DNA of 64,000 bases from positions 682,001-746,000 of the forward strand of contig CP137327.1 of NCBI GenBank assembly GCA_033182465.1. The letters run 5' to 3'. Of the stretch, positions 1 through 64,000 are shown in pieces. The notes under the pieces are model-generated. The model searched no databases. It saw nothing but the letters and a program-made list of their open reading frames with translations, and was not told the DNA's origin. The stretch's first letter is position 1. Every line of letters starts with the position of its first letter. This DNA is from Sanghuangporus weigelae (Eukaryota > Basidiomycota > Agaricomycetes > Hymenochaetales > Hymenochaetaceae). Made by a program: the position numbers and the translations under genes.

Positions 1-3000
1 TTTCGCCACCGAACTATCAAAGCTCTGCAGTGCATAAACTTCCAGATCGTCTGAAGCTCCGATGGTGGACGGGGAGTTGAGTGCTCTTTCAATGATCGGT
101 AGAAGCATTTCGAGCTTCGTCTGATCCGATACACGACTCAGCGACTCCAGTATAAACAGCCGTATAGATAAAGAAGGGCAGCATAGAACATGGGACAGGA
201 GGAAACAAAGTATCCGGCGTCTCTGTCTAGTAACGGACCTCAGGATATAACCGGTGCAAGACATTGAGAAATACGCTCACTTCAAGTCTTTTTTATTCCC
301 TGCTTTTGTTCGAGAAATATGTTCATGGTGAAATAAAACGAGATAATCCGGGTCGTTGACCAAATGATCACGGTAATCGACAAGCAGGTTTAGATACTTT
401 GCTTCGTCGGACCAGTCAATATACTGAAGGCGCGCTGTGGACGAGATTGAGTTTAGGTACACATTCTGAAAATATTACAATACCCACATGAGGCGGGGCC
501 ATAGATTTTGTCATATGCGTAAATGGTCGTAGGCTTTGATCCTGAACTCGATGATGATATGATTGCTATGCACTCCATAGCTCCCCCTCGGACGCGCTTA
601 TCTGATGCCTGGAGACAAGACAGAAGCGAAGGTAAGATGACTTGGAAATCTACAGGGTGTTCGTTCGGCTGGGCACGAAGAAAGGCTGAGCCATGTCGCA
701 AGGCAATATATCTTATTGTTTCCGCATTAACACCTGCGATCGCTGTAGAACACGTCCAGATTCCAGAGAGGAAGAGCAGGGCATCCGGACCGAGTACCTC
801 AAACAGGACACTGTTGGCTTGTATCGCAAGATTGGTGCTGGACACTGCAGAGTTCATGAGAGCATAAGCAGCTCTTTGAAGGAGAACGTAACGGGTGTTA
901 ACCGCCTCGTCTGCACTCTACAGGCGAGAGAAGTCAGATACCAAAGGCATATGATCAAGAACAAAATCGACCTCATTCTCGGAGATGAACCACTCAAGCT
1001 CCCGGACCTGAGGGCGAGGCGTACTAGCAATACGCATCAAAACCATAAACCGAAGGCGCTGCGTCGTTACTCGATTATTTGGCTTCGCTATGACACTCTT
1101 CAAGGAACTTTGTTCATCCAAGACGTCTTCATCGTCTCCTAATCTGTCCATTCCCTCCATACTTGCAGTACTCAAGAACTTGAACGAGGCATCGATCCTG
1201 TCATCTCCGGAAAGACTTGGAAGCAGAGAACGGAGGACCAACAAGCAGAAGAGACGAGTATGTGCGTCACGCTCGTCTGCTATGTTTTCTAGCAACCATG
1301 CCAGAAGTTCTCGGTAATCATTCGAAACTCTGAAATTCTCTGCGTTTTGTTAGCTCGGATTAATGACGAGTCTAAAGTCAACAACTAGACATACCCGCAA
1401 GACGTTTCGTCAACGCGTCATTTGTGTCCACCAGACTGTCAGGGCTTTCGTCAATGGCCTCTTTCGTGCCCTTAAATAGATTATCTTCACCCAAGTGCGA
1501 TTTGCCAACCGCTTCCCAGACAGCTATCGCTGTCTTATTTTGCGGTTTTGTGAATAACGCGTTGGGAAACACTAGAGTGCTTGCAACGCGAATGCCATAC
1601 TCGGGATGTGCTGCAACAAAAGCATTACAGAAAAATTCCAGGTGCGCTCGTAAAACGGAGCGGGACACGGTTTGCTCTGAAACAAAGGTAGCGAGTTTGT
1701 GTAATACCTCTGTAGAGTATGCGACCAACGGTACGAGCACATTCGATTCTGCATAGAGCGCATTAAGTACTGCAGCATCCGTGTCGTATATACGGTCCAG
1801 TAGCGCTTCTTTCAGCGCAGACTTCTCATCGTCATCCACATTATCCGGACCACTAGCAAGTAGACCTGCAATCCGTTTGACCGCGCTAGCTCGCACTGAA
1901 GCATCGGAACTCGACGAGGCAAGGATAATGTCTTGGGGAACCGTTCCTGCGCCCTTCGGCTACAAGTAACAGTCAGGTCCCGCCGAATCAGTTAGAAATA
2001 GATGTAACTCTCACCACAGCAAGATGCAGGAACCTCTGCTGTATGATCGCTTCCTTTCCTTCGTCAGCGGCAGCGAGCTCTTCTGCAGACAACCGAACCA
2101 GATCCGGATGGCGTTGGTAAAGCTCAGTAAGGGCATCGGAGTCAATGTTCTTGATAAGGATTTCCTTCGCCAGGTGCTGAAGAACCAAGCTTGGCGTATT
2201 CTTGGAAGTGATCAACAGGCGCACAACGCCTGCGTGCTCGCCATTCTCCACCAGCCTGCCGAGAGTCGGTAAAAGAAGTTTTTCAGAACCCTTCCAGTCC
2301 AAGCATCTCGTAAGAGCATCTCCAAATTCGCTAGGATCGTGTGAGAAAACGCAATCCATACGATGGTATCACAGGGCATACTTACGACAAAGCAACCAAT
2401 TCATCTACAACACTAGCCGATACGTCTTGTAGCTGCTGCTGGGGGCCAAGGAAGGATATGAGAGCCGTAAGCAGTTGATGTGCACCAATTAGCACAGTAG
2501 CGGAAGCACAATGAACCATGCCTGACAGGATTGTCTTGACCGCGGGTGAAGTAAACGAGCATTTCTGAGAAAGCGCTGAAAGTAAAACAAAGCTTCCGAG
2601 CTGACGAAGATCTCAGTAGGGAGATATTCAGACAAATTCTGCTGTCACTTACGATACTATCTTTACGCAGTCCTTGCGTCATGGACAGTTCGAAAACTTT
2701 GAGAGGCGCCGTCAGAGCCGGAAGAAGGAATGCGAGCAATGGAGCATCCAAATCTCTTCTTTCCGCGCGAGTCACGTATTCCAAAATGGTTGAGACGTTG
2801 AAAGAGATTAGCGTGCGATGAACATTCCTGCCTCCCGAAACGGCCAGTGTTTCGGGCAGCAGAGAGACGACGAAGCGCGTAAACTCTCTGTTCTTCAACA
2901 TCTCTGTCACGAGTGCGCTCCGTTGGACTGCTTTCCCGGATGCCTTATATGCTGTCAAGAACCTCCAAGGTTCCTTTTCGTCAATTGTCAAAATTGAAAC

Positions 3001-3477
3001 CATCTTTGCAAAATGCGGGGATTCGTGGTACGGTAAGAAGACGGTAAGGATGCCTGGAGTGTTGAACTCGTTTATGCGGAAACGTCGAATAAGCCATTCT
3101 AACACTCTTCCTGCCGTGTTCTCTAGTAGACAAGGACCAATGGCTGCTAGACAGGCTTTAATTGCAGCATCGAGTTCTGCTAATTCCTCCTTTGCCAATG
3201 ACGTTCTATCCGTTTCTTTCGCTCGGTGCGAGAAGAGCGTTCGGTACACAAGAGCTTGTTCGTCAAAAGCAGATATAGATGGGTGAATTTGCCTGAGCTG
3301 AGACAGCGCATTTATGGCGAGAGCGTGAATCGTGTCTAGGTCATCTATCTGACCCTTTGTCGACGAAGAGAACAAGTATGACGACGAGGCGAAGTGCTTC
3401 TTGCGTGCTGTCTCTGAGAGTAGAGGGGCATTGAGGGAGACACCTTTTGCGAGCTGGGTCGCAAGCGATGACGGCAT
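1..3477 (-). CDS. UTP10: U3 snoRNP / SSU processome HEAT-repeat protein UTP10 (5' part, truncated by window edge)
   Basis: UTP10/HEATR1 is a very large HEAT-repeat scaffold of the small-subunit processome, needed in the nucleolus for pre-18S rRNA processing and for rDNA transcription. The N-terminus starts at the ATG complementary to 3475-3477 (MPSSLATQLAKGV) and carries the family's hallmark segment EWLIRRFRINEFNT, followed by FLPYHESPHFAKMV. The gene then runs leftward through several exons separated by short introns (for example near 2580-2650 and 2360-2400). Long helical repeats fill the exons at 1988-2359, 1378-1896, 918-1295 and 453-857. The family is usually close to 2,000 residues, so roughly half is present and the 3' end lies outside the window. 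I see no frameshift. Identification rests on the N-terminal block and is confident; exact exon borders are approximate. Confidence 0.93.
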
Positions 3478-3823
3478 GGTAGGTTAACACCAAATCAGAC
3501 CGAGAACTGGAGTGTTCCAGCTTGAAGTGCTTATGCCAGTCAGATTTTGTTACTACTCAAAATTTTGAGTCCGAGCGTCGATCATTCCGCGATCACGTGC
3601 ACCACGCCACACATGCAGGCAAGAAACCGATTGTTCGCGTCTGCAGTGAACTTCGACAAAGGGGCAAAGCTTCCGACTCCACACCTAGAAGCGAACTTAG
3701 AGCACATCGCCTAGCACTCGCGATAGGCACATAAAATCTTGCATAACACCGATCAAAATTGATCAACACAATCCGAAGGACCAGCACTGGATAGCGATTC
3801 AGGGCACGCCTGATCTTGACACC
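3478..3823. promoter_or_regulatory. Shared divergent promoter of UTP10 and the AT-hook-like gene
   Basis: The 346 bp between the UTP10 start codon (minus strand) and the ATG at 3824 (plus strand) hold no ORF worth keeping, so both genes must be driven from here. I see no clear TATA box. The downstream gene has a good initiation context (ACC before the ATG). Confidence 0.5.
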
Positions 3824-5608
3824 ATGAAGGACAAGACACAACAGGAGAAGGAGAAACTCAATATCGAAGAGAGTCGTAAAAAGAGGCTGGGACGTATTGA
3901 GGCGAAGCGCCGTGATCGTGGTGGGATATTCCAGCCACGAGAGGACAATCCCTTACTGGACATCCTCATGTCCCGGGACGTTTCCGGTCGCTCCCCTACC
4001 AAGCCAAGGTCGCAGTCACGGCATCCATCCTCTGGTCGCGATGCTCGTGGTACAGCGCCTAAAGCGAAGAAATCTTCGACATCACAAGGTATTGTCAAGC
4101 GAGAGTCCGTCACCTCAAATGCATCGTCGGCTGTGGCTGCAAAGCGGCGACGAAAGAGCAAGGCACCTCCTAGCATTCAAGAAGACTCAGATGATGAGAT
4201 AACTCTGAAAGGGAAGATGAAGTGTGCGTTTTTTGCACTTTTTGTTCATGTCTTATTTAGTCGATTCTAATGCAAGCTCGTAGTTTCGGGTGTTCCAAGA
4301 AATTCTTCAAAACGATCAGAAAATAGTAAGGGAAAATCACCAGGCAAGTATAATATTTCCGTGAGCTATTAGACTTATCCATCTCACTTATGTCTCAGCC
4401 CCCTCATCAAAACGCCCACGAGAGGCGGAGAACAACGAAGATACCGATAGTGCCGATCTACCATCTCCTCCAAAGCGCCTGAAGAAGTCTAGCGTATCCA
4501 AGATTTCTACTTCCACTTCCGCCTCAAAGATGGCCGAGTCATCTCGTAAATCACCTTCGAACTCCAAAGCACGACCAAAGGTGAAAGGCAAGGTCTCATC
4601 GATGATTACGGACGATGCGGAAGATGAGGAGACGCCCAGAAAAGCTACTCACTCTCCAGTCAAAAAGGAGCGAGGGAGACCGAAAAAGGTCACCGCCTCG
4701 ACGAGCAAAGAGGACGATCCAGATACAGTCAAAGTTCGGTCCGCGTCTACTTCCAAACCCAAACGTCCTCCTAAAGCAGAAAAGGCAAAATCATCGACAA
4801 AACCAGTTGTAGCCACGTTGACTACCCAGACGAAAAAAATATTGGCGACTGCTTCCAGTGAGGAGGCGCTTGCAGCGGCATTGAATATCGGTTTCGATAA
4901 AGTTAGAGGGAAACGAAAGAAGAAAGCTGATCCAGAGCCCGAACCAGAATCCAAGGAGGAGACGCATTATCGTACAAAGGTACCTAAGCCACGACTCGAT
5001 ACTGTCTTTGAAGATGACGAAGAAGGCGAGGCGCTAGATGACGAAGGCGATGATGCAGAGACAGTCTTCTCGGAACAGAACTTGTCGCACATATCCTCAA
5101 CTCCAAAGCCGAACATGGCGAAAGTTAGTGGGAGGCGGAAAGGAAAGCTGAAAGCTGACGAGGATACTGTTGGTTTGGAGACCCTACCTGAAGCTGTAGA
5201 TGTTGTTCCGAGTAAAACGAAGAGTAAGGGGAAGACAGGAGCACGAACCAAGCCGACTTCGAGCGAAGCCACAGAGCAAAAGCAGTCGTCCACCGCAAGA
5301 CGAAAACCTAAAAGTTCCTCGTAAGTCACCGGATTATTTTGCCCTGCTTTTCATCGCTATCTGCTTCCCTTCTGCATCTTCGGAATCATTAGGATTTACT
5401 GACACGTAACTTTCCTCGCAGTGCTTCAACCGAGCGAATGTCCAAGCCGACTTCAGAATCAAAATCGACTCGACAGTCGAAACCGAAAGCCAAACACCCG
5501 TCCTTAGCGATGCAGAAATCGAGGATCGCCAACCTTCCCATGATACAGTTGGGTTCGCCTCTCAAAGCTGCCGACAACGAAGACGATGAGATCGATTTCC
5601 TGTCATGA
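3824..5608 (+). CDS. Basic/acidic, AT-hook-like nuclear protein of unknown function
   Basis: I do not recognise the family. Four exons fit the reading frame: about 3824-4223, 4284-4347, 4399-5320 and 5422-5608. The N-terminus is charged and helical (KEKLNIEESRKKRLGRIEAK) and leads into a compact motif, RGGIFQPREDNPLLDILMSR, the most likely conserved element. The rest is low-complexity Lys/Arg/Ser with Asp/Glu runs, several basic NLS-like clusters (AAKRRRKSK, PKRLKK) and one AT-hook-like core, RGRPKK. The C-terminus ends in an acidic tail, DEDDEIDFLS-like. Composition suggests a nuclear, DNA- or chromatin-associated, largely disordered protein; that is inference. It shares its promoter with UTP10. 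Confidence 0.7.
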
Positions 5609-6621
5609 TTTCCCGAAGTTGTTGTCAAACCGCGTTTTGCAGCCTGGATCTGTGTTGTACAAGTGACAACCTTTACTCCATCTGCGCACACGCCGATAAA
5701 CCATATCGCATCACCTCCACTATGACGCACTTGCTCTTTGCTTCGAACGAATACTAGATGGCCTATGCGTAAGATGTACTGTCACACTGCATTTGTGTTC
5801 ATTGAGTACAAGGAAGATGGAACATTCGTGGTTAAGAGATATCTTGGCGCCTTTGCTCAGGAGTGGGCCAAGCATTGAAACTGTGAAGTCACAAAGTAGG
5901 ATGGCGCTAATGTGATTGTATCAAAATTCCAACAGAGGACAGGATACGAAAGTGTGGACAGGCAAACTGCAACACAACCAAGGGAGGGATGTATTCGGGA
6001 CGGAGATACGTGGTTCGATTCGATTAGAGAACGGTCGTACAAAAACCACTATGATGACACGGGAAAGACCACACCAAAGACGGTGCCACGACAACCAACA
6101 ACAGGAATATTCACTATCGACGGACTGCCACAAAGGACGAACTCCGTCTCAGCAGGCAAAGTTGATTTGAGCAATGCAAGGGGATCCGAGACCAGCTATA
6201 ATGTCGTCCGACTTTCTAACAGATTAGGATTGGCCTTTAGTGACGAACTTTGAAGCGACATCATTTTCATCATTTCATCAAAGGACCTCTTGTCTTCATT
6301 TGTTTCGATCCTGAAGCCTGTCTTTCACTTTTCAACTGATTCAGTTCGTATTTCTTTGCACAGTGGAATGTTCAACGCGTAATTTGGTCCAATCTTCATT
6401 CATGCCTTCGCTAGTCCTATTCTGTTTCGGGCACTGGACTTATCGGCAAAGTATTCCTGTCTGTGTCCGGTATTGTTGACATTATTGAGTGCATTGTGGG
6501 GTTTGATGAATTCATCGCGCTGGCTTAATGGAGTATTTTACAATTGACTCGGGCGAGAGCAACGGATATTCTAGGCAGTGGCAAGTGCATAGTATCAAAA
6601 TGGAGGTGACTAGTACCAAGG
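5609..6621. other. Intergenic stretch, nothing recognised
   Basis: About 1 kb. The only sizeable open frame (5912-6253, plus) begins with GTG, has no internal ATG and shows no motif; I do not consider it a gene. Confidence 0.5.
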
Positions 6622-6629
6622 TATAAAAA
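6622..6629 (+). promoter_or_regulatory. TATA box
   Basis: TATAAAAA, 86 bp before an ATG whose leader is A/C-rich and G-poor, as in many highly expressed fungal genes. Confidence 0.45.
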
Positions 6630-6714
6630 CTCGAGAAATTCCAACTTTTCTAAAACACCAACAAGTCGAAGTCAACCTTCTCCAGAACAACACAACTACG
6701 CATCGTTTCAAGCC

Positions 6715-6942
6715 ATGTCCAGCCCATCCGAGAAGGAAAACTCAGGTAGCAGGAAGGGATCCCGAGCGTCTGATATCAGGCCTCCTCAGTACGGCCAAGA
6801 ACCGTCATAAGTCAAAGAGGTCAGAAGCAGGCATGAACACGGTCATAGGAACAAGAGCGCCGACGTATGTAAGGACTCGTACCACGCCAAGACGAATGAT
6901 AGTTACGCGTGGGGCGACGAGGAGGAAGGAGCTGCGCAGTAG
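6715..6942 (+). CDS. Possible tiny protein gene (in-frame stop, or one 60-bp intron)
   Basis: An ATG at 6715 opens a 31-codon frame (MSSPSEKENSGSRKGSRAS...) that ends in TAA at 6808-6810. The same frame stays open for another 43 codons to TAG at 6940-6942. A GT at 6789 and an AG at 6847-6848 bound exactly 60 bp, so splicing would remove the stop and give a hydrophilic 55-residue protein ending in WGDEEEGAAQ. The upstream TATA box and A/C-rich leader support transcription. No family is recognised. The alternatives are a pseudogene or a non-coding transcript. Confidence 0.3.
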
Positions 6943-7382
6943 ACAATATACTTTGCTCACAGAGGCAGGAAGCAGTTAGACCTTGAGCTTTACTGTTGTC
7001 ACTAAAAATCCAGTTTCCTGTTGCCGCTGGAAGTCTGCAAATTAGACTGTTCTGTGCCTACTAGAACCCATTTACACAAATAGCATCCACGGCTGGCAGT
7101 AATAGCAAGAGAACATCATCACGGCGTACCTGAGTTTCTTCATGGAAAGCACGATTTTGCGCGTTGGAGTTCGTTCAACATCAACAACTGTTATCTATGT
7201 TTGTAAGGCGTGCGAATGTAGAGAAAAAGAAAACTGAAGGAAGGTGAACGGATAGCAAGGACGAAATAAAGAATATATGCAGCTTGAATAAATCATCGGA
7301 TACGAAGACATCCATGGCACGTAGAACACGAAAGAAAAGAGCCACACCAATGTCAGTCCTATTAACTCTTAATTAATTAATA
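6943..7382. other. Intergenic stretch, nothing recognised
   Basis: About 440 bp of A/T-leaning sequence downstream of SET2 and of the possible tiny gene; it probably holds 3' UTRs. Confidence 0.4.
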
Positions 7383-10300
7383 CTATAAATCCGTAGGAAT
7401 AGATGAGGATGGTCCAGGCGCTTGATCCCAGCGAGACTTCAAAGGAGAAGATGATGGAGTCGGAGTTGTCGAACTCCCAAAGCTCCTCCTGCTCATACCC
7501 CCACTTCTCACCCCACCCATCTGCACGTCCCCATCTGCGTCTAGATCTGCAGCATCGACAGAAACGTCCCGTCCGACGACGATGACGGCCGGCCCCGGCC
7601 CTCTACCTGTTAAATCCGAAGCGGGCGAAGGGTCGCCGGATTTCTCTTCTTCCTCATCTTCTAGTCCCCCGTCTTCCAGTTCATTGTCGTCTGGACCAAG
7701 ATCAAGAGCATCTTCAACACTCATCATCGGTTCATGATCCCGATCGCGTTCCGCATCTTTGCCCGTCGACCCAGAACCAGAACCACTTGGCCGAGAGCTT
7801 GTATGTGAACTCGAAGGATTGCCGTCCGAATTCTGCTTCTCCAACCGCCGCAGAAGTTTCGCAATGTACTCCTTCGCGAACTTCTTGATCTTGATTACCT
7901 TCTCTTCCGAAAGCGCATCGAGCTTCCCCTGCTGATATGAATGCGATCTCTTCTCTTTCTCCGTGATTATGCATGTTAGCTATTATAGACCGGATCAGTT
8001 AACCTCGATAAATCAACATAAGTAACAGGTCAGAGGAATTGGGCGCACCTCTTTCGCCTTCTTCTTGAATGTGTCGTGGTCTAGCTGGTCCTTGTGTTTC
8101 GACAGGCACTTGACAACGATCTGACCAACAAGTTTCTGCAACCTCTTCTCCTTCAGCGATTCCCTCTCCTCGGGTGTCATATTCCGCTTATGCGCTTTCT
8201 CCTTCTCCTTTGCTCGCTTAGCCCTTCTCTCTACTTCCTCTTTCTCCTTCTGCTCCTTTTCAGCGGCAATCCGCGCCTCTTCACGCTTCTTCTCCTCCGC
8301 CTTCCGTACGGCGTCAGCGATGATCTCATTTGGATCCTTCCTGTCATACAGCACAAACGGACGCGGCGCAGCAGTAGACAAAGCTTTCTGCTCGGCTTCC
8401 TTCTGCTCCTTCAACTTTTCCTTCACCTGTTGTGGATCTACATTGAGGAGCTGCCACCAATACTTCTTCGCTTCCACTTCCACTTCCACTTCCACTTTCT
8501 CTTCTTTCGCCTTCGAATTGTTTTTGGAGACGGGAAACATATGCCTTACTCTTGGGGGCTCACAGCGCCTCCTCCCAAGAGGTTTGATCTGGGCCGCTGG
8601 GGAGACGCGCTCTTCGAGTCTGCCATTCAGCATTTGTTTTACTTTCTTATAAGATGGCTGCTCCTCGAAAGTGATCACTTCGGCCGGTGTACTTGGCGTA
8701 CTCGCCTCTTCTCCGTCCTAAACGTGTGTTTTGTTAAGAACGTGCGATGCAAAAGAGCAGATAGAGCATGAATACGCACGCCTTTGAGTCGTTTAGGTAT
8801 ACGGTAACCCGTCTCGAGAGACGCCCAGTGTTCGAGTAACTGATACGGGCATAATCATTAGAAGAATGTAAAAGGTGGTTTTGCATCACGAGACAACATG
8901 CCTTCTTCGCCAACGAGCTGACAGTCTCACTTTCATGATTCGCTAACTCGCCGACGGGTTCCTCGATCTTGGAATCTTCGACCTTGTTCCGTTGTAACAA
9001 TGGCCAGGTTAGCAGAAACTCCATGACCTGCGTGATATCGCAGCCCAATATATCAGATCGGTACTCCAATAGCTAAATGCGAAGCTGATACGCACAATAG
9101 TGCAAATTTCAATATCTGAAAGATAATCCTTGAGAATATTGCACATGAGACTATATCCACGCAAACGCATTATTTGTCGTAGCGCAGGCTGGTCATCCGT
9201 CATCTGTGACATCTCATTGTCAGTAGAATGTTACAGGTGCTCGACTCACAAATAAAGTTTCACCTTAATACGGGAGAGTAACTTGAGCAGAACCTTCCTG
9301 CTCTGCGTCTGGCGGATCGCCTGGATGACCTTAGGTATATCCTTCTCAATGAGTGGTTTAAGGATGGGCACGTAATCCTCGTCAAGCTTCTTGCCCTTCT
9401 TCTTCTTGGTTCCCTTGAGACCGTACATCTCAACTTCTTCGCTAATGCCCAGTGCTGTGAAGATAGCAAGAGATTAGCGCATACTGCCTCTTTCTGTTCT
9501 TAGTTTGGGATACATACCATCGAGGTAAAGGTCATCCATCGCTGCAACATCGGTCTGTGTCTTTCCGCCAAGGAAGCCGACACAGTTAGGTTCACCGCAG
9601 TAGCACGGTTGTGCATCGTGCCTGCAACATTCTTGCTCAGCCCGATCATTCAGCAAACAACAGAAGGATAGGTGCAATACAAACCCGTAACGATCCACAT
9701 TGTAATTAAATGTCAGCTCCTCGTCCTTCTTGATATTCCTCTTTGCGTATATCCCCATGCGTACATGTTGTCCGACGGTCCATTTCGCAACATAACAATT
9801 CGGGTTACAACTGTGGTTTGCGAACCGGCCAATCCCGCCTCTTTTTGTGGCATCGATGTACTACCCGCGGAAAGGGAGGAAACGATAGAGATATGGGAAT
9901 AAGCATGATGGCAAAAAGAAGAATGAGACAAAAAAGGCATACCTCGTCTTTTTGCAACATCATGAAGTAGAAATGCCGGATACCTTCGTCTGCGTATGCA
10001 CGCATACGCTTCTTGAACGACGGATGATTAACGACATCGCCGATGTACTCGTAGATAAAGGCATCCCTGTACAGATGTTAGTCCCATCACATAGAACCAG
10101 GCATCAAGCCACATATCGAAAATGCTGCTATGTACTGACTTTTGAATATCTGAGCCTGCACGTAAACCAAAACCCTTTTTCTCCGTTAAGACGATCTCGA
10201 TGTTGGCATAATCCTTGCGCTGCATCCTGAAGAAGATAACGATACATATTGGCTACCCCGTTGGCGGAGTGAAAGGCAAGAGCGTGAAAGCGAAAAGACG

Positions 10301-10990
10301 TACCGTTGGTTCTTGCAGTACCCTCGACATCGACAATCGTCCTCGAGACATTCGACCTGCGTCAGTCGATTGATGCAGTCCGAGCCATGCCCGCAAGCCA
10401 TGTCGGGGTCATCTCGACCTGTGATACATCACAGTTCAGTCATACGCTCCTTGTACTCTAACTAACTACGTTTATCTGTGTCTCTTTCTCATCGACTGAG
10501 GGGCAGAGACGACATAACTGATGAATGAAGGGGAAAAAGACTGACCTGGTACGAATGTACAATCACACGTCATACTTTCGAGCTCTTCGCGCGAGAGACC
10601 GAGTGTAGAATACTGGTAATAATTCTCCTCTAGCTCAACGAACGTCTTCGTCGCCTCCCTCTCCGCTCGCGGCAAGTCGCCAATGAGTTGTGGGCCTGGT
10701 TTCGAGGCGGCATTCCCATTCCCGTTTGTCTTTGACGTTGACCCCCGAACGGGCGTCGACGACGAGCGAGAAGGCGTCCCCTTCTTTGACGGCGATCCAT
10801 TGCGAGAGGGCTTGGAGTCCAGAGCGGGTGCAGGCGAAGGGGAGGGTTTCACGCTCGTCCCTCCGTCTGTCAGCGACGGCGTGGGAGGCACAGACACAGA
10901 TGGTGAGCGCTTGGGCTTGACGTCCGACTCAGAGTCGTCCATGTCGACATCTGTCTCTTCGATCTTAGGCATTACATCGTTTGCGGCCAT
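7383..10990 (-). CDS. SET2: Histone H3 lysine-36 methyltransferase SET2
   Basis: SET2 methylates H3K36 co-transcriptionally while bound to elongating RNA polymerase II. Reading leftward from the ATG at 10988-10990 ([14 protein letters not shown]), a Ser/Pro-rich disordered head is followed by a Cys-rich AWS region ([11 protein letters not shown]...[11 protein letters not shown]). The SET domain follows, with the cofactor/catalytic block [12 protein letters not shown] near 9820 and the FNYNVDRYG tyrosine segment, then post-[18 protein letters not shown] helical middle region ([17 protein letters not shown]) precedes a long Lys/Glu coiled coil, an SRI-type helical domain that binds the Pol II CTD (about 8050-7850), and an acidic/Ser tail. 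Many short introns interrupt it. The 11-kb ORF extends upstream of this Met, but MAAND is the better start. I could not see a WW domain. Confidence 0.93.
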
Positions 10991-11439
10991 GTTGGGAAGC
11001 AGATTTGGGCCAAGGTTCAGTTCGCTTGGGAGATACGAGAGGAAGCCTTGTGGTTGCCGGGTATGGTCACAGTAGCTTAGAGTGAACACTACGACTAGCA
11101 CTAGTAGCCACCACTACACTTCTTGAACAGTGCGCGCAGCAGTTTTGAAAAGACAGATGCCCTATGGCATGTAGAGCCTCTAGCACTGTAAAATATAATA
11201 TAAAATAAATGTTAGAAAAATCGTGATAATATTATTTTTGAAATCTTACGTTCACGGTTCAGGTTCAAGTCACGGCCAACCGCACTGCTCTCGATTTTGA
11301 TTTCGAGAAAGTATGCTACCTTGATTGGTCGATCCCTTCGCTCTCGTTCTTTTATCCATCCAAAACCGGATCCCCTCAAATTTTGTCCTCTTCACTCAAC
11401 ATATTCGAGTGAAGACAACTGACGAGGAACAAAAGAGCG
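10991..11439. promoter_or_regulatory. Divergent intergenic promoter region of SET2 and RPA49
   Basis: About 450 bp between two divergent start codons. It contains an A/T-rich core (around 11190-11250). No specific factor site can be named. Confidence 0.45.
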
Positions 11440-13317
11440 ATGTCGTCTCAAACACCCATCACCAAAAAGCGGAAACGCGCGGACTCGAGTTCAGACCACC
11501 TCAATGTCTCAATCTTCGACAAATCACCTTCTGCAGTTGGACCTGTTCTTGGTGAGTCTACTTGTTATACGCCTTTCTTGAGTACACAATCCTCATATTG
11601 TTCGCTCGTAGCTACTTTTTCAGCGCTTGAGCCTCCAAAATCTACGGCGTTCTCAGTCTACGCATCCCCTCGGAAACCACGAAAGGACAAAAGTGTTGAC
11701 GGAAGCGCAAATGTAGAACAAGATAAAGAAGAGGAATTCTCTCGGAGAAGCTTAGCTCTTGCTGGAGAGACGGATACTGTTGAATTCTACACCACAGGCG
11801 AGACCGAAGCTGCTCAAAGAGGCTCTCGGTACGTTCTCAATCCCACTCCTTCCCTTCCTGTCGCTCATTCTCAACGTACATCCTCATCTACTCCATCAAT
11901 ACAGGTATCTGATCGGGATCCGCAACAAACGTACCAACACTTTACTTCTTCGACCCAGTCCCTTACAAATCCTGGGTCGACGAGTGAAAGCTCTGAAGGA
12001 CCTCGCACCTCTCCCATCGACATCTTTTTCGTTTTCGGAAGAGAATCGAACAACAGAGAGGATGGAACAACGAGCTGCTCTAGGAGAGACTTTTGGCACG
12101 AAGAAAGCCCAGAAGGCGTTACGAATGGCAGAGAGAAATCGCGTGGACGTATCTGCAATGGAAGGTGTCGTTGGACATATCCAAGAAAGTGTTGAATTAG
12201 GGACGAAGAGTTTACCAACTCAAGGTGAGCTTTCCGTCCTGCTTTGGTCTCCTTCTAATCATACCGGAGATTTATCATTTGCTTTTCTTTACTTAATTCT
12301 TTATTCGTTTGAATACAGAGGAAGCAAAAGAAATATCCGACGCCTCGCGGCAAATTCCCAAATTCAACATCGACGCTACACGTCCCGAGGATGTCTACAA
12401 ATTGCATGACATCGTCGCTGATTCAGAGCTTCATGCGGTACCAATCAAGGACCTACAAAAAGCCTTTCCGGAACAAAGGATGGGGTGTATCCCCGGACCT
12501 TTCAGACACTCTGAATGGATGAAGGCACATCTAGAAAGAGTATTTGCGTCTGGAGAGAAACCAAGCAAACGGACACTGTGAGTTCGAATTCTTACTGCTT
12601 CGGATTTGTATCGCAAGAAAATCCTGAATATTAATCCTGCCATTCGATGCTTTAGGAGAATCTTGATGTACATTGCGATTCTCCTGACCTTCCGCGCGGG
12701 TGCACCAAGGTATTGCGCAAAGCGAAGTGACCTGGAAGAACGCCTTCCTGGTGTACCATCCATCATCATCGATGGGATTTTTTCGCGATTTACAGAGACA
12801 GTTCGAGGAAGCTCCGCGTAAGTATCGTCGCCTTCCCTTCTGAAGACGAGGATCCACCGTGGTACATGGGTGTCGTCGGACCTGACAAACTCTGCTTTTG
12901 ATATAGAACGAAATTCACAAGCGACAACGCCGTGCGCCTCCTAACCCATGTTTTCGCGCTATGTTTACAGGTGGATAACTTCGCGAGCGACACGGCCCTG
13001 CTCGCCTCAGACCTTAGAGAATCTGTCATCAAGTATGTTTTCCAATTTCCTTTCATTTGCTAGACTTCATTCATCGCTCGCGCCTAAGGGTCAACCAACA
13101 TTTCAAGCTTCTCGGTAAGTCTTTTGTGATGCGTCCTAAGTCCTAAATTCCTTATTTCTGACTGCTGCTGGCAATAGGGTGCGAGATCGAAAAACTGAGT
13201 GCGGTGGAGATAAACCGACTCGGACTACCTGCGACAGCTGCAGATCAGAAGAGGGCGGTGCTACGTGTGCCGTTAGAGTTCCCTAAGGCAAGGGTGAGGC
13301 GGCCGGTTCAGCGTTAG
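11440..13317 (+). CDS. RPA49: DNA-directed RNA polymerase I subunit RPA49 (A49)
   Basis: A49 forms the TFIIF/TFIIE-like heterodimer with A34.5 on Pol I and promotes rRNA transcription initiation and elongation. Eight exons give an uninterrupted 453-residue frame: 11440-11551, 11612-11828, 11905-12224, 12319-12577, 12656-12817, 12907-13032, 13089-13114 and 13178-13317. The N-terminal dimerisation half contains YLIGIRNKRTNTLLLRPSP. The linker has the family block ALGETFGTKKAQKALRMAERNRVD. The C-terminal tandem winged-helix half ends with CEIEKLSAVE...RVPLEFPK. One exon is only 26 nt. Length fits the family (about 400-450 residues). It is followed by the hAT insertion at 13692. Confidence 0.92.
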
Positions 13318-13683
13318 GGGACGTGGCGATGTATGCGTTGGATTCAAATCCAAGAATTGAGCACGGGAGAAGAAACCAATAAGACTTAGGCGAGATGCGG
13401 CGAAACCATTCCGCGATAGCGACACCCAAGAGCGGTAGATACTTCGTAGGTGGGAAAAGGATGAAATTTATGAAGTATTTCAATATCGGTAAAAAAAAAA
13501 TCAGTATCAGCTCGTACGGATTGCACGGTCCAGGCATAAGAAACGCCCGAGAGCCCGGATCCCGATCATTCAAGATACCGTTGGGCCGGAGGCTTGAAAG
13601 TCTCGAGGTGTTCAACTGCAGGTCTGGATTACCGAATTTGATGGATGAGGTTTTTCAATCGACAAGCAAGTTGAGTTGATTAC

Positions 13684-13691
13684 ATCAGTAC
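13684..13691. repeat. Left 8-bp target-site duplication of the hAT element
   Basis: ATCAGTAC directly abuts the left terminal inverted repeat and is repeated exactly at 14620-14627 after the right one. Eight-bp duplications are diagnostic of hAT transposition. Confidence 0.9.
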
Positions 13692-14619
13692 TAGTGTTCC
13701 GACCGTATCCGTATAAATCCGTATACGGGTTTCCGTATACGGATACGGCCGTATCGTATAAGCTGAAAAGAAGAAATTATACGGCCCGTATATATACGGC
13801 CGTATCCGTATAATGCTAGAAAGAAAGTGCCGTATATGGCATATATTCCGTATACGGACATTTTACTCCGGAGAGTCTTGACTTGTCACGCATCCAACCA
13901 ACACTAGTTCTCACCTGACAGTTCCGTGCGACCGTCGCACTCACCCCACTCCCAGAGTCCCACACAGGGGGCAGAATTATGCTTCTGAGCCGCTTATATA
14001 GGAAACAGAATTGGAAAGCTCGCCTCTGATTGGCTGGATTTCAGTTCCGGATCAAAATTTTCAGGTTTGGTTTTTGACGATCCTTACGTCGCCTCACTCC
14101 CTCCTCCTTTCTCCTCTCTCCCCGTTCCTCCCTCTTCCCTCCTTCCTCCCCTCCTTCCTTTCATTACCACTGTCAGCATCCCAGACGCGAATTGTCTTAT
14201 CATCAGAGCCCGAGACAACACGTGTTCCCCCCACCGAGATCGATGTTGTCCGAGTAAGTCTTGATTTAATCACTATACTGCTTGCTTATCTTAATTATCT
14301 AGGCTCTGCTGTTGCTGTCGAGCGAAATTTCTCAAGTGGGCGTGATACTATTGCACTCCGACGTGCTAGGTTGAAGGCAGGAACTATTGGGGACCTTATG
14401 GTACTGAAGCATGCACTGAGGACAACAATGTAATTTTTTAGTGCTATTACTCAACAAAGAACAATATTAATACCGTATACGGCTTATTTTCCGTATACGG
14501 GCATTCCGTATCCGTATGAGAGCTTGATCACCAAATATACGGCCGTATCCTATACGGACGTATCCGTATAGACCCTGACTTATACGGCCGTATCCATATA
14601 CGATACGGTCGGAACACTA
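13692..14619. mobile_element. Internally deleted hAT-superfamily transposon, 928 bp
   Basis: The element begins TAGTGTTCCGACCGTATC and ends with the perfect inverse complement of those 18 bases. It is bounded by 8-bp direct duplications (ATCAGTAC). Both subterminal regions (about 13700-13860 and 14470-14600) are packed with CCGTATACGG/ACGGCCGTAT-type palindromic motifs, as expected for transposase-binding arrays. The interior keeps only the end of a transposase gene (see 14236-14433) plus a pyrimidine-rich tract. The size is far below an autonomous hAT element, so this is a deletion derivative that would need transposase from elsewhere. The exact duplication and intact ends suggest a fairly recent insertion. 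Confidence 0.92.
14236..14433 (+). pseudogene. C-terminal remnant of hAT transposase (dimerisation domain)
   Basis: An open frame ending at 14433 encodes LGSAVAVERNFSSGRDTIAL followed by RRARLKAGTIGDLMVLKHAL. This is the signature of the hAT-family C-terminal dimerisation domain (S-x-x-VER-x-FS-x-G-R). The catalytic and BED-finger parts are absent. The frame extends upstream to 14011 through low-complexity Leu/Pro/Ser sequence that is probably not ancestral transposase. It lies inside the hAT element, 186 bp from its right end. Confidence 0.8.
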
Positions 14620-14627
14620 ATCAGTAC
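14620..14627. repeat. Right 8-bp target-site duplication of the hAT element
   Basis: ATCAGTAC, identical to the left copy. Confidence 0.9.
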
Positions 14628-15835
14628 ACGCAAATTACTGCATCGCATAATTAGCCGCCAGACAAATATTAATCATTCGGTTTTTAAGACTTGTCAAACC
14701 ACACAATATGTAAGTACGCAAATAAGTATAAGATTATTACACGGTATGAGATAAATTTCTGCAATCACCGGGAGAGAATCATTTTTTTAGTCTCTTAGTA
14801 ACTTCCATCCAGCAAGAGCTCTCCTACGTTCTGGCATAGGATGGCTTTTCACGCGAACAGACACCGTTACTAAAAAGATTCACAGCTTTGTCAGTCTTGA
14901 GGTTAGAACTCTAAGACACTGTGCTGAATCATCTTGACGACCGTGACGGACGATCCTTGGGGCGATGCGATAAAAAGTATCCTCAAGCTTACAAATCGAG
15001 TGATCCGGTCAACCTTATTTTTGGATGCCGACCAGACGCGCACTAAGCGCGCCTTACTCAGCGCGTGCTTGGACAGCGTCGAAAGGAGTCATCACTGAAG
15101 TTCATTTCATACTGCCATGTTTATATCTCGTTGTATCTTTCTCAGCACCGCTCGTGCAATGTGCATGCGCTAGGGCGCGATTTGAGCCTTGTCGGTTAGT
15201 AAGTGCAGAATGATGACCCGTACTCTGACTCTCCGTTGATTTCCGTTGGACTGTGTTTCTTCGGTGAAGGCGCGCATAGCGGTTAGCTGAAAGCAGACCG
15301 AACTAGAAGAGCCAGATTGGCTGGCAAATGGGAGCCATGCGAGAAGGACGGGAGGCAATGGGATCGCATCAAAGGTCATCCCGCAGACCGCCGTTAGCAA
15401 GTAACTTTGTTGGATGATGGCTATATTCATGCACGAGCATGACCTCGAGGCCATCGGGCAAAATCGAGTCCGATGCTGTACGGGACTGCGCCTTCATCGG
15501 ACTATTCTCCTTCCTTCGAATGATTAGTTGCCGCACATGCGCAGTGCGACTCTTGACCAAGGTGCGTATGTAAGCAGATTCCGCTAGAGATGATTGGGTA
15601 CGTGAGCCTCGGCATAGAGGCTTAGGAAGGAGATGCTGACTGCGCGAGCCAGGCTTGGATGGCTTAGTCAACTGCGGAAATGACTACGATGCCGTGGTGA
15701 TTACGATGCAATGACTCGATTCTATTTCCTTCTGCCCTCTCCAGCAGGATAATCGTCCGACCCCGATGCCGTCGTGTCTCTCTCTATCCAATCGTAGCAT
15801 ATCCGCTCCGATGTCCCGATTCGCCTCGACACGGC
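14628..15835. other. Intergenic stretch, nothing recognised
   Basis: About 1.2 kb. Short open frames on both strands overlap one another, lack introns or motifs and look like chance. The right end is the promoter of the next gene. Confidence 0.45.
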
Positions 15836-15843
15836 TTTATAAA
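15836..15843 (+). promoter_or_regulatory. TATA box of the IQ-motif gene
   Basis: TTTATAAA, 141 bp before the chosen ATG at 15984. The open frame extends back to 15852 but has no ATG there, which fits a 5' UTR starting about 30 bp after this box. Confidence 0.55.
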
Positions 15844-15983
15844 CCCAGCGGTTGCACTGCGATCCTCAACTATCGCTGACCCGTCACCGCAAACGCGTCC
15901 ACTCAGTTGAAACACTCCGCAGCACACAAGTCCTGGACACTGCAGTAGCACACCCACCACAAGTACCCGTGTCGACGACTAAG

Positions 15984-17270
15984 ATGATGATGATCTGCAC
16001 CCAGCCTACCTCAGCCGGGCCCAGTGCCCCTCGCACAACGCGCAGTCTATCTGCACCTGCATACTCATGCGCAAGTTCGTATGCCTACCCAGAGAACCGT
16101 GACGCCATCTTCCCTTTCCCTGGTCCTGCACCCACATTACATCAGCGCGAGCTCTATCTCCGTGCCTTGGAGCAAGAACGCGAAGAAATTTTGGCCGCGG
16201 CTTACTCTACAAAGCGTTCCAATTCCAGCCCGAGTTCTTCGGTATCATCTTTCGCCGAGGCATACATTCGTCCAGATTATGACGTCGACGAGTATGACTC
16301 CGATGCTGACGATGATGAGATGCGACCTCGATTCGATGACCGTGGTCGTCAGCTTAACTTCCGCGAGACGGTCCGACAGCGACAGGCCCGACTGGAGTTC
16401 CTCCGCCGGCAGGACTTTGCTAGGCGCATCGCTCACCGAGGGCTAGAGGATTCCCGAGCATCCGCTTACGCTATCAAACGTCTTCCGCCTCCACGAGCTC
16501 GTCCGATCGAGCGTGTCAATGCCGCTATTAAGATCCAACGCGCGTATCGCTTGCATAGAACTGTCAAGGGCTTGAGCGAGTTGACGAAGCGCGTATACAA
16601 AGCTCATGAGATATTCTTAGCTTCCTCGAAGGAGAACTACGAAGACGCGTGGAAGAGCCACGCGGAAGTCTTACATGAGCTGTTGAGAGAACTCGGCGAA
16701 CGGACTGGTGTACTCGCTGAGACTCAGACCACGGCGAAGACTGATTGTCATAACTTTCATCCTCGTGTACGCGCTGCGGCTCGAACGGCGATGGAAGCGC
16801 TCCGATCAGAGCTGGCCCGGCTCGATCGCGCGCAAATAAGCCGACATTACTCGCTTTCCTCCTCCACTTCGTCTATTTCGTCCAAGTCCTCTTCTTCCTC
16901 CGACTCTGAGGAGGATGACTTTTTCGATGACGAGGAGTACGATTCCGATGGGGATGAGGACGACTACGCGTCATACACGTACACTCCGCCTCAGCTCGTC
17001 AGCACGGAATTGTACGTTGTCGACGAGGAGGACGAGGAGGAGGAGGATGACTACGTGCAGCAGCCGCAACCGCGTCTTTGGTCAAATGCGATGCAGCTGT
17101 ACAACACCAATTCAAGGACGAAGCATCAGCGAAGCCGGCATGCTCCTCTCTCCTTGCCAACATCCTCACCTGTACCGGTTATACTGAGTCTCGTGAGGTC
17201 GCCCGTATCGCGCTCGCCTTCCTTGGCCTCTATTCCGGAGGAACGCGACGAGGATTTCTTGACTGCTTAG
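15984..17270 (+). CDS. IQ-motif protein with helical (possibly BAG-like) domain
   Basis: A single-exon gene of about 428 residues; the first ATG in the frame is at 15984 (MMMICTQPT). An Arg/Glu-rich helical stretch (RETVRQRQARLEFLRRQDFA) precedes one clear IQ motif, AAIKIQRAYRLHRT, the calmodulin-binding signature. It is followed by about 100 residues of amphipathic helices ending EALRSELARLD. IQ followed by a three-helix bundle resembles the IQ-BAG arrangement of plant BAG co-chaperones, but I cannot prove the BAG fold from sequence alone. The C-terminal third is Ser-rich, then extremely acidic (runs of Asp/Glu around residues 330-390), then Ser/Pro. The absence of introns is unusual here. 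The TATA box suggests regulated, perhaps stress-responsive, expression. Confidence 0.75.
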   Translation: MMMICTQPTSAGPSAPRTTRSLSAPAYSCASSYAYPENRDAIFPFPGPAPTLHQRELYLRALEQEREEILAAAYSTKRSNSSPSSSVSSFAEAYIRPDYDVDEYDSDADDDEMRPRFDDRGRQLNFRETVRQRQARLEFLRRQDFARRIAHRGLEDSRASAYAIKRLPPPRARPIERVNAAIKIQRAYRLHRTVKGLSELTKRVYKAHEIFLASSKENYEDAWKSHAEVLHELLRELGERTGVLAETQTTAKTDCHNFHPRVRAAARTAMEALRSELARLDRAQISRHYSLSSSTSSISSKSSSSSDSEEDDFFDDEEYDSDGDEDDYASYTYTPPQLVSTELYVVDEEDEEEEDDYVQQPQPRLWSNAMQLYNTNSRTKHQRSRHAPLSLPTSSPVPVILSLVRSPVSRSPSLASIPEERDEDFLTA

Positions 17271-18323
17271 ATTTTTCCTCTTTTCTCCTGTATTCTCTTT
17301 TGCACCGTGCTTCAACGCCTCTTTTTCGAGTCTGATCACATAGTATGCTTCAGACACTACAATATTTTCCCCAATTGTTTCACAATTTCAATTGTTCAAG
17401 TCTTCTTGACACGATTTCGCTTTGCATTTGTAGAGAATTTCGCGCACGACACATTTGTATTCTCGATAGTCGATACGCAGATAAGAATGCACTCCCATAT
17501 TCTCAAACTTTACTGGTTTGTTGCGTTGCGTGAAATCGCAAGTAACTTTAATTTCTCCAAGCGACTTGCTTGCCCGAGGATCGACGGTCCAGATAGAGCA
17601 ATGAATGCTAGTCGCGTAATTTGGGCAACGTGCCTTCACAGTACTAGTACTAGTTAGTGATGCTTCCGTCAATAGCACATAAAAAGCCCAAGGGCGCATC
17701 TGCAATTGACTTTTCGCCCCTCTTTTATTAAACGTATACACTCTTGACCGGTAGCAACCCTCTAAAGACATGTCAAAAACTCAATGACATGTACAGAAGC
17801 TTTGCTTGGATTCTCCACTCTTTGTCACATCCTTACATTTGTTGAGAAATCTTCGATCGATAATATAGATGTGGATCTTTACAAACTAGTAAAAAATGGG
17901 TCAGATGTATAGTCTCTATAGCTTGTGGGATGACAGTGGCCTTTCCATCTAGCTTAAGTAGAATCAAACGTGCTAACGGATAAGGTAATTAAGTAAGTGC
18001 CTCGGTCATATTGTATTGATTAGGTCATATGCTCTTATGAATGTCCTGCGCTAGTAAGATGATAGCATGCAATTTAAATTAGGAAATGACCGGTCGCAGC
18101 TTTGATCGTCAGTATTTACTATGCTCTGAGCAAGTACAATCTCGGGAGCCATGCAGATTCAATAGAGCCTTTGTGGGATGGATCGGGGGGATGGAAGGCA
18201 GCAGCAAGGACTCAATAAATAAATCTATGATGGCATCAAAGGCGTGAGAGATACATACCATTTTCAACACGAACTAAGATTGCAGCCAGCTTGATTTTTT
18301 TGGAGACTAGGTTGTTTCGTCGA
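17271..18323. other. Intergenic stretch, nothing recognised
   Basis: About 1 kb, A/T-leaning. No frame on either strand looks coding. Confidence 0.45.
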
Positions 18324-21300
18324 ATGTCCCTTGTAACGCACAGGCTCCCGTTCTCCCTCCTTGACCTCACTCTCGCGCAGGCGCAAGCTTGCCAGCGCAT
18401 TAATGTGTTATCAAGGGTTATTCAAGCGCGACAGGCCCACTCTACTGCAGTACAGACGAGGGCACCCGAAATCCGAGAGGGATATTTGAGTCCTCCACTG
18501 CCAGGTAGAGGGGGCGTAGAGAGGTATGTTCAATGTTATAGCACCAATAGACTATTCTCTTAGCAAATTATTCGTTCTGCCTCAGGCGTCGTTCGACGAA
18601 CATTGCAAAGGATGCTAGGAGACCGGCGCCGAAGAGACGTCAAAGCGAAACCGTAAGAGCACCGTCAGCTGCAGCTCTATTGCTGCACGATCGTGTCGAT
18701 TCTCTTGTGAAGCATACAAGTGGTGATGTGTGTAGTCTGAACCTCGGTTCAAAACAACATCCTCACCAACAGATTGTGTGAATTTTTTTTCAGCTTTATG
18801 CGGAAGACGCGCAGGAAAACGAAATAGCCTTTCCTGAGAACGAGTCGTATACCGAAGGTCTATATTACGCTGAAACGGAGCTGCGAGACTTCTATACCGA
18901 CTTGCTTACTCACCCGGAATCTGAGCTCGAAGCACAAGCCCGATTCTTTCCTACTAAAACCAGTAGCAGACGGAGGGAACTAGAGGAAATAGATAACGAA
19001 AGACGGAAAGAAAGAAGGGAAGTATTGGACAGCGTCAGGAGCCGTTTGATTGTGGAGAACGATGGGATAGCGAATGAGACGGGCTCTTCATCTTCATCCT
19101 CCTTGGCAAGTCGTCTAGCCAGGCGGCGAAAACCTTCTCTCTCTTCTGAGTTCAGGGAGGGAGAACAGAAGCAAGACCTCTTGGTTGAACTGAGGGAACA
19201 ACTAGATCCTAAAAAGCTTCACCACAATATCTTGCTGCGCGTCTTAGATGTGGTCGAAAGCGTGGAGGAGGCGCGGAAAATCGTTAATGGTCCGGGAACA
19301 AGAGTCGCAGGTCCCCCCTCTACACCAGTTGTCGTTCTGTCTCCGAAGGAATGGGATGCACTCGTCCATGCATGCGTACGTCTGACCCGCTTGTCTCCGA
19401 GTTTCTTTGGTTGATAACTGACCATTTATACAGATTGATGATAATGAGCTAAGTACCGCAGAAGATAGTTTACTTCTTATGAAGGTACGAATTCGGAAAT
19501 ACTTTTAAAGTGGTAAAACAGCAGTCTGACATGTTTATCAGCGTTGCGGCAATGAACCTGCTGAGGAGCTCGTCAATGACGTGTTAAAACCTCATGCTTC
19601 TGCAGGAGACGTACCGGCAGTCTTAGCATTCTTTGAGAAACTTGCTATCGGTGGGTCAACTCAAATATTCTACGATCGCTCCTGTGACTCAAACGATCTT
19701 GAAATATCCCCAGGCAGGCCGACGGAGCGCCAGCGGGATCTCCATATCAAAGCTCATTTGAAGTCTTCATCCTCAAGCAGTTACGGCATCCCTTCCGCTC
19801 TCGAAGTTTTACACAAATACGAATCCCTCGCTCTCCTCCCTCCCGTGCAATCCTACACGCGCCTTATTTGCGCGTTGTTCTCCGCTCGTTCGGCTCAGCT
19901 CCAGGCACAAGCATGGGACCTTTTCGCGCACATGCGCTATGTAGCCCACGCCAAGCCGGATCCAGCACTTTACGCTCTGATGATCCGAGCATGTGCTGGG
20001 ACTGGATTTTCTCAATCTGGGTATGTTGCTGATCCAGTAAGAGCGCTGGATTTGTGGACGGAGATGACTACTGATGCTGGACATGCGCCGACGGTTGGTG
20101 CTTATAACGCCATTATTCTCGCTTGCGCTCGATCCAGTCAATATGTTGGCGAGGCATTTCGTTTTGCAAGGGAGATGCTTGACGGACACAGAGATGCGTA
20201 TGGCTATCCTCTCATGCATGCTACGCAAGAAACATTTGATGCGTTGCTTGTGGCTGCAAAAACGCGGAAAGATTTGCCTCGCGCAAGGTGGATACTTGCG
20301 GAGATGTTGAAGATTTACGAGCAAGCTGTGAAAGAAGCCAAGGAAAGCGGCAAAGATGTCGAAAGTGATATCACGTTCAACGAACGAACGCTGATGCATG
20401 TCTTCCATGCTTACGCTTCGTACAGACCTCCTTTCCGGCGCGGAGAAACAGCGATTATTGATGAGAGTGAAGTGAAGGTGTCATCAGAAGAGGCCAATGT
20501 GGGAAGTGTCGGCGAGCTCTCGGCTCCTCAAAAAGCGTTAGAGAAGGTATCGTCGACAGCTCGCTTCACTATAACCCCGCCGCAAACCCGAAAAGAGGTT
20601 TTGGCGGAAGTCGATACGCTCTTCGAACGTATTATTGCTGAAACGGGCTTGCATCCGTCATCACCTCGTGCACCCTCTGGAGACTCCCAGACCTCGGTTC
20701 AAGGCCCTTTTTCACGCGTTTTGCTGACCACTTCGCTCCTTAATTCCTATCTGTCTGTGCACTACATGCACGATACTCTGGAGAATTCGCATAAACTATA
20801 CAAGAAGGTCTTTCTTCGTACAGGTGTGGAAAAATCCCCACGGACATATATAGAGGCGCTTGAGCGATGTGCGGGAGCCGAGAAGGAGGAGCGCGTGGTT
20901 GCGAAAGAATTCGCAGAAGGTGTGTGGAGGGAATGGATTGAAGTTGAGAGGAGGCTGAATCCACGTACCGTCGATGCGAGGATGATCGAGCGAGCGTATG
21001 CTGCCATGATTAGGATGCTTGCATTGTAATTCTTTCTATATGGTCTCAGACGTTGTACTGATTTTATTTTTCTCCAGGGTCAGAGACTTAGACACTTCTC
21101 TTTCTCTTCTTCGCACCTTCTCAACACGCTACCCTCACCGGGCCATCTCCCATCCTTCCTATGGCAAACCCGAGATACGAAGCACGCGCACCTCTCTGTA
21201 CGACACTGATCGTCCGCTTGTCCGACTTACCACACCATCGGAAGTGCCAGACGACACCGTGCCTCCTCTTTTGACGCCGCGTGATCTTGAGTTGTTGCAT

Positions 21301-21417
21301 CATCGGTTGGTCGAAGCTGGTCCTGAACGCCAGAAGGATCTGGATCAGTTGACCTATTTGTGCTATGCGTACATGGGCGCGTTGAGGAAGAGACGGGATC
21401 GGGTCATAAGTGCTTAG
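18324..21417 (+). CDS. Mitochondrial pentatricopeptide-repeat-type protein
   Basis: The start at 18324 (MSLVTHRLPFSLLDL) gives an Arg-rich, acid-poor head ending QARQAHSTA, typical of a mitochondrial presequence. Exons joined in frame include 18324-18523, 18586-18727, 18794 to about 19398, two short exons near 19440-19560, a long exon to about 21026, and a last exon from about 21078 to the stop at 21415-21417. The central region shows helical-repeat units of PPR spacing (SYTRLICALFSARSAQLQA, ALYALMIRACAGTG, AYNAIILACARS, TFDALLVAAKTRKDLPRA). The product would be a mitochondrial RNA-binding or complex-assembly factor. Fungal PPR proteins such as the complex I assembly factor CIA84 have a similar layout, but I cannot assign an orthologue. 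Confidence 0.78.
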
Positions 21418-23154
21418 TGACTCATTGTCCGACTCTCTTCTGGTTGGCTTGATGGTATATTCTACGACTTTGCGTACTTTATAATCCTATATGCTTGTCT
21501 ATTGATTTCTGTCTCATAGTAAGCAAAGTTTTACGGTGAATATCTTGGAGGACAGACAATGCATGCAGCGTTCTGATTACACAAATCCTGAAAATCGTTG
21601 CGAGAAAAGTCAAAGCATATAACTTGGATCCGACATCTGCTGGCGTGTCGGCTGACTCAAAGCCAGCTTCAATGGGCACGATTACTATACAACAGAAAGC
21701 CTCCGGTCATGGGTTCTTCGAACACCTTCAAGTTTTCCTGTACTACGGAAGCGGCCATCGGCTAGAGTAAACGCAGACCGTTTGCACGCTTGAGTTCCTC
21801 TTCTGTCTATTGCTGAAGAAACGTTCTCTTCAGGTCACACTGACCTTGGTCCTCCTCCCCCAGTCTCTCACTCGTGAGAGCCAAATGCGCGCCGTCTTCA
21901 TTTTGCCGACGGGAATGGTTCTTATGCCCATGTGCTGCTTGCTTCGCGTTGTGAACGTTTGCACTGCACCACGTAGTGAATGCAGTGGCCGCGTCGGACT
22001 TGTCTGGTATTCTTGGCTTCTTCAATTCCCGCTCTGAGAAAACTCTGAACGAGAGAGGCGCGCAGGCCGACAAAGAAGGCGGACATCAGTCGTCTTGTAC
22101 CTGATTACCAAGGTCTGTGCCTGGGCACACTCTTATGCCAGGGGAAGCAAAACGGAATGGGTCGCGCCGCGTCCGCAAATAGTTCAATACGTTCCGGTAC
22201 AAACTGTTGGAACCTCTTTAGGTGTTAAGTCTTGCACGGTCGGCTATTTCCTTTCCGGAATTAGACCCAAAGCCTAACAGCTTTCACTCGGTCTTCGTCA
22301 GTCAGATCGTTATGAGAATACTGATAACAGCATACAAAATGCCTCTTGCTCTATTATATTCTTTTCTCATACAATGAAGGAAAGAGGCGATATAAAGCAG
22401 AAAACGCATCCATCAGTGAACGTCAAGTGGAGTTGATAGATCAGATCAATGAAGCTTGGAAGGTACGATCGGGAAACTCTCAGGCTCAATTATGCGTTAC
22501 AAAACAAGTGAAGTCCCAAACAGAAGGCAGAAAAGTACACATGTAATTGCTTGATCATAATGGAATCGATGGACACCAAACTACAGGGATTTTATTGGTA
22601 AACTGCAAAGAGAAAATGGGTCAGTACTGCACGCGAAGCTTCCAGATTCAAAGTGGTGAATGAGAGTGAAAATGCTATCAATAAACTGAAAAAAGGGATT
22701 GCAGGTGAATGCCAAGCACGAATGCGGCTATCTGAACTTTCTGAACGGAAAAGACGGCCGAAGTGAAAAAACGCACGAACAGAGAATTGTACGGGTATGT
22801 CGGGCAATTAGGAACGAGTGAGTTGTCCATCGAGCCATAAGGACTGAACAATACGATTTGTAAACTTCGTAAACTCCTGATCATATGACCATGAGCTCGC
22901 ATGAGGCACACATGGCTATCCCACAGCGCCTGAAATCTGCGCATCCTTTCGTGATGCGCCAAAGATACCCGGAACAAGTGTTCAGATATGGGAATGAGTG
23001 AAATGCGGAAGAAACGCCTGAACGAATACGGAACTTGTATATTTCAATTAAGAAGGAACAAAATTGATTTGGAAAAGATGTAAAGGAAGAAAGAGACTCA
23101 AACGTAGCTCACCATATACATAAACAAATGAAGGAAGCTTTCACCACGTGCACG
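21418..23154. other. Intergenic stretch, nothing recognised
   Basis: 1.7 kb between convergent genes. Several short frames exist (for example 22095-22277), without recognisable motifs. Part of it must be 3' UTR of the flanking genes. Confidence 0.45.
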
Positions 23155-25934
23155 TCACGTTCGACTGTCCTGCCTTTCTAACGATTCTTGAGACCCGACG
23201 TCCGTGCCATATATCGATGGAGGCAGCGGCATTCGTGACGGATGGAGTACAGGATATGCCAAAGAGCTTAACCCGCCCGAGAAGAATGGTTTTGCAGCAA
23301 GATCGGGAAATGAAGGAGATGAAAGAAGTCGGGATGATGAAGGGGCAGAGAAAGATGGAAGAGAAGTTGAAGTGGAGAGAGTTGGGAAGGTACCCGATAC
23401 GGTAGCATCGTCGTATTTGGGTCGCATTTCCGGCGTCACTGACACGGAAGATGCATCTGAAGTCGGCACGGAGTGTGGTGTGTACGTAGATGAAGGGGTT
23501 GTTCCTGAAGGTTCATCTGAGCTTGAGCTCCTCGAGCTTCGGGATGACCCGAACGTGCGAGAACTGATGCTATCTGCGTCAGCTTGTCTCTGTGCTTGAG
23601 CCGGAGGCCGATTATCCTCTTCATCCTCGTCATCCACTTCCACACTAAGCATAGGGTCGCTTTCCTCATGCTCAGGCGTATCAATAGGAAGCGGCCCGAT
23701 TATGCCTCCATTCAAATTTCTGTCCTCTCTCACCCCTGGAGGCCCGAATAATGAGAAACGAACATCTTCATCATGCGGAGTTGGCGGCGGTCGGTCGGCA
23801 TAGCTTGTACTTGAATTATTCGTCGTGGTCCGCTGCAGGTCTAGAGTAGCCGTAGGTAGAGAGATCATCGGAGGAAGCGTGGAAGGGACAGCTACAGGCA
23901 AACCTGCACGATTGATGGATGTAATGATTGGGGAAGTTGCAACGACGCGATCTCCACCTTCTGAAACGTACGGCGGGGGCGAAGCAGGTAGTGATCCGGG
24001 GAAATACCGGGGTACGAACGGAGCAGGGTTCGCCTGAACCATGACGGTCCCGTCACCTCGTTGCCTGCCGATTCCACCCTCTTCATCATCGTCTGGACCA
24101 TACTCGCCATGATCGAGTGCAGTGAAGTTCTCCGCAAATGCCTCGCGGGCACGATTTTCGCGCACCCGAGCTCTGCGTCGACGACATCTAATTGAAATGC
24201 AAAGAGCCAAAGCAACCACTGATAGAAAACCGAATGAGCCTCCAACAGCCCCCGCGAACGTCGCAATGTTATGTTGATTCGAATCACTATTGAAGGGAGT
24301 GGCGGTCGGCGAAGTAGTAGACATGGAGAGGGATGAGAATACCGTTAGTTCACAGTCGTAGGTGAGAGTAAATGAGAAGGGGTTAGAGTAGATGAGAAGG
24401 GGTTGTAGTAGAAGAAAAGAGGAGATCTAGGATTGCGAAAGTGGTAGATAACGGATAAATTGCCCAACACAAGTGACTATCAGGGTCCACCTCTTTACCA
24501 TGGACCAATCCCTTAATAATGACCTCCGAGATTGAGGCGGTCCCGAATACTTCTTTGAATTGAAGAAACCCCAAGAAGGAAATCTTATGATGGTGCAGCC
24601 AATCATAAGGACAAGTAGTTCGAACCGGATTGGTTCACGGCAGAATTGCTGGACAATAAAGGAGCGAATGAAAGGAAGCAACACTCACGAGCTCATTGCA
24701 GAGCCTGCCGTCCGTTCACTATCTGGCGCGGCCGTAGTGATACTACCACCGGGAATCGTGTGATCGGACACCCCGGCAGTGTATATCACATAATCTAGCA
24801 AGAGTACACTGTCCACACCGACGTTTATAACCAGAGAGTGATCCGAGTCCTCGAGATCAGAAACACTGAATATATTCATGTTAAATTGGAATTTATCAGC
24901 AGCAGAGCTGTTGATGTTGGGAGTTCCTGGTACTATTGCGTCGGGCCGATATGTAAACGAACCGTGAGACACGCCATCGAGAGTAAAGCTCAGATTCGTA
25001 AAAGTCGGCGTAGTATTGGGCGGAGCTGGGAACAAGGGTAATATTGCGAACACATAAACCGCTTGACCTATGAATTGAAGAGGGGAAATTGTCGGATGTT
25101 AGCAATCAACCAATCGACAAACAGGCTAGCACGAGTGCGCTTGAAGGTCTACACACCAGTGAAATTCAGAGTCGCGGTGACCGGGATGTCCTGGAATCCC
25201 GGATCATCCGAATCGACGCTTTGAACTTCAAAGGGATTCTCGTCATCGCGATTGCTCTTCGCTGTCAAGAATATCCACTTCGCTCTGAGACAGAGAGCGC
25301 AAGCATGTCAGAAACCAGTAGGGAAGGCTAAGCAGGGAAGGCCTTACGACCGAGTGGAACGCTTTAATCGTCTTTTTCGACGCCCACCTTTGCCCTTACC
25401 ACCGTGCTTGTCGCCACCATCGTCGTCGTCGTCGTCGTCGTCAACATCATTGTTTGTATTGACATCGCTAGCAGCACTTGTCTGCGCGGGTTGGATACTT
25501 GATGAGGAAGCCGCCGCTGTCGTAATGGACGAGACTGGCGTCGCCGATGTACTCGTTGTGCCGTCACCATCCAAGTCTCCCACGGTGCCCTCATCGTCTT
25601 CATCAACTGTAGGAATGATATGGGTTCCGTCGTGCCATGTCCTGCCGTGAGCAGATGTACTTGGTGGAGAAAGACAAGTGTCACATTCCACCGTACTTGC
25701 ATGCCACGATTGCGCAGGCGCATATATAATATAAAGATCGGTGTCGTCGAGCGTTACGTTCGTCTGAACGATATATGAGCAAACCTAACGTCATTTCAAA
25801 ACCAAGAATCGTAAGAAAACGCATACCTGTGCGACTATCGAGTCAGTGAGCATTATGATGGAGAGGAGCGCAAGAACAGCTCGGAATCGCAGGTATTCTC
25901 CTCGCCACGACGCTCGTTGATATAATCCAAACAT
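23155..25934 (-). CDS. Single-pass plasma-membrane-type protein with Ser-rich tail (unknown function)
   Basis: Reading leftward from the ATG at 25932-25934, MFGLYQRASWRGEYL is followed by a hydrophobic signal core (AVLALLSIIMLTDSIVAQ). The lumenal/extracellular part contains a Cys pair (VECDTC), an Asp run followed by a Lys/Arg-rich stretch, and a beta-rich segment (FTNLSFTLDGVSHGSFTYRP...VGVDSVLLLDYVIY). After a linker come one transmembrane helix (TFAGAVGGSFGFLSVVALAL) and the basic stop-transfer CRRRRARVRENR. A long cytoplasmic Ser/Pro/Asp-rich tail ends ESLERQDSRT at 23155. This layout (signal, beta-sandwich-like ectodomain, one helix, disordered tail) is common and lineage-expanded in Agaricomycetes; its function is unknown. 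One intron (24287-24688) is unusually long. Confidence 0.8.
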
Positions 25935-27034
25935 CTTTTATCCAAAGGTTTGAGTAATTGTCAAACCAGCCCTACAAGCAAGTACCGACAAGGAATATGA
26001 GGCAAAGGGTAGCTGACCTCCGAGCGGACGGGGTTGTAAACGGACGGAGGGATGGCGCCCTAAGAGAAGGAACTCGCAAAGTACGGAGATTTGAGGCGAG
26101 AAGACGTGGGAGTAGTCTGATAGGGAAAGGAAGGGCGTAGCACAGGAGAGGAGACGGAGGAGCAGCCCAGCGGAAGGGGAGGGAGCTTGAGAGACTTTCG
26201 GACCCAAGGTTAAAGAACGGCCCAACCAGTGCTCAATTGCTATTCTGATCAATCGTTTCGCAGGAGATACTTATAATGCATATTAGAGAACAGTCCACGC
26301 CCGAATGTCGCTGGCTTCAGACATGCCGGAAAAGGAGGAAACTCACGGCAATACTTCCACGCGAGACGGAGAGACGTGGATCTGGTTTGGACTCAGATTC
26401 CGGAAGAAGCCTGAGATCCAGTATTTGCCTAAGGCCATAGGGTGCCTTGGTTCCATCCAATGACGATTTATCCCATCTGATACCAATCAGAACGATTCAG
26501 TGTGTATTCCAGAGCAATTGACGCAGCATGACCCTGCCCGAGCATGTCGCGTGCGGGAAACCGAGCCACAGGATGGGGGAGACTTGTAGAGTGTGAGGAT
26601 GGCGGAGTCAGTTGACTGAAAACACGCACGTCAGCATGCAATACTTTCCGGAGAACATGGCACGGATGCAGGCACTCCAAGCAAGGCAGAAGACCGCCAA
26701 ACAAAACCACTGAGTGGACACGCTCTGGGAACGGTGTGAGCTTTTCTTCAGTCGGAGTCCCAAAACGGGCAAGTGTGAGTAACGTGACCAAACGTCTTCC
26801 AACACGCATCTTGTCCAATCGCGCCCATCCTCTATCGTCAGCCTGAACGCAGGCTAACTTCAAAGTTCACGAAGTTGCTGTCCTTCCTGGATACTTCCCA
26901 GAACTGTGTAAACTGATCCACTTTGAACTGTTCTTTCATCTCATCCGCTAAAAGATCGAGGACTCTCTGACTCTCTGGTTTTTTCAATCCCTGCCCTTGG
27001 GATTGATATTTGCGGAATCGAAATTCTTTTTTTT
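25935..27034. other. Intergenic stretch, divergent promoters
   Basis: 1.1 kb between two divergent genes. No coding signal was accepted. The last 100 bp before 27035 are T-rich. Confidence 0.45.
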
Positions 27035-29939
27035 ATGAGCGCACTCACGCGCTATACCCAACCCATCGACGGCACAATTCCCGTCGCAGCTCTTCTGTAC
27101 GATGATGAGCGCCTTCTTGCAAGTCAAGATGGCGTCGGACTATACGATGGGTGAGCCAAACGCTCCACTGCGTACATGTGCATCTTTCCCGCTCTTTTCC
27201 TTCTACCATTCTATTCTTCAGACGGAGTGCAGCCATATTCTCACCCCACACTAGCCCTGTTTGATGTATAATCGACTAGAATCATTGTGCTTATGCCTCC
27301 GACTAGTCGTAGACGTGAATCCGGATTTCTGGTCCTTAGTCTTGGCGATGTGATGGGATATCTTCGCAATTGGGCTTTTCAGTATATTCTGACATTCATG
27401 TCAGGGTATCAGTCTCCATATGGGAGCTTCGGCTCCGATAGAAGCTGTAGCCTGGTATCGAGACAGCGAACATTGATCCGGAACTTGCACGAGCATTAGC
27501 CTCAAACTACTGCCGATGATGTGGGGTATGTTATCATGAAGGGCATGTGTCTTTCAATTCGCTCTTATTCCGAAAACGTTTGATGCTGTTTATCGTATCG
27601 GATATCTGGATGCGATTCGCTTTGAGAGTTGAGACGGTTCGCTTCTGTAATTCGGGCAAGATGGAAATCCTTCGGTTCATTCTCTCCTCGCGCAGACCAG
27701 CGAAGTAGCCACGAATATTTTTTGAACCTTAACTACGGCTCCATCTTCGATATGTTTCTACGGATGTACTGACAACATTTCTTCTAGTCCTAACAAATCA
27801 GCCGCTCACCAATCGGGAACAATACACATTTCATCCCATCGTCTATTCTTCATAGCTGGTGCTACCTCGTCTTCTCCATTACGTGCACCCTTAGCCGAAG
27901 ATGAACGAGGAGCATCCCTTTTACTTCCATTGGAGACAATTACCCATACTGAAAGCTACGTAGGCTTCTTCAAGAGCTCACCAAAGGTCACTTTGCACCT
28001 ACGTCAAAGCAATTCTGGTGGCGAGACGACTATGACATCGGAACCGAGCGTAATCGCACCAACGCCGCTTATCGCTTCTTCACTTGCACATGGAAAACCT
28101 GTAACCTCAGACTCGTCTACCAATGGACGCTTGAGCCCAATATTTGGCGCTACTAGCTCTTCAGAGAGTTCCTTTGAGTCATGGGAGTGCGAGATCTGTG
28201 GGTACCGCAATCCACCGGGCCTGTCTCCTGCGGCACGAAGCATGTGTGGCCTTTGTGGTATGCCTCGAAACGTGTCTTGCTCAGCCACGCCATTCTCTAA
28301 CACTCCAAGACCATCGAGTTCCGCAGCTGTACCGAGCAAAGCTTCATCTTCGAGTCCATTACCAGTTCCAACCCTAAGCAGAAATGCAACAGCTTCTGCG
28401 AATGTTGGATCTTCCCATTTGTTTTCTAAATCTCTTCCATCATCTAGCGCGAACACACCGCCCCCAATTTCCACCATGACGACAGGGGAAGCCCGTGAAG
28501 GCGAGAGAAGACGACGAAAGCGGAGACCGAGTGCTGTGGCATGTTCCCTGTGTACATTCCTCAATCACCCATACTTACGGGAATGCGAAATGTGTGGGAC
28601 GCCTTTGCCTCCATTACCATCAGCGGAAGGAAGCGCTAGATCAATATCAGACACACTTTCTTCGACAAACGGTGCAGAATCCCTGCACGCCACCTCCAAG
28701 TCCGCTCCGGCTTCAAGACCGGATTCTCCGGCGCTTAGTGACGTCCATACATTGGCGGAGGTAAACGAAAAGGAGAGATACATTAGATTAAGTTTTCGGA
28801 AGGGTGGGGACAAAGCATCCTATGCTGCGCTGAAGACTGCTTTGCAACAAAAGGAGTGGGAGGTCCGTTCTATTTTCCCTAGTTTCTTTCAATTCCATTG
28901 GTTCATCATTGAACGGTATTTCAGTCTCGCGACGTAACATGGAAAGCCAATAGCAAGGCCTCGCAAGCGTCTTCTGGTCTTTCCGGTATCAGTAAGTCTT
29001 ATATATTGCTCGGCGTTAGTGTCGTCCTCCATCTAATTCTGAACTTCTCAGACGCAATTCTGCAGAACATTGACACGACGGCCTTGCACACGGAACGAGG
29101 CATGAGTGATGCGTTCGCTGATTTAGAAGCTCTTATGTCCAAAGCGCAAGACATGGTCCGCCTTGCAAAGGGACTGAATGAGCAATTAACAGCTGCGTCT
29201 CGGAGTGCCGATGAGCCACTTGAACCTGAAGAAGCGACGTTTGTCCGGTCTTCTCTGGGCCAGCTGGGTTTGAGTATGAAGAATACTGCGGTAACTGCGG
29301 ATATGAGCAACGACGAACGGAAGTATCTTGAACAACTTGCTATTGAACTGGCGGGAGTTCTAGAAGGCGGGTCTGATGACGATCTGCGCCCGCGTGCGGA
29401 GAATGAACGACAGCAGGTCGGTATTATGAGACAGCGCGGGATCGTCGGTCTGGACGAGGTCTGGGGAGGGTGGAACCGTGCACGAGGTGTCAGTAAGTAT
29501 ACATTCGATGCACTTCAGTTTAGATGGCTCTGCTTGACATGCTTTGCCCTTTCTAGCATTAATCTCCCCAGAGGTAACTCTCAAAACCCTCCCCTTCCTT
29601 CCACAATACACGACACCTCCCATCAGCACACGAGTCCTCTCCTCTGGTCTCCGGGTCCTACACATACCATCCCATTCCACGTCGTCCTTCTCCAAACGAC
29701 TGCTAGCTCAACTCACGAGTACTACTCCTTGCTCAACGACAACGACGACGCAGATCGCCAGCACAGAATCGCTGAGCGTCGGTCTGGCTGAAGAGCTTGT
29801 GAATGAGGTGGAGGAAATAGGTATGATATGTCGAGATGATCCCTCTACGGCCATCAACCTCGGTGCGGGAATGGCTATCGAGGTGAGGTGGTGGCCGAAT
29901 CTCTTCGAGGAGTGTACTTGGGATGGGCAGGATGATTAG
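27035..29939 (+). CDS. VPS36: ESCRT-II subunit VPS36 (GLUE domain with NZF fingers)
   Basis: VPS36 binds PI3P and ubiquitin on endosomes and, with VPS22 and VPS25, drives cargo sorting into multivesicular bodies. Five exons give 693 residues: 27035-27150, 27788-28862, 28925-28991, 29052-29492 and 29557-29939. The GLUE (split PH) domain starts MSALTRYTQPIDGTIP, continues ALLYDDERLLASQDGVGLYDG and resumes after the first intron with GTIHISSHRLFF. Two NPL4-type zinc fingers follow, with Cys pairs in WECEICGYRNP...CGLCGMPR and ACSLCTFLNH...CEMCGTPLP, as in yeast Vps36. The C-terminal EAP45 winged-helix part ends GMAIEVRWWPNLFEECTWDG. Odd: intron 1 is 637 bp, about ten times the local norm. Confidence 0.95.
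27151..27787 (+). other. Unusually long intron 1 of VPS36
   Basis: The donor GTGAGC at 27151 and the acceptor TTCTTCTAG ending at 27787 (with TACTGAC branch-like sequence just upstream) join codons exactly within the GLUE domain (GLYDG|PNKSAAHQSGTIH). An internal acceptor-like TTCTTCAG occurs near 27222, but frames after it stop quickly. Other introns nearby are 50-105 bp. Confidence 0.7.
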
Positions 29940-30285
29940 GGTGTTAGATGTAGTGTACTTACGGTTTTCTCAGCACTTGCTTTGTGTTTTGGTGAAATGC
30001 GCAATCTTGTATCCATAAGCTGCATTTATCCCGTGACAATAATATTCTTCTACGACGAAGAGCAGCGAAGCAATCCAATAATCGAAGTTGGTTACATTGC
30101 CCTCCAGTCTTCTAGATTCGTTCAGTTGACCGATGTCATGCAATATCTCAGTGAAGACTTCACTACTCTCGGACTCGTTACTGAGTATCGAGCTCTACCA
30201 GACAATTCGCGTTGGCATTAATGACACAATGCTACTTAATACAATGCAATATTAATGTCCGAAATTCTAGGTGGGTAGATAGGTA
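29940..30285. other. Short intergenic region between convergent VPS36 and RPN9
   Basis: 346 bp, A/T-leaning, presumably overlapping or abutting 3' UTRs; nothing else seen. Confidence 0.45.
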
Positions 30286-31764
30286 TTATGCGGAAGTCAA
30301 CACCTCAGGTGCAATCCGCTGCTCGACGTTCTTGAGCTTGTCTGTCCAAGCCTTTAACCTATCTGCCAGTGCACCGATCTGTTCGCGGTCTAGCACACGC
30401 GGTTGTACCCAGGTGATATGCGCTGTTTGGTCGATCTCGTCGAGCGAGCCGCGGACGAGTCCAAGACTACATCGCACGCGCGCGAGTTAGATAACGAGCA
30501 ATAGTCGGGGATATGAAACGCAACGCACCTAAGAGCTTTCATCACCAGATGCTCTACATCACCTACATCAAGTCGCGTCTCCTCAGCTATAGTCTGGAAG
30601 CTGATAGTGCGACTATCCCTATTCCTCCTGGACACCGAGTCGATGAGTGCCATCAAGCAGATCTTTTGTCGTAAAAAGGGGTAATTTTGTTGTAATATCG
30701 GCTCTTTGGGGAAAAGAGGCGCAAGAGCTTCAAATTTCCCGATGTCTCCAGCGTTGAACGTGAAAAGGAGTTTCTTGATCCACTCGTGAGGCGTTCCATC
30801 CAATGAGGATAAAATGGAGTGCATCAGCTGCGCAAGAACAAACAAAAAGAGATGAGATTGAGGGATGAAATCGGATAGAGGAGCGAAGAATGAAAACATA
30901 CCAATTCTCCGAAATTGTAGATATTATCTGCTAATAATGCAGCCACACTAAGGTTATGTGCACGCAACATCCTCTCCTCTTCCGAGAGGTCCTTAGCAAG
31001 GTCAATGCAAGCAAGATAGAGAAGGGAGTTCTTGTAGTAAGGGCCATAGTCCGCCTTCGCCTATTTGCATGTTCAGAAGCTTACCAAGGAGCAACGATAC
31101 ACGTAATACACACCTTGTAGTAATCTGCAGCTACGCTGTAATAAGCCGCATTTACTGCCGGGTCAACACCGTCAAGATCGTCCAGAATCTTCCACGCTGA
31201 GTCCATATCTGTGCGCGTTCCATCCAGATCACCATAGAGGAGTTTTGCATGTGCCAAGGATGAAAGAAGGAGCACATGAGCTTCGGGTGATTCTTCGGTG
31301 TTGATTCGAGAAAGGAGGGCAGTGAGGAAGCTGAGGACGGTGACGGGGTCTGAGAAGATAGTCAACATAGCCGAACAGAATGGAGATCATATCGCGCTCA
31401 CTGTCTATTTCCTTCGAGACGATGACACCCATTTCGACCAGTCTCAGTTGGTTCAACCTCTCCTCGAAGTCTCTAACAAACTTCTCGAAGACATCGACAC
31501 GATATGGTCTTGACAGCTCATGGCGGAAGAACTCAAACAGCTTCAAGGTTAGCTGATGCCAAAGTCTGATCAAGTCAAAGCGCATTAGATGGCGCGACTG
31601 CCTAGCATCGACCGGTCATATACGCACTTTCGATGATACAGAGTCTGCAAAGACTCGAATAAGGGATGAAGTTCTTGTGGCGCCGTCGACAAAACGGTCG
31701 TTAAGTATTCATCTACGTTAATCTTGTCTGGTTTGTCGACAGCCATCGCTGTTGACGAAGACAT
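30286..31764 (-). CDS. RPN9: 26S proteasome lid subunit RPN9 (PSMD13)
   Basis: RPN9 is a PCI-domain scaffold of the 19S lid. The start at 31762-31764 reads MSSSTAMAVDKPDKINVDEYL. Helical repeats follow (WHQLTLKLFEFFRHELSRPY, DMDSAWKILDDLDGVDPAVN, AAYYSVAADYYK), then ILSSLDGTPHEWIKKLLFTFNAGDI, which is characteristic of the family. The C-terminal PCI winged helix (TISFQTIAEETRLDVGDVEH) leads to a tail ending RIAPEVLTSA at 30286. Introns are short and the exons join without disruption. The expected size is about 390-400 residues and what I see fits. Confidence 0.95.
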
Positions 31765-33985
31765 TTTGATGCGCTAGGAGGTATACTGCTGAGTGAAGTG
31801 TAGGTACGAGAAACGCGTAAGTGCAGATGCTGACGCGCTGATTGATGCTGACGCGTCGTTCTGTTTGTCTCTGTTTGCTTCCCCACCATCCTTCACTCCA
31901 ACGTCCACCAGGTCACAGTCGTTCACTGACGTGTAGCCGCTACAATAAACCAGTATTTAACTCGAGGAAAAGCCAATAAACATCCAGGCAGACTCTATGG
32001 AAAACTTCAGTCGCAACGACATTCAGCATGTATCCTGCCTCAGAGTCAACAACTTGATCTGATCTTGTCCATCGCGCTATGATATGGTGCCACGTCCTTC
32101 TGCTCAGCAAGATAGTATGTGTAGACAGCCTAGTCAAAGAAGTCGCAAGCAGCGAAGGCGTGTATTTCCAACGATTATATGCGTCTTAGGTGTATAATGA
32201 GCTACGGTGCGCGTTTTTTCGCCTTGTTCTTGCGCGTGTTGTGTTTCAGTAGTCAAAAATTGCTGAACAATGATTTCTCTGCACACCTTTGAAACGCTCG
32301 TAGGCGAGTTTCCCAGAGAAATATCCAGCAGCTATGCTTGGCAATCTCATATTGCTTCCTCAAGACCAAAGAGAAAAAAAGGAAGGATGAATTGAGAAGC
32401 AATGATTTTTCAACAGGTTCCAGACATTCGACACAAGAACTCGCATTCTGTTTCCTCTGCGACGGCCCCTTCAGTTAATATTTTCCTTACTGGCTTCCAT
32501 ATTCCGGAATGCGATAATGAAGGTTGGATGCTGTGCTCAATGCTAGCTAGACAACAGTAGTCGTCCCCGACCATCGCTTCTTGTCTGACCTACGGATTTA
32601 ATTAATCGATGGCGGGTCCACAATTTGGAATATTCGAGCTTGGCTGTCCGACTCTGCTCGCAGTACACGAGAATTCACGATGCTCAGCAAGGCTATTGCA
32701 AATAGGAACTGCCCTATTATCATGATCCCCGAGATCGATTACCGGTTCCCGCACGACCGCGTCTAACGAATGCGGCGTTGTAGACCGTTGGCAAGATCAA
32801 GCCGCGGGCAGCATTCTCATGCGGTCGTCGTTTCGTTTCTGCGGCGGCCATCGCTCGAGATGAGTTAATGTCACCGGCGCTGTCGCAAATAAGCCGGTCG
32901 AAGCTGGCACATTGAATTCGTCATCAGCTAGCTGCTGAGGCGACAGACAATGTCTTCATTTCATTTCTTCGCCAATGCTACGACTATGCTACGATGCTCT
33001 AATGGTGATAAGCTCGCATAGCACTTCTTAGTCGAGAATCAAGACCTTCAAGGTTCATCCGCCGAGAATGAGTGCTCCGCCTAAGAAGTTCCAAATTTAG
33101 AAACACCGGTGCGCCCATATGCACTCGTAGCAACATCGCGGTCCAATGCGCGTATAACGTCCTCGGTATGACAAGAAGACCTTATCCGCTGAGCGGGAAG
33201 ATAAGTATGCTCTGTTCACTCGGCATCGTTGTGCCCCATTTTACTCGAAAGGCCTGTCCGTTTGGGTATGTTGATTAGCCCTGGCGACTTTGTACTTTTC
33301 AACGCGATGCTCGGACTGATGGAACTGTACGGAACATCGGCTGAGAGCCCCCTAGCACTGATGATGGCGTATAATCGAAGCCCCCAAGCACATTGGTATC
33401 TACTGGTTTTCAACTGAAGGAACCTGCCATGTATGGGCAAGTTAATATCCCCCAGGCCCAAATCTTGTCCTTCTTCGTATTTCCCTTGTTTTCGGTTTCT
33501 CGCGGCATAGAATCTTTGTCCGCGCGTACAGAGCACACTTTCTTCAAGACAGCCGGGCAATGTTCCTATCTGCACGAGGCTATCGACTGAACATTCTCGT
33601 GTAGCGACATTGCAAAGAAGCGACGAACTCGTAGCTTGCTGGGAAACACGTTGAGGGGATCGAGCACGTGGTACACGTGGTATCTTATCGGATTTCCGGG
33701 ATGGAACCTCCTTTCAACCAAAGCAGGAAGGTGCGGAGAAATCCCACGGCTATATGCGGTACGGTCCGGATTATTTTTTGGGCATTTCCCGGATAGGACT
33801 GCCTTTCATCCAAAAATGTACCGTGGCTTGTTCAAGATAGCCTTCAAATATGACATGGATTCGCCAAAAGATCAACGTATCCTCCGCTCCCTCCATCTCT
33901 CTCTTCCAGCCACATATCTCGCTCTTCAGAGCGGGTCTCGTTAGCGCGCGCGACCTCTCCACCCTTTCGTGGGTAGACGACCGAA
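31765..33985. other. 2.2-kb intergenic region upstream of the first STE3 receptor
   Basis: I read both strands for short ORFs ending in Cys-aliphatic-aliphatic-X plus stop, as pheromone precursors do, and found none. Frames such as 33072-33278 and 33636-33944 have no recognisable content. The receptor promoter must lie at the right end; no TATA box stands out. Confidence 0.5.
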
Positions 33986-35461
33986 ATGGCAACAGAATCT
34001 TCTTACCCAGTCTACCCGACCCTCTTCTTCATCTCCTTCGTCCTCGTCTTAATCCCGCTGCCTTGGCATCTGCAGGCGTGGAACGTTGGGACATGCTCGT
34101 TCATGCTCTGGACCGCTGCGGCTTCACTTAGCTGGTTCATCAACTCGATAGTTTGGAAGGACAATGCTATCAACTGGGCGCCAGTCTGGTGCGATATTAG
34201 TGAGTGCATTTGCACTTTTAGCTCTTAAAATAGTCTGATCGAATGCTAAATCCGCAACTAAAATAGCCTCGCGCCTCATCATCGCGACCTCCGTCGCTAT
34301 TCCTGCGTCGTCGTTGACTATTACGCGACGCCTTTACAAGATTTCTCGAGTTCAGACAATCATGTCCAGTCAGAAAGAGGTGAGTTGATACTGTATTGGT
34401 TCCGAGCCACGGTAGTAATGAGATGCCATCGACAGAGAAAGAAGGAGCTTGCGATAGATCTGAGCATTTGCGTTGGTCTACCTGTATTTGTCATGATTTT
34501 ATGTACGTCGCGCATCGATTGTACTATGTTTTTCGGAACCTAACGATGACGTTTAGACTATTTCGTGCAAGGGCACCGGTTCGACATTCTGGAGCAGATT
34601 GGATGCTTCCCTGTCACCGTCAACACACCGCCCGCTTATGCGTTTGTGTGGATGTGGCCGTTACTCTTGGGGACGATCTCAATGGTTTACTGCATCTTCA
34701 CCGTTATAGCTTTCTTGAAGCGTCGGAGGGAGATGAGCCAGTTCCTCAATAGCAGCTCTCAGATCACGTTCTCCCGCTACTTCCGTCTCATGGCTCTAGC
34801 AATGATGGATACTTCGTTTACGATCCCACTCGCGTCCTTGGTGATCTGGCTAAACACCACTCAGTCGGAGATTTCCCCTTGGAGGGGTCTTGCCGACGTT
34901 CATTGGGGTTTCAGCCGTGTTGAGCAGATCCCTGCGGTGTTTTGGAGGATGGAGAAATGGAACATCGTCTCGTTTCACTTGAACCGAAGTTTGATCATCT
35001 TTTGCGCTGTCGAGTTCTTCGTCTTCTTCGGGTTCGCAGAGGAGAACCGCAAAAACTACGCAAGGGTCTATTGGACAATCATGAAGCGATTCGGCTACTA
35101 CCCGAAACCAAAGGGATCGACGTTCTCGAATTCTTCAGCTTTCCGGACACCAAACCTACCGGTCATGTCCAACCAAGGCGGACTCAGAGTGCTGGTCAGC
35201 ACCACCAACGCGAAGGTCGAGAAGCGAGAATCGTTCATCTCGTCTATCGGAGACCTTTCTTCATCAATATCCGTTAGCACGACATACGACGAGCGCAAAG
35301 ATGGCAAACCACACATCGAGACAATCACGGACAGCCTCCCATCGTCGCCTGATGATATTGAGCTTCCGAATCTACATAACGTACCTACGACGACCAACGC
35401 CTCGACACAACCACCGAGTCGACCTGCGCGCTGTGCCTCTCTAGGAGACGACGTTGTGTAA
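33986..35461 (+). CDS. STE3: STE3-type (B-type) seven-transmembrane pheromone receptor, copy 1
   Basis: STE3-like receptors are G-protein-coupled receptors that bind farnesylated peptide pheromones. Four exons (33986-34199, 34267-34379, 34436-34502, 34557-35461) give 432 residues. The seven hydrophobic helices begin YPTLFFISFVLVLIPLPWHL. Family landmarks are WCDI followed by the helix-3 region and RRLYKI, QGHRFDILEQIGC after helix 4, and a cytoplasmic loop with FLKRRREM. The Ser/Thr-rich C-terminal tail (about 110 residues) is the usual site of regulation. All splice junctions keep the frame, so the gene looks intact. A second receptor follows about 770 bp downstream in the same orientation. 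Whether it determines mating specificity cannot be told from one haplotype. Confidence 0.94.
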
Positions 35462-36226
35462 CCACATCAAATCGTCATGTCATCTCTCTCCTTGTTTTTC
35501 TTTTATTTTCATTTCTTTCGGCTGTTTCGCATATTCATACCCTGCGTACTGTCTCAGGAAGGAACTTAAAGACCCAGATGTTTATTGTGTCATTATCTTG
35601 TGCTTGACTCTTCTATCCGCGGCCCCTCCCTATGACTGTATTACCAGCTGTTATTTTTTCTTGTCAAATATCTGAAAGTTACTTATCACATTCCTTTTCG
35701 TAATCGCTCGTGTTGCGACCATTGCTTTGAAACCCTCCTTTATGTAGCACATCCTCCTCCAGGCCTCCTCCCCCTTGTTGTTTTTCTGTCCTACTTGTTT
35801 TCAAATTGGAAATCGAAATAGATTGGGAGTCAGTCCCATCATTGGACTATTCAGTTGCAACGTCTTGCGTGGCTGAGCAAACTGTGATCTGAGATCATCA
35901 GCATCAGCATTTGGCAGTTCCGATTGACGGCCCGAAGAGATGTTGGGCCACTTAAAACAACAAACGACTTGGGCCTCAGCACACAATGTCACCATTTTTC
36001 TTGTGTGGACTGCATTTGCTCGGCCAGTGCTTGATTTGTGCTTCAAAAGTTCCATCCCAAGCGTAAAATTACGGCCTGTGGCTATCCAAAATAGGCAACT
36101 GCCCATGTTCAAGCCACACGAATTCAGTCGCTTTCGTCCACCTTCATCACACTCATTTCTTTGCCTCCCACCAAATCAAGGAAGTGCTCGACAACGGTTG
36201 CGAAATTCGTTGCTTCAACGATCACC
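35462..36226. other. Spacer between the two receptors
   Basis: 765 bp, T-rich in its first half. I checked both strands for CaaX-ending peptides and found none with a start codon. One CWAT-stop frame near 35941 has no ATG. Confidence 0.5.
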
Positions 36227-37867
36227 ATGTTTAGCATATTCTATTCAACAATATCATTCCTTTCATCCGCACTCGTTTTGTTTCTCCTTCCGTGGTTCAT
36301 TCGTTTCCGAAGCGTTCCAGGGTTATTCACGATCGTTTGGCTTTTCGTCGTCAACTTCTTGTATGGGTTGAATGCTGCTGTATTCACTGGGGAAAGCCTC
36401 CTCGGGTTTCCTGCATATTGCGATGTCAGTGAGTGGGCTTCTCCGAATCTGAAAAGGTGTGGAAATCGATTGATAACCCTGGTATTTTGCCAGCCACGAA
36501 ACTCCTAATGGGTATGCAGATAGTCGTACCGACAGCCATGTTGTGCTACACATTCTCCATACATGACTGGATGGTCAGGCCAAAGGAACGCGACTTAAGT
36601 AAGAAGTTGCGCGAGTATAGAAGTTACTTTCATGCTATCCTTTGTTCCCTCACGCCTATCGTATACATGTCTCTTCGTAAGTATAGTCAAATTGTCTCAA
36701 CCTGTTCAGGACATGGACTCACGAATTTTGATTGACACAAGATATTGCCGCGCAAGGTCATCGTTTCGATCTAGTCAAGACTGTTGGGTGTATTCCATCG
36801 TCATCAAGCACCGCGTTGAGTTGGGTCCTCATCTGGCAGATTCTTATAGTCCCCTTCACTATCCTCGCCATCTATGGTTGTAAGTATGCTGAATCTCCTG
36901 TGAAAACTCCGATGTTGATTTCGCTGCCAATGCCCATTTAGTCTTTGTATTCAAATACTCATGGACGCATCATCGTAAATACTACGCTGAGCACATGACG
37001 ACCTGGGAGTTGATCGATTCCGATTTGCTATTCACGAAAGCCCCATTTGGAATCATTCGAATCGTCCGCTTATCCGGAATGATAGTCGTGGTCATGCTCT
37101 GCACGATCTGTACGCCGTACTATGGGCTCTCTGTGCTGTACCAAACAGATCACATCACTATCGCACAGAAGCCAGACTTCTATCGTGTTGAGATTTTCGA
37201 CTCTCTAAGCAACACGTCTCCCAGCGTGACCACAATGCGACTGTTCCTCTGGTCAGGACCGCTTTACAGCGTGCTGCTATTTGCAGCGAGTATCGACAAG
37301 TCGGTGATCGAATCGTATCCCTTCGTCTTTAAGAAATACGTTCTTCGCCGACCTGTCGGTGCCAATCCCGATCCAAGTCCAGGGATTGACCTCTCAAGTC
37401 TCACGCCGGTTCCTGTCCGGAAGCGCGTTCACCGGCGAGTGATGCGTAAGTCGCGTCAATATGATCCTCCTCTGTCTACTCTGGATTTCGATATTCCACT
37501 TCCTCCACGGCCCCACCCTGGATATCGCGCAAACGCAATGCTCCCTCCGGTACCGACTTCCACTCCGATGTCTCAACAGGAACCTCGGAAACCAGAAGTT
37601 GCATATGTCAAGAGTGTGCGTGGCAGTTATCAGCGGGGCCTTGCTCCGAGAAGAGGAAGTCGGGAGTACGAGGAAGCCATATGTCAACACGTCGAAGCAA
37701 ATGCGAAGTTTCCTATGTACATCATTCCAGAGTCTCCACCGTTGGCCGTGAACAACGAGCCATCAGCTCGAACCTGGGATGAGTTGCATACCATGCGCGA
37801 CAAGGAACAACAGGGCCAAGATTGTAGAACACCAAATCCAAACGATCGTCTCTTCCGAGATCCATAA
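36227..37867 (+). CDS. STE3: STE3-like pheromone receptor, copy 2 (diverged)
   Basis: Four exons (36227-36428, 36494-36676, 36742-36879, 36942-37867) give 482 residues. The hydrophobic helices start MFSIFYSTISFLSSALVLFLLPWF. The copy shares with receptor 1 the landmark QGHRFD...GC (here QGHRFDLVKTVGC), a YCD in the first extracellular loop, the same intron phases at introns 1, 3 and 4 of the helical region, and the family's helix order. Overall the sequence is very different from copy 1 and it has a long Pro/Arg-rich tail (residues about 340-482). It is either an ancient paralogue or a pheromone-receptor-like gene with a non-mating role, both known in Agaricomycetes. The gene looks intact. 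Confidence 0.88.
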
Positions 37868-38130
37868 TGTAGCTTCCAGCTTAATCGTCGCATTTTCTGT
37901 AATATCCGACTACTGTCAGTTCCACTCCCCACCACGATCATTTCATATTTCTTACCTGTAGCCAACACGTTCATTGTAGCACTTCGTTGCTTGTATCATC
38001 AGAAGTTGTTTGTCGTTCGTTCAATATAATCCCAATAATTTCCGACCTTCAAAAGCCTTTCCGCAGAAAGGAGACGAGACGCAGGCATTTGTAGGTCATG
38101 GATAGCTTCAATCGCAGAGAAGTGCCCAAG
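37868..38130. other. Short convergent intergenic region
   Basis: 263 bp between receptor 2 and the RG-rich gene. No ORF or pheromone-like peptide was seen. Confidence 0.45.
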
Positions 38131-39053
38131 TCAGCCTAACAAATCATCCAAGAATTCTTCCATCCTCTCCTTCTCGCTCTTCTGTATGGGCTCTTCTGAA
38201 GGTAATGGTGGTGCTTCTAATACTTGCAGTGCTGCACCATGTTCACATACGAATGGAGCATCGGAGCAAAGGTGGAACTTACATTTATTTTTCTTACGGT
38301 TCGCCACCTGCGCTGACAGCCCACCCCGAGTCTGCCTATTCTTCTGTCTCTCCACGTTGGCCTTGAGCCGATCCTTCAATTCTGTACGAAGTGATCAGAG
38401 AAATTTAACATCGTGTGGCCAAAAGTGATTTACCGCGATTAGCATCAGCAATTTCCTTCTCGCGTCGCATTTCCTCGAGTTCTTCATTCCACTCGACCGA
38501 CTGGATCTTTCCCTTTCGATTATGTGCTGATGCAGATGACTTCGGGACAAGATGAGCAAGCGACTGATCAACGTCGGAATCATCTTCGGCTTCTTTGTTA
38601 ATCAGGAGTACGCTTGATGGAGGCTCAGAATCTTCAAGGCGTTGCCGTGCTAAGAACGCTGATAAGTCGACTTCAGGTTCTACTTCCCCTTCTCCTTCAG
38701 TTATATATGCATAAATCAGTCAACTTAGCCGATTGGCCGCACTTGACATATGTTTACTCACCTTCTGAATTCAAGACGGGTTCAGACTCAGCATACCTAT
38801 CCGCATTACTCTCTAATCGTCTCTTCCCGTATCTTCTCGCCAATTCCTTGAGTTCTTCAGAGTCCGGTTCAAGTTCGATCATTTCTTCGTCTTCAAGCAC
38901 AAGCCTCTTGTGAAATTCTGCGGGTCGCCCACCGCCGCGTCTCCATCCGCGCGCGCGAAGATATTTCCCAAGACCGCCACGAGATTTGCCTCGACCGCGT
39001 CCTCGAGAAGGAGTTGGTTCTCCATGCGATGCATTTGGTTGCTCTGAAGACAT
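38131..39053 (-). CDS. RG-rich, Lys/Glu-rich conserved fungal protein of unknown function
   Basis: The start at 39051-39053 (MSSEQPNASHGEP) leads into an Arg/Gly-rich segment (RGRGRGKSRGGLGKYLRAR), then GRPAEFHKRLVLEDEEMIEL. Exon 2 holds VDLSAFLARQRLEDSE and EWNEELEEMRREKEIADANR, and the last exon LKDRLKANVERQKNRQTRGG. The C-terminus is acidic and helical, EKERMEEFLDDLLG, with Cys/His residues before it (KCKFHLCSDAPFVCEHG) that might form a small metal site. RG-rich heads usually bind RNA, so an RNA-related role is a guess. It shares a 136-bp promoter with DML1. Confidence 0.72.
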
Positions 39054-39189
39054 CTTTACTTCAGAACAAGGGAGAAACGGCGAGACATACGGGCAAAACA
39101 GTCGTGGAAACTTCGTAACTTGAAGTTGGTCCCAATTCCGGATGGACACAGATCGACCGTGACGTCGATCACTCAACTTGATCTCAACC
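39054..39189. promoter_or_regulatory. Compact bidirectional promoter (RG-rich gene / DML1)
   Basis: Only 136 bp separate the divergent start codons. No TATA box is seen. Co-expression is likely but not shown. Confidence 0.5.
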
Positions 39190-41308
39190 ATGAAGGAGAT
39201 AATTTACATCCAGGCAGGAAACGTCTCGAATCACATAGGAACACACTTTTGGAACTCCCAGGAAGACTATTTTACATACAACAATGACTCCGAGCCCCTA
39301 GTCAATCACGACATTTCGTTCCGAGAAGGAGTCTCCGACCAAGCAAGTCCCTTCGCTACGTTCATTGTACGCGGAACCCTTATGAACTTGCTGTTCCATA
39401 GCATGAACCTACCTACTGTCCTAGAGTCCTGATTTTCGACCATAAATGTAAGGAATGTTCTACTTCTGGTTCGTCAGATAATTTATGAGGAACCAAGCAA
39501 ACTTCGGTCCACTAAGTAAATACAACGAACTTTACCCTGAAGTGCGAGACACAGAGCAACCCTTTCAGAAAGGTCTCTGGTAAGTGAATCGCATGTGTAG
39601 CTACTGTACAAGGCAGTGATGAAAACGAAACTGCAGGAATGGCACTATTTCCGAGCACCGACAAGAGACCATACCTAAAAGTGAATATCAGAAACGATTA
39701 GATGACGGAGATGATAGCGCGCAAGATTATCTCGAAAACAACAAATCCTCAAATATGAGATTCTGGTCCGACTTCAATCGTGTCTACTACATTCCCAGAT
39801 CTATACAGCAAGTACCAGATCTGCCGGAATGGGAGGCAAATAGAGGTGACTGGAACCATGGCAAAAGCATCTTTGAAAGATACAACATGGTTGGTCCTTA
39901 AATAACAGTATGCGCTGTTTTGACCGTTTGCTTCAGGATGCTTCTCTGAATGAAGGTTCCTTACGCAAATTCACTGAAGAGAGTAACCACTCTCAAGGAT
40001 TCCAGGTGTCTTTTGACAACAACTCTTTTGGCGGCTTCACAGTCAGACTTCTAGAGGGCATCAGAGACGACTTCCCTAAAATCCCGATTCTCGCCTTTCC
40101 CGTCTTGTCTGGAGTGGTCCCTTCGAGAGTCGATTTCGAAGATGTTCGTAATCTCCTTAACGATGCGGTATCTTGATTTTCTCATACTTACCTCAGGTTC
40201 CAATGCGAAAAGCATCATTACAAGACGCCGTGTGCCTATGCTCCTTAGACGAGCTCGAAACTCAAAGCATCCCGGTCCAATCTCCCCTATCCTGGAGATT
40301 TGGGAAATGGTCGGAACTACTAAATCTTGACGTGTGTTTGCATATTCTATACCTCCTTACTTCTGAGGAGTCACCTGGCATGAGCAGTGACAAAAATCTG
40401 TAGAACTCTAATACATATCAATCCTCTGCTCTCCTATCATCACTCATCGAGAGTGCGACCTTGCCGCTACGGTACGTTACCTCAGATCCTTGAAATATCT
40501 AAGCGATCTGACGTTCCTGATCTGCAGGATAAAAGGCAGAAATGAGGATCTCTCCGACCTTTGCACACAACTGAACTGGGCGCAAAATACTCGCATCTCA
40601 CAGCTCTCTGGTGTCATCCCGTATCGGGAGGAAGACCAGCTAGACAATGTAACGTATGACTTCTCCGCGTCAGTAGAGCAGAATCCGACGGTACGTTCAT
40701 TGTTTGCATGACGTTAGGAAGCTCTGTCTGATGGACCCGCCTGGATGGAAAGAAGAATAGCCGATGCCTAGCGCAGAGAACCGTCTCTAGAGGACTGAAC
40801 ATCAACCTAGCCCGGAAAGTCGATGCGTATTTTGCTTCGCGCACAGGCTTGGAAGATCCATACATTACAAGGTACACCAAAATCGACCTCGCTGCATTTA
40901 TTGAGCATCTGACTTAAAACCTGCTGCACACGAAGCAATTATGCCCCAGCCTATCCTCTTTTATCGTCCTTCCCAAGCATCTTCCGCCAAGGGGTGATAC
41001 GTTCCTCGAACCCTCCCACTCAAAGGTTCGAATCCACTTCAAGCGGAATTGAGAGAAACATCTCCTTACTCTCCGTACTTCGAACAACGACTTCAACGGC
41101 CAATACGCTTCGGAGCTACGCGACACTCTCACAGGCTTGCGTGGTAAGGAGATACAGTGGACTGGACACAGCGGGTTTAGAGACGGACGAGCTGCGCGAT
41201 ATGGTTGAGAAGCTTACAGAGATGGCGGAAAATTATGCTGGTGAAGGTGAGGAGGAAAGCGATGAACCTGAGGAAGAAGACATCTATGATGAGGAGCTTG
41301 CTGAATGA
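39190..41308 (+). CDS. DML1: Misato / DML1 tubulin-like protein
   Basis: DML1/Misato is a tubulin-FtsZ-related protein needed for mitochondrial morphology and inheritance. Start MKEIIYIQAGNVSNHIGTHF at 39190, followed by WNSQEDYFTY and HDISFREGVSDQ, is the family N-terminus. Successive exons give TYCPRVLIFDHKSNFGPL, RFWSDFNRVYYIPRSIQQ, SQGFQVSFDNNSFGGFTVRL, LAFPVLSGVVPSR and VSRGLNINLARKVDAYF. The last exon ends AENYAGEGEEESDEPEEEDI with an acidic tail, stop at 41306-41308. There are eight to nine exons. The first intron (39343-39401) is best read as GC-AG, since GCAAGT is the only donor that keeps frame and family sequence. No disruption is seen. Confidence 0.9.
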
Positions 41309-41935
41309 AATAGATTTGACTGTGGAGGTTAGATAAACTGAGTGTATGCGTATATTTGATTAGTAGGAAATATCCAATGACAAACGACGATCGTCTTCCA
41401 CGATGCAGGAGAAGTAAAAGGGAGATGGTGGATGTGATGAACACTTAGGACTAAGTTGTCTTTCCAAGATCTGCACGGATGGCATGGAGCACGAGAAGTC
41501 GGACTTAGATGAGCCACCCCGACTGAAGCAAGAATCATCGTAAATTCTGGACAATGAGCAAGTGATCAAAACGACAAAGCAAGAGCTCAAGAAAGTAACG
41601 AGTAACAGGAAACTACATGACTGGCGATGGTACAAATGACGTGCAAGAGAGATAGTACAAATGCAAGGTTGGGATGGTAAAGAGGGATAGCGTATTATAA
41701 GAATATGGAAAACAAATCCGAAAAGCAACGATCAAGCACAGAGAAGTAGACATGAAACAACAAGAAGTTGAGTGAACAAAGGGGCTGTAGTTCGATCCGT
41801 GGTGGTCCAAAGATCAAATCCAATAAGTCCGCAGATAGACGGAATTACATTTTGACAGACGTGAGCCAATGAAATGGAGTCCTCAGCGAACTGAAAAGAG
41901 CGAGAAGATGAGGGTGAATCATAGTCGCAAAGAGT
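41309..41935. other. Intergenic stretch between convergent genes
   Basis: 627 bp, purine-rich on the plus strand. No gene was supported and no CaaX peptide found. Confidence 0.45.
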
Positions 41936-43083
41936 TCAAGAAGAACTAGGGTCGTTGAGTCTTGCGCCGGTACGATCCAATGATGAAGGTGCAGAGGCAT
42001 CTTCCATGCTCTCAGATCCGACTTCGCGAGCCTCCCGTCGATCCGGGGAAGATGGACTAGATGATTCTCTTGTCACTTCGTGCTGCAATGCTCGCTCGAC
42101 AGTTCTCTCCCCTTCCAGGGATTCCCGACTCTCCCGAGCCTCAGGGACCGTCATAGGCAGTGTTACGACGCGTACCGGTGGGCCTCCGACGTATTGTACG
42201 TCCACATCGGCATATCGTGGCGGTCCGTCGACGGCGACACTCTCATAGGCGGGGAGCTCTTCCTTGTCATGACCGTCCCGATTGTCCACGTCAGGCTGAC
42301 CGCCGCGACGTCCATGAGCATCAATGTCTGCTCCTCTAGCAGCCCTTCGACTCCGTCTCTCACTTCTTCTTCCTCTCTCGAAACCAGGAAGAGAAACTGA
42401 GCGTGCCAAATGCGCAGGCGCTGGTTCCAGGGGCTCGGGGTAAGGCCCATGTGTTAGACAAGGAGGGTAGAAGAACGAGGCGGTGACGGGCATTGAGCTC
42501 CCACTCAAAGTATGCGGTCTTGGAAGCCCAGTCGTGCGAGGAAGCGATTGACGTCTTTCTTGAGTAGTCAGAATGTTATCCCTGGACTCAGTACGATCGC
42601 CGCGGGGTCGGGAAAAGAATGAACGCAAGGACTGGTTCCTTCGTTTAAGGTACATACACCTTCAAATATATCAGTCAGAAAAACAACGAGAACAGATACC
42701 GGCGCTACGAACCTCCATGTAGTAAAAGATGTAATAGCAACGATAGCAATGATCGCAGACATCCACTCTAAAGCCGTCTACACCGACATACGCGTATTAA
42801 TGCATTTTATACAAATTAGACAACAGAATTAGAGCCAGAGCAAGTACGACACCTCTGTTACATCCCTCTGCGACCTGTCTTCAGGCTGTTGCCCTCCATC
42901 CGATTGTCCAGTAAAGCCCCCGCTGGTAAAGAAAGGGGCATCCGAGGTAGATGTGGTGCTAGCTTCCGCAGCTAGAGCGCCAGGCGTTGAGCTGGAAACG
43001 TCGCGTACAACCAAGGCATGCGTCAGATAAGCGCTAAAAGCGAGAAAGGCGACAGCTGAGCAGGAACGCGGTGTAGAGAACAT
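41936..43083 (-). CDS. Small single-pass membrane protein with PxY-type tail (unknown function)
   Basis: Read leftward from 43083: MFSTPRSCSAVAFLAFSAYL is a signal peptide. A short Ser/Thr/Gly-rich outside segment (SSTPGALAAEASTTSTSDAP) ends RSQRDVTE. Exon 2 gives ALEWMSAIIAIVAITSFTTW, the single membrane helix, and exon 3 opens with the basic stop-transfer CMYLKRRNQSLRSFF. The cytoplasmic tail is Arg/Ser/Pro-rich and carries LPAYESV and PPRYADV, resembling PxY/PPxY sites bound by WW-domain ubiquitin ligases (Rsp5 type) in other fungal membrane proteins. It ends ARLNDPSSS. I find no named family. It resembles the 23-26 kb gene in plan, not in sequence. Confidence 0.72.
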
Positions 43084-43462
43084 GGTAGCATGAGGTTAAG
43101 GGAGAGTCACTGACACCACAGTGCTAGTGAGGTGAGAGTAGACCAGAAACCCAGTGACGGACATATTTGCCATTCCAGGTCAATTATGTCACGAGAAGAT
43201 CTTCGCCGATCTCCGTCGATCCCTCAGCTTTTCTTCTTCTCGAGTGGCGCCTGTGATCTTACTATATAGGGTGGAATCAACTCCTAGGTAATGTGATTAT
43301 ACTTACGGTCAAGTCTATGTGTTCAGAGTCTGAGAGTCGGCAGTACGGGTGGGACTTCAGAAAATTGTCAAGAAATCTCCATAATTAGAAGTAGCACAAA
43401 TAAGTACAAATAGTCCGAACCACGGTTTCAAAGGGACGCAGAGGACGAACACAACTCTGAAA
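43084..43462. promoter_or_regulatory. Divergent promoter region of the small membrane protein and RSM19
   Basis: 379 bp between two start codons on opposite strands. No distinct motif is recognised. Confidence 0.4.
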
Positions 43463-43966
43463 ATGCGACCGTCACTCGCAGTGTTAGGTGGTAGGTCTGC
43501 ATGGAAAGGTGATTTCAATCTTATCTGTTGTAGCGAAAAGATAAACTTGACACACAAATTACTTTGTTTCTTCTCTCAGGACCATACTTCGTGTCGTTTC
43601 CTAACTTGCGAGATGCGTTGGACAACCGGGTGCCTATCTACACGCAGGTTCGGGCCTGTACGATCTTACCTAACTTCGTGGGGTGCGTTTCATATACCAC
43701 ATCCTTCGTAGAATGTATAAGGATGGAGGATGACTTGAGCTGACGCTATGGCGCGAACAGGATTCGATTCATGGTGCACAATGGGAAGGACTACCTCCCT
43801 GTGACGGTTACTCAGGACATGGTTGGGCATAAATTGGGGGAGTTTGCGCCGACGAGGAAGCGCTTTGTGTTTAAGTTCGTTGAGAGAAAACTTATTCGAC
43901 TGTGTGCTTTGTTGTGAGCGTTGGACTGATACGTTGTATTTCGACAGGCAAACGAAGAACAGATAG
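43463..43966 (+). CDS. RSM19: Mitochondrial small-subunit ribosomal protein uS19m
   Basis: A nuclear-encoded mitoribosomal protein of the small-subunit head. Four exons (43463-43508, 43580-43682, 43761-43874, 43948-43966) give exactly 93 residues. [20 protein letters not shown] matches the classic S19 start. [16 protein letters not shown] follows, then [20 protein letters not shown], the most conserved S19 signature, and QTKNR at the end. Length equals bacterial S19. Such a short gene split by four exons is easy for ORF finders to miss. It lies 840 bp upstream of the kinase gene. Confidence 0.95.
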
Positions 43967-44808
43967 TCTTTGGCATCTTTGCAGTAATATCCGCCCACCG
44001 GTCCTTTATTAGCATTCCGAGATAATACAAGCATTTTCCACCAGCATGACTTGTGGTCCTATGAACAATGGGATACCCTATCGGGTTTCAAATGTCGCGC
44101 TCAACGTTTCTCCACATCTCCATCTGGCAACTCTTCCATCTCGTTTCGTTATATTCGACCTCAAAAACGTCTCCGCCTCCGTTGCGGAAAAACGATGTTG
44201 TTGTCGTAAGAATATCTCAGACATGTGCTTGAAGGGGATATGTGCTTCTTTCGTACAGACTACATGTAGTTTCTCCTGAGAGATATGTCTGGCCTCAGCG
44301 AATGGGCCAGGGCCAATACCTGAATATTACTTGGTTCGACGGCTGGTTGGTTTGCTAGTGGTTTTGTAAAATAAAAGATAAATCAAATATAATGGTCACG
44401 TTTCGTTTGCGTTGTGATTGTGAATAGACGCGGGACCAGTAGTGTAGCTAGCATCCCTATTTTCTGCACATCTCCTTTCCCCATCGTGAACGTCCTCAAC
44501 GTCTTTCCTCAAGTCCACCATCACATCTCCTCGCTGTCTGGCCTTGCCACGTCGTCGCCGGCATCGTCGAGCAGCATACATCCACCGTGTTTGTGGTGTG
44601 ATATCCATCACGCGTATCCCTGAGACGTCTTCGCCGCCATTCGCCGCTTGTTTTCACTCTCAAGCCGACCGCCATCGACGACGGCGAGTGGTGCAGTACA
44701 TAAGAGTTACATAGCCGTGAATAGTCTTCGCCTTTAAAGTTCCACCCCTGTGCCTTCGCTACCGATAGCCGATCGCGTCTTGTTGCATACTGTACATAAT
44801 CGACAACG
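43967..44808. other. Intergenic region and promoter/leader of the PAK kinase
   Basis: 842 bp. It contains a 77-codon ATG frame (44046-44279) ending CSFS-stop, which I do not accept as a pheromone gene. The C-rich stretch 44740-44808 is probably the kinase 5' UTR. Confidence 0.45.
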
Positions 44809-47663
44809 ATGGCCTTTCACCAGGTTACGGCGACGTCTCTAACTCCTTCCCGCCCCGCCCCTCAGGCGCCTCTGCGCCGCGAAACCGACAATAGCTACGC
44901 TAGTACTAGCACTCTAGTCTCAGTCGGTTACAAGACTTCTTTCCAGTTCAACCAGCCATCAGGCGCGGGCTCGTCCTACGCCACGTCCTACTCCGGCATC
45001 GGTGCCTCCCCCATCCGCCAGAGCCCTCCCAGAATGAATAGCGAAATAGTCCGCACTGGCACAGCGAGTATTAAGGAGGAGGGTTTTGCCAGCATATTCT
45101 GGGTACGCAAATGGCTAGTCTTGAAGGAGGATATTCTGTCTTTCCACAAGAACGAGGTGAGCGCGACTAATCCGTCGCTTCATCTTATATTACTGATCTC
45201 GAGCTACGCCATAAACAGGGCTCGCCACAACAAAGTGTAATCAGGCTATGCGACGTCACGAACGTCGAACGTGTGGATCTTAAACCATACTGCCTCGTCG
45301 TCGAAACTCCAGATAGGAAAGTGTACTTATCACTCAAGAGCGATGAGGAGGTCTATGCGTGGCAAGACGATATTTACTCCCGCAGCCCCTTGCAAAGCGT
45401 AGGACAACCCACGAACTTTGTGCACAAAGTGCACGTTGGTTTTGACCCCATATCCGGAGGCTTCACGGTGAGCACCGCGATGCAATACGAGTTAATTTTG
45501 GATATCACTTAGTCTGTTGCCGTTACCAGGGCCTGCCTGAGCAATGGAGCAAGCTACTAACGCGATCGGCAATCACACGGGAAGACTATGCTAAGAACCC
45601 TCAAGCCGTACTCGAAGTGCTGGAGTTCTATACTGACCGTCAGAAGCATGAGATGGAAGAGATGGGATTGTCTCCGGGAATGTCGCGCAGCGGGTCCTCC
45701 GCCACTACGCTCTCGCCGTATAACGAGGCACCATCAGCGCCTCGTTTCAACGCTGGTACTGGGTTAGCAGGGTCAGCTAAGCCCGGGCCGGTTCAGACGC
45801 TGGCTTCTGATCGCCCGGGTCTTGCCCGTCAAGACTCTGCTCCGTCAGGCCTCAACGGAAAATCATCAACTGCTATCGCGGCGGCTCGTGCAGCGGAAAT
45901 CGTAAACGGAGCCCATGCGCAACATGCTAATACAATCGGCACCGGTACTCAACCGCGGACTCCGCTTCCGCTCTCGCCGGGTGCACTACAAGCAACTCGC
46001 CCCGCTCCACCTGCGCCACAGCGCCCCTTGCTCACAGCTCAGCGTCCTGCTCCTCCAGCTCCGAAGCCCGGTATTCCAGAGCATACACCGAGTAGTCACG
46101 ACTTGAGAACCCGCGCAAAGGCACAAGGCCCACAACAAGATCGCGTGGATATCCGGCCTCCTGGACTTGATCATGACCATATGCCACAGCGCAAGGACTC
46201 CATGCCGAGTCGCGAGCAGGATCGCGAAAGGGACGAGCGACGTCCGCAAATGCCGCCTTCGAAGTCTTCGCCTGCTGTCTCTGCGCCGGGTTCACAGCCA
46301 GCACCGGGCCCAGCTGGCGCAACCGTCGGCCCTCCACCCGTGAAACCCTTGCAGACGACCAAGAAGCTCCCGAAGGAGCAACCTGCCACTGTTACAATCA
46401 CCGCGCCGTCGGATGAACCTTCCAATGGCAGCGTGGCCGCAGCTGCGGCGGCTTTAGAGAAACCAAAGGAGAAGGAAAGACGAATCAGCACCATGTCGGA
46501 AGCGCAGATCATGGATAAGCTGCGCAGTGTTGTGAATCAGGACGACCCGAAGATGATTTACAGCAAGATCAAGAAGATCGGGCAAGGGTATGCACTCCTT
46601 CTCATATAACAATTCGTTTCAGCGTAATATTCACATTTCTGGGTCTTCTTGCAGTGCTTCTGGACACGTCTATGTTGCTAAGGTGCTTGCAACGAGCAAG
46701 AAGGTCGCAATCAAGGAGATGGACTTGTCACGCCAACCACGTATAGAACTTATCGTAAATGAAATTCTCGTCATGAAGGAGTCACAACACCCGAACATCG
46801 TCAACTTCCTCGAAAGTTATCTTGTCCGGAACAATGAATTATGGGTCGTCATGGAGTACATGGAGGGAGGTGCTCTCACGGATATCATAGAGAACAATAC
46901 TTTGGAGGAGGAACAGATTGCGAGCATCTGCTTGGAGGTGAATCCGGCTTCCTGTTTTTTGCCTTCTTTGATACTTGATGAGAAGTATGGGAGAACTGAC
47001 GAAAATTTTAGACTTGCAAAGGTCTCAGACATCTTCACGAACAGCACATCATCCATCGAGATATCAAGTCTGACAACGTCCTTCTTGATTCTCAAGGACG
47101 TGTAAAAATAAGTTAGTACACTTTCCATCTCAACCATCAATCGACTTAATCAAACTCTACACTCCTTCCCGCCTCTTCCCACCACAGCCGACTTCGGATT
47201 CTGCGCAAAGCTGACGGATCAGAAGTCCAAGCGTGCGACGATGGTTGGGACACCTTATTGGATGGCGCCAGAGGTCGTCAAGCAAAAGGAGTATGGAGCG
47301 AAAGTAGATATTTGGTCCCTTGGGATCATGGCGATTGAGATGATTGAGAATGAGCCTCCGTACCTAGACGAGGAGCCCCTCAAGGCGTTGTACTTGATTG
47401 CCACGAACGGCACGCCCACGCTGAAGAAACCAGACGCTCTCAGCAGGGAGTTGAAGAGCTTCTTGAGCGTGTGTCTTTGTGTAGACGTGAAGAGCCGTGC
47501 GTCGGCGAATGAGCTGCTTGACGTATGTTTCTCAGTCCCCAGTGCATCCTTCCGGTCAACAGAAATGCTCACTCTTTGCCTCTAGCATGAATTCTTGAAG
47601 AAGGCATGCGCGCCCTCAGGCTTGGCGTCATTACTGCTCTTCAAGAGCCGACCAGCAAACTAA
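44809..47663 (+). CDS. CLA4: PAK-family serine/threonine kinase with PH and CRIB domains (CLA4 type)
   Basis: Cdc42/Rac-activated kinase controlling polarity and, in basidiomycetes, mating and hyphal growth. Seven exons (44809-45156, 45219-45467, 45530-46587, 46655-46937, 47012-47111, 47188-47522, 47586-47663) give 816 residues. Domain order: a PH domain ([19 protein letters not shown] to [12 protein letters not shown]), a CRIB box ([20 protein letters not shown]), a long Pro/Ala-rich linker, and the kinase domain. The kinase has [12 protein letters not shown] with VAIKEMD, catalytic [16 protein letters not shown] and the PAK activation segment [10 protein letters not shown]. The PH domain distinguishes CLA4 from STE20. 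All catalytic residues are present. Two STE3 receptors lie 7-11 kb away. Confidence 0.95.
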
Positions 47664-49037
47664 ATCCATAGACACTTTGTATCACACCCTGTCAATTCCA
47701 CTTCTTCTCCATCCCACCTTTAATAATTTTCCCTCCCTTCTTAGTCTGGGCACGTGTAGTCGCTCTTTTTCGACGATTGCTTCGCTCCTGCTCATTCGCT
47801 CTCAACACCAAGATCAGCAACGATACGGATTTTTTTTTCACGTTTCTCGTCTCGTCTCGTCTCGGTCCTCCGTCCTCGTCTTCCATCTTGCAGCTCCTCA
47901 ACTCCCTCTGTTCTTCTCTCTCTTTGACGAGATTCTGTTCTCCTCCCTTTTCTCTCTTCCCTTCTTTCTTCCTTAACTGTTCTTTTTTGTTCGATTCTTT
48001 TCCTTTTTACGATACAATGTGCTGCTGTGGTCACGAAATTTGTGTAATGTTACGACCCGGAGTCTCTTTTTCTGTCCCTTTGACATTAGTAAGTGCGTTC
48101 GTATCAAGCTGATGGTGCCATTTTCGCGGATCTGTAGTCGGCTTTCGTCTGAAAATGATGAGTTGCTGACACGTTCCGTTTCCGGGTGATGTGAAGGATC
48201 AAAAATGTTGATCCCTTAACTTTTTTTCCTGTTCTCTGAGCTATTAGTACGAGAGTATGGTAAAAGGTGCTGATCATTGACTTATACCAAGCATTGGCCA
48301 TTCCTTGGTATGTGTAACGATGAAGTTCCAGCCATCATGTCTCAATCAATGGATATGGCAGAAAAGATACATTTCAACCATGTCGATCATGTCGTCTATA
48401 GAATTTGGAACGCTGCACCGAATATGGTAATTTCACATCATGATAGGAAAGCCTTGATTTAGTGTACAAAGTATGCTAATGAATATTAGTGCGCGGTACG
48501 CGGTATTGAGACACGTAGTCATGCATTATGCAACACTTGATCGCAGAGAAGTCAAGAGTGCCAATACTCACAGGTCCATCAGTCACGAGCAAGACAGGCA
48601 ACAAAAGAGTACAGTAGTTACCATAACATATGGCATACAGACGCTGCGCAATTATACATGTGGAGTACATACATGTACATGTATATAAAATTGTCAAGAC
48701 AACCTCATGGATAAGGACATCTTCCCCCTCGACCCCAGATCAGATCGCAGTAAAGGGTAAGGCCAGAGGGAAGGGGACATATGAGAGAGAAGTGTGTGAA
48801 TGCATAGCACATATGATCTCCACTGTGATCCACCACAAAAGAAAGAGGGAAAGAATCATCTATAGACAGCCACTTATAAAATAAACACTGAAGGGAGAGG
48901 ACCACAGAGATAATCAGGATAACGATTGCGGAGAGTCTAAGGTTTTTCAAATCATGCGCGTGAAAGAAAGGAACAGTACGGAGGTTGATTATTACTGGCG
49001 CTGGCGTCGCAAAAAAACCAAGAATGAGTGTTGATAG
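47664..49037. other. Intergenic region with pyrimidine-rich kinase 3' flank
   Basis: 1.4 kb between convergent genes. The stretch 47670-48010 is strongly C/T-rich, with a short TCTCG repeat near 47850. Around 48640-48690 there is an ACATGTACATG palindromic cluster. I accept no gene here. Confidence 0.45.
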
Positions 49038-50833
49038 TCAGAACTTCCCCATGACGAGAACACGGTAAAGCGCATTGGCGTCTTCGAAATGAGCATGCGC
49101 AAGAGCGAAATGAGCCATCTCAGCTGATTGAACATCTGAGCTGGGATCGATAAGGCCAAGTTTGATCAGCGAATTATAGAACCGACACAACTAGAAATGA
49201 TATATCAACTCTCTGACCGGAAGAAGTGGAGACGTCAGTTACACATACGTTCTGCACGCCTTTTGCGGCCCGATCGTCACTGATCAGGCCATCTTTCGCT
49301 TGTGACTCGAATCTCTCGACCCATGTAATTGAATTAAGAATGAAGGCACCGAGAACCTCAGAACGTGTTAGGTCGGTGATAGTTGTCTTCGGAACACCAT
49401 TCATCTCTTGTCCATATTCACCACCCATCGCATCGTCTCCAATACTTTCGACCGCAGGTATCAATGTCGGATCCCGAAGCAAGCGGCCCAGAATGTCAAA
49501 AGAAGGTAGCGTAGGTGGTAGCTGACGAAGGACATCAAGAACATCTGAACGCGTGAAGGAAGCATTGAAAGAACCAGTTGACGATGCATTAAGAAGTGCC
49601 ACGACGAGGGGATGCCCTAAAGCTGGGTTGAGGGCAAAAAGTGGAGGGAGAGCATGGAGCGGAACGACGGTATGAGGAGCGAAATGCGGCAATGCTAGAA
49701 CAACCACCTGCGAAGATACAATGCAGACTATCAGTCGAAGAGCAGAAGCAAACATTTGAAATGAATGGAGGATATTCGGAAATTGGACGATGGTTTGATT
49801 ACACCAGAGCGGTACTAACGAGACTGGAGACTGTCCGCCTACTTACCCTTTGTTCGGAAAGCGATAAGACCCGCTGACATGCGGCAAGCAAGAGGCGCAT
49901 TCCATGTTCCATGAATTCAAGTTTGGGGTCGTTGCCTTGCGGCAAAGGAGAAGCCCTCATTTCGCTTCCGTCATCTACTGAAGCAGGCGAGATAGCAGAA
50001 CTTGGATCTAAACCATCCCTTTTGATCTGATTAACAAACCGGCTTTCGCTCGGATGCCTAAAAATAGATCGAATAATGATATAATCAGACCAGTAACAAC
50101 GAAAAGAATACTGATGAGTCCCGTACGAGTCGAACGATTCGTCGTCCTGTTTTGTGAGAGCATCGTCGACTGCGAGCTGAGCCGCACGGAGCTTCGGAGG
50201 AAGAGGTGACCGGGCGAGGGTTAAGGGGGAGTATGGACCGAGCTTACAGAACGAATGAATGTCATCTCCACACGCAAAGACAGACGGTGAGAAGTGTATG
50301 CATACATCGTTCCCATCTCCTTTCAATATCTTCCAAAGAACCCAGACGAGCTGCTCATTCTCATAAACGCCACCCCGTTCAGCCTCAAACCGTGACATCT
50401 CCCGTTCGCGCAAGAATACTTCCGCAAATGCACTGCGAAACGGGTTCATTGCTATCGGATGGGCAGCATACATGTAGTACAGTATGTATGCGGCGCATAT
50501 ACGACGCGGTACCTGCATGTTCAATGAGGTAGAACAGATTTACTGTGTTAGCCACCGTGTTCTTCTCTTCCGTCGCAAAAACTCTGGCAATGAAAGTGAT
50601 GCGGAACGTTACCGTACCTCGGAGCAGCCTGAAAGTAAAGGCAGCAGGATGTCAAGAGCAATCCCAAAGCGACCTGCAGACTGAACGAGCTGGGCGAATG
50701 CTTGAGCTGCCGCCGAGCACGGAATGCCATCAGCTTGGGCTAGCAGGTGCGCCACAGACGTCCGTACAGGGTCGCCAGTTGGCGTCGGCGGCGCGGTGGG
50801 CATTGGTGACGGACGGTAAGTGGCCGTCTGCAT
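49038..50833 (-). CDS. CNOT11: CCR4-NOT complex subunit 11
   Basis: CNOT11 (C2orf29) binds the NOT1 N-terminal region together with CNOT10 in the CCR4-NOT mRNA deadenylase. The start is taken as MQTATYRPSPMPTAPPTPTG at 50831-50833. The exon ending LLPLLSGCSE (50618) is joined across a 105-bp intron to VPRRICAAYILYYMYAAHP-IAMNPF, the conserved DUF2363-like block. The middle is variable. The C-terminal exons give LPSFDILGRLLRDPTLIP, RSEVLGAFILNSITWVE, then LCRFYNSLIKLGLIDP and EMAHFALAHAHFEDANALYR, ending VLVMGKF at 49038. A 1-kb foldback element sits only 182 bp upstream of the start codon. Confidence 0.88.
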
Positions 50834-51013
50834 TTTTGAGGTGGCAGAAATAAAAAGTGAGTGAGGACCTACGCGCACGAGCGCATTGAAGGTGACCTGC
50901 TGAAACTTAATGATAATGATTTAATCGCTATTCGATATTTGCTCTTATTTGCGTATTGATCGTGCCGATCGCCGCGTATCATTTCCAATCCCATAAACTT
51001 GAAATAGTTATGT

Positions 51014-51015
51014 TA
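51014..51015. repeat. Left TA target dinucleotide of the foldback element
   Basis: TA directly before the left arm; TA also follows the right arm at 52091-52092, as expected for Tc1/mariner-type insertion. Confidence 0.65.
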
Positions 51016-52090
51016 CAGCTAGTTGCAAAATTGTTGGCAATCACGTGATTTCACCACTTTTCTCGCCATGAGAGCATCAAAACACAGATAAAATCATATC
51101 TCACCCAAATCTCAACCGTTTCACATCATCTAAGTTGCTAAATTCATCTTTTCGAAAGGGCTTTCGTTTGGGAGAAACAATCGAGAAAATAGAGCAAAAC
51201 ATGGCCCCAAAATGGCGAAAATATCGTTTTTTGCCTCTTCCTTGCATGTGCATTTTTTTCTGTGATCCCTGCTAGTCCAGAACCTCCCCAAAGCTATCCA
51301 GAATGATAATATGATTATAAAATGAATTTACAGACTGAGTTTGAGTTGAATTGTGTACCAGAATGTGCTGCTTTGAGGCATGCCTGAATTACTCAAAACT
51401 CATTATTTCCCCTTAGCCTCCCAGGCTCCAGGAAAAATTCTTACAGGCCAGATACATGCATGTAAATTCATTTTAGATATAATAGACTAGGTTTATGTGC
51501 TAGCTAGGTCCTCAGCATCCACTAGTGAGCTGGGCTGAACAAGTGATTCTGGTTGTATGCATCATTTTAGACAGCATCTTCCCAGCTCACCAGTGGATGC
51601 TGAGGACCTAGCTAGCACATAAACCTAGTCTATTATATCTAAAATGAATTTACATGCATGAATCTAGCCTGTAGGAATTTTTCCTGGAGCCTGGGAGGCT
51701 AGGGGGAAATGATGAGTTTTGAGTGATTCAGGCATGTCTCAAAGCAGCACATTCTGGTACACAATTCAACTCAAACTCAGTCTGTAAATTCATTTTATAA
51801 TCATATTATCATTCTGGATAGCTTTGGGGAGGTTCTGGACCAGCAGGGATCACAGAAAAAAATGCACATGCAAGGAAGAGGCAAAAAATGATATTTCTGC
51901 CATTTTGGAGTCATCTTTTGCTCTATTTTCTCAGTTGTTTTTCCTAAACGAAAGCCCTTTCGAAAAGATGAATTTAGCAACTTAGATGATGTGAAACGGT
52001 TGAGATTTGGGTGAGATATGATTTTATCTGTGTTTTGATGCTCGAAAAGTGGTGAAATCACGTGATTGCCAACAATTTTGCAACTAGCTG
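51016..52090. mobile_element. Foldback (long-inverted-repeat) element, 1,075 bp, TA-flanked
   Basis: Left arm 51016-51534 and right arm 51581-52090 are inverse complements over their whole length. By eye I count about 20 mismatches, mostly transitions, plus one 9-nt indel (TCGCCATGA, left arm only), so arm identity is about 96%. A 46-nt unpaired centre (51535-51580) separates them. Ends are CAGCTAGTTGCAAAATTGTT and its complement. An E-box-like CACGTG lies about 30 bp inside each end. Flanking TA on both sides suggests a Tc1/mariner-related non-autonomous element. No transposase is encoded; the 86-codon frame at 51801-52061 is a by-product of the arm sequence. A transcript would fold into a roughly 500-bp hairpin. 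Confidence 0.9.
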
Positions 52091-52610
52091 TATAATTTGT
52101 GTTATAATTTGTTCCGTTATTTCCAAGTGTACATACAAATCCACAGGAGAATAAAAAATTGAGGGTGAAGTACTATGTATATTGTATATGTGCGGGTAAA
52201 ATGAGAATTTGTTAGAAGCCAAAGTAACGTTGCAAACAGACGGCGAAGTGAGATCGATATCAAGGATTCCCCGAAGGAGGGTCCAAAACGACTAATGCAA
52301 GAAGGCGTACCAGATCGAGTCTTCAAAGACGATTACAACAACCGCCGAGCGGCAAGAATATCTGCGTATGGAATAGTTACTGCCGTGATAAAAACCATTG
52401 ATAAAGAGCTTAAGCGATGTGCTGAGATGCAGGAAAACACTGCGACGAAAGAAGATAACTGAAATGCGAGTCGTTGCGAGAAATGGGATAGAAATGCGGA
52501 TGTTTGCGATGTGTCTGTACAGAGTCCGATAGTTGCCGTTGAAGAAAGAACAGAAGGAAATGATGTAAGCCATGGACATGGAAAAGCCAGCTTTCATCTC
52601 CATGGAATAA
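52091..52610. other. 3' flank of the OTU gene, nothing recognised
   Basis: 520 bp. A minus-strand frame continues through it (52292-52762) but overlaps the OTU gene in another frame and has no motif. Confidence 0.4.
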
Positions 52611-54441
52611 TTAAATCTTGAGTTCCTTGAATCCACGTACATCGACCCGCCCACTCCCGTTCTTGACCCAGTCTTCAGATACGGTCGATTCTGGTTTGGG
52701 AGCTGACGCGGTGGACGCCGATTTCCTGTACTTTCCTCCCGGGACAATGATCTTCCCTGCACTCGTCTTCCGTTGATTACCTGAGCCAGAAGCGGAATGA
52801 TTCGGTCGAGGCTTTGGCAATCCTAACGCTTTTCGTTGTCGTCGCGTCAACGGTTTCTCAGGGACAACAGGCGAAGGAGGTACAACCACCATTGATGGCG
52901 GCGGAGTCGCAGCTGGTGAGGACGAGCCCGAGCTCGATTCACCAGATGAAAATAGCTCAGGAGTGTCTGCGTCGGGGTCAATTTCCGTTTCCAACTTCGT
53001 TTTCTCTCTAACACCCCTGTTCTCTCGATGCAACGAATTCCGTCGCGACCGCTTCGCTTCTCCCTGCGAGTCTTCTGCCGCCTCATCCGCTCCGTCAAAG
53101 GCACGCTTAGGAGAGCGCTTGATTCGAAGACTCAGTTTCTTTGCTAGACTTGAGTCATGAGGTGCATTGTACCCGGGAACAGGTGGCACAGATAAAGAAG
53201 AACCAGTCGCTGAGGTATCGGAAGATGGAGGTGGAGAAGGAGACCGGGACACTGGAAGAGGGACAACAGAAGGAGAGTTCAGAGATTCGTCTTCTACATC
53301 ATCGTCAATGACGGAACTGGCAAGGGAGCTCAGTGACGATTCCGGGGAATCCGTAGCGCTCCGCGGTTTATCTGTTGAGTTCTCTTGTGAAATCGTAGCA
53401 GGCTTCTCGACAACATAAGGTATCCCAGTGTGTGGTCCAGTCAGATTTCGAACAGAAGAAAAGTGTTCCCAATCATGATACCTAAAAAGTAACAGAGATG
53501 ACTAAAATTTCTCAATAAACGACAGTGATACTAGTTTCACGTACGCCACGTAGACCGGGCCTAGCGAAGAGTCATCCTCATCGTCACTTTCGTTGTCATC
53601 GTGAGAGGTTCTCGATGCCTGTTTCGTCTTCGCTGCTCTGCCTTTCAGCTCTTTCTTCTTCTCACGTCGTGTCCGCCGGGTATCACGTTCGTTAAGCAAT
53701 GTAGACACCGCCGAGTCATCGCATTCATCTTGCGAAGCGTCCGGAGTCGTGGGAGACAGGTCACCTCCTGATCTCCACTCGATAACATAAACTAATCCGG
53801 GCTGGATCACTTTGACGTCCCGCCGCTTCAGATGAGCAAAAGCAGTGAGCTCCAAATGCCCGCCGTAGGTACCTGAGCCGACAAAGAAAAAATCGGATCC
53901 AATTAAATTATAGTCGTTTGTGATAGGATAATGAAATAAAATTGATGCATTACCTGGTTGCCGCATACATCTGAGATGAACATCTAAACCACGTTCGTCA
54001 TCGACGAACGGCGCGTATCGTGACTTATGCGCTTCCATCCAGTCACAGATCTCCTGGCGAAGCTTCAGATGCTGCGACGGCGAGCCATAATATTGATCAG
54101 ATAGCGCGCGGAAGAGACAGTTGCCGTCTCCTAGCGTGGGCGCGGGGTACAGGCCAAGCGCGCGCAGCTGATCGTTCAATTGCTGAGTGTTCTGAATTGG
54201 GTCGGAAACCAACTACGATTCCCAACAAACATTTTTTCTCGCATCGTCAGATAGTGAAGAACATAACCTAGGGGATATACACTGACTGCTGTGCCCTTGT
54301 TCTGCCTGGTTCGCGTACGTGCTGGAGTCGTGGCATCATCGTGATCGAAAGGGTGAGCCACACACGGTCACATTATCGAACTCAGCAATACTCACTCTGT
54401 CTAACAGATTGGGCTGAATGTCGTGCATGTTTCTTTGCCAT
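52611..54441 (-). CDS. OTU-family deubiquitinase (OTUD3-like)
   Basis: A cysteine protease that cleaves ubiquitin chains. Best start is the ATG at 54439-54441 (MAKKHARHSAQSVRQ), joined by two short introns through TRTRTRQNKGTA to NTQQLNDQLRALGLYPAP. The OTU domain follows: TLGDGNCLFRALSDQYYGSP with the Asp-Gly-Asn-Cys nucleophile loop, the helix EICDWMEAHKSRYAPFVDD, GTYGGHLELTAFAHLKRRDV, and the catalytic-His region YHDWEHFSSVRNLTGPH. The order matches human OTUD3, which also has a basic head. A long disordered Ser/Pro-rich tail of about 270 residues with NLS-like clusters ends GRVDVRGFKELKI at 52611. The active site appears complete. Confidence 0.88.
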
Positions 54442-54675
54442 CGTTAAAGTAGTGAGAAAGTGGTTTGCCGCCTCTGAGCCTCGAGTTTGCAGAGGGGCTA
54501 ACGCGGGTGAAGCAAAGTGGGGGATGTTGAACGGCACTTCCAAATCAGGAAATACTTACTGAATGTGCTGATGTCAGATCTCAGAAGAGAACAAGGCAGA
54601 AAGGAGAGAAGGGAAATTACAAACAAAGCAGTACGGTACAGATTAGATTATGTGGCAAAGTGAAGATTGGGTTAT

Positions 54676-57600
54676 TTAACTTAAGTACTGAAAACCACGA
54701 TCTGCGAAGGAAGCGTAAGGCTTGAGGGTTTTCGCAAGGTCCCAGCCCCGAAGCTTAATGACTAATTTCTGTTCAGCCAGATGCCGAGCATAGTTTCGCC
54801 ATGCCAGCGCCCCTTTGCTGATGCGTTGATCTTCTAATCCTAGTTCATCATCTATGGTCGAGCGGCGCCCATACTTCCCCCTTGCCAGCGTACTCATGCT
54901 GCCCACCACGAAAAGCGCGCGCTTTGCACGCGTCAGACCGACATTAAGCCGACGGCGGTCTGCAAGGAACCCGATGTATCCGCTCTCGTTATTTCGCACC
55001 GTCGAAAAGATAATCGCCTCCTTCTCTCGTCCCTCAAACCCATCTACGGTCTTGATCTCTACATTAGGCACTTCTATCGCTCTTTCTCCTAGGCGATGTT
55101 TGAAATGCTCGCGAACTTCGTCATCCTTCTGCATCAAACGTGTCAGAAGATTGATCTGTGACTTGTAAGGAGCGATCACGCCTATGTCTTCGCCTAGAAG
55201 ATCCTAAAAGGATGGATCAATCAACCAGTCAAGTAGATCAGTAACAACGAATACTGACTGGATTCAACAGAAGTAGATCTTCCACGATGCTGCAGATAAT
55301 GTAGCCTTCTGTCCAATTTACTCTACTCCTGCTTTTCATCGCTTCCGGACCCTGATGGTCGATAAAGATGACGGATGGTCGATGACCGGTCTCCGGATGT
55401 TCAATAAGATGTGATGATGAAAGCGGTGAAAGCGAAGGAACAACTCTTCCGGCCTGGACCGTCCCATCGAGTAACATCATGTCATAGAATTCCATTGACG
55501 GGAACTTGGAGATATTCGGATGCATGCGATATTGTATGTCCAACATGGTCGAAGGAACGTCTTCATGAACTCAGTTGTAAGTTATAAGAATCACTTTAAA
55601 AATGAACCGTTGCGTACCTCCTTCGGAAATCAGTCGCTCAAACAGGCTGACATCCAGTTCACCCTTTTTCGCTTCTTCACTAATGACAACAGGAGGAAGT
55701 TGCTTGTGATCACCAATGAGCGCCAGATGTTTACACTGGATGAATAGATCAGAGACGGTTTTGCACTGGAAGTGAATAGAACATACCCCTTTCATAAGAG
55801 GAATCAGTGAAGCAGGCTCAGTCGACATAGACGCTTCGTCTAGGAATACGACCGGAAAATCAATGACTCCCAGATATTTTGAAGCCGATCTTATGCAAGT
55901 CGTACAGATCTGGTAACGGGACTTAAGACAAGACGCATATCATAATCATGAGTAAAAAACGTACCACATCGGCTTTGAAGCAAATGTCGTAGAAAATAGC
56001 CTCCCGAAGAATACGCGCTTGAGACTTTAAAGCATTGCGTCTACGGTCCTTTGCATCGTATTCCTTCTTCAGGATTTCTAGGTTGACAGAAATCAGCCTG
56101 CAACCTCAGAAAGAAGCAATGAAATCTACTTACCCATCTTCTCTCTCGCTTTCTTTGACTTCCGCTTCATAGTGCTGATCTGCAGCATCAAAGCCTTGAC
56201 ATTGCGTTTCTCTTCCTCTATCGCCTCACATTCTGCAATGAGAGGATCAAGCTCCGACTCTTTCCGCGAGTGTTGCTCGAACTGATAGTCAAACATGAAT
56301 TCCTTGTAGTCATCCTTGGTCGTGCTGTCGGCACCGACACGCAAGGGCTTCAAACTACCAGCTGCAAATCCTTCGAGTAAATTGTCGATAGCGACATTGG
56401 TGTAGGTACAGACGAGAATAGGATGTGGGGCCTCGAAATGCCCTTTCAAAAGCTTGACGGCTTCTACTATTGTCTTGGTCTTTCCTGTCCCGGGAGGGCC
56501 TTGGATGAGACTAATCCTCTCCCCAATCATCATTGCCATAGCCCGGATCTGTGAAGAATTCAAGTGGTCGAGAGGTGGATCACCCTCAACCATAACAGGG
56601 TTTGGACTTCGGTACCGTCGTGCCCAACTTTGGATAAGCTGATTTTCGCTAAAGGCGCCGTTGACTAGAAACCTACTTTGCCTAGAATTAAGCTTGCTCT
56701 CGCGTTCGAGCTTTTCGTGGCTGAGATAATGAGGATCCTCGGGATCTTGTAGATGGTGTGACTTGGGCTGCATTTCTTCAGGAAGAGAAAACGTCTTTAG
56801 CAGAACGTCACGAAGTCCTGTGCCTTCTAATCTATATTCTCTTTCATTTCCGGCATTTTCTGGATGTCGCTCGATAAACTCAGGGTCCCTGACAAGGTTA
56901 TTGATTGCATCTCTCATGCGTTGAAAGGCGATATTGGAAGTCCCAAGGTCCAACCTTCGACTCACGGTTAGCCTCAAAACGGAAGATAAAGAACGTGAAG
57001 GGCAAACCTCCATGAACCCTCATCCAAATCGTCGAATTGATCTTCGAAAGACAAATCAATTTGTTCTGCTCTGAGCCTTACGATACTCCCTCTGAGTGGT
57101 TTTTCATCCTTCAAAGGATCCAGCCTCGATACGAAGACTTGCGAACCATAACTGAATGAAGATTGAAAAGCAAACACAGAAAAATGCGGCCTTCGAACTC
57201 ACGTGAAGACATGAGGCGGTAGGTGAATACCTGGGCCTATCCTAAACCCCGCGATATAACGATCGATTTTCGATTCCTCAAGCCAAAAGCCTTTTACGTC
57301 CGTCAAACAGTATCCCTCGCTCTTCAATCGATCAAGCGGCCATTTCGACAGGCGTCGTTTTATCATATCCTCTTCCGCTTCTTGTTCAGCGTCGATTAAC
57401 GGTCTGAATCTGTTTTCCATCTTAGCCAAGCGGGACAGGTAAAGTACAGTATGGAAACCTGCCTTTGCTTATAGGCTTCCACCTGTTCCATGAACTCACT
57501 GCTTTCACACAATCTTGCGGGATAGTCCGCTCTTCGCGTATACTCGAAAGAAAAATCCTCATCTTCAGCTATTCGAGAAGGAGCTCGTCTTCTCCAGTCA

Positions 57601-58511
57601 AAACGGGGAGGAGCCTCTTGCCTAGTGATCGGATATGCCTGGAGCTGACTCTGAAAGATCCATTCCTTCTGAGCCTGAGTGAGTTTGCGCGGCTTGAAGG
57701 CAACAGCTGTTGACGAAGCTCGTTTGCCTAGGCATGGTGATGGACTTGCTATAAAGGAGCGAATACGCGAAGTGAAATTATTCACGCTACTGGACCGCGC
57801 GTCCGACCTCCGACAGACAAAGGAAACAACGGAAGTCACAGCGGAGGACGAGTACAGCGCCAGCTTGATATCAGCGCGACGAGGAAAAGTGTCCTTGAGT
57901 TGAGACAGAGGATCCGCGTTCTTGCTGAAAAAACCATAGTATTATGTACACATTATCCTTAGTCAGCTTTAGGTCAGCGTACAAACGAGTAACTTTTGGC
58001 CTCTGACCTTGATCAACGAACTCATCTGCGCATAGTTGCGCAACAAACTGCTTCTGTCTTTTCGATATGGCTTGCTCATCTCTGCGATCATAATTCGAAA
58101 GCTCAATCCGGACTGTCCAAGATGGCATTCCCCTGAAATCCGAGCGGAATCAAAATTCTTCCTGTCCCGTGAACATCGACATAACGATATCACGAATCCA
58201 TGAGTTGCCCGTGAACGAAAGAAGCTCTGCGAGCGGCGACAGTATTGCTTCGATAACTTCGGTTTCATAATTCGACTTATCGCTATGCAGTAACCCTATG
58301 CTAAATCACACACTTTGTGATACTGGGATTCTATCTGATCTGACTGAAGTGCAACGAAGGCTTGGCGACGCGCTTACACACGATGTCGGGACAAATAACA
58401 CTTGCAAATACTGTATAAGCGATGTGATAAATGTAAGGAATTCTTCTGAAACATACGTTTGACTTCGCCGTGGAATAGAGTACCTCGATTGAATTTGCCA
58501 AGCAAAAGCAT
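54676..58511 (-). CDS. UPF1-like superfamily 1 helicase
   Basis: SF1B helicases of the UPF1 group unwind RNA or DNA 5'-3'. The start is inferred at 58509-58511 (MLLLGKFNRGTLFHGEVK); N-terminal exon joins (58510-57900) are tentative. One fits MPSWTVRIELSNYDRRDEQA and, across an intron, KNADPLSQLKDTFPRRADIK. The core is clear: Walker A GPPGTGKTKT near 56490, TYTNVAIDNLL, DEAS box VVFLDEASMSTEP, motif III GDHKQLPPVV, DIQYRMHPNISKFPS, TVDGFEGREKEAIIFSTVR (motif V) and NVGLTRAKRALFVVG (motif VI). It ends ASFADRGFQYLS at 54676. A Lys/Glu coiled-coil insert (about 56130-56290) resembles the stalk of UPF1/IGHMBP2. I cannot name the subfamily. The internal Arg/Ser-rich stretch near 57750 looks mitochondrial but is not at the N-terminus. 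Confidence 0.85.
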
Positions 58512-61500
58512 GTTCAAGGCGCGAGAGCTTCTCCCACCGCCTCGTGCAATCGCTTTTGGATCCCGACGTTTGGTTTCTTACATGGACACGGGCGGAAAGC
58601 ACTTTTTGGGTAATAACCCCGCGGGAAAACAGGAAAAATTTACGTTCTGTATTCCATCGACAGGTGCTTTTTTCGTCCTTTACGGTTGCATCTCTCTCAT
58701 GTCCGACGCATGTCAAACAATCAATTTCTCAGCCTAAATTTCCGTGGGTCTTGGCATGTCTGGAGTAACTCATTCGCGCTATCTTCAATCTTTGTACAAT
58801 GATCGTACACACGTGGGTCATAAATTGATTCATTCACCCCGCTCTCACCGGATTTACGTCTTATTTATTGTGCTTACCTTGTTGGATTCAAGCTAAACAC
58901 TGCTATGCAGTCGTTCGTAATCTGGGTAAAGACGGTAAATAAACAAAAATCTAAGATGCCTTTGTGGGTTAGCGTGTCATGATTGGCGTCCGTCCCCACA
59001 ATCACGCCCCGGTGTAACGTCCGAGGCAAAATCCAGGCGTTACGGAATACGCGGCCATAAACGCCCTACATCCGTTCAATCCCAGCTATACAGCAGTATA
59101 CAGCGCAGAGCCAGAACCATTCCCTTATCCGACGTCAGCAGTCAATTCATTGTGGCTTTCTTCCTCCGTGATTTTCGGAATGTGTAACGTATACGTTATT
59201 CATTGCAAGAAGAGAGGACCAAAGGAGTCTGGGTTCTACCCTTAGAAGCACCGGCAAGCCTGGTTCTTCCATCCTACCGGACGGCAATCCCCTCGTCTAC
59301 ACATGAAGGCTTTGCGTGCTCTTTGACATGCTGTCTCGCCAGATCTTTCGAGCTTTTGGATCTTGAGTTGTAGCGCCACCGGAACGGAATGCGTCATGTC
59401 TTGAATTCTTGAAAAGTCAGGTCAAGGCTGCCCAGCGCATCGATACGGCCTTACTAGTCGACGCATCTGACACCATCTGACTGTGCATCAGGTGTATTCT
59501 ATGAAAATCACGAGCACAAGAAATCGTCAACGTAACAACAAGGGCTCCGTGGCCTCTTCTGTGCGTGCGGGAAGCTATGTATACGTATCTACATAGTCAT
59601 GGAGATGCATCCTAGGTTTGCCTATGCCTGTTCATCGTGCATCTAGCAGTGCATCTAGCTCGTCCTCGTTTCATATATCAACGGAACTCACCTGCCTTCT
59701 TCCTTGGCGCGAGGTTCCGCGGGTTCCTGCCCTATGAAGCGAGGTTTCCGTCCCACACCGGTTCTATCGATAACACATCAGCGCTCCGGACGCACTCACT
59801 CAACGCATTCTTCATGACTAACCGCGAAATATCTTCATTATCCAAAATGATCTATTACATGCGGGATCCAAGGAGTTGATGTTAGATAACCCCCAATAAG
59901 TTAAGAAGACATGTATATACGATCAGAGACCCATGTGGCTGATATTGAATGCACGACGGAAACAATAAATTACATTGTGCTTAGCAAGTTGCTTCCGTGT
60001 ATGTGTGGAAAACAAATAGAAAAAGTCCTGGCAAAGAAAAAAAAGAACAAACAACCAATCTCGTGTGCTAGTATGTGCGTTATCCTCAATCCGGCGATAT
60101 CGACTCCGAGACCAAAATTATATAGTACAAGTGCAGGTCATTGGGAATATTTGGGGGAAAAAGGCAAGACGAAGAGATGTATGGAACGGGAAAAAGAAAA
60201 GCAGAAATAGGTATGTGCGAAAACTACTGTGGCGAACGCAAAGATTTACGTGAATAAGAGGATCAGGGGCGACAACTAAGGAAGCAGAGTGACAAATGGT
60301 GTGGGGTACGAGAAAGAATATTAACCACTTTTCTTGGAATTTCGGCATGGATATGATGAGGTGGAGTGGATACCACGATCTTCGTGAAATAGATTCCAAA
60401 GGTGAGAAGGACCATACGAAGCAACGAAGAGTAGGAGGGAAATTGCGCGTGTTTTCCATCATGAGGTGACCGAACCATCGGACATTGTGAGATGTCGTGT
60501 GGCTAAGTAGGTTTCGGTATATCAATGGGAAGGGGAAGCCGTAGCAATCCGAATCCGAATAGCTCGAATATAGCAAATGAGTCGAGATGGCTGTTGGGCG
60601 AAGATAGGAAGACAGGAAGTAAAATGGAAAGAAAAAAGGAAGAGACCGGGAATACAAATACAAAACTCGTATCGATGTGCGTCGACGTGGCGTGGTGTAC
60701 GTGTATGCCTGGTAATGACGGAGCGACAACGGCGATGATGAACATGATGGAAGTGATGTGTATCCAAAGGAAGATTATTAAAGTCAGATTGAATGACTAT
60801 GGTCGACTAAATCATGGATCATGGATGGATCATTCGGTTCTTTAAAAAAAAGATGTCCAAAAAGGCCGTTGCAGAGGGGACAAAACGTTTAAGAAAAAGA
60901 AGCATATGCAAGTAACGAGAAGAGATGGACAAGGAATAATAAGGGAGCAGCGGATTCGCAGAGATGGAACAGACTTGATGATTCGGACATCGGCTCATAT
61001 CAACAACATAACACAAAGACAGCGCAATTAACTCCTCCATCATCCAAAGTCTTCATATTCGTTACAACGTTTCGCCTAACCAAGGCGGAAGAACTCTCCA
61101 TTCTGTTCCTCGGCACGCAGGGACAAAGAATCAATCCTCGCGAGATTGCAAGTCTAATAGTAGCTCGCGCAGAACGAGAGCGACGCTGAGAACACGTGAA
61201 CCGGCGCCGGCCCATCAGTATCAGGGCGATATGGCGCCTAAAGGCACCAGACCACCGAGGAAATCGTTTGCTTCTCATTACTAGGCTTCCCAGCCACTAA
61301 ATTCGTGCGACGAGAGCTCACACATGCCGTACGAGTATCATCAGTTATTCCGCGTCCATATCCGCATCCGCATCCGAATCCGAAACCAATCCCGGATTCG
61401 TATCGTATCCAATTCGTATTCGTACTCGCAACCGTGTCTGTCTCCGAGGGGTAAACGGCGAGGGAAGGAGGTGAAGGGGGACGCCGCCGCAGATCGCCTA

Positions 61501-61688
61501 AAACTCGATCGCATATGTACAATCACGATCCTCCACAGAAGAGAAAGAGAAAGTTCCCGGGAGGCAGAAATAAAGAGAAATATAGAACGACGCCTGCCGG
61601 CCGGCAACTACCGTGCTCGTCTGCTATGGACACAACGCACGCACGCACGCATACACGCGCATACGGGAGGATGGGTGGAGGTAAGGCC
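58512..61688. other. 3.2-kb region without recognised genes
   Basis: The largest empty interval here. From about 59,900 to 61,050 the plus strand is purine-rich, so long minus-strand frames (for example 60118-60729) are pyrimidine-coded Leu/Ser/Phe runs rather than genes. Near 61350-61430 there is a degenerate CCGCAT/TCGTAT-type repeat and near 61635-61660 a short CGCACGCA repeat. The right part probably includes the 3' UTR of the MFS gene. Confidence 0.45.
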
Positions 61689-63876
61689 TCACACCTTCGT
61701 GAGAAGCTTTCGGCTGCACGCCACACGGGTCGCAAAAGCGAAGAACGCGCCAACGGACAACAGGGAGGCCCCAAAGAACTGTGCCCAAAGATATCTAAAG
61801 TCGTTCACGCCGCCACCACTTGCACTCAGAGACTGGTTTGAGCGTAAAGAAAGCAATGCACCGGCTATCGGCGGACCAGCGAGAATACCTAGAAGCATTG
61901 AGCCGTGAGTTCATCTTGCATGTGATGTGAGAAGGGAAAGATGCACGGAGTGGGCGGAGCGGAAAGGAAAGAAGTGGACAAGAGACGAGAGGAAGGAAAA
62001 GAAATCTCCTTACCAGGTGCCATTGCGGCCATGAACATCCCCGTTCGAGTACCGATCCGCGATTGGTCCTTCGTAATTTGTGCAACGCACGAAGATGCGA
62101 CCGAAAGGTATGAGGCGCTCGCGAAGCCGAATCTGTAAATGACTCTTTCGTCACGAGACACGTACAAAAATAATCAAAAATGGTCACAACATACATGATT
62201 GCAAATACTAAGGTCTGAGGAACGTGCATGGAAGTGGTCCAAATTGCGAAGACCGCCACGGCTTGTAAACTGGCCAGCGGCACAAGAGTGTTGAAGCGCC
62301 CAAACTGTACGGAACAGGTGAGATAACATCTCTCAAGGAGACTAAAAAAGGTCAATACGTACAGCATCCCCGAAATAACCACTTGTTACTCGTCCAACCA
62401 TGCCCGCGGCGTTCATGATTGCGATCGAATAGAATGAGAGGCTGGTACTGGACCCGCGGCTCTGCATAAACAATTGAATGTACCAATACGGAGTAAAAAT
62501 CCCTAAGTAACGAATAATCAGAATGAAATTCGCTCAGGTCAATATTCCGAACGATCAGCAATGGACTCGAGAGGATTAAATTCTCACCAAAGGCGGAAAA
62601 AAACCCGCTCAGGCAGTGGAGCAGGAACGGGATCTCCTTCAGTGCACCGAAATCAAAGTATTTTTTGTTCTTCAATGGAGGGAGCCGTTCCTTGATGAGC
62701 GGAATGCTGATTGCCTGAACAACAAACATCAGAAGTGCCATTGCGCGGACAGCCCACGCAAAGCCGATGCTGTCAAATAGATTCGAGAGCATGATTGGGA
62801 AGATGATTCCACCGAGCGACGAGCCGGCAACGACGATTCCGACCGCAGCGGCCCGCTTGGCGCGGAACCAGTGAGCAGGAATAACGAGCTGGCAAAACGA
62901 ACGCAGAAGACAATCAATTTTTGGATCAGTGAGAAAGTCGACTCAATCGAGAGAATACTCACCAAAGGATAGAACCTGTGTAATGATTCGCAAAGGACCA
63001 ATTAGGGAACTGCATCTGATATACACGAGTAATAGCGAATAGGCGCACTGAAGAGCAACTCCGAGGCCCAAGCCTACCGCCTGGGATAAGAATATCTGGT
63101 AATAGGTCTTCGAGAGTGAGAGCATTAGGACGCTGAAAGTCGAGAGTAAACATCCCGCGATTAGAAGACCCTTGAATTAAATCCAGATAAGATGAAGGTA
63201 AAGCGGAGGAAGAGAATCCTTGTGCATACCCTTGCCCCGTAGATATCGAGGACTCTTCCCAAAAATAGTCCAGAAATGTAAAGTAAAGTGACTTGAACAC
63301 TCCCGATCCAGGAAATATCAGATGCCGTTCGATCGTGTAGTTGACTTTTGGCATATTCGGTTTGGAAGACACCAAACGAGTTCACTTGACCTAACAACCA
63401 GTTTCTATCAGTTTTGATGTTGCATGTAGGATAAATAGAAGGTGATTTTGATTCTGACTGACCAAAAGCGGTCAAGCTGATCAGCGTGCATCCCGCTATA
63501 TTCCCCCATGCCTTCCAACCGCCATCCGGCCAGGTCAGAGCAGGCTGAGGATTTTGATCCTCTTCTTTCCGAGGTCCAATTTCGATGTCCTCGATTTTTT
63601 CGCGTTCTTGTACAGCAGCATTACCACCAAACCGTTCTTCATCCTTGGCAGGGACAACGTCTATTTGCTATAGACAAGAATGTCAATTGATGAGACAAAT
63701 TGGGAGAATCCCTAATTGTTCAATGATCAGTTTACCTCTGCCTCGTAAAAAGACTGAGTCGAATTCGAGGCTGGCGAGATGTCTTGGCTGAGCTTGCGAG
63801 ATTTCTCTGCCATGAGGAAACCGTCAAGGGAGGTCGTCCTGCTCGTGCCACTTGAAGTCGACATCGACATTGACAT
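61689..63876 (-). CDS. MFS transporter, monocarboxylate (MCT/MCH, SLC16-like) family
   Basis: Plasma-membrane or organellar permease of the major facilitator superfamily. Start MSMSMSTSSGTSRTTSLDG at 63876; the cytoplasmic head is disordered and acidic. The family hallmark PDGGW (LTWPDGGWKAWGNIAG) opens helix 1. Next come FGQVNSFGVFQTEYAKSQL, ISWIGSVQVTLLYISGLFLG with RVLDIYGARG, and the helix 4-5 region SQAVGLGLGVALQ. The second half gives NAAGMVGRVTSGYFGDAFGR and SCVAQITKDQSRIGTRTGMF, and it ends at 61689 (RKLLTKV). Several short introns; about 470-490 residues, normal for fungal MCT-like permeases. The substrate cannot be inferred. Confidence 0.9.
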
Positions 63877-64000
63877 GAGAAGTGAAAGGCAGACGGGAGG
63901 AAGAGACGTATGGTAGGTGCCACGAAGCAGAAATATATACGCCAAGGGAGCAGGCGAATAAGGAACTGGGAGGGAGAAGGCGGCTATGGGAGATTGTTCT
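63877..64000. promoter_or_regulatory. Promoter side of the MFS gene, cut by the window edge
   Basis: 124 bp upstream of the start codon, with a C/T-rich tract on the coding strand (63890-63970). A TATA-like AAATATATAC reads at about 63929-63940 on the plus strand. Confidence 0.3.

Follow-up and report, generated by a model that had tools for sequence, protein, structure and literature searches.

The pair of pheromone-receptor genes described here from Sanghuangporus weigelae very probably represents what remains, namely the receptors, of a MAT-B (P/R) region in a wood-decaying agaricomycete, an assignment that presumes, from sequence, both orthology and the loss of pheromone genes. Two intact STE3-type receptor genes lie side by side, and no recognisable pheromone gene accompanies them. 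Elsewhere, on contigs C1, C9, C10 and C13, the genome encodes four or more intact precursors of CaaX pheromones. Taken as a whole, we favour, with a probability of roughly 0.7, a MAT-B region without linked pheromones in a fungus whose mating is bipolar and governed by homeodomain (HD) genes only, the receptors being fed by unlinked pheromones. The window, i.e. the whole stretch of 64,000 nucleotides that was analysed, corresponds to C10:682001-746000 of a single assembly of 33.87 Mb in 13 contigs; coordinates without a contig name refer to this window.

The receptor pair and its neighbours

The two receptor genes, R1 and R2, and the stretch between them are arranged as follows.

33986..35461, + strand: R1, canonical STE3-type receptor, 4 exons, 432 aa, PF02076 E 3.3e-101
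33986-34199, 34267-34379, 34436-34502 and 34557-35461, + strand: exons of R1 (214, 113, 67 and 905 bp)
35462..36226, no strand: intergenic stretch between R1 and R2, 765 bp, no CaaX stop found by scanning
36227..37867, + strand: R2, diverged STE3-type receptor with a long C-terminal tail, 4 exons, 482 aa, PF02076 E 6.8e-35
36227-36428, 36494-36676, 36742-36879 and 36942-37867, + strand: exons of R2 (202, 183, 138 and 926 bp)

The earlier note had described two intact tandem receptors in the same orientation, 765 bp apart, strongly diverged and sharing a QGHRFD...GC landmark, and this description was borne out, coordinates, strand and spacing included. Both proteins match PF02076 above the curated cut-off of 29.2 bits and over the seven-helix core, R1 with 338.8 bits (profile positions 2-292 of 292) and R2 with 121.1 bits (2-280); a crude hydropathy scan gave seven hydrophobic peaks over threshold in R2 and six in R1. 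Their divergence is such that BLASTP aligned 171 residues in the N-terminal half at 26% identity (22% in an alignment of four receptors) and could not credibly align the C-terminal halves. R1 is nonetheless the closest other gene to R2 in the genome (28% over 61 residues). As QGHRF...GC, the landmark is invariant in the four aligned receptors, from which a decayed copy at C10:1545k, reading QMRRY at the QGHRF position, was left out. Comparison with solved STE3 structures gave no credible match.

Genome-wide, PF02076 matches correspond to five genes, three intact and two decayed, and the presence of two decayed receptors among five was counted in favour of a reduced MAT-B region. The third intact gene, at C7:564k, encodes 356 aa. 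The C10:1545k copy is without its first helix (the profile match begins at 27 of 292), and a copia-type frame of about 1530 aa lies about 0.6 kb beyond this remnant on the opposite strand; the other decayed copy, at C10:1734k, has an in-frame stop just ahead of TM7, with the frame open past it. Exon lengths of 110, 67 and 138 bp, derived from intron positions, characterize the C7 receptor, and exons of 110/113, 67 and 138 bp are found in receptor genes of S. commune (PMC8161036). Since the 113 and 67 bp exons of R1, the 138 bp exon of R2 and all three of the C7 gene recur in S. commune, ancestral intron positions are probably shared, and R1 and R2 would each probably lack a different one of them.

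The genes on either side of the receptors were identified by their profile matches.

30390..31764 (approximate), - strand: left neighbour, PSMD13/Rpn9-like proteasome subunit, PF22037 E 1.5e-17, PCI E 1e-5
39190..41305 (approximate), + strand: DML1/Misato homologue, PF10644 E 9.7e-20, PF14881 E 8.2e-10 and 2.8e-7 on further exons
43534..43917 (approximate), + strand: RSM19 (mitochondrial ribosomal protein S19) homologue, PF00203 E 1.9e-15
44809..47585 (approximate), + strand: CLA4-type PAK kinase, Pkinase E 4.4e-17 and 1.3e-22, PBD E 3.8e-9

Two further matches fell under the cut-off, namely PF00203 on the preceding exon of RSM19 (E 4.5e-4) and a weak PH match in the kinase (E 0.063). The distance from the end of R2 to the first ATG of CLA4 is 6.94 kb. 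With DML1, RSM19 and CLA4 on its right flank, the locus is MAT-B-like. These flank genes of MAT-B (PAK, RSM19, DML1) are at the locus and RIC1 is elsewhere, on C1; since a PSMD13-like gene occupies the left side, only one MAT-B flank is conserved. CLA4 is unlinked to matB in F. velutipes and thus not always found at this place (PMC3140503). A flank in the style of P. ostreatus, with MFS and UbiA (PMC13108863), was rejected on the UbiA evidence: of 21 UbiA matches C10 carries none and C7 one, at 1.3 Mb from the C7 receptor.

MAT-A is located on C1, where three homeobox stretches (C1:1210-1216k) adjoin a MIP-like peptidase (C1:1207-1209k), HD genes next to MIP being the usual setting of MAT-A. 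One more homeobox match, the fourth, lies at C9:1117k. Among other genes, one peroxidase fragment has as its best PDB match a versatile peroxidase from which it is clearly distinct in sequence.

Search for pheromone precursors at the locus and elsewhere

A loose scan of 31.8-38.1 kb, allowing any X and no minimum length, yielded two CaaX-like stops, both rejected: the one at 32083-32115 is without an ATG, and the one at 33841-34131 overlaps R1 exon 1 in a different frame. A narrow scan (ATG start, 30-110 aa, tighter CaaX class) found no ORF in the same interval, against a shuffle mean of 0.18 (60 shuffles), two in 31-45 kb against 0.28, and four in the whole window against 1.45 (20 shuffles). 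Two candidates right of the receptors were discarded as pheromones, 43771-43917 (ending CALL), which is inside the Ribosomal_S19 coding stretch of RSM19, and 44046-44279 (ending CSFS), with no Pfam match at E 1 and absent from the pheromone-profile matches listed. A profile was built from the pheromones of this genome, only four related sequences; it gave the five spliced candidates of 31-45 kb no more than 0.2 bits, and among the matches listed no reading frame of the window did better than E 1.3 against it. Precursor genes linked to the receptors, a mark of MAT-B, were thus not recognised in the window. The RSM19 frame ending in Cys-Ala-Leu-Leu mimics a CaaX stop and can mislead simple CaaX scans near MAT-B.

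The surroundings of the three other STE3 loci were similarly devoid of recognisable precursors, 30 kb at each giving no pheromone-profile match among the matches listed. Four CaaX-like ORFs (35, 47, 48 and 120 aa) were present in these 90 kb, none of them among the profile matches listed; the ORF scan used here considered the first ATG only and lengths up to 130 aa, and missed the C1:930k precursor described below. The 47-aa ORF ends CVAL and has the C10:1734k receptor at a distance of about 15 kb.

Searching the genome with PF08015 pointed to three places, C1:930k, C9:558.8k and C10:353.6k. A C[IVM][IVM]A-stop pattern matched 80 times genome-wide and 76 times in a reversed control, so that the pattern alone is meaningless. 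Eighteen of the 80 end in TGG, which is no stop, and all the remaining 62 were read; four looked like precursors, the three already named and one at C13:749k. Other CaaX ends far from the receptors would escape this pattern, which covers C[IVM][IVM]A ends. A protein search added a fifth pheromone-like gene, at C5:121.6k. Scored as proteins against PF08015, four of the five exceed the 22-bit cut-off (31, 28.7, 25.7 and 24.7) and the C5 copy reaches 17.9. The four intact precursors, of 50, 44, 77 and 44 aa, start with MD and finish with S[GS]TYC[VI]IA. At C5:121.4-121.8k there are two SGTY[GC]VIA units; the first has no Cys, and the second ends CVIAW, where an extra residue leaves no CaaX end; this gene is probably decayed, and perhaps a decaying tandem precursor. 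HMG-box-like motifs were sought upstream of three receptors and the four precursors and occurred only at the C9 precursor (two, with a background of 1.08 per kb). The intact precursor at C1:930k is separated from the MIP/homeodomain cluster of that contig by about 277 kb, and A. bisporus precursors are likewise loosely linked to the mating-type locus. Three of the four mature peptides of A. bisporus are said to resemble non-mating-type peptides, with the consensus GGGSGNGAYC (PMC8305134), and the dispersed peptides found here resemble this type by eye, which we take as a lead only. In the freely accessible main texts of the literature, supplements aside, we found no earlier report of dispersed precursors in Hymenochaetaceae.

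The earlier note had seen no pheromone gene in 31.8-38.1 kb, and this holds, neither of the two stops of the loose scan being credible. It had offered two explanations, a cluster of STE3 receptors alone with no role in mating, or a locus whose pheromone genes lie beyond the window or are spliced or unconventional. Each is partly right. Within the window the locus does consist of receptors only; its right flank, however, marks it as MAT-B-like and not as an unrelated STE3 cluster. Precursors do exist beyond the window, at 362 kb from the receptor pair on C10 and also on C1, C9 and C13, but they are conventional and unspliced.

A probable reduced MAT-B region and its alternatives

In the reading that we prefer, the linked pheromone genes would have been lost while canonical R1 and strongly diverged R2 stayed, and lipopeptide pheromones would still be made by small unlinked genes with near-identical C-termini on several contigs. 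The dispersed peptides are the obvious candidates for ligands of R1 and R2, and such a pairing may well exist. With the ligand genes lying apart from the receptor genes and coding for nearly uniform peptides, mating-type specificity could not readily be encoded by R1 and R2. Mating type would then probably be set by the homeodomain locus MAT-A alone, making the fungus bipolar, as suggested by this one assembly and by the parallels of I. hispidus and A. bisporus; the receptors would be presumably monomorphic. They may signal constitutively or developmentally, through a presumed G-protein/MAPK route, in self-signalling, hyphal growth, fusion or fruiting. Several points weigh against this reading. 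Canonical R1 could still be a mating receptor, the data come from one assembly, the left flank is not conserved, the authors of the S. sanghuang study hold a tetrapolar view, and 31-45 kb holds more CaaX-like ORFs than the average shuffle, though one of these is RSM19.

It could also be that the locus is a working tetrapolar MAT-B in which R1 (or R2) tells allelic pheromones apart, the genes for these having moved or being too divergent to be seen. R1 is canonical and intact, the flank is MAT-B-like, MAT-A is on a different contig, an argument also used for S. sanghuang (PMC8537844), and unusual CaaX ends are possible in Trichaptum precursors (PMC8970355). We nevertheless consider this unlikely: 31.8-38.1 kb holds no ATG-started CaaX ORF of 30-110 aa, the four intact precursors that were found are unlinked and have nearly one C-terminal sequence, and in Inonotus hispidus, bipolar by crosses, the PR genes are 100% identical between compatible strains (PMC12858565). 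Another possibility, to which we give still less credence, is that R1 and R2 are orphan non-mating receptors comparable to S. commune Brl and F. velutipes STE3.s, with a non-CaaX ligand, the true MAT-B receptors being lost or represented by the decayed C10 copies. Non-mating STE3-like genes are common near B loci, and S. commune brl1 is described as having no pheromone genes around it (PMC8161036, PMC3140503); moreover, two of the four Trichaptum receptors, STE3.1 and STE3.3, are judged probably non-mating (PMC8970355), and the C-terminal half of R2 does not align to R1 by BLASTP. However, the genome does encode CaaX precursors, so CaaX ligands are available, and R1 matches STE3 across the whole profile.

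Returning to the reduced MAT-B region, one may tentatively go further, although we doubt that the following holds in full: receptors formerly used in mate recognition would be fed by dispersed, unlinked genes encoding one near-uniform lipopeptide (...S[GS]TYC), resulting in constitutive self-signalling, and the lack of a pheromone gene in related Hymenochaetaceae would be a search artefact. Precursor searches in these relatives concerned the receptor contigs only in I. hispidus (PMC12858565) and database annotation in S. sanghuang (PMC8537844), and I. obliquus precursors were called 'too short to align' (PMC9020118). The arrangement of receptors without ligands has already been published in S. 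sanghuang and is much the same in other mushrooms, to which the dispersed pheromone family is a useful addition. A whole-genome view would explain the ligandless receptors, candidate ligand genes being present but unlinked, and provides concrete peptides for receptor assays in fungi where readings of single genomes have left the breeding system in dispute. The locus may thereby illustrate how a mate-recognition system can survive once it no longer sets mating type.

Comparison with known systems

The closest likeness, judged by the published description, is to S. sanghuang, in which the STE3 genes A3780 and A3781 are adjacent, CLA4 is at 6.97 kb (6.94 kb here) and no precursor was identified beside the pair (PMC8537844). 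The genomes are of similar size, 33.34 Mb in S. sanghuang against 33.87 Mb here; they differ in that no precursor is reported genome-wide for S. sanghuang, whereas four intact unlinked ones are present in ours. The authors of that study read such an arrangement as tetrapolar, and tetrapolarity has also been inferred, from one genome each, for I. hispidus (PMC9787987) and I. obliquus (PMC9020118). In Trichaptum, the MAT-B flanks comprise PAK, RSM19, DML1, RIC1 and SNF2 (PMC8970355). The first three of these and the STE3 receptors are shared with our locus; in contrast, the receptors of Trichaptum number four, two precursors are linked to them, and RIC1 and SNF2 are at the locus, where we found two receptors and no linked precursor.

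I. hispidus resembles S. weigelae in having STE3 genes for which no precursor was found on the receptor contigs, and HD genes with MIP elsewhere (PMC12858565). It differs in that its four PR genes are on two contigs and that monomorphism and bipolarity were tested there, whereas here they are predicted; elsewhere the I. hispidus genome is described as having three ste3 genes that do not cluster (PMC9787987). Receptor number reaches five in P. chrysosporium (PMC4101180), and the bipolar Boletales of the genus Rhizopogon have B loci with fewer P/R genes that are yet linked (PMC5473757). The bipolar A. bisporus, whose HD locus sets mating, is like S. weigelae in its scattered receptors (four) and precursors (four), although it belongs to a different order and has one receptor that falls among those of the mating type in a tree (PMC8305134). 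Finally, growth and self-recognition are suggested as functions by work on S. commune receptors that do not act in mating (PMC8161036).
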